NCBI GenBank assembly: GCA_020532085.1
Contig: JAJBAV010000023.1
Location: forward strand, 1 to 45,840
Origin: Candidatus Cloacimonadota bacterium
Lineage (GTDB): Bacteria > Cloacimonadota > Cloacimonadia > Cloacimonadales > Cloacimonadaceae
Reading direction: 5' to 3'
DNA length: 45,840 bases
Both the position numbers and the translations under genes were made by a program. Position 1 is the first letter of the stretch; the number at the start of each line of letters is the position of its first letter. Shown here one piece after another: positions 1-45,840 of this stretch. The notes under the pieces were generated by a model. The model was not told where the DNA came from. It saw only the letters and a list, made by a program, of their open reading frames with translations, and made no database searches.

Positions 1-2
1 TT

Positions 3-116
3 GGTCGACGGGGACGTCGACCTTCCGGAATACATGCCTACCATCTCATCAGCGGCGACATATCAAGATGTAATCCGGAAGGTTAACGTCCCCGTTAACC
101 TGGCTCCGCAGGAGCC
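3..116. repeat. REP pair (REPIN-like), GTCGAC/GTTAAC family
   Basis: Two perfect hairpins lie 78 bp apart: GGTCGACG-GGGA-CGTCGACC at 3-22 and GGTTAACG-TCCC-CGTTAACC at 81-100. A small GGCTCC/GGAGCC stem follows at 102-116. The same pair, with the same offset, recurs four more times around the second RAYT gene near 20 kb, so this is a dispersed copy of that element. A degraded single palindrome follows at 186-205. The left edge of the window may cut the unit. Confidence 0.8.
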
Positions 117-275
117 ATCAGAATACCCATCATAACTTACAAGGCTTAGATTTTACCGCAGATCAGCGAAGCCCTCAAGGCTTTTGGCCGACGGGGACGT
201 CTGCCATTGAGCGCTGTGCTGTCATTCCGGGGTAGTGGCCCCGGAATTCAGTCATAAACCCCGCTCGCGGGGTGC

Positions 276-437
276 TATAGGCGGGGGTTTCAACCCCCGT
301 AGCCGCAACGTGCCATACAATGTTGCTTTGGCCCGCCCCTCCCCAGGCGCAGGCGCGGCCTGTGCCTGGGGAGGGGCGGGCATATATTTTATCGCATGGA
401 TGCAACCTGTGTATGGGGGTTGGAACCCCCGCCTATA
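276..437. repeat. Nested inverted repeat (foldback element)
   Basis: Outer 23-base arms (276-298 and 415-437) are inverted copies with one mismatch. Inner 18-base arms (331-348 and 364-381) are perfect inverted copies rich in C/G. Both pairs share the same centre near 356. No ORF with recognisable content lies inside. It looks like a foldback or MITE-like intergenic element; no terminal target duplication was identified. Confidence 0.7.
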
Positions 438-560
438 TTCCCGCACCGGTTGAGACCGGTTTTTCGGAAGCTCCGGTTTCTCCCCGGGCTGTGCTGATAT
501 TAACTGACCAGGTATGGACCAGGTATGGACAGGGGGTTCACGGGGAATATTTCTTGCTTC

Positions 561-649
561 GCTCCCAATATCAATACGGTATCAATACGGAATCAATACG
601 GATTTCATCCGTAATGATTCCGTATTGATACCGTATTGATATTGGGAGC
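561..649. repeat. Long hairpin with 41-base arms made of 11-bp iterations
   Basis: Bases 561-601 and 609-649 are inverted copies with a single mismatch and a 7-base loop. Each arm contains ATCAATACGG(T/A) repeated in tandem about three times. No T-run follows and no gene adjoins, so it is not a simple terminator. Function unknown. Confidence 0.8.
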
Positions 650-894
650 CACCCGGGTTTTTACCGAATTTCTGGCGACTTTTTTCGTTGGTCGGTATGA
701 ACCACCAGGTTCAATGGAAAGCTCTTTTTCAAGCCGGGTGAGTGAAGGGGTCGGCTGGACACAATACTTTCAACCGACCGGCCTCAGATCTTCATTCCGG
801 GTGGTGAGGCTGGATTCGAGCGAGTCACGAGCATCGACTCCAGCAGGGCCATCACCGGGTGTCGACACAGGCTTGTATGGACCTGTCAGATGTT

Positions 895-1960
895 TGAACC
901 CTCTCTCTGTGTCTCTGTGCCTCTGTTTTTATCGTTTTTTTATCCTGTCGATTCTGTCATCCGGGTTCTATTTCACATCGGCGTGAATCCGCGTCTTTTT
1001 CCGCGAAAATCTGCGGGAAACCTCCTGTTTTCATTCTTCCTGTGCCTCAAGATAAATCTCGGGCACCCAACTGACTGAAGTCTATGCTACAAAAACTCTG
1101 TGCCTCTGTTTTTTTCGTTTCATCCTGTCGATCCTGTCATCCGAGTTCTATTTCACATCCGCGGGAATCCGCGTCTTTTTCCGCGAAAATCTGCGGGAAC
1201 CCTCTCTGTCCCTCTGTTTTTATCGTTTTTTAATCCTGTCGATCCTGTCATCCGGGTTCTATTTCACATCCGCGTGAATCCGCGTCTTTTTCCGCGAAAA
1301 TCTGCGGGAACCCTCCTGTTTTCATTCTTCCTGTGCCTCGAGATAAATCTCGGGCACCCAACAGACTGAAGTCTATGCTACAAAAACTCTGTGTCTCTGT
1401 TTTTATCGTTTTTTTATCCTGTCGATCCTGTCATCCGGGTCCTATTTCACATCCGCGTTAATCCGCGTCTTTTTCCGCGAAAATCTGCGGGAACCCTCCT
1501 GTTTTCATTCTTACTGTGCCTCGAGATAAATCTCGGGCACCCAACAGACTGAAGTCTATGCTACAAAAACTCTGTGTCTCTGTCCCTCTGTTTTTATCGT
1601 TTTTTGTCCTGTCGATCCTGTCATCCGGGTCCTATTTCACATCCGCGTGAATCCGCGTCTTTTTCCGCGAAAATCTGCGGGAACCCTCCTGTTTTCATTC
1701 TTCCTGTGCCTCGAGATAAATCTCGGGCACCCAACAGACTGAAGTCTATGCTACAAAAACTCTGTCCCTCTGTTTTTATCGTTTTTTGTCCTGTCGATCC
1801 TGTCATCCGGGTCCTATTTCACATCCGCGTGAATCCGCGTCTTTTTCCGCGAAAATCTGCGGGAACCCTCCTGTTTTCATTCTTCCTGTGCCTCGAGATA
1901 AATCTCGGGCACCCAACAGACTGAAGTCTATGCTACAAAAAACTCTGTGTCTCTGTGCCT
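895..1960. repeat. Tandem mosaic intergenic repeat, ~183-189 bp period
   Basis: A compound unit recurs about five to six times. It has a CTCTGTGCCTCTGTTTTTATC module, a TCCTGTCGATCCTGTCATCC module, a CCGCGTCTTTTTCCGCG hairpin module, and a module with GAGATAAATCTC and AGACTGAAGTCT dyads ending in GCTACAAAA. The GCTACAAAA landmark falls at about 1376, 1559, 1748 and 1931. Inverted copies of the same modules occur at 4585-5780, 21130-21430 and 22690-23015. Long apparent ORFs here translate the repeat (repeating FHIRVNPRLFPRKSAG peptides) and are not genes. Confidence 0.85.
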
Positions 1961-2033
1961 CTGTTTTCAAAAGGTCTTTTTCTGTCCCTCTGTTGTAACC
2001 GCCAATTCGTGGGAATTCCTGTGATTTGCGGAC

Positions 2034-2062
2034 AAAGAAAAACCCCCGCGGCGTTGCGGGGG
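2034..2062 (-). terminator. Rho-independent terminator of the 610-aa secreted protein gene
   Basis: Read on the minus strand, a GC-rich stem (CCCCCGC/GCGGGGG with a short loop, 2043-2062) runs straight into a T-rich tail (A-run at 2034-2042 on the plus strand). It lies 41 bp beyond the stop codon of the gene ending at 2103. Confidence 0.85.
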
Positions 2063-2102
2063 CAAATATGCAGCAGGAAGTTCCTGCCAATTTAGACCGG
2101 GA

Positions 2103-3935
2103 TCAGTTGACCTGGTCAGTGATCATGCGTTTCTTGTAGGTGGCGCGGGGTACGGATTTCTCCAGGGGCGCGGGAGCGGGGTTGGCCTTCACCTTGTTGG
2201 GGTTCAGGGCCATCTTGCTACCGTCGGTTTCGGTGGAGGCGGTCACATAGAAGAACTGGTAGGGGGCTGCGCCCTCATACATGTAACCGAGGTCGCCAAT
2301 AGCGGTGGCGAGCGGTGTCCAGGGTTGGAGAGCGGTGGGATCGTTGGAGCCATATACGTTGTAGGAGAGGGCTCCGGTCACAGCGTCCCAGGAGATGGTG
2401 GGATAGCCGCTGTCCAGAACGATGGATATGATGGGGGCTTCCACACCTATGGTGCCGAGTTCGACGGAGCATCTGATGCACATGTCTTCATCGGTGGCGT
2501 TGGGAGTTACCCACGTATAATCGAGAAGGTCGGCATCGTAATAATAGGCCCAGGAGGTGGCCCAACTGGAGATGGGAATTGACATGTCACCCATGAGTCC
2601 GGGCGCGCCGGCTTCGTAATCACCAACCTGGAAATAGGCCACGTAGAAGGTTTCGCCGGCCGGGATGTTGATATCATAGGCGGAGACATCATAGGTGTTC
2701 CACTCTCCCAGAGTGCAGGTGGCTGGGGTGATGGGCACCAGGGGATTGGCCATGTCCGGAAGGCCGGTGCCGTCATCCGGGAAGATGGCGTAGCTGAGGT
2801 TGCCCAAAGCACCGATAGGCCAGGTGTTGTCCCTCATTTCGAAGCTTACTTCGGTGATCTTTACGGGCTGGTCGTAATACCAGAAGGCATTGGCCCAGCC
2901 GTCACCCGCATCGTAGTAGGCGTGCGCCATGCTGCTGTTGTCTTCGTCGTAGGCCAGTGCGTCACCCAGGGTGAGATCCGGCACATCTTGCTGCAGATAG
3001 ACATTGTTGTTACCCGGGGTAACGTCAAGGTCGTGCCAAGCTTGGAGTTGCAGGATGTAACGTCCAGGGGTGGTGGGCAGGGTGCAATCCGCGAAGGTGT
3101 CGAGATGCAGTTCCTGGCTGGCGGCCAGGTTGACCGTGGTGGAGCTTACCCAGAGAGGTGTGGTCATATCCGCAGCGTCCCAAAGGGCCAGAGCAACATC
3201 CACGCCGGTCACCGCGATGGGTGTCCCGGTATTATCCATACTGTTGTTGGTCACGTCGGCTTCATAATTGATGACCTCACCGGGCGCCATGAAGAAATCG
3301 CCCGTGAACCAGAGTGAACTGGCCTCGACGTCGACCTGGTCACCCAAGTAAGTGACTTCAGCCGTAAAACAGTAATCGTACCACATATCCCAGCCTACTG
3401 GTTCCACAACGGTGTAATAGTTGTAGCTACTTCCGGCGACAGAGGCGTCGTGCATGGTGGCAGTCTTAGTGTTTGGCAAAAGACCATTCGGAGATGTCAT
3501 CACCATGGCAAAGGCGGTGCCGTTGGCGCCGGTGGGGCCGAAGACGAGGTTGGCGGCGGATAAATCCACATAGTTGAAATCTTCTCCGACGGGTGCCGTG
3601 GCCCAGTTAATGAGGTCCGCGTACAGTATTGTTGCACTAGCCAGAGGGAACATCCCGCTCTGGTCTGGTAAACCATTGACATCAACAGGCCAGATCTCGA
3701 TGAGCACGTTGGCCTGTCCGAGGGCACCTGGTCCATAGAAAGGGAAATAGACCCCTTCCAAATCGCAATTGACTGGAGGCGTAAACACCGTTGCCGCTCT
3801 TGTCAAGACTGAACCGTCGGTCATTTCCCTTGGTATGGTTTGCAAATAGACCTCACTGGTCCAATACTTAAGCTGAACAGCCGCCAAGCCGGAAAACGCC
3901 AGCAGCACCAGCATTAATATTACTAGTTTCTTCAT
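2103..3935 (-). CDS. Secreted multidomain protein (610 aa), FN3-like C-terminus
   Basis: It starts with a Sec signal peptide (Lys-Lys at 2-3, hydrophobic stretch to about residue 18, Ala-rich cleavage region). The start ATG has an AGGAGA ribosome site 8-9 bases upstream. The mature part is rich in Asp, Thr, Tyr and Trp, as in adhesin-like exoproteins. Residues ~200-320 look CARDB-like (extracellular beta-sandwich). A second choice-of-anchor-like block sits at ~330-490. A FN3-like module near ~500-585 carries the VYGSNDP motif found in its neighbours. The last ~30 residues are basic and Pro-rich; no FlgD-like sorting tail is seen. It is transcribed alone and closed by its own terminator. No catalytic motif is visible; a cell-surface or matrix role is an inference. 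Surface paralogues lie at 5856-11420 and 13958-19012. Confidence 0.85.
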   Translation of the reverse strand: MKKLVILMLVLLAFSGLAAVQLKYWTSEVYLQTIPREMTDGSVLTRAATVFTPPVNCDLEGVYFPFYGPGALGQANVLIEIWPVDVNGLPDQSGMFPLASATILYADLINWATAPVGEDFNYVDLSAANLVFGPTGANGTAFAMVMTSPNGLLPNTKTATMHDASVAGSSYNYYTVVEPVGWDMWYDYCFTAEVTYLGDQVDVEASSLWFTGDFFMAPGEVINYEADVTNNSMDNTGTPIAVTGVDVALALWDAADMTTPLWVSSTTVNLAASQELHLDTFADCTLPTTPGRYILQLQAWHDLDVTPGNNNVYLQQDVPDLTLGDALAYDEDNSSMAHAYYDAGDGWANAFWYYDQPVKITEVSFEMRDNTWPIGALGNLSYAIFPDDGTGLPDMANPLVPITPATCTLGEWNTYDVSAYDINIPAGETFYVAYFQVGDYEAGAPGLMGDMSIPISSWATSWAYYYDADLLDYTWVTPNATDEDMCIRCSVELGTIGVEAPIISIVLDSGYPTISWDAVTGALSYNVYGSNDPTALQPWTPLATAIGDLGYMYEGAAPYQFFYVTASTETDGSKMALNPNKVKANPAPAPLEKSVPRATYKKRMITDQVN

Positions 3936-4104
3936 AATTAAGTTCTCCTCTTTTCAGAGTTGGTTTGAAGAAGTTAAGCGATGGGAGTCCTTTCCGCGCG
4001 GCCGTTTATTAGTCCGGCCGGGCTGCGGCCTCCCTGTTTGGTATCGATACCAAAGAACGGTTACGGATGCTGTCTGCGCGGCCGGGCACTGCGTTGGCGT
4101 GTAC

Positions 4105-4112
4105 ATGTGCGA
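4105..4112 (-). promoter_or_regulatory. TCGCACAT motif upstream of secreted protein gene
   Basis: The octamer TCGCACAT lies 170 bp upstream of the start of the 610-aa protein gene, on its coding strand. The same octamer lies 137 bp and 181 bp upstream of the two giant secreted protein genes (11557-11564 and 13770-13777). This suggests a shared control site. The site itself is certain; the role is inference. Confidence 0.35.
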
Positions 4113-4584
4113 TGATGTGGTGGCGAAGGCGGCGCCTGGCTGGAAGAGGGAGATCCGTGGTTTGATGGGGGGTTGGGGTTTGTTTGCGGAGGGTGAACGC
4201 GAAAGTGGGCGCTTCTGCAGCGGGACTCTTTCGAGAGCGGCAGAGAACAGACTGGATCGGGCCAAAGGCTGTTGGGGCCAATCATCGCTCCTTTCATTCC
4301 ACTTCGCGTAGCGTGAAAAACAAAAATACATCTTCCGGGAAAGCCGCGCGGACAAGGCTTGGCCGGCCCATAATCCCTGAGGCGGGTTTCCCCAAATGAA
4401 CACAACTTTGTTATGGTTTCCCTTTTATGCGCCTGCAATTTATATGTCAAGGAATTTCTCAGCCCCTTTTCGGCTTTGCCTGTGGAAAAAGAAACACAAC
4501 CGCGGTAAGATGTATCAACGCATATGGTTCCGGCTTTGGCGCGGGCAGCATTCATTTGTTGCGGGAAATGACTTTTTTGAAAAC

Positions 4585-5780
4585 AGAGGGACGGAGAGGG
4601 TTCCCGCAGATTTACGCAGAAAAAGACGCAGATTTACGCAGATCAATGTAACATCAGCTTCAGCTTGTTGGATGCCCGAGATTCATCTCGAGGCACAGGG
4701 AACACGAAAACAGAGGGACAGAGGGACAAGGTGAGCAGGGTACGCGAAAACACCGGCAATGGAGAATTCGTGCTAATTCGTGTAATTTGTGGACAGAATA
4801 GGTCGCGGAAAAGCGCGGAAAAAGGGAAAGAGTGGTCAGAAAAAGAAGAAATGACGGGAACACCTGTAACCGCCAGAATCCGCTTGATCCGTTGAATCCT
4901 TTGCATCCGTGGGGAAATGGAACCCGGATGACAGGATCGACAGGATAAAAAACGATAAAAACAAAGGCACAGAGAGGGTTCCCGCAGATTTACGCAGAAA
5001 AAGACGCAGATTTACGCAGATCAATGTAACATAAGCTTCAGCTTGATGGATGCCCGAGATTCATCTCGAGGCATAGGGAACTCGAAAACAGAGGGACAGA
5101 GGGACAGAGTTTTTGTAGCATAGACTTCAGTCTGTTGGGTGCCCGAGATTTATCTCGAGGCACAGGGAACACGAAAACAGAGGGACAGAGGGACAGAGGG
5201 ACAGAGTTTTTGTAGCATAGACTTCAGTCTGTTGGATGCCCGAGATTTATCTCGAGGCACAAGGAAGAGTGATAACAGAGGGACAAGGTGAGCAGGGTAC
5301 GCAAAAACACTGGCAATGGAGATAATTCGTGTTAATTCGTGTAATTCGTGGACAGAATAGGTCGCGGAAAAGCGCGGAAAAAGGGAAAGCGTGGTCAGAA
5401 AAAGATGAAAACACACGGGATCTAATCCGTATAATCAGTAAAATCCGTTGAATCCGTAGAGAAAGATATTCGTGCCAATTCGCGTAACTCGTGGACAACT
5501 GCCTGGATTCCGGGTCTGGTTCCGCTGTAGTCGATGCTCCTGCGTCGCTCGACGCCAGCCTCACCGCCCGGAATGACGTTGCTGTGTACCTTGTGACCAA
5601 ATACATACACCTCTCCGTGTCTCTGTGCCTCTGTGTTAAATCTTTTATTGCTGTGCCTCGAGATGAATAGAGGTTCACGCAGATAACGCAGAAAAAAACG
5701 CAGATTGACGCAGATTGTTCATATGATTGAAATCCGTATAATCAGTTGAATCCGTAGGGAAAGAAATTCGTGTAATTTAT
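4585..5780. repeat. Mosaic intergenic repeats, inverted orientation
   Basis: Several copies of the modules described at 895-1960 lie here in reverse complement, for example TTTTTGTAGCATAGACTTCA at about 5109 and 5210. They are mixed with GTGTAATTCGTGGACA-type modules and AAAAGCGCGGAAAAAGGG modules. The stretch 3936-4580 before it holds only the leader of the gene ending at 2103 and no gene I can support. The arrangement looks like repeated insertion or shuffling of short modules rather than a single transposon. Confidence 0.8.
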
Positions 5781-5785
5781 GGACA

Positions 5786-5814
5786 AGAAAAAGGGCGGGA
5801 CCGAGGTCCCGCCC
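5786..5814 (-). terminator. Rho-independent terminator of the 1854-aa protein gene
   Basis: On the minus strand a perfect 10-bp stem GGGCGGGACC/GGTCCCGCCC (5793-5814) with a 2-base centre is followed by a T-rich tail. It sits about 42 bp past the stop codon at 5856. Confidence 0.9.
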
Positions 5815-5855
5815 ATGTTTGCAAGCCGGGGAGGATGACCCTCCCGGGCTGGGGT

Positions 5856-8800
5856 TTACTTGTTCAGTTGCGGCCAAACGCCTTTGGAGGCTGGCATTTC
5901 GCCGTCGCTCGCGGTGATCTTGAAGAACTTGTAGGCTGTGGCGCCCGCGTCGAAGGTGAAGCTGGGCGTGGCGCTGTAACCCAGTATGGCCCAGGGATCC
6001 GGGGCATAGGGGTCGTTGGAGCCATAGACGGTGTAGTAGCTGGCGCCGGGTTCGGCGGGCCAGGCGATGGTGACATTGTTGCCGGTGGCGCCGATGGTGC
6101 CGTTCTCCACATCCGGAGGCGTGATGAAGATGCCCAGGGCGTTGGAGATGATGGCCTCGGATTCCAAGGCTCCGCTGTAGTTGGCTTTCACCGCCCACTT
6201 GTAGGATCCTTCACCCAAGGCGGCGAAACCGGTATCAAGGTAGGTGGTGTCGGCAACCGCTCCGTCGAGCAGGTTCCAGTTGCCGGGAATTGCTTCATCG
6301 GCAGCCAGGAAGCGGAAGACGTCGTAGTTCAGGAACCAGCGGTCGTCGTTGCGGGCGCCAAACTGGGCGGCCATGGCCTTGCTGGGGGCGGGGCCGATGT
6401 AGATGTCGTCGATGTACAACCCCGCGTAGGAAACCACGGTGGTGGCATACACGGAGAAGCGGATCTGAATGGTCTGATCCGCGTAAGCGCTAAGATCGAC
6501 CACTTTCTCAGCCCAGGCATTTTCGATGGCGGTTTCAGTAAGGACCGTGGTCCAAGTGCTGCCGTTGGTTGAAACCTCCACATAGTAGTAGTCGAAAGTA
6601 TAGTAGAGGTTGTTCCAGCGCCAGAAGCGCATTTGCGGACTGGTGAAACCAGCCAGGTCCACGGTATTGGTCAGGTAACTCCAGGCACCGGACATGGAGT
6701 AGGGAGCGTAGAGGATGGTTCCCCAAAGTCCGGTTCCGGAATAAGCCGCCGTGGGTGGCACTTCGCTGTCTGGATAACCGCCAACAACGTAGTTGGCCAC
6801 ATTGTAGGCATCGGTCCACTGCCAGTCTCCATATCCGCCGCTCACCCAGCCACCGTTGTCATCCTCGAAATCGAAGAAGAGGTAGTCGGGTTCTCCGGCA
6901 GGTTCCCAGAGCAGGCGCGCGTTGTCGCCTTCGTGGCTGGCCACCAGGTTGTAGGGCGTCCAGAGGTATTCGGTGAGGTTGATGGTGCCCAGGTCGACGT
7001 TGGTTTCGATGGCGTTGAAGGAACCGCTTGCTGACGCGTATCCCGCTTTGCTGACTTCCCAGGTGTAGGCGAGGATGTCCACGCTGCCTTTCACGTCGGC
7101 AATGCTGAACACGCCCCCCGCGCCTGTGGTGGTGCTGTAGTTGTGGTATCCGAAGAGCTCAACTGTGGCGCCAACAAGGCCGGCGGGATAGTCGTTCGAG
7201 GTTACCACACCGCTCACGGTGAGGCTGGGCAGGGCTTGCAGATAGAAGTCCTGCGTAACGGGGGTACCGGGCTCGAAGGAGATGCCTGTGGCCGTGCTGC
7301 TGTAGTAGTCGGTGGCGGAGCAGGTCAGATCCACGAAGGTGCTGTCCCAATAGGTGAATTCGTAATATCCGAATTCATCTGTGTAGGCAACGGCACGTTC
7401 GGTGAGGTTGACCATGGCGCCTTCGATCGGGGTGGTGGTGCCAGACTGGTACACATGGCCGGAGAGGATGGCCTGCGGATCGAAGGTCGCGTTCTGCACC
7501 ACGAACAGGGTGTTGGGCACATATCCTACAGCCGTTCCCGTGGCGGAGGGAGCCAGCGGATCGTAGGTGACGCTGTCGCTGTAGAGATAGCGCGAGCGGT
7601 TGGTATGGTCCGGAGTGGTGGTGTAGTAGAATTTGTCGCTGGCGGAGTGATAGACCGTGTCCATGGGACGGTTGACCCTGGTGGCCAGGGTGCCGCCGGT
7701 GTAGGAGAACGGGGTATCCAGCGGGATCACGATGTAGTTCACTCCGGAGGGGAAGTCCACCGTGCCATCAAAGACCAGGGTGTAGTCCACGCCGGGCAGC
7801 CAGCCGCCGGTCAGGTCGGTCACCGTGGTGTGCGCCATCCAGATCTTTACCGCCTTTCCTGTAAGATCATTCAGGAAGGTGTTCTTGTACACGATGGCGG
7901 TGATGGTTCCGGATTGCAAGTGCATTTCATCGGTGAAATACAGCTCTTCAGTGACGCTGTTCTTGTAATACATGCTCAGCGGCAGGTAGTAGCCGGAGGT
8001 GGTGGTTTCGTCGTCGCCCACGGGGATCACCGTCATGGTGTTGTCCAGAACGTAGAGCTCGGTGGTGGGGGAATCGTCGTTGGTGGCGTTTTGGTCGCCG
8101 GTGAGCACCACTTTGCCATAGACCTCGTAAACTCCGCCGGTGGCGGGAGTCCAGGACAGGATGTGCTGGGCGCTGGCGCCAGGATCGAGCGGGGTTGTTA
8201 CATCCAGGGTCGCCAGTTCGGTGCGGGCATCCACGCTCATCAGTTTCACGGTGTAGGCGCTTTGGGTGGCTGTGCCTTCGTTATAGACGTCAACCGTGAA
8301 GTCGTAAGCGGTGCCGGCTGTCATTATGCCGGGATTGGAGACCGCGGTGGCGGCCAGGTCGTTGGGCAGCAGTTCGAGCAGGCGCACGTCATCGATGTAG
8401 AGGCTTCTGTAAGTGCCGCCCAGGCCATGCATGAAGCAGATGTACTGGTCGGTGCCGGTGTAATCGGCATAGGACACTTCATACTCGGTTTTGGTGGAGG
8501 TCAGGCTGATGGAAGCGATCTGGTTGAAGGTCCCGGTGCCGTCGGGGACGTCCACCGTTCCCACCAGCAGCGGATATCCGGTGCTGCTGCTGCTGGCGTA
8601 GAATTTCAGCTTGATCTGGCTGAGGGAGCGGCCCAGGTCGATCATAGGCGTGATCAAGCGCAGGTCGGCAGCGGCGTCGGCGCTGTTGCTCATCTGGACG
8701 CTGTTGGGCGGGCTTTGCGCGTAGGTGGTGGAGCTGTAGGTGCGCACGTAAGCCGAGGTTGAGGTCGAGTTCACGTATCCGGTCCAGCCATAGGCCATGT

Positions 8801-11420
8801 CCGGAGCGGTGACGCTGTCGAAGTACTCTTCGTGCGGCAGGGCCACGATGGTGGGATCGGGCAGGGTGGTGAAGCGGAACACCTGCAAACCGGAAGTGGG
8901 ATCGGGGTTGCCGTCATCGTTGTAAGGCAGCACCGCCCAGTACCAGGTGGTGTTGAATCCCAGATCGATGTCGGCCTGCGCGCTCAGATCCAGATTGCTG
9001 TTGGTGGTCTCATACAGGTACTCGCCGTAGTAGTCGTTGCCGGGATCGATCAGGCTGGTACCCACGAACACTTCGTAGTAGGTCGGGGCTCCGCCACCCA
9101 CCGCGTTCTGCCAGTTCAGGATGCAGTTGGCAGGATCAACGGTTGTGGAATTGTCTTCCGGAGCCAGCAGGGTCACATGCTCGGGTGCCTGTCCGCCCAG
9201 GCGGATGCGCACGTTGTCCACGAAGAAGTCGTTGTCGGCATTGCTGACGGTCGATTCCCCGTAGAAGGCGACGTATTTGATGCCGGTGTAGGCATCCAGC
9301 GGGATCACATAATGGTCGCCGGTGTGGGAGACGCTGTTGTACACCTCGTAGATGCCGCCGGTGGTCAGGTCGTCATTGTCCCAGACCTTCACGGCGTTGG
9401 CGGTGGACCAGGATGTGCCGTCGCTGATCAGGACCACGAACTTGTCGTCCACGCCGGAAAGACCGGCAGGATCGTCCGGAGGCAAGGCATTGGTGTAATC
9501 CGTCAGGGCAATATCAAATTCCAACTGGTAGCCCGCCCCGGGCATCTGTATGGGCGGGGTCATCAGCCAGTATTTCCAAGTTGTTCCGTATATGTTCGTT
9601 TTGGCTGATTTGTTGGTAGGGTCGGTTACTATATTGGCGAAGTCATCCTGCAACCAGCCACTGGTGGTGGTTGTGAGCGTTACAGGCTCGGTGGTAAGCA
9701 GACCCGACCATCTGGTCCAGTTGGTGGGCGGGAAGGTGGTTCCGGTGGTGCCGAAATCCTCCAGCCAGGGCATGGTGTAGATGATGGGATCCGGCCTGGT
9801 GGTGAAGCTCTGCACCGTCGCGCCGGGTCCGGTGCCTGAGCCGTTGTAGGCTGCCACAGTCCAGTAGTAGGCGGTGTTGTAGTTCAGGGCCGTGGTGAGG
9901 GTATAGGGCGAGGTCACGTCGCTGGCGTAGAGTGTGCTGCCGTCGGTGGTATCCAGGTAGAGGTTGTAGCCGGTGGGGATGCCGCCCGTGGTGGGAGGAT
10001 CCCATTCGAAGGTGGTGTATTCGTTCACATCGGTGGCCAGGTCCGCGGGCGCAGTCAATGTGGGCGCGCCGGGCGCTACCGCGGCAAGGTCCGGACCGAA
10101 GAGATGATCGACGTAAATGTATGACGCTGCGGTTTGTTGGGGAGAATGGAAGGCCAGGTAGTAATTGCCGGGGGTCAGTCCGCTCAGATCAATTGTGACC
10201 GGATACCAGATGCCAGTTGCGGCAAAGGTGATATCCGCGCCCACCTGGGTCCAAGTGGTCCTGTCGGTCGATTGCAGAACCTGAAGCACCTGGCTTGTGG
10301 CGGATGCCTTGGCATAGAAATCCAGGCTGCTGGTTGCGTCTACGGCCAGGATGGGTGTTGAAATTGTGTAGGCAGTGGATGTAGACGTGTAGGCATACAT
10401 GCTGGCCGCGCCATAGAAGGGCGAGGTGGTGCTGCGTCCCCAGTAAGTCGTGCTGGTGGTGGTCCTCAGCCAGCCCAGGGGCGGGAACTCCGTGGCATCG
10501 AAGCTTTCGGCGATCTGATCCGCAGTGGGCGTCTTGAAGCTCCAGGTAGTCACGCCGGTGGCCGGCCCGTTGGCGTTGTAAGGCACCACTTTCCAGTAGT
10601 AGGTGGTCCCGGGGGCCAGGGTGGGCGTGTAGGAGGTTCCGGGCTGATCATTGCTGACCAGGGTGCTGCCGTCCACCGTGTCCAGATAGACGTCATAACC
10701 ATCTGGCATGCCCCCGCCGTCACTCCAGGACAGCACTCCGTCCAGGAAGCAGTAGCCGGCGTTGGCGGGATAGACCAGCACGGCCGGGTTGGGGGGATCG
10801 GTTTGCGGGGTTACGAGGGCCAAATTGGATCTACTGGTGGAACGCGTCCCGGCTGTTGTTGGCCAGGTTGTATCAGCTTGCTTGTAAACCAATTTGTAGT
10901 CCGGGCTGGTGCTACTGTAGCGCCAGGTGGGATAGCCGGTCACATAATCGCCGTCCCAGTTTTTCCAGAAGATCTCGATGTTGCTGGTCCCATCCCAGTC
11001 GAAATTGGCCAGGTTGAAAGCGATGTAAAACCAGCCGCCGCCGTTGAAGGTGAGGTTGCCGGAAAAGACCTGGGTGAAAGCGGTGGAATCCGGCATGGCG
11101 GTTCCGGTCTCGTCGGCGGTGGTGTTGTAGGTGGTTAGGGTGGTGTGCCGGATGAACATGTGCAGGTCCAGCATTTCATAGTTGGACGGTGTGTTTCCGA
11201 CGTAATATCCGACCCCGACCATGTTGTCGGTGCCGTCATAGCCCGCTGCTGTCATCTCCGCGGCGGTGACGATGGTCTTGGTCCAGCCAAAGTCATATAG
11301 TCCGCTGAATGGTCCATACGTGGCTGAGGAACTGGTGCCCAGGGTGCCGATGGGATAAACGTCGGCCCAGGCAAACGCCGCCAAGAGCAGGAGCAGGGTA
11401 AAGAGCAAGGGTTTTTTCAT
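5856..11420 (-). CDS. Giant secreted multidomain protein (1854 aa)
   Basis: The start is set at the ATG at 11420: it gives a clean signal peptide (MKKPLLFTLLLLLAAFAWA) and has AAGGAG six bases upstream; the reading frame extends 52 codons further up without a signal sequence. Domains in order: an N-terminal module (~20-190); FN3-like (~205-295); choice-of-anchor/MAM-like jelly roll (~300-455); alternating FN3 and anchor-J-like blocks to ~1010; CARDB-like (~1015-1120); a ~180-aa module shared with other proteins here (~1125-1305); two carboxypeptidase-regulatory-like folds (~1307-1480); a MAM-like domain (~1510-1680); and a FN3-like C-terminus with the VYGSNDP motif. No enzyme motif or membrane anchor is visible. 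It is probably an exported adhesin or carbohydrate-binding surface protein (inference). Long open frames on the opposite strand are composition artefacts. Confidence 0.9.
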   Translation of the reverse strand: MKKPLLFTLLLLLAAFAWADVYPIGTLGTSSSATYGPFSGLYDFGWTKTIVTAAEMTAAGYDGTDNMVGVGYYVGNTPSNYEMLDLHMFIRHTTLTTYNTTADETGTAMPDSTAFTQVFSGNLTFNGGGWFYIAFNLANFDWDGTSNIEIFWKNWDGDYVTGYPTWRYSSTSPDYKLVYKQADTTWPTTAGTRSTSRSNLALVTPQTDPPNPAVLVYPANAGYCFLDGVLSWSDGGGMPDGYDVYLDTVDGSTLVSNDQPGTSYTPTLAPGTTYYWKVVPYNANGPATGVTTWSFKTPTADQIAESFDATEFPPLGWLRTTTSTTYWGRSTTSPFYGAASMYAYTSTSTAYTISTPILAVDATSSLDFYAKASATSQVLQVLQSTDRTTWTQVGADITFAATGIWYPVTIDLSGLTPGNYYLAFHSPQQTAASYIYVDHLFGPDLAAVAPGAPTLTAPADLATDVNEYTTFEWDPPTTGGIPTGYNLYLDTTDGSTLYASDVTSPYTLTTALNYNTAYYWTVAAYNGSGTGPGATVQSFTTRPDPIIYTMPWLEDFGTTGTTFPPTNWTRWSGLLTTEPVTLTTTTSGWLQDDFANIVTDPTNKSAKTNIYGTTWKYWLMTPPIQMPGAGYQLEFDIALTDYTNALPPDDPAGLSGVDDKFVVLISDGTSWSTANAVKVWDNDDLTTGGIYEVYNSVSHTGDHYVIPLDAYTGIKYVAFYGESTVSNADNDFFVDNVRIRLGGQAPEHVTLLAPEDNSTTVDPANCILNWQNAVGGGAPTYYEVFVGTSLIDPGNDYYGEYLYETTNSNLDLSAQADIDLGFNTTWYWAVLPYNDDGNPDPTSGLQVFRFTTLPDPTIVALPHEEYFDSVTAPDMAYGWTGYVNSTSTSAYVRTYSSTTYAQSPPNSVQMSNSADAAADLRLITPMIDLGRSLSQIKLKFYASSSSTGYPLLVGTVDVPDGTGTFNQIASISLTSTKTEYEVSYADYTGTDQYICFMHGLGGTYRSLYIDDVRLLELLPNDLAATAVSNPGIMTAGTAYDFTVDVYNEGTATQSAYTVKLMSVDARTELATLDVTTPLDPGASAQHILSWTPATGGVYEVYGKVVLTGDQNATNDDSPTTELYVLDNTMTVIPVGDDETTTSGYYLPLSMYYKNSVTEELYFTDEMHLQSGTITAIVYKNTFLNDLTGKAVKIWMAHTTVTDLTGGWLPGVDYTLVFDGTVDFPSGVNYIVIPLDTPFSYTGGTLATRVNRPMDTVYHSASDKFYYTTTPDHTNRSRYLYSDSVTYDPLAPSATGTAVGYVPNTLFVVQNATFDPQAILSGHVYQSGTTTPIEGAMVNLTERAVAYTDEFGYYEFTYWDSTFVDLTCSATDYYSSTATGISFEPGTPVTQDFYLQALPSLTVSGVVTSNDYPAGLVGATVELFGYHNYSTTTGAGGVFSIADVKGSVDILAYTWEVSKAGYASASGSFNAIETNVDLGTINLTEYLWTPYNLVASHEGDNARLLWEPAGEPDYLFFDFEDDNGGWVSGGYGDWQWTDAYNVANYVVGGYPDSEVPPTAAYSGTGLWGTILYAPYSMSGAWSYLTNTVDLAGFTSPQMRFWRWNNLYYTFDYYYVEVSTNGSTWTTVLTETAIENAWAEKVVDLSAYADQTIQIRFSVYATTVVSYAGLYIDDIYIGPAPSKAMAAQFGARNDDRWFLNYDVFRFLAADEAIPGNWNLLDGAVADTTYLDTGFAALGEGSYKWAVKANYSGALESEAIISNALGIFITPPDVENGTIGATGNNVTIAWPAEPGASYYTVYGSNDPYAPDPWAILGYSATPSFTFDAGATAYKFFKITASDGEMPASKGVWPQLNK

Positions 11421-11556
11421 GTTAACTCCTTGGGTAGGTGTGAATGTCATCAGACGGGATCTAAGCGATAAATTGACTCCGCCTGCTTGGGTATTGAAGT
11501 TGAAAAGAAGGGGTAAGGACTTCCGGGGCGGGCGCGGGCACGGTTTTGATGTGATA

Positions 11557-11564
11557 ATGTGCGA
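11557..11564 (-). promoter_or_regulatory. TCGCACAT motif upstream of giant secreted protein gene
   Basis: The octamer TCGCACAT, within an AACGTCGCACATTA context, lies 137 bp upstream of the start codon at 11420. It matches the sites upstream of the genes starting at 3935 and 13958. The rest of 11421-11939 shows no gene I can support. Confidence 0.35.
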
Positions 11565-11939
11565 CGTTATCCTCATGTAATGGGTGCCGGACGCGGGTTT
11601 GGGGATGGTCCTTGCTTGGGATTGATGTTATGTTGTTGTGGTTTTGAATGCTTCTTTCCTGATCGGGGATGCGGTTGCATCCTCCTTCCCCAGATCTCCT
11701 CGAATTCCTACGATCGAAATGCGTGAGTTCTTCCCGCATTCAATCTCCTTGGTCAGTTTTTGTCCGGTTTGGTTAAACTGCTTAAGGCCGTTCGTTGTGT
11801 GGCTTGAAATACGCGTCAAGCCGACCGGGGACGTGAACCAAGTTCGCCCCGGGGATGGCATTTCACCACCCGGCCATCATTTTTTTTAGCCCGCCGGGGG
11901 TGTCAAGCTTTTTTTCGCGGGGAGCGGCGGAAGCCAATC

Positions 11940-12260
11940 CAGGAGTAGCAGACATCCCCGTCATTCACCCCACGAACTCACTGCGCTCGTCCGCGAGGAC
12001 CCCGAGCCAAGGCCCGGAGGGACTTTTGGAACTAAAAGACAAACCCCTGCGGGGTTTCGCAAACGGGGACGTTTGCGGCTCCAGTGGCATATACAGGAGT
12101 GGCAGACGTCCTCGTCTGCCAAGGCCCGGAGGGACTTTCTGACGCAGAGAACAAGCTTCTCCGAAGCTTCGCAAACGGGACGTTTGCAGCTCCAGGATGG
12201 AGAGCTTTCGAAACTCAAAGAACAAGCTCCTTCGAATCTTTGCAATCGAGGACGTTTGCG
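11940..12260. repeat. REP cluster, GCAAACG/GCAGACG family, left of RAYT 1
   Basis: Palindromes include GCAAACG-GGGA-CGTTTGC (12059-12076), GGCAGACG-TCCT-CGTCTGCC (12101-12120), a copy with a 3-base loop (12171-12187) and a degraded copy (12242-12259). Between them are AAGGCCCGGAGGGACTTT and ACAAGCTTCTCCGAAGCTTC modules. The cluster directly abuts the RAYT gene at 12353 and continues on its far side. Confidence 0.85.
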
Positions 12261-12352
12261 ACTCCGATCTGGGTCAGTTGTAACTCCCGAAAAAACTACT
12301 TTACAGTTTTAGATACTTCCATCCCTTGGAAAAAACATCTTGGGAAAGCCTT

Positions 12353-12985
12353 ATGGAAAAGATCGTGGAAAAACACCGGCGCTCATTACCTCATTTACAG
12401 CTGGAGGGACAGATCATTTCCCTCACCTGGCGGCTGGCCTTCACCCTGCCCCAAACCTTGCTGGACATGCAGGACGATTTGAAAGAGACCTTGGCCAAAA
12501 TCGGCAAGCAGAAACATCTGGATGCTGCAGCCACATACTCAGAATATGTAAAAAAGCTACAGGACTACGATGCCTATTTGGGGAAATTCGAACTGGCGGG
12601 AATATCTTTGACTGAGGATGCAATCGCCTCCATGCTGGCCTCCGCGTTCCGGTTCTACGACAGCAGTTTGTATGAATTGCACAGTTATTGCCTGATGCCC
12701 AACCATGTTCATTTGCTAATCAGGCCACTACTGGACGGTCAGGGCGGGTTCCATCAGACCAGTGCGATCGTGCAACGCCTGAAGAGCTTCACTGCCAAAC
12801 GGATAGACGCGCACTTGGGGAGGCGGGGAAAGGTTTGGCAGGCAGACTATTTTGACAGATTCATCCGGAATCCTGCTGATTATCTGAATGTTGTGAAATA
12901 CATCCTGGATAATCCTTTGAAAGCCGGATTGGTTAAACGCCATGATGAGTGGAAGCACGCTTATTACCAGCCAGGCTTGATCTGA
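12353..12985 (+). CDS. REP-associated tyrosine transposase (RAYT) 1
   Basis: This is a 210-aa Y1/HUH-type transposase-like protein. The family nicks and rejoins single-stranded DNA at REP hairpins and is thought to spread them. The metal-binding HxH is at residues 118-120 (MPNHVHLL). The likely nucleophile is Tyr183 in a YILxNPxKAG motif. The start was chosen at ATG 12353 because the paralogue at 20057 starts at the same residue (MEKIVEKHR); an in-frame TTG lies nine codons upstream. It is aligned end to end with that paralogue without gaps, both ending in PGLI. REP palindromes of the GCAAACG/GCAGACG type flank it on both sides. No terminal inverted repeats or second transposase gene are seen, as expected for a domesticated RAYT. 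Confidence 0.9.
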   Translation: MEKIVEKHRRSLPHLQLEGQIISLTWRLAFTLPQTLLDMQDDLKETLAKIGKQKHLDAAATYSEYVKKLQDYDAYLGKFELAGISLTEDAIASMLASAFRFYDSSLYELHSYCLMPNHVHLLIRPLLDGQGGFHQTSAIVQRLKSFTAKRIDAHLGRRGKVWQADYFDRFIRNPADYLNVVKYILDNPLKAGLVKRHDEWKHAYYQPGLI

Positions 12986-13011
12986 GACAAGTGAGGCTAT
13001 TGGAGGTGCGT

Positions 13012-13340
13012 CAAACGGGGACGTTTACGGCTCCAGTGGCTGATCCAGGAGTGGCAGACGTCCCCGTCATTCACCCCACGAACTCACTGCGCTCGTCCGC
13101 GAGGACCCCGAGCCAAGGCCCGGAGGGACTTTCTGACACAGAGAACAAGCTTCTCCGAAGCTCCGCAAACGGGGACGTTTGCGGCTCCAGTAGCATATAC
13201 AGGAGCGGCAGACGTCCCCGTCTGCCAAGGCCCGGAGGGACTTTTGGAACTAAAAGAAAAACCCCTGCGGGCTTTGGCAAACGGGGACGTCTGCCACTCC
13301 GATGTTTTGTGTGTTTTGTGCAGATGGGGACGTCTGCCAC
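13012..13340. repeat. REP cluster, GCAAACG/GCAGACG family, right of RAYT 1
   Basis: It holds GCAAACG-GGGA-CGTTTGC (13165-13182), GGCAGACG-TCCC-CGTCTGCC (13207-13226), a hybrid stem GGCAAACG/CGTCTGCC (13276-13295) and half sites at 13012-13027 and 13324-13339. A ~100-bp stretch starting near 13046 repeats the sequence at 11946 almost exactly, so the RAYT gene is bracketed by direct copies. Confidence 0.85.
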
Positions 13341-13769
13341 TCCGATATTTTATTCTTCACTCCGCGCGAACAAATGGAAAGGAGTGGAAAAAAATCCATG
13401 CTTCGGGAAATGATTCCTCCCCCCAGGAAGAAAAGTCCTTGACAATAAGTTCGGTACCGGCAGCCTTGACTTTTATAGCGTTGAATATTTTCTGCCTAGC
13501 TTGGATCTCTTTATTGGCCTGCCATGCAGGCCCGATCCACAGATTCCGGAAACCGCTACGGCTTCCCAGCAGGGGACAGCCGCAAACACAGGGAGCGTTG
13601 ATGAAACTTGGCTACCGAGCATACCAGCTTCAAGCTTCCGGCAGCCCCAAACTGCCGCGAGGAAGAGCAGCATCAACTTTCCCCGGCTTTCCACCCTTTT
13701 ATTTCAAAGCATCGTCCGAAAACAGTTTTCCCCCGTCCCCCGCTTTGCGCGACGCGTCCAAACGTAACA

Positions 13770-13777
13770 TCGCACAT
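13770..13777 (+). promoter_or_regulatory. TCGCACAT motif upstream of 1684-aa secreted protein gene
   Basis: TCGCACAT in an AACATCGCACATTA context, 181 bp upstream of the start at 13958. It is the third copy of the motif seen ahead of the secreted protein genes starting at 3935 and 11420. The rest of 13341-13957 appears to be upstream and leader sequence; no gene was recognised. Confidence 0.35.
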
Positions 13778-13848
13778 TACAAGCGGCCTTCCGCGCGAAT
13801 CCAGGCCACGGGAAAACAGCTTCACTTAGTAACTTCAAAAACAAATCC

Positions 13849-13898
13849 GGGGCCGCAATCCGGCCGGGAGAACAAACCTCCGGGCTGAAACCGGCCCC
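13849..13898 (+). promoter_or_regulatory. Structured 5' leader hairpin
   Basis: A stem GGGGCCG (13849-13855) pairs with CGGCCCC (13892-13898). It encloses a second small stem GGAG/CTCC (867-870 with 878-881 of the 13-kb region). It lies 60-110 bases before the start of the 1684-aa secreted protein. It has no T-run, so it is not a terminator. It could stabilise or regulate the mRNA; this is inference only. Confidence 0.3.
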
Positions 13899-13957
13899 GC
13901 AGACCTATCCCCAGAAATTCTTCAACCCAACAATGCCTCTTCAAGGAGAGATGATTT

Positions 13958-16900
13958 ATGAAGAAATTACTAATTCTGCTAATGGCCCTGTCCCTGGCGG
14001 GACTGGCTTTTGCTGACGTAATAATCGGATCAGGGACAAGTACCGGAAGGTATCCCCTGAACGATTATTTCGTGTATTCCAGGTCGCAATGCATATATTT
14101 GAGCTCGGAAATAAGTGCCAACCCTGGCACAATAACCGCTTTGCAATGGTATCGGAATGATACCGGCGCGGATCCAAACGCCATAGGCACCACCGAAATC
14201 TGGCTTACGGAAACACCCTTGACCACATTGTCCACCTGGCAGACTGAGGGAACCCTGGTTGCCACCATTTCCAACATAGACCTGGGTTCCGGCGGTGGCT
14301 GGTATAACGTGGATATTGCTGATTTCGATTATTCCGGTGGGAACCTTATGGTTTCCGTTCGCACCCAGAACGCGCCATATACCTCTCCTCATTCCTACTG
14401 GCGCTATACCAGCACCTCAACCTACTTAAGTCTGCTTGGCAATAGTGACGGTACAAACCCTCCAGATGTATACACGAGTTATTCCCGACCGAATATAACA
14501 TTCGTGGGCATCGACGTTGCGGTGTGGGACGAACCCACCAACCATGTGACGGATTTTGCCGCAGGGACTCTGGCCTATACCTCTATCCAGTTGAACTGGA
14601 CCGGTTCCACCGGCGCGCAGCTGCCCGGCAATTATCTGATCCAAGCGATCAAGAGTCCCGGAACCTATGCCGCGGTGGCAGATGGAACTCCGGTGGCCAA
14701 CGACGCGGTTTGGACAGACAACAACGCCGCGATCAACGTGGCCCATGTAGTGGGTGCCAACACCTACACTTTCACGGGGCTGACTGCCAACACGGCCTAT
14801 GAATTCAAGATCTGGCCCTACACAAATTCGTTGGCCGCAATTGATTTCAAAACCGACGGGACCATCCCGACGGTGAACGCCTCCACTCTAGACCCCACCC
14901 AGGCTCTGGATTACAGCCAGGACTTCAACAGCGGCACTTCGCTGCCTGCCATCAACTGGACCGGAGACATGTCTATTAGCTCCACACACGGCAATGCCGG
15001 CACCAACGGCCTGTATAAGAACCTCTACAGCTACACTACCACTACCAACGCTGTAACCCCTCCCATCGGGCCGATGACCGACGACTGCCAGATCCTGTTC
15101 GATTACCGGATCGTGAATTACTCTGGCTATCCCTCCACCGGAACCACCCTGGGGGCCAGCGACAAGATCGAGGTGCAGGTTTCCACCGACAACGGAGCCA
15201 ACTTCACCACCATCTATACGATCGACAGTACCAACCATGTTACCAGCAACGCCTTTGCCACGCTCAACCTTCCCGTTACGGCTTATGACGGGGACATCAT
15301 CCTGGTGAAGTTCCTGAGCACCTGGGGTGCCGGGGATTATTACGTGGATATCGACAACGTGATCGTGCGCGAAACCCCCCTGGCCGGGATTCTGACCGTC
15401 TCTCCGAACCCGGTGGAATGTGGAAACGGCTATGTCGGATTCGATAAGAACGTGCAGGTGTCACTCACCAACACCGGAGTGGCGGCGTTCATCGTAAGCA
15501 CCATCGCCCTGGAAGATTACACCAACTTCGATCTGGCCGACCTCCCCACCCTGCCCGTAACCATCAATCCCGGCGATCCCGCCGTTACCTTCACCGTGGT
15601 GTTCAATCCCACCGTGGCTGGCGCCCTGACCACCAACCTGCTGATCAACGACACCCGTCTGAACTCCAGCATCGTGGTTAACGGCACCGGCGTGGATCCT
15701 CTGGTTGGCGAGATCTGCGAGAACCCCTATCTGGCCACCCTGCCGCTGGTTGACTATGCCGGCACCACTGCCGGATACGCCAACGACTACACTTCGGCGA
15801 TGTTCACCGGGTTGGGCAGCACCTCCTATGTAGGAGGTAAAGACTGGGTCGCCAAGATCACAGTGCCAGCGGATGGCTGGCTGGATGTCAGCCTGGCTGA
15901 CCAGACCGGATACAGCTCACAGTGGATGGGAGTGTTTTTGGTCAACACCATTCCCAGCCTGGCTTCACCTGCCGCCGTGCTGGCCCAGGCAACTGGCTCC
16001 AGTGGTCCTCAAACCATCACTGACGCGGTGGTAGCAGCCGGAGATTACTATGTGATCGTGGACAACTGGCCCAGCCCCGCGGACATCTACTTCGTGCTGA
16101 ACGTCTCCTTCGAAGCTGTCACCAGCGCGCCCAACCCCGCCAATTTGGTGAGCCCGCTTGACGACGCCATCAACGTACCCCTCACCCAGACCCTGAACTG
16201 GAGCAGCGGCGGCGGCTACGTGGAAGGCTACCGGCTTTCCTTCGGTACCGTCGATCCCTATGCCGTGATCGTCAACGACGTGGACCTGGACATGCTAACC
16301 ACCTACGATCCGACCCTGGCCTACGGCACCGAATACTGGTGGACCGTTACCCCTTACAACTACCTTGGCGACGCCACTCCCATCACCGAGTGGTCTTTCA
16401 CCACCATGGCAGATCCCACCGTCATCATTCCTCCGGACTATCTGACGAACTTCGAGACCTGGCCTGCCACCAACTGGTCGCAGATGAACTACCTCTATGG
16501 CGGCACTCCCGCCATGGGCGGTAGCTGGTTGCAGGACGACTGGTTGAATGTAACCAGCCCCGTGGACAAAGCGGCCAAGATCAACATCTACTCTACCCAC
16601 AATTCCTGGCTGGTCACTCCTCCCATCCAGGTTCCCGGTGGCGATTACGTGCTGGAATTCGACCTGGCCCTGATGGTTTGGAGCAGCCTGTCTACCCCGG
16701 TGACAGCTGGCAACCAGGCCGACGACCGCCTGCTGCTGGTGATGAGCGACAACGCGGACATGAGCAGCCCCACCACCCTGATGGAGTGGAACAACACCGG
16801 CTCATCCAACGTGTTCGACAACATCTCACCCACCGGTGAGACGATCAGCTATCCCCTGGCCGGGATCACCGGCACCAAGCACTTCGCCTGGTACGCTGAA

Positions 16901-19012
16901 TCGATCACTGACACCGCCGGTGACAATGACCTGATGGTCAACAACGTGATGATCCGCATTCCGCCCACCGCTCCCGAAGCGCCGCTCCTGGTTTATCCCG
17001 GTACTGACGCTACGGACCTGCCCAAGACCGGTTTCGACCTGTCCTGGCAGAACAATCCGCTGGGGTTGGAACCGGATTACTTCGTTGTCTATATGTGGAC
17101 CGATGCTCAGGGCGAATTTGGCGGCCCCTTCTGGGAAACCGCCGACGCCAGCGTGACCACCCTGAACCCGACTGTGGTGATCCCGGAAGGTGAAACTGAA
17201 CCCCTCACCTTCGCTTATGACGAGCGCTGGAACTGGACCGTGTCCGCTGTGGTCGGCACCACTGAAGTGATTGCCGATTCCCGCTGGTTCGTGATCCAAA
17301 GCGATCCCACGAACTACGATTACCCCTACGAAGAGCCCTTCGACGAAATTGCGCTTGGCGCACTTCCGGAAGATTGGACCCTCATCGATTATTCCGGCGG
17401 CTGGCAGGCAGCTGAAAACATCGGCCCCTATTCCCTGCCCTATGCCGCGACCATCTATTACAATTCCACCCTGGCCAAGGACGACTGGATGATCACGCTG
17501 CCGATGTACATGGAAGAAAGTACTCTGTACAACGTCTCCTTCATGCTCAAGGCCCCGGGCTGGGATGGCACTCCGGAAGCGCTTGCCCTCCACGTGGGCG
17601 ATGCACCGACCGTGGCCGCCATGACCGCCGGCACCACCCTATATGACAACAACGCGCTGGAAGTGGCCGACTGGATCAACGTGACCGTGCCGTTCACCCC
17701 GGCTGCGGACGGAGTTTATTACTTCGGCTGGCATGCCTATTCAGTGGCGAATGTGGATTACATCGCCGTGGACGACGTCATGATCTTCATTCCCGAAGAT
17801 GTTGACCTGGCTGCCACCGGCATCTCCGGTGACGGCGGCGGTTTCGTGGGTTCACCTGTGTCCACCACTGTAACCGTCAGCAACCTTGGCACTACCGGCC
17901 AATCGAGCTACACGGTGTATGTGAAAGACGCGGCTGACGACTCCATCCTGGACCAGTTCGAAGAAACAGTTGAACTGGGCTCCCTGGACTCCAGAGACCA
18001 TGTGCTCAGCTGGACCCCCACGGTTGACGGCACCATCAGCATCTACGGCGAAGTTGTCGTGACTGGCGATGCCAACCTGGCCAACAACACCACCGGCACC
18101 ATGGACGTGGTGGTATTCACCGCCACCACCGTGCTGGCCTATGTGGGCGATCCTGCCACTACCTGGGTATCCTCGGCATATCCGTTCGATATGTACTATG
18201 AGGATTTCGTGGCCGAAACCATCTATCTGTCCAGCGAAATGATGATGACCAGCGGTACAATCAATGCCCTTGCTTACTACAACTACTTCGACGCTGCCCA
18301 CACCAGACCCGTGCAGATCTGGATGAAGAACACCGATGCCAACGATCTGGCGGCCAGCTGGCTGGATTGGACTGGCTATGTGCCTGTGTTTGACGGCGAT
18401 TTAGTCGGCCCCGCGGGTTTCAACGAGATCATCATCCCGATCACTCCGTTCACCTATACCGGTGGCAACCTGGCGATCCGCACCAGCCGCACCTGGCAGG
18501 GCGAATGGACCAGCGGAAAACAATGGCTCATCACTGATAACCTGAACTATACCAATAGGACCAGATTCTACCGTGAAGACTCTGAATTCGTAGATCATAC
18601 TGCGCCCGTGGGTGGCACTACCTCCAATTATGTGCCCAACATTCTGTTCATACTGGATCCCGCCACGCCGATCACCTCGATCGCCGCTCCGGAGATAACC
18701 ATCAGCAATGTTGGCAGCGACGTGAGTGTTGACTGGGATCTGGTTCCCTACGCCTATTCCTATGAAGTGTATACCTCCGACGATCCTTATGTGTTTGGCA
18801 CCGTTCCGGGATACACGGTGTACACCAACAACCTGACCGTAACCCCCGGTGTGGATGACGTGAGGGAGTTCTTCAAAGTAACCTCCGCGACCTATCGGAC
18901 TGATTATCGCGGCAGCGTTGCCAACCGGCCTGTTCTGGCTGCCAAAGAAGGAAAACTGAGATCCGCGGACGCCCCCGCTGTTCCCAAGGTTCGGGCTAGA
19001 CTAAGCAAATAA
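13958..19012 (+). CDS. Giant secreted multidomain protein (1684 aa)
   Basis: AAGGAGAG lies eight bases before the ATG, and residues 1-19 form a signal peptide ending in LAFA. Order: N-terminal module (~20-190) resembling those of the 1854-aa and 1037-aa proteins; FN3-like (~190-305); choice-of-anchor J-like (~310-470); choice-of-anchor D/HYDIN-like (~478-578); a pre-peptidase-like block (~582-720); FN3-like (~725-820); further anchor-J and FN3-like blocks to ~1275; CARDB-like (~1280-1385); the shared ~180-aa module (~1387-1567); and a terminal FN3-like module with EVYTSDDP and an FFKVTSA strand. The C-terminus is basic. There is no FlgD-like tail. Codon use and GC match the neighbours. Surface adhesion or substrate binding is likely but unproven. 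Confidence 0.9.
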   Translation: MKKLLILLMALSLAGLAFADVIIGSGTSTGRYPLNDYFVYSRSQCIYLSSEISANPGTITALQWYRNDTGADPNAIGTTEIWLTETPLTTLSTWQTEGTLVATISNIDLGSGGGWYNVDIADFDYSGGNLMVSVRTQNAPYTSPHSYWRYTSTSTYLSLLGNSDGTNPPDVYTSYSRPNITFVGIDVAVWDEPTNHVTDFAAGTLAYTSIQLNWTGSTGAQLPGNYLIQAIKSPGTYAAVADGTPVANDAVWTDNNAAINVAHVVGANTYTFTGLTANTAYEFKIWPYTNSLAAIDFKTDGTIPTVNASTLDPTQALDYSQDFNSGTSLPAINWTGDMSISSTHGNAGTNGLYKNLYSYTTTTNAVTPPIGPMTDDCQILFDYRIVNYSGYPSTGTTLGASDKIEVQVSTDNGANFTTIYTIDSTNHVTSNAFATLNLPVTAYDGDIILVKFLSTWGAGDYYVDIDNVIVRETPLAGILTVSPNPVECGNGYVGFDKNVQVSLTNTGVAAFIVSTIALEDYTNFDLADLPTLPVTINPGDPAVTFTVVFNPTVAGALTTNLLINDTRLNSSIVVNGTGVDPLVGEICENPYLATLPLVDYAGTTAGYANDYTSAMFTGLGSTSYVGGKDWVAKITVPADGWLDVSLADQTGYSSQWMGVFLVNTIPSLASPAAVLAQATGSSGPQTITDAVVAAGDYYVIVDNWPSPADIYFVLNVSFEAVTSAPNPANLVSPLDDAINVPLTQTLNWSSGGGYVEGYRLSFGTVDPYAVIVNDVDLDMLTTYDPTLAYGTEYWWTVTPYNYLGDATPITEWSFTTMADPTVIIPPDYLTNFETWPATNWSQMNYLYGGTPAMGGSWLQDDWLNVTSPVDKAAKINIYSTHNSWLVTPPIQVPGGDYVLEFDLALMVWSSLSTPVTAGNQADDRLLLVMSDNADMSSPTTLMEWNNTGSSNVFDNISPTGETISYPLAGITGTKHFAWYAESITDTAGDNDLMVNNVMIRIPPTAPEAPLLVYPGTDATDLPKTGFDLSWQNNPLGLEPDYFVVYMWTDAQGEFGGPFWETADASVTTLNPTVVIPEGETEPLTFAYDERWNWTVSAVVGTTEVIADSRWFVIQSDPTNYDYPYEEPFDEIALGALPEDWTLIDYSGGWQAAENIGPYSLPYAATIYYNSTLAKDDWMITLPMYMEESTLYNVSFMLKAPGWDGTPEALALHVGDAPTVAAMTAGTTLYDNNALEVADWINVTVPFTPAADGVYYFGWHAYSVANVDYIAVDDVMIFIPEDVDLAATGISGDGGGFVGSPVSTTVTVSNLGTTGQSSYTVYVKDAADDSILDQFEETVELGSLDSRDHVLSWTPTVDGTISIYGEVVVTGDANLANNTTGTMDVVVFTATTVLAYVGDPATTWVSSAYPFDMYYEDFVAETIYLSSEMMMTSGTINALAYYNYFDAAHTRPVQIWMKNTDANDLAASWLDWTGYVPVFDGDLVGPAGFNEIIIPITPFTYTGGNLAIRTSRTWQGEWTSGKQWLITDNLNYTNRTRFYREDSEFVDHTAPVGGTTSNYVPNILFILDPATPITSIAAPEITISNVGSDVSVDWDLVPYAYSYEVYTSDDPYVFGTVPGYTVYTNNLTVTPGVDDVREFFKVTSATYRTDYRGSVANRPVLAAKEGKLRSADAPAVPKVRARLSK

Positions 19013-19051
19013 ACCGTAACCGCCGCGGAACCATCCGCAGCATAAATATCA

Positions 19052-19079
19052 AACCCCCGCAACACCGCGGGGGTTTTTT
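19052..19079 (+). terminator. Rho-independent terminator of the 1684-aa protein gene
   Basis: CCCCCGC (19054-19060), a six-base loop, GCGGGGG (19067-19073), then six T residues. It sits 40 bp after the stop codon. The stem is nearly the same as the terminator at 2034-2062. Confidence 0.9.
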
Positions 19080-19148
19080 GTGCCCGGGAATTTGGTTCAC
19101 GCAGTTGACGCAGAAAAAAGCTCGGATTTTCGCCGGTGGGACCCGGAA

Positions 19149-19333
19149 GGTTAACGTCCCCGTTCAACCCTCGCTACTGGAGCCGCAGGCGAAGCTTCGC
19201 AGAAGCTTGTTTGGGGGGTAAATGAAAGGCCCTCCGGGCCTTGGCAGACGAGGACGTCTGCCGCTCCTGGTTCATGCTTGTTTGGGTGGTAAATGAAAGG
19301 CCCTGCGGGCTTTGGCAGACGGGGACGTCTGCC
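19149..19333. repeat. Mixed REP cluster upstream of RAYT 2
   Basis: One GTTAAC-type palindrome (19149-19169, one extra base in the right arm) is followed by two GCAGACG-type palindromes: GGCAGACG-AGGA-CGTCTGCC at 19243-19262 and GGCAGACG-GGGA-CGTCTGCC at 19314-19333. This is the only place where both families meet. Confidence 0.8.
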
Positions 19334-19487
19334 GCTCCGATAATAAATGCAGCCAGGGACGTCTGGCAGTTAACCCCGGCTCCCGGCCCCCGGACGCGCC
19401 CCCCGCCCAATGCCCGCATTTGGTGCGGGGATCATCCGGGGGGCTGGCGAGGAGGTTTGACGCGGACGATAAGGACGGGACCCGGAA

Positions 19488-19964
19488 GGTTAACGTCCCC
19501 GTTAACCTGGCTCCGCAGGAGCCATCTCTGGCCATAACGAATACTGAGTCTGAGACGGATGTTAGCACAAAGCCCTGCGGGCTTTTGGTCGACGGGGACG
19601 TCGACCTTCCGGAATACATGTCGTCCATCTCATCAGTGGCGACATATCGAGATGTGATCTGGAAGGTTAACGTCCCCGTTAACCTGGCTCCGCAGGAGCC
19701 ATCTCTGGCTGTAACGCAGACTGGGGCTAGGTTCGGATTCGGAGTCCGCAAAGCCCTGCGGGCTTTTGGTCGACGGGGACGTCGACCTTCCGGAATACAT
19801 GTCGTCCATCTCATCAGTGGCGATATATCGAGATGTGATCTGGAAGGTTAACGTCCCCGTTAACCTGGCACTGCAGGAGCCATCTCTGGCCATAACGAAT
19901 ACTGGGTCTGAGACGGATGTTAGCACAAAGCCCTGCGGGCTTTTGGTCGACGGGGACGTTGACC
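19488..19964. repeat. REP pairs, GTCGAC/GTTAAC family, left of RAYT 2
   Basis: A single right palindrome lies at 19488-19507. Two complete pairs lie at 19587-19684 and 19768-19865, each with left and right palindrome starts exactly 78 bp apart. A lone left palindrome (19945-19964) sits directly before the RAYT gene. Each unit is preceded by an AAAGCCC-TGC-GGGCTTT hairpin and followed by GGCTCC-GCA-GGAGCC. Confidence 0.9.
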
Positions 19965-20056
19965 TTCCGGGATGGGAAGTCGGCCTGCCGAATATTTTTT
20001 CCCTTTACAAATTTTGCCAAAAAATAATCCTGCATCCTGTGTTTGGGAGGAACATC

Positions 20057-20689
20057 ATGGAAAAGATCGTGGAGAAACACCGGAGTCATCTGCCGCACTT
20101 TCAGCTGGAGAGGCAGATCATATCCCTGACCTGGCGGCTGGCTTTTACCCTGCCAAAAAACCTTCTGAAATTGCAGACAGATCTGGAAGAAGAACTGGCG
20201 GAAATACGCAGGGAAAACACATCAGATCTATCAGTCAAGTATGCAGGATACATCCAAAAACTGGAAGAGTTGGATACATTTTTGGGCAAGCTTGAGTTAG
20301 ATGATCTGTCCTTATGCGCTGATGAAAATCCTCAAACGTTGATCTCCGCCATCAATTTCTACGCAGGCAACTTCTACGAACTACACAGTTACTGCATCAT
20401 GCCCAACCATCTGCATCTCCTGATCAGGCCCCTGCCGGGACAAGGTGTTGACTTTCATAAAGTTAGCGCGATGGTTCAGCGTTTGAAATGCTATACTGCC
20501 AAAATGATCAACCAGCGATATGAAAGGCTGGGAAAGATCTGGCACCGGGACTATTTTGACAGATTTATCAGAAATCCTGATGATTACCGCAATGTGGTGA
20601 GCTATATCCTGGCAAACCCGGTTAAGGCTGGCCTGATGAAAAAAGCGGAGGCATGGAAATACTCATACTTTTGCCCCGGTCTGATCTGA
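20057..20689 (+). CDS. REP-associated tyrosine transposase (RAYT) 2
   Basis: This 210-aa HUH/Y1-type protein is the paralogue of the gene at 12353. HxH is at 118-120 (MPNHLHLL) and the candidate catalytic Tyr183 is in YILANPVKAG. The ATG at 20057 is preceded by GGGAGG and gives the same N-terminus (MEKIVEKHR); the frame is open further upstream only because it reads through REP sequence. The gene sits between a left palindrome (19945) and a full pair (20727-20824), as though it replaced a REP pair's interior. The flanking palindromes differ from those around RAYT 1. This suggests that each enzyme has its own target set, as is known for RAYT/REP pairs. Confidence 0.9.
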   Translation: MEKIVEKHRSHLPHFQLERQIISLTWRLAFTLPKNLLKLQTDLEEELAEIRRENTSDLSVKYAGYIQKLEELDTFLGKLELDDLSLCADENPQTLISAINFYAGNFYELHSYCIMPNHLHLLIRPLPGQGVDFHKVSAMVQRLKCYTAKMINQRYERLGKIWHRDYFDRFIRNPDDYRNVVSYILANPVKAGLMKKAEAWKYSYFCPGLI

Positions 20690-20726
20690 GGGTGGCATGG
20701 ATGTCCGCAAAGCCCTGCGGGCTTTT

Positions 20727-21104
20727 GGTCGACGGGGACGTCGACCTTCCGGAATCTATGCCTACCATCTCATCAATGGCGATATATCGAGATGTGATCT
20801 GGAAGGTTAACGTCCCCGTTAACCTGGCTCCGCAGGAGCCATCAGAATACTTATCATAACCCACAAGGCTTAGGCTTTAGTGCAAATCAGCAAAGCCCTG
20901 CGGGCTTTTGGTCGACGGGGTCGTCGACCTTCCAGAATACATGTCGTCCATCTCATCAGTGGCGACATATCGAGATGTGATCTGGAAGGTTAACGTCCCC
21001 GTTAACCTGGCTCCGCAGGAGCCATCTCTGGCCATAACGAATACTGAGTCTGAGACGGATGTTAGCAAAGCCCCGCGGGCTTTTGGTCGACGGGGACGTC
21101 GACC
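20727..21104. repeat. REP pairs, GTCGAC/GTTAAC family, right of RAYT 2
   Basis: Complete pairs lie at 20727-20824 and 20910-21007, again with a 78-bp offset. A lone left palindrome lies at 21085-21104. The 20910 copy has GGGT instead of GGGA in the loop while its stem is intact. Confidence 0.9.
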
Positions 21105-21129
21105 TTCCGGTTCTATCCGCAAAGCTTTT

Positions 21130-21430
21130 GTTAATGCGTAAATCAGGTCTATCCGTAAATCAGTTCAATCCGTAAATCCGTATGAGAATGGTAATGCCCG
21201 GCTTCAAGCCAGGTGCCGCGAGATAAATCCCGGGCACCCAACAAGCTGAAGCTTATGTTACAATGGCTTTGTTCCTTGTTTTTTTATCTGTGTATATCCG
21301 TGTACTTTGTGCACAAAGACTGGATTCCGGGTCTGCGGCGCAAAAGCACCTTAGCCCGGAATGACGTACACTCGGTTCTCTATCCCTCTGCTTTTATAAT
21401 TCGTGTAAATCCGTGTAATTCGTGGACAAG
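21130..21430. repeat. Mosaic intergenic repeat modules
   Basis: It contains ATCCGTAAATCAGTTCAATC-type modules, the GAGATAAATCCCGGGCACCC module, an ATTCCGGGTCTGC module and CGTGTAATTCGTGGACA, all related to the repeats at 895-1960 and 4585-5780. They run up to within five bases of the murA stop codon. Confidence 0.7.
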
Positions 21431-21434
21431 CAGA

Positions 21435-22688
21435 TCAGGCAATATCGCGGGTAATGCAGGCTCCGATGCCGTTCAGTTTTTCCTCGATGCGGTCGTAGCC
21501 GCGGTCGATGTGGTAGATGCGGGAAACGGTGGTGCTGCCTTCGGCGACCATGCCGGCCAGGACGAGGGCCGCGGAGGCGCGCAGGTCGGTGGCCATCACT
21601 TCCGCGCCGCTGAGTTTGGCCACACCTTTCACGTGGGCCACGTTGCGTTCCATGCGGATGTCGGCCTGGAGGCGGTTGAGTTCGGCCACGTGCATGAAGC
21701 GGTCTGGGAAGATGGTGTCCTCGATGAAGCAAGCGCCGTCGGCCAAGGCCATCAGCACGGTGAACTGGGCCTGGAGGTCGGTTGGGAAGCCGGGATGGGG
21801 CAGGGTGAGGATGTCCACCGGTTTGATCACCCGGGGCGGGACCACGGTGATGCTGGAGGCCTGAACGTCCAATTCGCAGCCCGCGGCGCGCAGTTTTTCC
21901 AGCAGGATGCCCAGATGCTCCGGTTGGCAGTTGGCCACGGTGACCGGCTGGGTGCTGAGGGCGCCGGCGATGAGAAAGGTGCCGGCCTCGATGCGGTCGG
22001 AGATCATCGGCATTTCCACCGGGAAGAGGTCGTCCACGCCCTCGATGGTGAGGGTGGTGGAGCCCAGGCCGGAGATCTTCGCGCCCATTTTGTTGAGCAA
22101 CTCGATGGTGGAATCCACCTCCGGTTCCATGGCGGCATTGAACATGCGGGTGGTGCCGGTGGCGAAAACCGCGGCCATGAGGGCGTTGATGGTGGCGCCC
22201 ACGGAGGATTTGGCGAAATGGATGTCAGCGCCGGTGAGTCTGTCCGCCTTGGCGTGAATGTAGCCGTGTTCGATCTCGATCTTTGCGCCGAGGGCCTCCA
22301 TCGCCTGCAGATGCAGGTCCACGGGCCGGGTGCCGATGGCGCAGCCGCCAGGGAACGAGACCCGGGCTTCGCCGAGCCGGGCCAGCAGCGGCCCCAGCAC
22401 ATAGATGGAGGCGCGCATCTTGCTCACCAGTTCGTAGGGCGCTTCGTTGTAAACCACGTCGCGCGAATCGATCGACATCATGCCGTTTTCGTAGACCACG
22501 CGGGCACCCAAAACCCGCAGCAGATGGGCCATCGTTTTGAGGTCGATGAGGCTGGGCACGTTGCGCAGCAAGGATTTACCGGGCGCGAGGAGACAAGCCG
22601 CCATCACGGGCAGGATGGCGTTTTTGGCCCCGCTCACCTCGATGGTGCCGCTGAGTTCGCGAGTGCCTTCAATAATGAATCTGTCCAT
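21435..22688 (-). CDS. murA: UDP-N-acetylglucosamine 1-carboxyvinyltransferase MurA
   Basis: This cytoplasmic enzyme transfers enolpyruvate from phosphoenolpyruvate to UDP-GlcNAc, the first committed step of peptidoglycan synthesis. At 417 aa the length is normal. Lys22-Asn23 (GAKNAILP) and the active-site Cys116 in [13 protein letters not shown] are present. The Cys means it should be the fosfomycin-sensitive form. The GFPTDLQAQ segment carrying the catalytic Asp and the DLRASAALV segment are intact. AAGGAAC lies just upstream of the ATG. It is separated from prmC by a ~330-bp repeat-rich gap, so it may have its own promoter. The 559-aa open frame on the other strand is a shadow. Confidence 0.97.
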
Positions 22689-22689
22689 T

Positions 22690-23015
22690 GTTGTTCCTTT
22701 TTAACACAGAGACGGGGAGATAAAGAGTTTTCAACGCAGAGAAAAGCAGAGTATACGCCGAGTACAAGCAGAGGTCGTGATAAGGGTGTAAAACCAGCCG
22801 AGGCTTTTCAACCTGAGGAATCAGCCGCAATGTTATTCCGGAACACAGCGCCCCTGGCGCGAAGAGACGGAATCCAGCCCTGGCGGGAATAGCCATCCCG
22901 TCCAGTCCGAGGCCGCAAATTGAATTACGGGCAGCCAACAAGCTAAAGCTTAGGGAACTTACCATCTCTGCTTTTCTCTGCATCACTCTGCTTTTCTCTG
23001 TGGTAACTGTTTCTC
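22690..23015. repeat. Repeat-rich gap between prmC and murA
   Basis: It holds ACGCAGAGAAAAGCAGAG-type and CTGCTTTTCTCTG-type modules at both ends in inverted orientation, a CGGAATCCAGCCCTGGCGGG module and a CCAACAAGCTAAAGCTTAGG module. All belong to the mosaic repeat families of this window. No gene was recognised. Confidence 0.65.
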
Positions 23016-23019
23016 TGTT

Positions 23020-23826
23020 TTATCTAAAGCCCAGATAGCGGTTCCGACCGGCAAGGTCGTCCTGGGCCAGGAAACAAGTAAAGCCAGCCTGCGTGCCCAG
23101 GGCGGTGATCGCCTCCCTTTGGGCAAAGCCGTGTTCGAAGAGGGACAGGCCATTGTCTGCCAGATGGTTATGAAGCCGGGCAAACAGGCGGCGGTAGATC
23201 TGCAGGCCGTTCTCTTCCGCCAGCAGGGCTTGCCGCGGCTCGAAATCCCGCACTTTGGTCTCAAGTTCACCATAATCAGCCGCGCTGATATAGGGCGGAT
23301 TACTGATCACCAGGTCGAAAGGCCCGGCGCCGGCGGGATAGAGGTCCGCTGCCAAAAAACCGATCAGGCAACCGTGCCGGGAGGCGTTGGCCCGGGCCAG
23401 GTCCAGCGCGGCGGCGGAGATATCCGTGGCCGTGAGCGCCAGGTCCGGCCGTTCATGTTTCAGGGCGATGGCGATGGCGCCGCTGCCGGTGCCGATCTCC
23501 AGCACCCGGGCAGCAGGCTCAAGCAGTTGCAGGGCAAGTTCCACCAGGCCTTCGGTTTCCGGGCGGGGGATCAGCACGCGGTGATCCACCAGAAGTTCCA
23601 GCCCGTAAAACCAGGCCTTGCCCAAAATGTACTGCGGCGGTTCTCCCTGGGCCAGCCGGAGGAGGCCGGCGCGGATGAGGGCTTGCCTGGCCGGGTCCAG
23701 TTCCCTGTTCAGTTGCAGCGTGAGGGCGGGTACGGAGCAATCCAGCCAACCGGCCAGCAGCCAGGCCAGATCGGCGGAAGGCTCCAGTTTGGGTTCCGCG
23801 CCTGCCAGCAGAGAGGCCAGGGTCAT
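23020..23826 (-). CDS. prmC: Peptide chain release factor glutamine methyltransferase PrmC (HemK)
   Basis: It methylates the GGQ glutamine of RF1 and RF2 using S-adenosylmethionine. At 268 aa it has an N-terminal helical domain with the RPETE motif (88-92), a SAM-binding IGTGSGAIAI loop (111-120) and the catalytic NPPY at 176-179. The start ATG overlaps the stop of the upstream REC-HATPase gene in an ATGA, which implies translational coupling. Linkage to a signalling pair rather than to prfA is unusual. The end of the gene runs into repeat sequence, but the C-terminus (FLAQDDLAGRNRYLGF) matches the family, so it is complete. Confidence 0.96.
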   Translation of the reverse strand: MTLASLLAGAEPKLEPSADLAWLLAGWLDCSVPALTLQLNRELDPARQALIRAGLLRLAQGEPPQYILGKAWFYGLELLVDHRVLIPRPETEGLVELALQLLEPAARVLEIGTGSGAIAIALKHERPDLALTATDISAAALDLARANASRHGCLIGFLAADLYPAGAGPFDLVISNPPYISAADYGELETKVRDFEPRQALLAEENGLQIYRRLFARLHNHLADNGLSLFEHGFAQREAITALGTQAGFTCFLAQDDLAGRNRYLGFR

Positions 23827-24749
23827 GCCTGCGCGTTCGGCCGGGGCTGAAGCTTGCGCAGCACCTTCACCCTGCGGCCGCCGTCTTCGAAATCAAGCTG
23901 GTCGGAAAGAAAATACAGCATGGCCAGGCCGCGTCCGTGAGCTTCCAGGCTCAGATTGTCGTCCGCCTGCAGCCGTTTCAGCCAGGCCTCGAAATCAAAT
24001 CCCCGACCGTCGTCCTCCACGCTGATCACGATGGCTTCGCTGGCCTTTTCCAGCCACATGGAGAAGCGCATGCGGCGCCCGGCTATGCCTGGCTGGAGCA
24101 GTTTGCGCCTGATGATCTCACCCAGGTCTTCCTGCTCGCTCAGCCGCTCCGCGTCGGTGAGTTCCAAAATTCCGTGGATAAAGGCGTTTTGCAGCATTTC
24201 GTCGGCGCAGGTGAGCAGATCGCTGAGAGTGTCGTGAGGGAGGTCCAGGTTGTTTTGCAGGATGGGGCTGAGGATCTTGGTGACTCCCGCGCCGGAGAAC
24301 TTGAGGGGGTCGATCACGCAGGAAAACTCCGCCCGGTCAAAGCTGTTCAGCAGTTTGTCCTTGCTGCGCCGGTTCATGAGGCGGGCGGTGATGGCCTCGA
24401 TGGACTTGAGCAGGTGCGGGGTCTCGATCGGTTTGCTGATGAAGTCCGCGGCGCCCAGGCGAATGGCGCGGACAAAGTATTCCTGCTCCAGAAAGCCCGT
24501 CATCAGGATCACTTCCTGGTCGCGGCCGTCCTGGCGGATCTTCTCCAGAAAATCGAGGCCGTTCATGCCGGGCATTTCGATATCGCAAACCACTATGTCG
24601 TAGAGATTTCTGCGCAGCTTGCGCAGGGCGTCGCTGCCGCAGGTGGCAGTATCCACCCGGTAGTCGTGGATGGCCAGCAGCGCGCCGAGGGTCGCCGCGA
24701 GCTCGGGACTGTCGTCAACGATCAGGATGCTGTGGGCTTGAGGGGTCAT
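23823..24749 (-). CDS. Response regulator fused to an RsbW-like HATPase
   Basis: The 308-aa protein has a CheY-like receiver at residues ~7-120: acidic pair Asp12-Asp13, phospho-acceptor Asp56 (VVCDIEMPG), Thr84 and Lys106 (SKPIE). The C-terminal half (~150-300) is a GHKL ATPase of the anti-sigma-factor kinase type: N-box Asn188 (EMLQNAFIHG), DDGRGFD at 246-252 and GRG at 272-274. No His-kinase H-box is seen. The start at 24749 overlaps the STAS gene stop (ATGA). This layout predicts a phosphorylation-controlled kinase acting on the STAS partner encoded just upstream. The true target sigma factor is not in the window. The frame extends further upstream only by reading through the STAS gene. 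Confidence 0.88.
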   Translation of the reverse strand: MTPQAHSILIVDDSPELAATLGALLAIHDYRVDTATCGSDALRKLRRNLYDIVVCDIEMPGMNGLDFLEKIRQDGRDQEVILMTGFLEQEYFVRAIRLGAADFISKPIETPHLLKSIEAITARLMNRRSKDKLLNSFDRAEFSCVIDPLKFSGAGVTKILSPILQNNLDLPHDTLSDLLTCADEMLQNAFIHGILELTDAERLSEQEDLGEIIRRKLLQPGIAGRRMRFSMWLEKASEAIVISVEDDGRGFDFEAWLKRLQADDNLSLEAHGRGLAMLYFLSDQLDFEDGGRRVKVLRKLQPRPNAQA

Positions 24750-25054
24750 TCCAGATTGACGAGGAAAAGTTGGTTGAGCTTGAGCATGTTGAAAAGCTCG
24801 TAGATGGAGTCCGAACTGCGCACCACTTCGATCTCTCCGCCTTTGCCGATGAAGTCCTTGTAAAAGAGCAGCAATTTGCCGATGCCGGTGCTGCTGATGT
24901 TTTTGCACTCGAACAGGTCGATATCCAGAAAGCGCGCGTCCGATTGCAGCACTTCGTCCAGCTTTTGCTGCAGGACGGAGGCGTTGTCGCTGTTCAGAAA
25001 GCCGTCGACGACCATCAGCGCCCTGTCGCCGGTGAAGCTGAGATCAATGTTCAT
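24746..25054 (-). CDS. STAS-domain anti-anti-sigma factor-like protein
   Basis: The protein is 102 aa starting at the ATG at 25054, with AAGGGG just upstream; an in-frame ATG at 25060 and a longer frame to 25132 are possible but less likely. The fold matches RsbV/SpoIIAA: an N-terminal strand, the LDIDLFECKNISSTGIGKL segment with candidate phosphorylated Ser54 or Ser55, and an amphipathic C-terminal helix. It overlaps the REC-HATPase gene by four bases. Together they look like a partner-switching module in which the HATPase phosphorylates or binds this protein. Confidence 0.85.
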   Translation of the reverse strand: MNIDLSFTGDRALMVVDGFLNSDNASVLQQKLDEVLQSDARFLDIDLFECKNISSTGIGKLLLFYKDFIGKGGEIEVVRSSDSIYELFNMLKLNQLFLVNLE

Positions 25055-25124
25055 AACCATCCCCTTTGATGCTTCGTTTGTGTGGCCAAGTTTACGCTCC
25101 GCTCCCCGCCTGTCAAGCAGATTA

Positions 25125-27233
25125 TCAGCCATAGCCCCGGATGCGCTTCAGCACGGCGCTTTGCACCTGGGCGGGGCTGATCTCGTATTTGCGGAATTCC
25201 AGGCTGTAAACCGCGCGGCCCTGGCTGACCGAGCGGATCCGGGTGGAATAGCCAAAGAGCTCGGAGAGCGGGACCTCGGCCACGATCTCCTGCTGAAATT
25301 CGTTGTGCCGGCGCAGCACGCTGACGTGTCCGCGCTTGGAATTGATGTCGGCGATGATGTCGCCCACAAAGTCGTCCGGAGATATAACCGAAAGCAGCAT
25401 AATGGGTTCCATGATCACAGGAGCGGCCCCGCGCAGGCCTTTGCCGATGGCCATCGAAGTGGCGATGCGGAAGGCCAGTTCGTTGGAATCCACGGGGTTG
25501 AAATCACCGTCGAGCAGTTCGATCTTCACCCGCTCCAGGTTTCCGCTGATCAGGGGCCCGTCGTTGAGGGCGTTGAGCGCGGCCTCTTCGATCGGTTTGT
25601 GGAATTCGCCGGGGATCCTGTCGGTGCCAACGCTGCTGCAGAAAAGGTTTTTCTCCCCTTCCGGAAGCTCTTCCAAAGTAAGGGGCGTGAGGCGGAATTT
25701 CACCCGCGCGTAATTGCCTTTGCCGTTCATGTCGCGGATGAAGGTCTCCTCGCAGTCCACGGCCCGAGTGATGGTTTCCTTGTAAGAAACCTGCGGGTTG
25801 CCCACGTTGGCGGAAACGTTGAATTCGCGGCGCAGGCGGTCCACGATGATCTCCAGATGCAGCTCGCCCATGCCGGAGATGAGGGTTTGGCCGGTATCCT
25901 TGTCCACGCTCACGCGGAAGGTGGGATCCTCTTCCTCGAGGCGGGCCAGGGCGTCGCTCAGGTTTTCCTGATCGGCCTTGGTGCGGGGCTCGATGGCGAT
26001 GGAGATCACGCTGTCCGGAAAATGCATGCGGTTGAGCACCACGTCCAGCCCGCCGTCGGTGATGGTGTCGCCGGTGGCCAGAAAGCGGCAGCCGACAAAA
26101 GCGCCGATATCGCCGGCGTGGAGCTCGTTCAGATCGTGCTTGCGGTTGCTCATCATCTGCAGGATGCGGGACACCCGCTCGCGCTTGCCGTTGCTCTGAT
26201 TGTAAAAGGAAGCCCCTTTTTTCAGGGTGCCGGAATAGACCCGCACATAGACCAGTTTGCCCACATATTTATCCGTTTGCACCTTGAAAGCCATACCCAC
26301 AAAGGGCGCGCGGGGATCCGGCTCGAGGCAGACGGGGGCTTGGGTTTGGGGATCGAAACCTTCGCAGGGCGGCACTTCCAGCGGCGAGGGCAAAAAATCG
26401 CGGATGCCGTCCAGCAGCAGTTGCACGCCCTTGTTCTTCAGCGAAGAGCCGCAGAGCACCGGGATGAAATTGCCGCCGATGGTGGCGGCGCGGATGGCAC
26501 GGCGGATCAGCTCATCCGGAATCTCCAGACCCTCCAGGTAGGCGTGCAGCAACTCGTCATCAAATTCCGCCACGCTTTCCAGCAGGGCGTTGCGCTGCTC
26601 GGCGGCGTCATCCAGCAGCTCGGCGGGAATCTCCTTCAAATGCACTTCGCTGCCCTTGGTGAGGGGATCGAAGAGCCAGGCCTTCATCGTGATGAGGTCG
26701 ATCACGCCGTCGAAGCTGTCTTCCCGGCCGATGGGGATGTTCACCGCGCGGGCCAGCGGGGTCAGGCGCTCGTGGATCATGCTGATCACCCTGTCGTAAT
26801 CGGCGCCGGGGCGGTCCATCTTGTTCACGTAGGCCAGGCGCGGAATCTTGTATCGGTCGGCCTGGTGCCAGACCGTCTCGGATTGAGGTTCGACTCCGGC
26901 CACGGCGCAAAAAACGCCGATCGCGCCATCGAGGATGCGCAGGCTGCGTTCCACTTCGGCGGTGAAGTCCACGTGGCCCGGGGTGTCGATGATGTTGATC
27001 TGGGTGTCTTTCCAGACGCAGGTCACCGTAGCTGAGGTGATGGTGATCCCGCGTTCACGCTCCTGTTCCATCCAGTCGGTGAAAGCGTTGCCGTCGTGCA
27101 CCTCGCCCATTCTGTGCAAAAAGCCCGTGTAAAACAGGATCCGCTCTGTGGTCGTGGTCTTCCCGGCATCGATGTGGGCCATGATGCCGATGTTCCGTAT
27201 CTTGCGTAGCGGACTGTCGGAGTCGCTGTTCAT
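25125..27233 (-). CDS. fusA: Translation elongation factor G
   Basis: This GTPase drives ribosomal translocation and, with RRF, recycling. It is 702 aa, close to the usual length. G1 is [11 protein letters not shown] (residues 19-29), switch II is DTPGHVDF and G4 is NKMDRPGAD. Domain II, the GMGELHLE segment of domain III and the domain IV/V regions all follow in normal order. The start at 27233 gives the standard N-terminus ([13 protein letters not shown]) with AGGG about 11 bases upstream; a longer frame to 27392 is open but not family-like. It is not in an rpsL-rpsG-tuf operon here, so a second fusA copy may exist elsewhere. It leads the gene set down to prmC, with a 70-bp gap to the STAS gene. 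Confidence 0.96.
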
Positions 27234-27484
27234 GCTAATATCCCTAAACTCACCTTTTGTTGTTTTTTCATGGAAATTCCATAAAATGGGAGGCGGAATC
27301 TTTGTCCACCAAAAAATTCCCGCCGGGGATGTATAAGGCTCCATTCCCACAAAGTATCCTGTCCACAAATTACTAATCTTTGCACGAATCAAGGCTCATG
27401 TTCAAATCGAGTGGATGAAGGTGGCGTTCCCGCGGCGCTGGCGTCGGGCGAGGAGCGAGCATCGACGGCAGCCACATCACCCTC

Positions 27485-27690
27485 CACGCCCCGGTGTGTC
27501 ATTCCGGGAAAGCGTGCGCCAGAACGCAGGGGCCCGGAATCCAGGCCTCGCGGGAATAGCCCCCAGAGGATGCCGACACAGACGCGATCTGTATCGGCCC
27601 CGCCTTGGATGTGACGTTGTTTTGGGTTGACGGGCTGGATTCCGGGGCCCCGGGGGTTGAAACCCCCACCCCGGAATGACAATGCACGGC
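27485..27690. repeat. ATTCCGGGG foldback repeat in a gene-free gap
   Basis: The gap 27234-27807 holds no supported gene. It contains GTCATTCCGGG at ~27498 and CCCGGAATCCAGGC at ~27533. A hairpin follows in which ATTCCGGGG (~27651) pairs with CCCCGGAAT (~27671) around GGGGGTTGAAACCCCC. The same elements occur at 220-300, so this is another dispersed intergenic family. Confidence 0.65.
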
Positions 27691-27807
27691 TGGGTGGTGG
27701 TTATTGATCCGGTGATCCATCGCAACCCACGAAATTGTTGCACTTGTCCAGAGGACCGCTCATCTGCACAGCAAAGTCAAACTTGTTGCGCTCGTCTGGA
27801 GCACCGG

Positions 27808-30735
27808 TTACTTGCTCAGCAGCATTTTCCGGGTGGCGCGGTATCCTCCGGCCTGGGCGCAGCAGAAATAGACGCCGCTGGCCGCGGCTTCTCCATTCCC
27901 GGTCCTGCCATCCCATACGATAACATGTTGCCCTGCGGGCAGCTCGGCCCCCCTCAGCAGGGCTCGCACCAACTGCCCTTTGAGGTTGTAGATCCGCAGA
28001 TCAACGCTTTGCGGCATCTCCAGGCTGAAGGCGATGGTGGTGGAGGGATTGAAGGGGTTGGGATGGTTTCCCTTCATAACCAGCGGAGCGGCGGGGTTCA
28101 GGGCGGGATCGGAGGCGGCAACGGAAGCGCTGGCGATGCGCGTGGCCCAAACTCCCGTGTAGGCGATCTCGCTGTTCTCGATGCCGGCGCGGTCGTCGCT
28201 CCAGGCCACCAGGGCCCGGTTGCCCAAAACATCCAGGTGTACGTCCCTCTGTTGGTAACGGGCCTGGCAGAGCAGGTCCGGAGCGGTTCCCGAAGCTTCG
28301 CCCGAGGAGGAGACGCGGCGGATGTAAAGATCGCGGTTTTCCAACAATTGCCCGTCGTCGTCGGAATAGACGCAGGCGAAGGATCCGTCGGCAAAATCAG
28401 CCAATGCGGCATCATAGCAGTTGTTCAGCCCGGAGGCCAGCAGCACGCCGCTGTCACCCCAGAGCAGGTCTCCGTCCGGGGAAAGCTTTTGGGCCCTCAG
28501 GGTGTTGCCGCCGTCGCCGTAGCCCCGCAGCAGGCAGACAACGCCGTCGCCGAAGACCGCGTCGTAAACAAAGTTGGCAATTTCCGAAACAAAGGGCCTG
28601 CCACCGTCGCCCCAGAGCCTTGCCCCGGCAGCGCTTAGTTTTTGCACCCTGAGCTCAGAGGCATAGCCGTTGTAGCGGCTGACAAAGGCAACGAGGTCGT
28701 TGCCCTGAAGTCCGCTCTGCTGAAAGGAGGAAACTTCGGAGAGGCTCCCCATCAGCAGGTTTTCCCCGCCGGGGTACCAACCCAGGGCGGGATCGCCGTT
28801 CTGATCCACCAGCAGAGCCCTGGCGCGCATTTGCTCAAGATATATGTCGGCATTTGTCCACAGGAAATACCGGCCCCGCACCGCCAGTTGGCTGGCATGG
28901 GAGTCTTGCCCCAGGGTGCTGATCACGCGGCCGTTTTCGCCCCACTGGGGTTGGCCCTCCAGATAGCGCTGGCCCTTGATCTGGAAACTGCCTGCTTCTC
29001 CGCCCTGCCAGATCAGGTAAATCTCCCCTTCAAAGCAGCCCAGGGACATGGAAGTGCCGGAGCTTTGGCCTGTCTGCACCTCGATCCCGGGGCCGGGAAA
29101 GAGGGTGTTGCCGGTGGAATCGATCCGTTGCAGGTAACAGGTGAACGGGACGCTGTCTGAGCTGGCGCAGTAAAGCAGGGCAACGCTGCTTTCATTCAAT
29201 TTGGCAGCGCTGATCAGCCGCGTGGCGCGGGTCTCATCCGCCCAGAGGGGTCGTCCGCCCGGCTCCAGCAGCGCGTCCAAGGCATCGTTGCTGAGTTGGT
29301 AATAAAGCTGGGGGTTACCTTCGCGGTTGTCCTCCCAGAGGGTGAGATATTTGTTTCCGATTGCGATCGCGTCCTGCAGGAAGCCCATGCCTGCCAGCCC
29401 CTGGGCGAGGGGTTCCGCCTCCGGGGGCACAAACGAGCTGCCGCTGCTGGTGAAAATCTGCCTGCGCAAGCTTTTGACCCCTTCCAGGGAGGGGTTCCAG
29501 ACAAACATCCCCCGGTCCGGCCAGGCTATGGCGCAGGTTCTGCCATGATCCTGGGACAGGACCTTTCCGGCCGTTCCCCAGAGCGGAATTCCTGCCGCGC
29601 TTACGGCCTGGGCCTTCACTTCCCGCTCCAGGAAGTTGACGTTGCCGCCATACCAGGCCAGCCAGGCAGTGGCATCGGCCCCCACAGCCAGGGAAAGGTT
29701 TCCGCCGCTGGGGCTGGGAGCACTGAATTCCACGCCCGGAGAAGGCCATTGGGGCACCAGATCAGCGGAAAACCTCTGCATTTGCCAGCTCAGCGCGCCA
29801 TCCAAGCCGCTGCGCCAGGCCGCGCCCAACCCGCCGTCGGGATAGAGGGCCAAAGCCACTTCGGACACGCAGGAAGCCGCAGCAAGCTGATGCTGGACTG
29901 TTTGCGGCAGCAGCAGGTTGCCGGTGATGTCCATCTTGTTCAGCAGGATATAGGGATCAGGGGCGTGAACCACGGTGTACAGGATGAATTCGCCGTTAGG
30001 GCCGGACAGCACTTGATAAACGTTGCCGGGAAAAGCGCCGGGAGGCAGCAGGGGATCGTTGCCCATCACTTCTCCGGCGGGCGAGATCCGCATCAGGCGG
30101 TTAAAGGGGAAAACGGAACAATTGACGATCAGGCCTCCCCCACCGTCGCCACAGGCCTGCTCGAGCAGGATGTTGTCTCCAAGAAGAAGCCCGCCGTCCG
30201 GCCACAACTGGTTGCCGGAAGCATCCAGATGCTGGCCCCGGACGCAGTCCTCGCCGATATCCTGGAAGACCACAAAGGCGCTGCCGGTGGCGTTGGCAAC
30301 CGGGACCGCCAGCCTCAGCGACGCGCCCGGCATGCTGACAGCAACTCCCTGTTCGCCCCAGAGCTTCTGGCCGTTGGAACTGATCTTTTGCGCGCCCAAC
30401 CCTGTGTTGGTGCCAATCTCGCATTCGCTCCACAGGACAAAGATGTTGTTGTCCGAGGTTTTCACCGCGTCCCAGAGCTTTTGGTCGCCGGAATGGTTTA
30501 CCACTCCCAGCGGTGCGGGCCACAGAGCCTGGCCGGAGGGACTGATCTTCTGGGCAAAGATGTCCAGGTCGCCATTTACGGCGTCCGCCCAAAACACAAT
30601 TTCGCAACCATCCGCGCTGCGGACATGCGTGCCTTCCCAGAATATCTCCGTCGCCTGGCGCAGCGGAAATTCCTGTCCGCCCAACGCGGCGGCGCAGGTT
30701 GCCATGATCAGGATCATCAGGCAAAGCTGTTTCAT
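27808..30735 (-). CDS. Secreted beta-propeller-like protein with FlgD/type A sorting tail (975 aa)
   Basis: The start was chosen at ATG 30735, which has GGAGG seven bases upstream and a signal peptide (MKQLCLMILIMATCAAALGG); the frame stays open 100 codons further upstream without these. About eight repeats of the form AQK(I/L)S-x-x-G-x-x-LWG are spread through residues ~40-860. These are typical of propeller-like surface proteins. The last ~80 residues contain NHPNPFNPSTTIAF, RIYNLKGQLVR, WDGRTGNGE and SGVYF. This is the FlgD-like Ig fold/T9SS type A C-terminal domain of the FCB group. It is 143 bp downstream of the 1037-aa gene and probably co-transcribed. It is the only protein here with this tail, which suggests an export or anchoring route different from its neighbours. 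Confidence 0.88.
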   Translation of the reverse strand: MKQLCLMILIMATCAAALGGQEFPLRQATEIFWEGTHVRSADGCEIVFWADAVNGDLDIFAQKISPSGQALWPAPLGVVNHSGDQKLWDAVKTSDNNIFVLWSECEIGTNTGLGAQKISSNGQKLWGEQGVAVSMPGASLRLAVPVANATGSAFVVFQDIGEDCVRGQHLDASGNQLWPDGGLLLGDNILLEQACGDGGGGLIVNCSVFPFNRLMRISPAGEVMGNDPLLPPGAFPGNVYQVLSGPNGEFILYTVVHAPDPYILLNKMDITGNLLLPQTVQHQLAAASCVSEVALALYPDGGLGAAWRSGLDGALSWQMQRFSADLVPQWPSPGVEFSAPSPSGGNLSLAVGADATAWLAWYGGNVNFLEREVKAQAVSAAGIPLWGTAGKVLSQDHGRTCAIAWPDRGMFVWNPSLEGVKSLRRQIFTSSGSSFVPPEAEPLAQGLAGMGFLQDAIAIGNKYLTLWEDNREGNPQLYYQLSNDALDALLEPGGRPLWADETRATRLISAAKLNESSVALLYCASSDSVPFTCYLQRIDSTGNTLFPGPGIEVQTGQSSGTSMSLGCFEGEIYLIWQGGEAGSFQIKGQRYLEGQPQWGENGRVISTLGQDSHASQLAVRGRYFLWTNADIYLEQMRARALLVDQNGDPALGWYPGGENLLMGSLSEVSSFQQSGLQGNDLVAFVSRYNGYASELRVQKLSAAGARLWGDGGRPFVSEIANFVYDAVFGDGVVCLLRGYGDGGNTLRAQKLSPDGDLLWGDSGVLLASGLNNCYDAALADFADGSFACVYSDDDGQLLENRDLYIRRVSSSGEASGTAPDLLCQARYQQRDVHLDVLGNRALVAWSDDRAGIENSEIAYTGVWATRIASASVAASDPALNPAAPLVMKGNHPNPFNPSTTIAFSLEMPQSVDLRIYNLKGQLVRALLRGAELPAGQHVIVWDGRTGNGEAAASGVYFCCAQAGGYRATRKMLLSK

Positions 30736-30878
30736 CAGGGCCTCCAACGGTTGGTTTTCTTTTCCGTGGCATTTTATAAAGCAAGGCTTGTTCCATCCCT
30801 CCTTTTTTATCAAAGATGCCACAAAGGTTCCCGTCCAAAATTCCAGCCAAGCTGAAATCAGGGCCGAACCCAAGTTTT

Positions 30879-33800
30879 TCAGTTGGAAGCCGTCACGCGA
30901 TAGAATCTCCTGCTTTGGGGAAAGGTGGGGTCGCTCCAGTTGGTGTCGGTTGTCGTATCCAGCAGGCTGAAGCCACCGTCGGGCGTGGCGGACCCATAGA
31001 CCTTGTAGCTGCTGGCGCGGTAAACCGGCTCCCAATTGAGGTTGCCGCCCTCGGCGATGAAGGCCACCGGGGCCTCAGGAGGCCCGAAGGGAAGGGCGAA
31101 GCCCGTCATCTGCGTACCTGAGGGAAAGTTTCCCACCTTGTAGGCCTTGCCGCTGGCAGTATCGATCCAGAAGAGCGCTGAAGTGAAGTCAGGCGTGGCG
31201 AGGAACAGACTGCCGTTGTCCTGGTCGAAAGCGCAATCCAGAGTTGAGTAGTTTAGTTCGAAGCCCAGCGGCCCCACCTGAGTGGCAGAGCCAGTGCTGG
31301 TGTTGATGGTGTACAGCATATCTGTGTTTATATTGATGCCATAGAGAGTGTTATCCGCTGAGTCCGTGGCCAGGCAGGCCATGCCGCCTCCGATGCCGAA
31401 ATATCCGCCCACGGCTGTGGCATAACCGCTAATTGGATTCAGGGTATAGAGGCGGTCTTCCGTACAGGCGTAAATGGTTTGGCCCGGTCCAGCCTGGCTC
31501 AGACCCTTCATATTCCACTGCCCGGTGTTGCCGATAATGCTGGCGTTGCCTGTGACCGGGTCCACCTTCCACAGATTATGGGAATAATCCTGTAAAAACC
31601 ACCACTGCCCGTTAACCCAGCAGCCGCCGCTGATGTAGGAGGGGGCCACCGCCGCCCCGGGCAGGTCGTTCACCTGAGATGGCCGCTCCAGGTTGAAACC
31701 GGCCGGGCCGCTCAGTTGGCCTGCGGGATCCAGCGCCACGTTGGCCAGGGCGGGAACGTCGAGGTACACGCAGGCAAAATCCAGGAACATCACATCGTTA
31801 TCCGTATCCTCGTCTCCGGTCAGAACGGTTTGGACCTCGATCTGGTTGACTTCCCCGGCTACCGGGATGAAGGGATCGAAATACACATCCACAAAGGCCC
31901 CCGGCGCCAGATCCGTTACAGTCTGCGTATCGGTGAACCGGACCCCGGAGCGCATGAACACGTCAAAGCTCTGGGCATTATTGCCATAATTAAAGATCCT
32001 GGCCCCGGCAAATACTGCTTCAGGCTCCACGACTCCATTCACCTGCAGGATCTTCCCCACTCCCACGTCGTGATCCAAAGACGGACTGAGGATCAGGTCG
32101 TCAATGGCGCAATAGATGGAGGAGCTGAAGCTCCCTGCCAGGGTGAAGCCCAGAAAAGTGTAAGGCCAGCTGAGGGGAGAGACGAAGACCGTCACGGTGC
32201 CGCTCAGCGGATCGTTCTGAGGGTCGAACTGCCACAGGGGATTCTGCCAGTTTTGCAGATCGTGGCTGTATTGCAGGCTGAAGCTGAAACCCGGCTGGGT
32301 GGTTTGAACTCTGTAGCGGAACGACACCATGAAGCCCGATCCGCTGCCGGTGCTCACCGGTTGGCTGATCAAACGTGAGATCCCCGTCTGGCCGTAGGGC
32401 GCGGTGAATTTCATCTCATACGCGGACCCCCCGGCGTAGTTGGTGTTGCTTACTTCCCAGCAATCCTGGGTCATGCCTCCACTTTGGGCTTGGGACCAGC
32501 CCACGGGGAAATCCGGGCCGTTAAAATGCTGTTCGGCAGGAGGAACCGCGGCAGGATAGGGCAAGACGGAGAAAGACAGAGGCGGGGTGAAAACCGCGTT
32601 CCCTTCCGTGTTTACCGCCCTCACTGCCCAATGCCACTGCTGCCCATAGACAAAGCTCATCCCGCCCTGCGCCACGGGATTGAAATGATTGGCAGTGAGC
32701 CCCGGAAAGCTTTGCTGGGCAAATATCTGCCCTGGATCGTTGGCCAGATAAAGGGTATAGCTGTCGGGCAGGCCGCCCTGGGCGTTCGGCCCCCAGCTGA
32801 GATCGAGACCGGCGTAGTCCACCTGGCTGTAACCCTCAGGAGGAAACACCGGCAGCGGCGGCGCGGGCGACCCCAGGGGTTCGGGCAGAAAAGCCAGGAT
32901 AACGTCGGCAAACCTGCTGGAACTGACGGAGGATCCCGGCCCGGCGGGATCGATGTCATTCGCCGAGACGGCGATCAGGCCCCTGAAATCGCTGACCGTG
33001 TTTCTGAACAAGCCGCTAGGATTGTCATTGCCGGGGCTGTTCTCGTCCACCGCGATCACCAGGTTGTTTACGTTGTCGTAGGCAAAGGGCGTGTCCAGTA
33101 TGATCTCCACCCAGCCCGGTGAAGCCGGCAGGCGCACAATGCCTTCAAAAACCTGGCTAAGCTGGGCCAGGGGCAGCCAGTCGCTGGTGCTGCTGAAAAC
33201 GTTGCCGGCCTTGTGCCCCATATAGACAGTCCAGTTCGTGGAGTTTGCATTGGCCGCGGCTCCGTTCCAGAAATAGGCGATCCTGGTGATGTAGAGGCCG
33301 CTGATATCGATCTCGCTCTGCAGGTACAGGCACTGCGAGTAGCTGTAGTTGTGCAGGCCGGACATGGGAAGCAAGTTATCCTCGGTTTCAACCCCACCGA
33401 TCTCAAGCTGAATGTCAGCCATCTCCAGCTTCATAATCGGCCGCAGTAGCGATTGGGTATGGCTCAGCCCGTCCTGATACAGGCAGCGGTACGAGGGCGA
33501 GGTATCGGCATAATGCACACTGGCGTTGGCCGAGGTGGTGTTCATGATCCGGTAGCCTACATCCACCACCAGGTTGGACGAGCCGTCCCAGATCCAGGGA
33601 TCGCTGAACACATGCTCGTTCCATCCTGCCACCACCTGATAGGGGTTTGAGTAGAAAACCGTGCTCAGATCTTCGTCGGGGATATAGTCCGTCAACTGCT
33701 CGTCTGGCGTGGATCCGATCTTGATTGTGTAGCGGGGTAGCGCCGCGCAACCATTCACTTCCTGCACGTAAAACGAAATTGCTTGGATCTGGCCAAAACC

Positions 33801-33992
33801 TGCTCCCGCGGCTTCCATTTCCGCGGCTGTGATCAAATACTGCTCGTGGTCCACCACATCGGTGTTGGCATAGGGGCTGGGATAGCTGGTGGAGCTGTTG
33901 TAACCCGCGTAGGTGCCGATGGTGACGGTGGTGGCGCCCAGAACACATGCCAGTCCCCAAGCGATAAGCAAAGACAGAGTAAACTTCTTCAT
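30879..33992 (-). CDS. Secreted multidomain protein with beta-propeller (1037 aa)
   Basis: ATG at 33992 has AAGGAG eight bases upstream and a signal peptide (MKKFTLSLLIAWGLACVLG). Residues ~20-190 and ~202-375 are two divergent copies of the module also found in the 1854-aa and 1684-aa proteins. They share the YSQCLYLQSEI/YLITAAEM helix-strand and an IxLDTPFAYD strand. A FN3-like block (~385-480), a MAM/anchor-J-like block (~490-650) and a CARDB-like block (~655-745) follow. A YVTN/NHL-like propeller (~770-960) comes next and a FN3-like tail with VYGSATP ends the protein. No catalytic residues were recognised. It is first of a two-gene unit with the 975-aa protein; a promoter candidate lies at 34064-34091. 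Confidence 0.88.
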   Translation of the reverse strand: MKKFTLSLLIAWGLACVLGATTVTIGTYAGYNSSTSYPSPYANTDVVDHEQYLITAAEMEAAGAGFGQIQAISFYVQEVNGCAALPRYTIKIGSTPDEQLTDYIPDEDLSTVFYSNPYQVVAGWNEHVFSDPWIWDGSSNLVVDVGYRIMNTTSANASVHYADTSPSYRCLYQDGLSHTQSLLRPIMKLEMADIQLEIGGVETEDNLLPMSGLHNYSYSQCLYLQSEIDISGLYITRIAYFWNGAAANANSTNWTVYMGHKAGNVFSSTSDWLPLAQLSQVFEGIVRLPASPGWVEIILDTPFAYDNVNNLVIAVDENSPGNDNPSGLFRNTVSDFRGLIAVSANDIDPAGPGSSVSSSRFADVILAFLPEPLGSPAPPLPVFPPEGYSQVDYAGLDLSWGPNAQGGLPDSYTLYLANDPGQIFAQQSFPGLTANHFNPVAQGGMSFVYGQQWHWAVRAVNTEGNAVFTPPLSFSVLPYPAAVPPAEQHFNGPDFPVGWSQAQSGGMTQDCWEVSNTNYAGGSAYEMKFTAPYGQTGISRLISQPVSTGSGSGFMVSFRYRVQTTQPGFSFSLQYSHDLQNWQNPLWQFDPQNDPLSGTVTVFVSPLSWPYTFLGFTLAGSFSSSIYCAIDDLILSPSLDHDVGVGKILQVNGVVEPEAVFAGARIFNYGNNAQSFDVFMRSGVRFTDTQTVTDLAPGAFVDVYFDPFIPVAGEVNQIEVQTVLTGDEDTDNDVMFLDFACVYLDVPALANVALDPAGQLSGPAGFNLERPSQVNDLPGAAVAPSYISGGCWVNGQWWFLQDYSHNLWKVDPVTGNASIIGNTGQWNMKGLSQAGPGQTIYACTEDRLYTLNPISGYATAVGGYFGIGGGMACLATDSADNTLYGININTDMLYTINTSTGSATQVGPLGFELNYSTLDCAFDQDNGSLFLATPDFTSALFWIDTASGKAYKVGNFPSGTQMTGFALPFGPPEAPVAFIAEGGNLNWEPVYRASSYKVYGSATPDGGFSLLDTTTDTNWSDPTFPQSRRFYRVTASN

Positions 33993-34063
33993 TATGAACT
34001 CCTTCCGGCCTCTTCTGGAATGGATCCCGGCTCCTACCAAGTTGTTCCGGACCGGTGAGATTC

Positions 34064-34091
34064 CTTATGTATGCTTCAGATATTCTGTCAA
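34064..34091 (-). promoter_or_regulatory. Candidate sigma70 promoter of the 1037-aa gene
   Basis: On the minus strand a perfect -35 TTGACA (34086-34091) is followed after 16 bases by CATAAG (34064-34069), a fair -10. It lies 72-100 bases before the start codon and just downstream of the tRNA terminator. Confidence 0.45.
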
Positions 34092-34143
34092 GAAGATTTT
34101 GGCTTCAAAAAAGATTTTGGCGAATGCCCCCACCCCCAAAATG

Positions 34144-34194
34144 AAAAAAGCGGCCTGCCGGAAATCCGGGCCGAGATTTCCTGTGCAAGCCGCT
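34144..34194 (-). terminator. Terminator after tRNA-Lys
   Basis: On the minus strand an outer stem (AGCGGC...GCCGCT) and an inner GGAAATC/GGATTTCC stem form a long hairpin followed by six T residues. It begins eight bases past the tRNA 3' end. Confidence 0.7.
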
Positions 34195-34201
34195 GAAGAT
34201 C

Positions 34202-34277
34202 TGGTACATCTCCGGGGATTCGAACCCCGGACCCACTGATTAAGAGTCAGTTGCTCTACCAACTGAGCTAGAGATGC
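34202..34277 (-). tRNA. tRNA-Lys (anticodon CTT)
   Basis: A 76-base cloverleaf: acceptor GCATCTC pairs with GAGATGT, D arm GCTC/GAGC, anticodon stem ACTGA/TCAGT around loop CTCTTAA (anticodon CTT, reading AAG), T arm CGGGG-TTCGAAT-CCCCG, discriminator A and encoded CCA. There is no variable arm. It is not the prophage attachment site; the prophage begins more than 2 kb away. Confidence 0.97.
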
Positions 34278-34392
34278 ACATTCGTGCGCCAGTTTTTTCT
34301 GTCGGCTCAGGCTGTCAAGCCAAAAACCGCCGGTGGTTCCCAGGCCTATTTCCGCAAGGAAACCAGGCGCATCAATCGCGCTGGGCGGAAAG

Positions 34393-35040
34393 TTATTTCT
34401 TCAGCAGGTTCAATTCCTTGCCGGGATCGGTGCCGTCCTGCTGTTTGGTGCCGAAGGGGATCACCGTGGTGCGGAAACTCTGGGAAAGCATGCTGAATGC
34501 CGGTTTGGAGCTGTTGTACCAGGATTTGAACAGCGGATCGGCCAGCAAAGTGGAGATGTTGCAGCTCATTTTCAGCAGGTTTGAACCCTTCACGATCTGG
34601 GTGGAGATATCCCCGATGCGGATGAGGTCCTGGTCTTTCTTCACTTCGATGCGGTAGAGCCCGGGCTTGTATTTCGCCGCGGGAACCTTCATGTAGTTCA
34701 TCACCCAAACGTATTTCCGGTCGGCGCTGTTGGCCAGCACCACCATGTAGGAATAGTACTCCAGGCCCATCTTGCCGGAGGTGGGGAAGCCGCCGCCGCG
34801 GTTTTGGATGGCGGCGTAGAGCTTGGTGTCCGAAAAGCAGAAATAGTCGGCCACGATGTCCAGATAATCGTTCTTCTGGTCGCCGGAGGCATCACCGGAG
34901 ATCTTGGTCATCTGGCTTAGCGTGGGCCAGCCTGTTCCGCTGTAATACGCGGGATAAGCCTTGGCCAGAGGCGCGGCCAGCAGCCCGCTCTGGATGAGGG
35001 CGAAAAGCCCCAGGAGGATGACTGTTTTGATCTTTTTCAT
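34393..35040 (-). CDS. Secreted protein of unknown function (215 aa), paralogue of next gene
   Basis: An N-terminal signal peptide (MKKIKTVILLGLFALIQSGLLA) is followed by one domain of ~180 aa. Across this domain it shares YYSGT, YAAIQNRGGGFP, YYSYMVV, NYM, PGLYRI, RIGDISTxIVxGSNLLK and CNIS-LLADP with residues ~110-300 of the protein at 35064-36539. The domain was not recognised as a named family. The very conserved NRGGGFP and GSNLLK stretches suggest a binding or catalytic surface. It lies 23 bp downstream of its paralogue, so they probably form one transcript. The stop is 115 bp from the tRNA. Confidence 0.8.
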   Translation of the reverse strand: MKKIKTVILLGLFALIQSGLLAAPLAKAYPAYYSGTGWPTLSQMTKISGDASGDQKNDYLDIVADYFCFSDTKLYAAIQNRGGGFPTSGKMGLEYYSYMVVLANSADRKYVWVMNYMKVPAAKYKPGLYRIEVKKDQDLIRIGDISTQIVKGSNLLKMSCNISTLLADPLFKSWYNSSKPAFSMLSQSFRTTVIPFGTKQQDGTDPGKELNLLKK

Positions 35041-35063
35041 ATGCTGATTTACCTTTTGCCAGT

Positions 35064-36539
35064 TTAGGGAACCTGCTCGAAAGCCTTCACGCGGAAAAAC
35101 CTGCGGGCGGGACTGCTGTCCAGGCTGGCGCTGCTGCCGGTGTAGGTTCCCAAGGTGCTGAAAGTGTTGATATTGGGATCGGTTGAGTATTCCACCGTGA
35201 AGCTGTCCGGATAGACAAGTTCATCCGTTAAGCTGCGCACGGAGGCATCCCAGTTCAGTTGCCAGTTGCCGCCGCTTTGGCTGAAATACAGGTTTTGAGG
35301 CGGTTGCAGACCCAGAATGTAGGAATGGGAGGGGCTGGTTGAATATGCGTAACTGCTGTTGTCAACCGACGCCTTGGCCGAGGTTTGGCGGTCGTCGTAT
35401 TCGTCCAGATCTCCGGTCAGGTCAGCGGTTCGGTAGATCACGGCATCGCTGTGGTCCAGGCTTTGGGGATACAGGTTGAAAGTTTGCCCGTTTTGCCAAC
35501 TGGCCGACATGGAGAGGGGAAAACGGCCGTAGCTGTCCTGGTAGGTGGTCTGGAACCAGATGTCTTCCGGGGCGACGTTGAAGCTGAAATTGCTCAGGAC
35601 AGGCAGGGTTTCAGGATGCAGCGGGTTGTTCAGGCGCTTGGGATAAATGTTCGCGCCGGGGCTTACATCCATCAATTCCACCACCGGAGTTAAGCCGCTG
35701 AGAGTGGTTTTCTGGGTCATGCTCACCATGCCGAAAACGGGATCTGCTGTATTGTACCAGGCAGTGAATGCAGGGTCAGCCAGCAAATCGGAGATGTTAC
35801 AACTCAATTTGAGCAGATTTGAACCGCTGACGATTTCCGTGCTGATGTCACCGATCCTGTTAAGCGCATCCTGCCCCGTGCCCTGGATGCGGTAGAGCCC
35901 TGGCGAAATGCCGCCAAACGTCACGTTCATGTAGTTCATCGCCCAGATGGTGGCTTCGTCGGGAGGGGTTCCGGTGTCCGCCAGGTTGGCGATCACCACC
36001 ATGTATGAATAATAGGGTGGCATGCCCAACGTCCCTCCCAGAGGAAATCCTCCACCCCGGTTTTGGATGGCCGCGTAGAACTTGGTGCCGGAGAAGCTGA
36101 AAAAATCTTTCACTATGTCCATGTAATTGGTTGACTGCTCGTTCAGAGTATCGGCTGATACTTCTGTAAACTGGGCCGGAGCGGGAAAGTTGGCGGTTCC
36201 GCTGTAATAAACTGGAGTAATATTCTTCGCCGTTCCGTTTGAGATCAGCCCCAGATCGGCGTTGGAGCCCACCGGGGTGTACACCGACTGCATGGTGCCG
36301 GTTTGTGAATTCAAGGAAGAGAAACTTTGCTGAACGATCGACGTTCCGTTGTAATGGAGCAGTTTGTTCTCAGTTGCGGGATCCACGGTGTTTTCCAGCC
36401 TCACGAAGACCTCATTGGCGGCTGATTTGCCGCTGCAGCGGATGTTTTGCCAGGGTCCAATGTTTGTTCCAGCCAGGCTGGAAACCAGGATCAGGCAGAG
36501 TGCCAACATCTTGGTATAAACCCTCACCCCAAACTTCAA
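35064..36539 (-). CDS. Secreted protein of unknown function (491 aa) next to the prophage
   Basis: The 491-aa protein starts at a TTG (36537-36539) with GAGGG five bases upstream; ATG at 36509 is an alternative, giving a shorter signal peptide (MLALCLILVSSLAG). Residues ~110-300 are the domain shared with the 215-aa neighbour. The C-terminus (~405-491) is FN3-like and ends in RRFFRVKAF, as in the giant secreted proteins nearby. The prophage seems to start within a few bases of the start codon, so the native promoter and perhaps the native start may have been displaced. This could explain the TTG. Confidence 0.78.
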   Translation of the reverse strand: MKFGVRVYTKMLALCLILVSSLAGTNIGPWQNIRCSGKSAANEVFVRLENTVDPATENKLLHYNGTSIVQQSFSSLNSQTGTMQSVYTPVGSNADLGLISNGTAKNITPVYYSGTANFPAPAQFTEVSADTLNEQSTNYMDIVKDFFSFSGTKFYAAIQNRGGGFPLGGTLGMPPYYSYMVVIANLADTGTPPDEATIWAMNYMNVTFGGISPGLYRIQGTGQDALNRIGDISTEIVSGSNLLKLSCNISDLLADPAFTAWYNTADPVFGMVSMTQKTTLSGLTPVVELMDVSPGANIYPKRLNNPLHPETLPVLSNFSFNVAPEDIWFQTTYQDSYGRFPLSMSASWQNGQTFNLYPQSLDHSDAVIYRTADLTGDLDEYDDRQTSAKASVDNSSYAYSTSPSHSYILGLQPPQNLYFSQSGGNWQLNWDASVRSLTDELVYPDSFTVEYSTDPNINTFSTLGTYTGSSASLDSSPARRFFRVKAFEQVP

Positions 36540-36548
36540 ATGACCCTC

Positions 36549-36703
36549 ACTTGGACAAACAGGGATAAATCCTTATGTGGTGCGGAGATATGATGGACTA
36601 TGTTTGGACTTGGACATGCGAGGGTTTGGACGTATTTGGACGTATTTTTATCACCTTTACTTCAAATTCAGGCCGATTTTGGACTGGACTTGGACATCCG
36701 AGG
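36549..36703. promoter_or_regulatory. Prophage left-end binding sites
   Basis: Sites here are ACTTGGACA (36549-36557), GGACTTGGACA (36606-36616 and 36686-36696) and a tandem TTTGGACGTA pair (36625-36644). The two full sites sit in ~20-bp copies, GGACTTGGACATSCGAGGG, exactly 80 bp apart. The cluster sits outside the repressor gene where Mu has its L1-L3 transposase sites, so it is the likely end-recognition region. Confidence 0.65.
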
Positions 36704-36715
36704 GGTAGGCCGAAA

Positions 36716-37453
36716 TCAGTCGAGTTTAAAAAGCCGCAACTGAAGTGACAAAATCCCGATCAGATATAATTCCAAACCCTGATCCGGGTCTATAATCTGG
36801 ACGTTATAGTCCATATTAAATGGCTGTAAAATAATACGACTATTAGCCGGATCAAGTACCACTTTCTTAAGTGTCACACCGTCGGTAGCTCGGACTGCGC
36901 ACACTCTTCCATCAGCCAATTCCCAGTCGATGCTCTGTTTGATGATCACGATGTCCTCGTGAAGAATATTGGGCTCCATGCTCCTGCCGTTAACCCTGAA
37001 AGCCAAGTACTGACTATCGTTTCCGGGTGCGAGCGTTCTCGGTACCTCTATGGTTTCGCCTAATTCCCGGCAGTCTATGATGTCCTCTCTGGGGCCGGCG
37101 GAAATTTCGCCAGAAATCGGGAGGGTAATTGTGCGAGTGTAATCGATTGTAGGGGATTGGATTAACCCGGTCTTGGTATCGACGGTCTGCATCCGCTTCT
37201 CCAATTTCTCCTTCATCCAACCATCAAAATCCTGCGTAATCTGGGTGGTACCTTCCCCTGTAAGCAGCCAGTTTATGTTCACTCTGGCTTTGCACAGATC
37301 GAGCAGAAGTTGGGCTTCGGGGAGTCGATCTCCGGATTTATAACGGGCGAGTGAGGCCGTAGAAATACCAAATTTTTCAGCAAACTGGTAGTTCTTCAAG
37401 CGCATTATTTTTAAGAGCTTTGCCAGTCTCTCACCAATCTCGTTGCTCGCCAT
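36716..37453 (-). CDS. Phage repressor, XRE-HTH plus S24 (LexA/CI-like) peptidase
   Basis: The 245-aa protein starts at ATG 37453 with GGAGG upstream. A helix-turn-helix lies at ~20-45 (FAEKFGISTASLARYKSG). The C-terminal S24 domain has an Ala119-Gly120 cleavage site (EISAGP), Ser158 (NGRSMEPN) and a Lys at 196-197 (TLKKV). So it should self-cleave when RecA is activated and make the prophage SOS-inducible, like lambda CI rather than Mu c. It is transcribed leftwards from the dyad region at 37477-37550, opposite to the lytic operon. Hydrophobic and non-family residues at the extreme C-terminus are not unusual. Confidence 0.93.
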   Translation of the reverse strand: MASNEIGERLAKLLKIMRLKNYQFAEKFGISTASLARYKSGDRLPEAQLLLDLCKARVNINWLLTGEGTTQITQDFDGWMKEKLEKRMQTVDTKTGLIQSPTIDYTRTITLPISGEISAGPREDIIDCRELGETIEVPRTLAPGNDSQYLAFRVNGRSMEPNILHEDIVIIKQSIDWELADGRVCAVRATDGVTLKKVVLDPANSRIILQPFNMDYNVQIIDPDQGLELYLIGILSLQLRLFKLD

Positions 37454-37476
37454 AATTCCTCCATTAGGCATCTTTT

Positions 37477-37550
37477 TCATTGACTTTATCCATACGGCAT
37501 ACATCCTTGTTCTGGAACAATGATAAAAAGCCGTATAGTTGTGTCAATGA
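37477..37550. promoter_or_regulatory. 74-bp dyad operator region
   Basis: Three nested inverted pairs share one centre near 37513.5: TCATTGAC (37477-37484) with GTCAATGA (37543-37550), ATACGGC (37492-37498) with GCCGTAT (37530-37536), and TTGTTC-TG-GAACAA (37507-37520). The region lies between the divergent repressor and early operon, as expected of a repressor operator. Confidence 0.7.
37520..37547 (-). promoter_or_regulatory. Promoter of the repressor gene
   Basis: On the minus strand TTGACA (37542-37547), a 16-base spacer and TATCAT (37520-37525) form a good sigma70 promoter inside the dyad. Its -10 overlaps the central palindrome, which allows autoregulation. A rightward promoter with -10 TATAGT (37534-37539) is possible but has a weak -35. 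Confidence 0.6.
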
Positions 37551-37709
37551 TAATTTTCGGGGTGCTCTTATCTCAATGGCATTCGTGCCGGCGAGTTTGA
37601 GACCCTTCAGAAAAGTGCCGGAAAAATCCGCCGGACTGTAGAAAGGACTTCCCAAGATATTGGATGCAAGATAGTTAGCACCATGTTAAAACTAACTAGA
37701 GAGGTGAAA

Positions 37710-38330
37710 ATGACCGCGAAACAGTGCAAAAAGTCGAGCTGCGAAGCCTGCCAATCGCAGAATGTCCAAGTCCAAAAATATCCACTCGGACTTGGACAAA
37801 ACAGCTTCAAGCTCTCACTGCGTATAGCATCCGGGCACAATATCCATTCTTTGTGCGAAATTGTGTCCAAGTGCTACGAAAAATGTCCAAGTCCATGTCC
37901 AAGTCCGTGTCCAAGTCCAGAGGAATGTCCATGTCCAAGTCCATGTCCGGCACCTTCAATTTGTCCAAGTCCAATTACAGGTAATCGGATATCATGGGAA
38001 GGATATGAAATGGAGAGAGATTACACACTGATCTGGCTGCCCCTTGCGAGGGTAGCAGAACTGACAGGCAAATCGGTAAAGACGATCCGCAGACTGGTGA
38101 AAGAAGGGAACATGGCCGCCATCAACAGATTGGTGCCTAGTGGGAAGAGCCATACTACCAAGACCTTTGTCATGGCGGTAAACGAGCTTCTCGACCTGGA
38201 GATAGCCGACTGCAAGAGTAAGAACAAACAGGGAGTCTGCCTGGATCGGGAGTTGATGGACATCGGCCCCGATAAACGGGACTGCCTGTTCATCACGTCA
38301 TATATTAAGGTAGGCAGGAAGGAGGAATAA
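37710..38330 (+). CDS. Small HTH protein, probable separate DNA-binding domain of the transposase
   Basis: The conserved part is residues ~100-206. It has an HTH (LARVAELTGKSVKTIRRLVKEG) followed by a basic loop (PSGKSHTTKTF) and a short helix, resembling the N-terminal end-binding domain of Mu-type transposases. The long form starts at ATG 37710 (AGAGAGG upstream) and includes a CPSP-rich stretch encoded by tandem TGTCCAAGTCCA repeats. A shorter form starts at ATG 38010 with GGGAAGG upstream, giving 106 aa, and may be the real protein. Its stop overlaps the transposase start (TAATG), so the two are translationally coupled. A Ner-like or excisionase-like regulator is the alternative. Confidence 0.6.
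   Translation: MTAKQCKKSSCEACQSQNVQVQKYPLGLGQNSFKLSLRIASGHNIHSLCEIVSKCYEKCPSPCPSPCPSPEECPCPSPCPAPSICPSPITGNRISWEGYEMERDYTLIWLPLARVAELTGKSVKTIRRLVKEGNMAAINRLVPSGKSHTTKTFVMAVNELLDLEIADCKSKNKQGVCLDRELMDIGPDKRDCLFITSYIKVGRKEE
37763..37972. repeat. TGTCCAAGTCC repeat cluster (candidate enhancer/transposase sites)
   Basis: Exact copies start at 37763, 37884, 37896, 37908, 37932 and 37962, and an inverted copy lies at 37788-37798. Three copies are spaced exactly 12 bp. A near copy (one mismatch) lies at 37864. The 37763 and 37788 copies form an inverted pair. The same word, inverted, lies at 36606 and 36686 beyond the repressor, so the constraint is on DNA and not on the CPSP peptide it encodes. 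Confidence 0.8.
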
Positions 38331-40399
38331 TGCAGACCTTGGAAGAGATCATCGGGCAGTATGACAGAGCGGAATATGACGCTGACTGCCGGAGGATAGC
38401 TGATCTGATCAAGTCCGGAGTCCCGATCAAGTTCACCAAGTACGACTCTGGATCGCAGAAATCTATCCGTATGGAGAAGAAACGAGCCAAAACAAGAAAT
38501 CAGGCTCAAACAGAGCATCCTGTTAAAGCAGTCGAGCTTGTGCCTTCCCCTCAGCCGATTGAGTCGTTACCGGCTCCCATATATAAGGAAGAGAAGCCGA
38601 CGATCAATATGGAAGTGGAATCGAAGGAACTGCTCAGTTTCATGGGTGAGGCTCAGTTGTATGCCCAGTTCTGCGAGACAGTGCTGGATCGCCTGGAGTC
38701 TGCCGAGTCCAAGATTGAGACTTGGAAGAGCATCGCCGACGAATACAACAACGGCAGTCTGGTTCCGGAGCTATACCAACTCAAGGGTAACAGAACCGAA
38801 CGCTCCCTGCGTAAGTGGATCGATCTATATCTGGAAAACAATCAGGATATGTTCGCTCTGATCCATAAAGCCAAACGAGAGATGCGGGGTCGGAAAGTAA
38901 CCTTCCTGGAACAGAGTTTCCTCAAGAAGATACTGCTCAGTCCACAGAAGGTTAAGATCTATACCGCAGTCAATGCGCTCAAGGCCTATGCACGCATGGG
39001 AGCTTTGGAATCGCCAAGTTCGATTCCCACGCTGGTTCGATGGTGCCAGGACTACGAGCATAACAACAAAGCGATCTGGACCCAAGCCAGACTGGGCAGC
39101 AAAGCAGTAGCCGAGGATATCGTAAAGACCATCTACCGGGATAACAACCTCCTTAGCGTGGGCGATGTCTGGGTAGCGGATGGACATACCCTCGCCTTCG
39201 ATATCGTCAATCCTAAGACCGGGAAAGCCCAACGCATGACTATGATCATGGTGATGGACTGGGCATCGAGATATCCGGTGGGAGCGGCACTCGCTTATAC
39301 AGAGGACAGCCAGCACATTCAGATGGCCTTCCGCAACGCCTTCCTCAACTGGGGAGCGGTTCCCAAGTATGTCTATCTCGATAACGGCAAGGCCTTCAGA
39401 TCAAAACTGTTCAATGAGAAGTGGCAGGAACATGACCTCTCTAGTGACCTGGCCGGTATCTTCCCCAGACTGGGGATCAAAGTGGCTTTCGCAGAGAGCT
39501 ACAATGCCAAAGCCAAGATCATCGAACGCTTCTTCAAAACCTTCCAGGAGCAGTTTGAACGCTTCATAGTCAGCTTCCGGGGTGCCTGTATCGATGATAA
39601 ACCTGCCACCCTGATGCGTAACGAGAAGTGGGCAAAGAAGATGTTCGAAGGCAAGCCGCCTACCTTAGAGGAAGCCATGCAGATGATTGGCTTCTATGTA
39701 AGGCATATCTACGGAGAGAACCAGCATGGGGGACTGAATGATCGCTTACCCTATGAAGTATTCAGTTCCGCACCGGTACCGGATGAGCGCAAAGTGAAAT
39801 CTCGCAGACTCAACTTCCTGATGATGTCTGCAGTGCGTAAGACGCTCCGTAACAATGGCATCACCCTGAACAAGCTGATGTACTGGGATACGGCTTTGAT
39901 GGAGCATATCGGTAAAGAAGTGGTGATCAGATACGATCTGGCAGACCTGAGGTGGATCGCGGTCTATGACATGCAAGACAACTTCATCTGCCAGGCTGAG
40001 GTCCGCAGACCAGTCGATCCCTTCATTCATCTGAACATGGATGATCCGATCTCCCACTCGGAGTTCACCAAGGAATACAAATCGATCAAACGGCATCAGC
40101 GGCAGATCGCCAAGCGCACCAAGATGGTGATCAAGTCATCGCAGGAAGCGGTGCAGAGACTGATGAAGCCCCTACCGGCTCTTGAGAGCAATCCCACTTT
40201 CGAACAGGCTCCCATCCTGACCCAACCCAGCCATGCCTCGGAAGAGATGATGCAGCAGTTGGAACAGCAGGTGATCAAACAGATACCTCTGCAGGAGGAG
40301 CAACCCAAACAAGCGGAAACAACCGTGCTTGAGAACGGGCAGATTAAACCTAAAGAAAAGAGCTTCGAAGAGATGCTCGAGTTTATAGGAATCAAATAG
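38330..40399 (+). CDS. Mu-type DDE transposase (MuA-like catalytic protein)
   Basis: The 689-aa protein carries a retroviral-type DDE core: Asp284 (WVADGHT), Asp351 (YLDNGKAF) and Glu399 (KIIERFF). A Mu-type C-terminal beta-barrel follows at ~500-575 (NNGITLNKLMYWD, VVIRYDLADLRWI). The tail (~590-689) is basic then acidic/Gln-rich, and the last residues (SFEEMLEFIGIK) could contact the ATPase. An N-terminal end-binding HTH domain as in MuA is not obvious; residues 1-100 are charged and linker-like. It overlaps the upstream HTH gene by one base. It catalyses prophage integration and replicative transposition (family knowledge). Confidence 0.93.
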   Translation: MQTLEEIIGQYDRAEYDADCRRIADLIKSGVPIKFTKYDSGSQKSIRMEKKRAKTRNQAQTEHPVKAVELVPSPQPIESLPAPIYKEEKPTINMEVESKELLSFMGEAQLYAQFCETVLDRLESAESKIETWKSIADEYNNGSLVPELYQLKGNRTERSLRKWIDLYLENNQDMFALIHKAKREMRGRKVTFLEQSFLKKILLSPQKVKIYTAVNALKAYARMGALESPSSIPTLVRWCQDYEHNNKAIWTQARLGSKAVAEDIVKTIYRDNNLLSVGDVWVADGHTLAFDIVNPKTGKAQRMTMIMVMDWASRYPVGAALAYTEDSQHIQMAFRNAFLNWGAVPKYVYLDNGKAFRSKLFNEKWQEHDLSSDLAGIFPRLGIKVAFAESYNAKAKIIERFFKTFQEQFERFIVSFRGACIDDKPATLMRNEKWAKKMFEGKPPTLEEAMQMIGFYVRHIYGENQHGGLNDRLPYEVFSSAPVPDERKVKSRRLNFLMMSAVRKTLRNNGITLNKLMYWDTALMEHIGKEVVIRYDLADLRWIAVYDMQDNFICQAEVRRPVDPFIHLNMDDPISHSEFTKEYKSIKRHQRQIAKRTKMVIKSSQEAVQRLMKPLPALESNPTFEQAPILTQPSHASEEMMQQLEQQVIKQIPLQEEQPKQAETTVLENGQIKPKEKSFEEMLEFIGIK

Positions 40400-40407
40400 G
40401 AGGATAC

Positions 40408-41124
40408 GTGAAAGCCAACAAGCTTGTAATGATCAGCAACGTAGTGGAAGCGGATCAGTGTGTTCAATACCTGTTACGCAGGCCAAAAACTGAAATGGTG
40501 GGTCTTGGGATGATCTATGGACGTCCCGGCCTTGGCAAGACCACTTATGCCCAACGCATCGCCTTTCAAAGAAACTACATCTATCTGAGACTGGAGTCGA
40601 TGACCACACCCAAGGCCTTCTCGACCATGCTCTTAACCGCTTTGTATCGTAAGTTCGATCTGGGCAACTTCATCCCCAGCGGGTCGACCAATAACCTCTT
40701 CAAACTCAGCATGCAGATCCTCGATGAGCATCCCGATACGGTGATCATCATCGATGAGATAGACTATGCCTTCAAGCTGGATAAGATCTTGGGTGCCATC
40801 CGGGACATCGTTGATGAGACTCTGACCATTATCATCTTAGTGGGAATGCAGAATGCCAAAGATCGCCTCTCCCAGATAAGCGAACACTACTTTGATCGCT
40901 GCAATGCCTTCTATCAGTTCAAACCGCCTACCAAGACCGACCTGCGTTTGATCGCCGATGAGATCCTCGATGTCAAAGTGGATGCCGCTACCGTCGAGAG
41001 AATCTTCGAGTATTCCAAAGGCAGCCTCAGGCGAGCCATTAAGATGCTGCACGGATATGAGAATGGTAACTTAGATCTTACCCATGACATGATCACCGAC
41101 CCGGACCAGGATGTAGTGCAATGA
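40408..41124 (+). CDS. MuB-like AAA ATPase, target-DNA activator
   Basis: The 238-aa protein starts at GTG 40408 with AGGAGG four bases upstream. Walker A is GRPGLGKTT (38-46) and Walker B is VIIIDEID (112-119), with a C-terminal AAA lid (KGSLRRAIKMLHGY). It binds target DNA and delivers it to the transposase in Mu. It lacks the N-terminal HTH of Mu B; the following gene carries a winged-helix-like domain and might supply it. Its stop overlaps the next start (ATGA). Confidence 0.92.
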   Translation: MKANKLVMISNVVEADQCVQYLLRRPKTEMVGLGMIYGRPGLGKTTYAQRIAFQRNYIYLRLESMTTPKAFSTMLLTALYRKFDLGNFIPSGSTNNLFKLSMQILDEHPDTVIIIDEIDYAFKLDKILGAIRDIVDETLTIIILVGMQNAKDRLSQISEHYFDRCNAFYQFKPPTKTDLRLIADEILDVKVDAATVERIFEYSKGSLRRAIKMLHGYENGNLDLTHDMITDPDQDVVQ

Positions 41125-41804
41125 CCACAAGTGACTTGGTAAACAACTTCGTTAACCAGTTCAACAAGCCCTTTGATCTGAACATGATCTCTAACATGAT
41201 CGATAGAGAACCGGAGGGGGTCAGAGAAGTGTTAAATGTACTGCTCACTGCCGGGAGGATCAGATTGGTAGACCCGGAACAGGGCATCTATGTAAGGAAT
41301 AACAGGTATTTGACCAGTGTGTGTTATCACCAGAAGGGCAAGTGGCAGTTTGACCCGATCGCTGCAAATGCTCTGCTTGATCATATTGAACAAGGGGGCT
41401 TCTTCACAATAAGAGAGGTGGCTAAAGACTTTCCACGCAGTCGGCAATGGGTCTACGTATATCTGGAAGCGCTTGCATCTATTGGAATACTCACTTACAG
41501 TGCCGATGGTTACAAAGTTGAAACAAGAGGTAATCTCAAAGATATCGGCAAGAAGATAGTAAAGGGTGCCATCAACCAGATCTATAATGACTACTACTCA
41601 AAGTCCAAGGTTAGTAACCGTCCTTACACATCTTATACATCCAAGCCGGTCGATCCTGAAAAACTTAGAATAAGACAAGAGAAAGCCGAGATAAAGAAGG
41701 CTGAGGCAAAAGCAGCCAGGAAAGCTCGTAGCGAAGAGTGGGAACGGTTGCATCCCGGCCAAAGCAGACGCAACACAGTACGTATTTGGCCTAAAAGAAA
41801 TTAA
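41121..41804 (+). CDS. Winged-helix-like phage early protein (unknown role)
   Basis: The 227-aa protein shows two winged-helix-like segments, at ~20-60 (ISNMIDREPEGVREVLNVLL) and ~85-135 (FFTIREVAKDFPRSRQWVYV). A highly charged, helical C-terminus follows (~175-227, Lys/Glu/Ala-rich and basic). I do not recognise a named family. It overlaps the MuB-like gene by four bases, so it is coupled to it. It may be a DNA-binding partner of transposition or replication; this is inference. Confidence 0.75.
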   Translation: MTTSDLVNNFVNQFNKPFDLNMISNMIDREPEGVREVLNVLLTAGRIRLVDPEQGIYVRNNRYLTSVCYHQKGKWQFDPIAANALLDHIEQGGFFTIREVAKDFPRSRQWVYVYLEALASIGILTYSADGYKVETRGNLKDIGKKIVKGAINQIYNDYYSKSKVSNRPYTSYTSKPVDPEKLRIRQEKAEIKKAEAKAARKARSEEWERLHPGQSRRNTVRIWPKRN

Positions 41805-41822
41805 GCACAAAGAAGGCATTCT

Positions 41823-42260
41823 ATGGATCAGGAACAGAGAGAACGAAAACTACGTCAACAGATTCACGGCCTAAGGGTCAAGAAGTTCCACTGGCCCTTG
41901 GACGCATTCAAGTACATCATGAACGGTATGGGCTATGGCGATTCGCTTTCAGCACTATCTGAAGATAAGCTGCTCGAGTTCAAGGCTATTATGTTGAAGT
42001 ATCGCAGACATGGCAGACCTCTCGAGTACAACTATGATAAGCAGGGCAAGTACATGCATGCCCTGATGAAGCAAGCCGGCTGGACCGAGTCCCAGCTGCG
42101 GGCATTCACGATCAGTCACTATTCCAAAAGCCACTGGAACCTGCTCTCCAAGAAGGAGCGCAGAGCGATCATCGCTATGTTCCAGTCCTATATCAAGAAA
42201 CAAGAGATCAATCAATCACCAAATAAACAAAGCGATCCTAAGGAGGATTCAAATGAGTAA
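41823..42260 (+). CDS. GemA (Mu gp16)-like regulatory protein
   Basis: The 145-aa protein resembles the GemA/gp16 family (DUF1018): a basic N-terminus with a helix around IHGLRVKKF, a central MGYGDSLSALSEDKL helix turn, and a YMHALMKQAGWTESQLRAF segment. The position between transposition genes and the DUF3164-like gene matches Mu-family phages. GemA modulates host gene expression or supercoiling in Mu. The last eight bases overlap the next gene, which has AAGGAGG within this ORF. Confidence 0.65.
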   Translation: MDQEQRERKLRQQIHGLRVKKFHWPLDAFKYIMNGMGYGDSLSALSEDKLLEFKAIMLKYRRHGRPLEYNYDKQGKYMHALMKQAGWTESQLRAFTISHYSKSHWNLLSKKERRAIIAMFQSYIKKQEINQSPNKQSDPKEDSNE

Positions 42261-42864
42261 AGCGAGCAAGCCAGTCAAAGAACGCACCTTAACCGATGCT
42301 CAAGGTAGGGAAATCCCTGTGAAGGTGCTGCACACCGAGATATTGGAAAAGGATGCCGCAGTCAAGAAAGCGATGGACTGCGCACTCAAACTGCAAGAAC
42401 GTATCTTAACCGACAAACAGAAAATGATCCAGATCATCGAGAACTATCTGAACGACGCTGCTCGCAGAAACGGCCTGGAATGGAAAGGCAATGCCCTCCT
42501 CTTCACTTTCGATGAGAAGTACAAAATCGAGATGCGGTTCCGGGAGAAGATTCAGTTCGGAATCGAACTACAGCTCGCCAAGCAGAAGATAGACGAGTGC
42601 ATCAAAGCCTGGTCAGTAGACTCCAACGATAACCTCAAAGCTATCATCAACGAAGCATTCCAAGTGGATAAGCGTGGTCAACTGGCTCGTTACCGCATCT
42701 TCGCCTTGCGCCGTTACAAGATCAAAGACCCGACTTGGAAGGAAGCGATGGAGCTAATTGACAAGGCCATCCTGGTCACTTCTACTAAGCAATACATCTC
42801 TTTCGCAGTGCGAGACGAGGCCGGTAACTACAACAAGGTAGTGCTGAACTTCAGTGCCCTGTAG
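42253..42864 (+). CDS. DUF3164-like phage protein
   Basis: The 203-aa protein starts with an RxLTDAQGREIPVKVLH segment, then long helices with Lys/Glu/Gln. A middle block follows (ALLFTFDEKYKIEM) and then a C-terminal tail ending in KVVLNFSAL. This pattern and the location match DUF3164, a conserved Mu-family early protein of unknown function. The ATG has AAGGAGG seven bases upstream. Confidence 0.75.
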   Translation: MSKASKPVKERTLTDAQGREIPVKVLHTEILEKDAAVKKAMDCALKLQERILTDKQKMIQIIENYLNDAARRNGLEWKGNALLFTFDEKYKIEMRFREKIQFGIELQLAKQKIDECIKAWSVDSNDNLKAIINEAFQVDKRGQLARYRIFALRRYKIKDPTWKEAMELIDKAILVTSTKQYISFAVRDEAGNYNKVVLNFSAL

Positions 42865-42918
42865 ATACTGTCTCATGATAGCCCATCCTGATTTGATCAA
42901 AGCAAGGGAGATTGAAAC

Positions 42919-43164
42919 ATGGCATCCATAGAATCGATAACAGCAGAGGAGCCAATGAAAGTGTTCGACATCAATCGCAACTACCGGCCTGACGAAGTGG
43001 CTGCCGCTCTCCGAGTGAGCAGGAAAACCGTCTATCGTTGGATCAGAGACATTGCCAACCCTCTGCGAGCCTTTCGCACTACTGAAAACGGACAGCTGCG
43101 CTGCTCCGGTAAAGACCTCAACCAATATGTCCTCAAGAACCAGGTTAAGCCCGAATATGAGTAA
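42919..43164 (+). CDS. Excisionase-like HTH protein (81 aa)
   Basis: The 81-aa protein has a MerR/HTH_17-type helix-turn-helix at ~24-50 (RPDEVAAALRVSRKTVYRWI) and a wing-like C-terminus. AGGGAG lies upstream of the ATG; an ATG at 42955 is an alternative. It overlaps the small-terminase-like gene by eight bases. It could be a middle-gene activator like Mu Mor/C in role, but it is not of that family. Confidence 0.8.
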   Translation: MASIESITAEEPMKVFDINRNYRPDEVAAALRVSRKTVYRWIRDIANPLRAFRTTENGQLRCSGKDLNQYVLKNQVKPEYE

Positions 43165-43606
43165 CTCCATCGAGTTCCGCATCAAGCGGGACAACTGCAA
43201 AGAAGCCTATCTGAACGGCAAGACCGAACCCAGGGAGCTGGCGGTGATCTTCGGAGTATCTGACATCACCGTCCGCAAGTGGGTCAAGAACGGTAAGTGG
43301 GACGAGTTGTTCAAGGAAGAGCGTAAGCTCGACCACGAGATCAACTTGGCTCGCAAGAAAGCGCTCATCCAAGCGCTCCGGGAATATGCCAAGAACCCTG
43401 CCGATACTGCTTTGCAGAGCCTCGTAAGCCTAATCAAGCAGAACCAGAAAGACGCTGAGCCATCCAAGGAACTGAACGACTATATCGTCCGCTTCCTGGA
43501 TCAGGTGACCGACTTCATGATCGAGAAAGGGCACGAGACCTTGCTTAAGCAGTTCCAGGGCATCGTGATAGACCTGGCCGACTACTTGAGGACGAGAAAT
43601 GGATAG
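43157..43606 (+). CDS. Terminase small subunit-like protein
   Basis: The 149-aa protein has an N-terminal HTH (TEPRELAVIFGVSDITVRKWVKNGKW) typical of small terminase subunits, then a long charged helical part. The start at 43157 is set by the overlap with the previous gene; the reading frame extends upstream only as a shadow. Position before the large terminase supports the call. The small terminase would recognise phage DNA; in Mu-like phages packaging starts near the left end. Confidence 0.75.
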   Translation: MSNSIEFRIKRDNCKEAYLNGKTEPRELAVIFGVSDITVRKWVKNGKWDELFKEERKLDHEINLARKKALIQALREYAKNPADTALQSLVSLIKQNQKDAEPSKELNDYIVRFLDQVTDFMIEKGHETLLKQFQGIVIDLADYLRTRNG

Positions 43607-43733
43607 ATTTACAACCACGGACATGGTTGCCTCCAAGCCTACCCTCCAAACCCTCCAAACAGGGGAGTCGTCGCCTCCGGCTCCCCTGATCCTTCCGGCC
43701 TACCCTAAGCCTCCGGACACAGGTTATGTCTAA
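43599..43733 (+). CDS. Possible 44-aa proline-rich coupling ORF
   Basis: A short ORF starts at an ATG overlapping the end of the small-terminase-like gene by eight bases and ends eight bases into the large terminase gene. It is rich in Pro, Thr and Ser. It bridges a 119-bp gap in an otherwise overlapping operon, and the terminase has only a weak ribosome site of its own. It may therefore mainly serve translational coupling. No family recognised. Confidence 0.4.
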   Translation: MDRFTTTDMVASKPTLQTLQTGESSPPAPLILPAYPKPPDTGYV

Positions 43734-45279
43734 GAAGTTTATTCAGCGACATAACAAGGCACTGGCGGAGATCGCATCAAAAACGATCTCCGTCTTGCCT
43801 TTTATAGACGATAATCCTGAAGCCAAGACTGATAGGATCAGGCGTACCACCGGAGAGGGTTGGGATGCCTTCTCGTTCTTCTGCCATACCTATTTCCCGC
43901 ATATCTTCCCACTACCTTTTTGCCCAGCACATGAGACTATGTTCGATGAGACTGATAATGGCTCAGGCATCATCGGAATCACAGGCTTTCGTGGACTGGG
44001 CAAAACGGTACTCATGGGAGTGGTCTATCCCATCTGGAGGATCATCCGAGGTGAGAGATACGTGATCCATACTGCCGCAGACGTAGATCTGGCACAGGAG
44101 CGTACAGCCTTCACCTTGCATGAACTGCAGAACAATAAGCGGCTCACAATGGACTATCCAGAGCTGCAGCCTGTGGATGCCTTTGATCTGGATTTCTATC
44201 TCAAGAACAAGGCAAGGATACGAGCCAGGAGTATCAAGCAGAGCCATCGTGGAACTATCAATCCCAAGACTGCCAAGCGACCCGGACTGATCGTCTGCGA
44301 TGATATCGATAAAGAAGAGAACATGGGTAACCAGTCCATCGGTAAGAGGCGTATGGAGAAGATCACCCAGGAGCTTGCCGGAGCACTCTCCCCGGAGGGA
44401 AATGGTAAGATCGTCTGGCTCGGTAACCTGGTACACCCTAATTACTCCATCTGCCAGTATCAGGATCTCATACTAGGCGATTTACGAGCAGATAATCCAG
44501 AATTAGACGTTACCTACCAGATTGCATTAAAGACGCACCAAAAGGCGATATTGCGCTTCTCTCTCGAAGATATGCATGGCAAGTCCATCTGGGAAGAGCA
44601 ATATCCTACTGCCACTTTGCCAAATCTGCGAGCCAAGTTCGGCCATACCGGTTATCAGAGGGAGATGCTTGGACAGCCCGTGATCGAAGGGAACATCTTC
44701 AAGAACCACTGGTTCACCAAGTATAGAACCTTATCTGAGCCATCCCAGATGAAGCGAGTCTGGCTCTATGCCGATCCTGCCTGGGGAGAGAAGGGCTGTT
44801 ACAAGGCTGTCATCTCCATTGGCTATGATGGTAATCGTTTCTACGTGCTTCATGTCTGGATACGTCAGACAGAGAATACCAAGTTCTTCAGATACTACTA
44901 TGATGCCTATCAGGAGTTGGATCGTATCTACAGAGTGAAAGCCAGAGCTGCTTGTGAAACTACCTACGGACAAGGCAGAATCCTTGCCGACTTTGATCGG
45001 TGGGCACAAGATAATCATTTGCAACCCATCAGTCATAGAATCAAGCGCATTGATAACAAAGACAACAAGAATCTGCGCATCGAGAGAACCGAGACAATTA
45101 TCGAGACAGCTAAGGTGCTCTTTCCGGAAGGTCAAGATACACCAACCCTGATATCCCAGTTCCTCACTTATCCTGATGGCTATATCGATGGCTGTGATGC
45201 ACTGGCAGGATGCTTGGAACGTTTCTCGGAATATGATATTGGAAGGAATAGAGTCAAGGTTAGGAGATTCAGCTTCTAA
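43726..45279 (+). CDS. Phage terminase large subunit
   Basis: The 517-aa protein is the packaging motor ATPase and nuclease. Walker A is GFRGLGKT (87-94) and Walker B is GLIVCDD (187-193). The C-terminal RNase H-like nuclease has Asp350 (YADPAWG), a Glu near 411 (CETTYGQG) and Asp491 (GCDALAG). The length is normal, so it is complete. The stop overlaps the next start (TAATG). It resembles Mu gp28-type and related Terminase_6 proteins. Confidence 0.92.
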   Translation: MSKKFIQRHNKALAEIASKTISVLPFIDDNPEAKTDRIRRTTGEGWDAFSFFCHTYFPHIFPLPFCPAHETMFDETDNGSGIIGITGFRGLGKTVLMGVVYPIWRIIRGERYVIHTAADVDLAQERTAFTLHELQNNKRLTMDYPELQPVDAFDLDFYLKNKARIRARSIKQSHRGTINPKTAKRPGLIVCDDIDKEENMGNQSIGKRRMEKITQELAGALSPEGNGKIVWLGNLVHPNYSICQYQDLILGDLRADNPELDVTYQIALKTHQKAILRFSLEDMHGKSIWEEQYPTATLPNLRAKFGHTGYQREMLGQPVIEGNIFKNHWFTKYRTLSEPSQMKRVWLYADPAWGEKGCYKAVISIGYDGNRFYVLHVWIRQTENTKFFRYYYDAYQELDRIYRVKARAACETTYGQGRILADFDRWAQDNHLQPISHRIKRIDNKDNKNLRIERTETIIETAKVLFPEGQDTPTLISQFLTYPDGYIDGCDALAGCLERFSEYDIGRNRVKVRRFSF

Positions 45280-45728
45280 TGAACTACTATGATCAGCTCA
45301 TGCTTGAGTACTACCGGGTCCTCAACAATGCCTGGAAGACCGAGATCAGAGATGCTACACGGCTTGCCATCCAGATGCTGAGTGATATGCCCAGAGCCGA
45401 GAAGCTTAGCCAGAACTCCATAGATAAGCTTACGGGCATCATCAATACCCAGTTGGGAGATGACTTCGCAGCACTGGTCAATGAGCCCACCAAAGCGATA
45501 ATAGACCGCTGTGTGCGGCTTGGACTCAAAGACACGCAGGTGCAAGCCCCAACCAAGACCAGCATCGGACTCTGGGGCATCGAAGATCAGCATCTCTCCT
45601 CCACCATCCAGAAGCAGCAACTGTTCTGGATTGGCAATCACTTCGAAGCGGATGTCAGACAGAACTTCGCAGACACCCTCTCCAAAGCCATCGAGCAAGG
45701 ATATACCAAAGAGAAGACCTTTGCGTAA
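45279..45728 (+). CDS. Minor head protein-like ORF, prematurely ended
   Basis: The 149-aa product begins like a phage head-morphogenesis protein (helical; FEADVRQNFADTLSKAIEQGYTKE). It stops at TAA 45726-45728 in the middle of what looks like a continuing helix. Family members are usually several hundred residues. No frame after the stop continues the pattern, and DnaA boxes follow at once. A frameshift, a true truncation or a chimeric contig end could explain this. In Mu the portal gene comes between terminase and this protein; here it is absent or swapped. Confidence 0.55.
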   Translation: MNYYDQLMLEYYRVLNNAWKTEIRDATRLAIQMLSDMPRAEKLSQNSIDKLTGIINTQLGDDFAALVNEPTKAIIDRCVRLGLKDTQVQAPTKTSIGLWGIEDQHLSSTIQKQQLFWIGNHFEADVRQNFADTLSKAIEQGYTKEKTFA

Positions 45729-45765
45729 TACCAAATAGTCCAGCTTTCCAGGATCTACTTTGTAG

Positions 45766-45825
45766 TTATCCACAATTTTTTCAAATATTCTCAACATGAA
45801 CCCTGAAAAAGCTCAGTTATCCACA
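45766..45825. promoter_or_regulatory. Two perfect DnaA boxes
   Basis: TTATCCACA occurs at 45766-45774 and 45817-45825, both in the same direction and 51 bp apart, in AT-rich DNA at the very end of the window. This is the DnaA box consensus. It could be part of an origin, or a chance pair at a contig end. Confidence 0.5.
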
Positions 45826-45840
45826 CATTTTGCGCTTTTT

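Follow-up and report, generated by a model that had tools for sequence, protein, structure and literature searches.

Co-evolution of RAYTs (REP-associated Y1 transposases) with their REPs has been proposed since 2010 and is already described (PMC2817692, PMC3686654, PMC8266576); the letters that distinguish a RAYT's own repeats from those of a paralogue had been open. In REPtrons (a RAYT gene with its cognate REPs) as known from Gammaproteobacteria, for example E. coli TnpA_REP and Stenotrophomonas REPs, and likewise at the locus described here, a single-gene Y1 HUH enzyme is flanked by inverted REPs, each consisting of a 5' tetranucleotide and a hairpin, and every RAYT is matched with a REP family of its own. 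Group 3 TnpA_REP/REP systems (S. maltophilia, Marinomonas) share with this locus a perfect 7-9 bp stem and a 3-4 nt loop; in that group single loop bases are essential and complementing stem blocks is mild in effect (PMC8266576). Repeats without GT[AG]G beside the gene, again as here, accompany TnpAY1 of class 2.6 and class 3 (PMC6006769), and REPIN/BIME heterodimers likewise are inverted REP pairs whose members differ in stem (PMC3116915, PMC3733652).

In the window, the whole 45,840-nt stretch of Candidatus Cloacimonadota DNA analyzed, the guides are GGAG and GGAA, whereas gammaproteobacterial REPtrons use GT[AG]G and Group 3 systems have other guide letters. The GTAG/GTGG tetranucleotide of canonical REPs is absent from the foot of the hairpin, a complementary small-loop stem does lie directly 3' of the guide, and we refer to the repeats as REP-like rather than canonical GTAG REPs because of their guides. 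The RAYTs, of about 210 aa, have a longer N-terminal part than those of Gammaproteobacteria, and in about half of the units the first hairpin (HP1) is followed directly 3' by another compensated one (HP2). In contrast to class 2.6, in which the guide-contact region is not conserved (PMC6006769), Trp162 and a readable guide are kept. With these loci, the range of RAYT/REP systems whose guides are not GT[AG]G extends to Cloacimonadota, a phylum for whose RAYTs we found no biochemistry in the literature.

We think it quite probable that the window contains two paralogous REPtrons whose separation depends on the last guide base, with stems selected to pair and residue 163 as the likely reader of that base. 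Each RAYT, a Y1 HUH single-strand endonuclease, would recognize a single strand folded into a short stem without mismatches, closed by a small pyrimidine loop and preceded on its 5' side by the guide tetranucleotide, and selection on the stem would act on pairing rather than on letters. The last guide base would direct RAYT1 (Gln163) to GGAG and RAYT2 (His163) to GGAA, each enzyme binding, cleaving and mobilizing its own class. The REPs would be multiplied in the form of convergent pairs (REPINs), whose outer ends share one guide and whose two stems usually differ.

Two sister RAYTs set in REP hairpin arrays

RAYT1 and RAYT2 (Table 1) are 60% identical across their full 210 aa. The original prediction, an earlier note on this DNA, had them aligning over that length without gaps; the full length holds, and the alignment is nearly rather than strictly gap-free, since its single-residue gaps form one compensating pair. 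Both match Pfam Y1_Tnp in profile searches, and against NCBIfam REP_Tyr_transpos (NF047646, cut-off 80) RAYT2 scores 84.8 bits, above the threshold, and RAYT1 79.5 bits, just below it. The N117-H118-x-H120 motif and Tyr183 are invariant in 21 aligned RAYTs. The best PDB match of the AlphaFold2 model of RAYT2 (pLDDT 87.9) is 4er8, E. coli TnpA_REP with a REP hairpin, and the RAYT sequence match to this entry has E = 1.4e-8. Inverted palindromic repeats flank the gene and recur elsewhere in the genome, as expected of RAYTs.

A Y1 fold and hairpin ends are also common to IS200/IS605, and the palindromes might be the ends of an ordinary element of this kind, or belong to MITEs mobilized by a different transposase, the RAYTs lying beside them by chance. 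This is extremely improbable: REP_Tyr_transpos far outranks the IS200 transposase family, for which the RAYTs score 19.5 and 26.2 bits, below the cut-off of 55; most related RAYTs in the phylum are surrounded by repeated hairpins with RAYT-specific guides; and the repeats are also scattered as REP pairs away from RAYT genes.

Table 1. RAYT genes and REP elements in the window (HP1, first hairpin; HP2, second hairpin)
Feature	Position	Strand	Details
GGAA-class REPs, contig edge	3..100	.	HP1 3-22 (-), 81-100 (+)
GGAG-class REP	12041..12082	-	guide GGAG 12079-12082; HP1 CGCAAACG-TCCC-CGTTTGCG 12058-12077; HP2 AAACCCC-GCA-GGGGTTT 12041-12057
GGAG-class REP	12096..12120	+	HP1 GGCAGACG-TCCT-CGTCTGCC 12101-12120
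GGAG-class REP	12153..12193	-	HP1 GCAAACG, 3-nt loop TCC, 12171-12187; HP2 AAGCTTC-GGA-GAAGCTT 12153-12169
RAYT1	12353..12985	+	210 aa Y1/HUH REP-associated transposase; HUH H118/H120, Tyr183, Trp162-Gln163
RAYT1 codon CAG = Gln163	12839..12841	+	aligned with E. coli TnpA_REP Q95; paired with guide GGAG
GGAG-class HP1	13010..13029	-	imperfect, GTAAACG/CGTTTGA
GGAG-class HP1	13053..13072	+	3' arm truncated, GCAGACG/CGTCATT
GGAG-class HP1	13164..13183	-	CGCAAACG-TCCC
GGAG-class HP1	13207..13226	+	GGCAGACG-TCCC
GGAG-class HP1	13276..13295	-	GCAGACG/CGTTTGC; one G-T wobble, between GCAA and GCAG types
GGAG-class HP1	13319..13338	-	GCAGACG-TCCC, imperfect
GGAA-class HP1	19149..19168	+	GGTTAACG-TCCC, 3' arm imperfect
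Two GGAG-class REPs	19243..19333	-	HP1 19243-19262, loop TCCT; HP1 19314-19333, loop TCCC; exceptions on RAYT2 side
GGAA-class convergent pair	19484..19610	.	HP1 GGTTAACG-TCCC (+, 19488-19507); HP1 GGTCGACG-TCCC (-, 19587-19606); HP2 in each
GGAA-class convergent pair	19665..19787	.	HP1 19665-19684 (+), 19768-19787 (-); single strand predicted as four separate hairpins
GGAA-class convergent pair	19846..19964	.	HP1 19846-19865 (+), 19945-19964 (-, one mismatch)
RAYT2	20057..20689	+	210 aa; 60% identity with RAYT1; 4er8 is the best match of its predicted fold
RAYT2 codon CAC = His163	20543..20545	+	paired with guide GGAA
GGAA-class HP1	20727..20746	-	GGTCGACG-TCCC, just 3' of RAYT2
GGAA-class pair	20801..20929	.	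guide GGAA 20801-20804; HP1 20805-20824 (+); HP2 TGGCTCC-GCA-GGAGCCA 20825-20841; HP1 20910-20929 (-), variant loop ACCC
GGAA-class convergent pair	20988..21104	.	HP1 20988-21007 (+), 21085-21104 (-)

Stem pairing is kept while stem letters change

The GCAAACG, GCAGACG, GTCGACG and GTTAACG stems with their GGGA/TCCC loop lie where the original prediction had placed them. Fully paired outer stems come in eight types in the stretches of the same genome around all core matches, these four being joined by GTTGACG, ACGGACG, ACCGACG and ACAGACG; the stretches were found by searching for the pattern ACGTCCYCGT, which takes in the innermost 3'-arm bases and none of the varying ones. Elements in these stretches were seeded on their 5' half only (guide, 5' arm and loop), which leaves the 3' arm unselected, and all six outer positions are paired in 57 of the 72. 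Unpaired variants are therefore a minority, mostly single mismatches, indels or truncated copies, rather than as common as paired forms. For the 23 distinct 20-mers, pairing is seen in 85% of cells, and their covariation score of 0.430 exceeds that of shuffled sets (0.192 +- 0.024; 0/500 shuffles reach 0.430) and of slid structures (at most 0.135). The predicted covariation of the outer stem bases with pairing kept is thus borne out.

HP1 has a stem of 7-9 bp and a loop of 3-4 nt, with 0-2 nt between guide and stem. The ACG-GGGA-CGT core, claimed to be common to all these palindromes, is shared here, but only locally: relatives differ strongly in the inner pairs, and only short loops, mostly starting with TCC, recur among them. 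The original prediction is supported in that hairpin form and loop are kept as stem letters change. This fixed loop and free stem, known here from sequence, match the loop and stem effects reported for Group 3. An Rfam search with the repeats gave no match.

The 5' guide separates the two systems

It is the 5' guide, overlooked in the original prediction, that separates the RAYT1 and RAYT2 systems, and stem type does not. The guide is GGAG around RAYT1 and GGAA around RAYT2, with GGAG:GGAA counts of 8:0 and 1:11, respectively (p = 7e-5, copies inside arrays not being independent), which speaks against repeat classes unrelated to the nearest RAYT and the proposal of two RAYT/REP lineages is supported, each enzyme having diverged jointly with its DNA tag. 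Two GGAG-class REPs on the RAYT2 side count against the explanation that we prefer. Also overlooked were the second hairpin and the fact that residue 163 is Gln in one enzyme and His in the other.

Convergent REPs obey the same division. Nineteen pairs consist of two inverted REPs at short distance, as in REPINs or BIMEs: 11 are GGAG-GGAG, 8 GGAA-GGAA and none mixed. The stems within a pair differ in 17 of the 19, so that, compared with known REPIN/BIME heterodimers, both members here always share the guide class while their stems differ. That heterodimers serve to prevent one long hairpin was rejected as a general reason, because single-strand folding fits GGAA pairs and fails for a GGAG pair.

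The strict form of the original prediction, in which the letters of the stem are what a RAYT reads and stems diverged with the enzymes, does have the split of stem classes by system on its side: every GGAA guide is joined to a GTCGA/GTTAA/GTTGA stem (31/31) and every GGAG guide to a GCAAA/GCAGA/ACNGA stem (26/26). Cleavage in Stenotrophomonas is also somewhat affected by stem mutations (PMC8266576). We nevertheless hold stem reading to be unlikely. Convergent pairs combine at least two stems around each RAYT; the inner stems found with RAYT1 turn up again beside other RAYTs that have other guides, CAAACG being seen with GGAG/Gln163 and with GGAT/Arg163, and CAGACG with GGAG, GGAA and GTAG; and the stem letters of relatives vary freely with pairing kept.

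The hairpins might also be maintained as RNA elements, acting as transcription attenuators or mRNA 3'-end stabilizers, with RAYT proximity and guide class as by-products of descent. The REPs of the window lie outside the long genes, HP2 is terminator-like in look, and RNA roles of REPs have been proposed elsewhere (PMC3733652). Such roles leave unexplained why an unpaired guide is conserved, why convergent pairs share one guide and why the guide is associated with a protein residue across phyla, and we regard this account as very unlikely.

Residue 163 and the last guide base

The residue after the conserved Trp differs between the enzymes by a single nucleotide (CAG for Gln163 in RAYT1, CAC for His163 in RAYT2) and aligns with Q95 of E. 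coli TnpA_REP, one of the reported GTAG contacts, the particular base not being stated (PMC6006769, PMC8266576); G160/E161 are the E. coli residues reported as contacts of the last two guide bases, a point against the explanation that we prefer. At 78 RAYT loci from many phyla, with guides called without the fourth base, we compared 199 alignment columns with that base. Column 163 ranked best (z = 8.6-8.8), ahead of the next column (4.3) and of the maximum of 300 label shuffles (5.4). In the main set, G is the fourth base for 21 of the 25 RAYTs with Gln163, and those with His163 have A (11), C (6) or T (3) and never G. Outside Cloacimonadota alone, where column 163 is again on top, G accompanies Gln in 12/14 cases and His in 0/8 (p = 1.4e-4), and a small set of held-out loci gave 3/4 and 0/4, one held-out Gln row (H_L230_44) having been left out because it lacks the Trp and is misaligned. 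The loci for these checks came from other phyla and from Cloacimonadota loci not used before. This pairing of residue and base did not turn up in the literature searched.

Both traits are common to RAYT clades, and the guides were called automatically, so that single loci can be one base out and some calls rest on two hairpins; the association could in principle be spurious, produced by common descent or by the guide caller. This seems improbable, given that column 163 stands far ahead of 198 other columns of the same ancestry, that other phyla and held-out loci agree, and that stricter guide-calling thresholds give the same direction. On a tree built without column 163, moreover, 6.5 of 7 independent Gln/His pairs show the same change of base and none the reverse (p about 0.016, from a test with only 7-9 well-supported pairs).

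A one-residue rule is reasonably likely to underlie these patterns: the position that follows the conserved Trp, Q95 in E. coli, would set the last guide base, Gln specifying G, His specifying A, C or T and Arg perhaps T, and lineages would repeatedly escape cross-talk between paralogues by a joint switch of residue and base, RAYT1 and RAYT2 being one such case, stems drifting freely as long as they pair. Residue 163 may cause the guide preference rather than merely mark it. The rule is not strict, since Gln RAYTs with A or C occur (L133, L123, L073 and L075 in the main set, L213 among the held-out loci) and His accepts A, C or T, and other residues must therefore contribute. A with His as a separate rule was weak (3.4 vs 0.6 pairs), the robust split being G versus not-G. 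For the most distant RAYTs, those without Trp at position 162, guide calling gave none.

Because the guide base tracks one enzyme residue across many phyla, RAYT-REP co-evolution becomes testable at the single-residue level. The locus offers a natural test pair, one genome having two sister RAYTs with a shared loop, free stems, GGAG and GGAA guides, and Gln or His at a reported guide contact. If the rule is true, guide preference would be predictable from sequence and changeable by a single mutation, and it could be traced stepwise how new REP families originate through paralogue divergence. The second guide base (T vs G) changed only about five times on the tree, and for this reason serves as a lead only; it is strongly associated (z about 15) with residues 166-176, including 169 (E. 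coli H101).

RAYT proteins and guide labels

Of the four RAYT-like genes in this Cloacimonadota genome (2.81 Mb, 98 contigs, the window being contig C23), the window contains RAYT1 and RAYT2; the other two, with ~34% identity, are on other contigs. RAYT1 and RAYT2 (210 aa apiece) are 60% identical, and both carry the HUH motif (H118, H120), Tyr183, and Trp162. Pfam Y1_Tnp and NCBIfam REP_Tyr_transpos are their top family matches, the REP-hairpin complex of E. coli TnpA_REP (4er8) is the best match by sequence and by fold, and both proteins score as RAYTs in the tests applied, except that RAYT1 falls half a bit short of one curated cutoff. The RAYT1 cluster is flanked on either side by a very large and probably secreted protein, the first of 1906 aa and the second of 1684 aa; no Pfam families were found in the second.

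RAYT-REP co-evolution, one REP family per RAYT, REPIN heterodimers, and a contact role of Q95 are already published (PMC2817692, PMC3686654, PMC3733652, PMC6006769, PMC8266576). The literature searched yielded neither RAYTs of Cloacimonadota nor GGAG/GGAA guides nor a residue-to-guide-base rule. Unlike canonical GT[AG]G REPs, the RAYT1/RAYT2 repeats have GGAG or GGAA as guide, i.e., the 5' tetranucleotide at the hairpin foot.

The original prediction took GCAAACG/GCAGACG versus GTCGACG/GTTAACG stems as a sign of diverging RAYT1 and RAYT2 specificity. Stem types as enzyme labels were not borne out, with two different stems being usual within one convergent pair (REPIN): 17 of 19 pairs are heterodimers, combining GTTAAC with GTCGAC, or GCAAAC with GCAGAC or ACCGAC. 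The systems are labeled by guide, not by stem type. Convergent pairs are GGAG-GGAG (11) or GGAA-GGAA (8), never mixed, and GGAG:GGAA is 8:0 near RAYT1 and 1:11 near RAYT2 (p = 7e-5, array copies not being independent). Among fully paired units, all 31 with GGAA have stem GTCGA, GTTAA, or GTTGA, and all 26 with GGAG have GCAAA, GCAGA, or ACNGA. Even across species, stem letters are no signature: inner stem CAAACG accompanies GGAG at RAYT1 and GGAT at a relative, CAGACG occurs with GGAG, GGAA, and GTAG, and CAAGCT with GTAG and GTAA.

Mixed-guide units in this genome are head to tail only, save one divergent neighbor pair; the GGAG hairpin lies 33-95 nt after the GGAA hairpin in the same orientation, often preceded by a conserved CCCGACTGCGTCGTCCCGGAATGACG stretch. 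One such locus on a short contig (L023, C59:2400-5100) has ~3 copies of a ~650-740 bp stretch with both REP classes.

Coordinates of features in the window and at other loci (L, locus stretch; G000, own genome; C, contig)
Feature	Window	Other loci
Large protein, 1906 aa	5856-11576 (-)	
Codon CAG, Gln163 of RAYT1	12839-12841	
Large protein, 1684 aa	13958-19012 (+)	
Codon CAC, His163 of RAYT2	20543-20545	
CATAAGCTTCAGCTTGTTGGGTGCC...GGCAC repeat	21199-21260	L003 ~1420-1480 and 2140-2210 (RAYT3, G000:C30)
RAYT4-type arrays		L004/L033 (RAYT4, G000:C2:77680-78920); L061
Head-to-tail mixed units		L006, L012, L020, L023 (G000: C1, C5, C27, C59)

Residue 163 and the fourth guide base

A link between the last guide base and the residue after Trp162 was first suggested by comparing relatives. 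With numbering checked against an alignment, residue 163 corresponds to E. coli Q95, one of the GTAG-guide contacts reported in published work (PMC6006769, PMC8266576); its RAYT1 and RAYT2 codons differ by one base. Guides (G[TG]A plus any base) were called automatically beside hairpins at 146 nonredundant RAYTs, clearly so in 78. Across 199 RAYT columns, mutual information with the fourth base peaked at residue 163 (z = 8.6-8.8; runner-up column, 4.3; maximum over 300 label shuffles, 5.4). The fourth base was G in 21 Gln163 enzymes, A in 2, and C in 2, about a sixth violating the rule; with His163 it was A in 11, C in 6, T in 3, and never G, and with Arg163 T in 2.

Loci outside Cloacimonadota, which had no role in suggesting the rule, gave G in 12/14 Gln and 0/8 His enzymes (p = 1.4e-4), and residue 163 once more ranked first among the columns; held-out Cloacimonadota loci gave 3/4 and 0/4. 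On a tree built without column 163, 7 phylogenetically independent Gln/His pairs (12 once weak branches are allowed, strongly supported pairs being few) showed a mean of 6.5 base switches in the same direction and none in the opposite (median p ~0.016). Sister pairs differing in guide include RAYT1/RAYT2 (GGAG/GGAA), L058/L188 (GTAG/GTAA), L115/L135, and L157/L148 (both GTAG/GTAC).

Whether T or G stands second in the guide tracks RAYT columns 166-176 (E. coli 98-108), e.g., His169 (E. coli H101) with GT and Arg169 with GG. Its possible association with residue 169 and neighbors, with ~5 tree changes behind it, is only a lead. A RAYT clade with Trp-Asp in place of Trp-Gln/His (L064, L067, L043, L079, L078, L068) seems to use NGGG guides, to which the caller is blind because it requires A as third base, with TCCT/TCCC/TCCG loops and the twin-hairpin plan of RAYT1/RAYT2 units.

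Hairpin pairing and a proposed mechanism

In TCCC orientation, the guide leads into a 7-9 bp stem with loop TCCC (at times TCCT or TCC), directly followed 3' in about half of the units by a second hairpin (HP2) of ~7 bp whose loop is GCA or GGA. When elements in stretches of the own genome were seeded on guide, 5' arm, and loop only, 57/72 were paired at all six outer positions. The 23 distinct first-hairpin sequences scored 0.430 for covariation versus 0.192 +- 0.024 when shuffled (0/500 shuffles), with changes on both sides in 6/8 pairs. HP2 is also compensated, with at least 5 consecutive pairs in 34/71 units versus 1.4% of shuffles, and has diverse stems (e.g., AAAGCCC, TGGCTCC, AAACCCC, AAGCTTC, AAGGCCC). 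In same-family relatives, loops mostly still begin with TCC and stems are perfectly paired yet entirely different. Some double palindromes beside Pseudomonas RAYTs (Di Nocera et al.) give twin hairpins as such a precedent. Many HP2 copies have a G+C stem with A-rich sequence on its 5' side and T-rich sequence on its 3' side; HP2 could serve as a two-way transcription terminator.

TnpA_REP and IS200/IS605 enzymes bind one folded DNA strand, the hairpin providing shape and loop contacts and the guide, read by protein residues, contributing to cleavage-site choice. At the last guide position, Gln163 would favor G and His163 would exclude it; through this preference, the two sister systems may amplify separate REPIN populations. 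RAYT1 and RAYT2 would cut DNA, and the two REPIN populations would be kept separate in the cell. The fixed loop and free stems agree with group 3 RAYT experiments, in which loop bases were essential, perfect stems were required, and stem-sequence changes were mild (PMC8266576).

RAYT3 and RAYT4 repeats

A third repeat type, CATAAGCTTCAGCTTGTTGGGTGCC...GGCAC, forms small hairpins with 2-nt loops and adjoins RAYT3; it recurs in the window immediately downstream of the RAYT2 array. Arrays of two hairpins, GGAACACCGGAT-TC-ATCCGG and GGTCCACCAGAT-TC-ATCTGG, which are one compensated pair apart and have different 5' tags, surround RAYT4 as well as its near-identical relative from another genome; such hairpins occupy 19 places in this genome.
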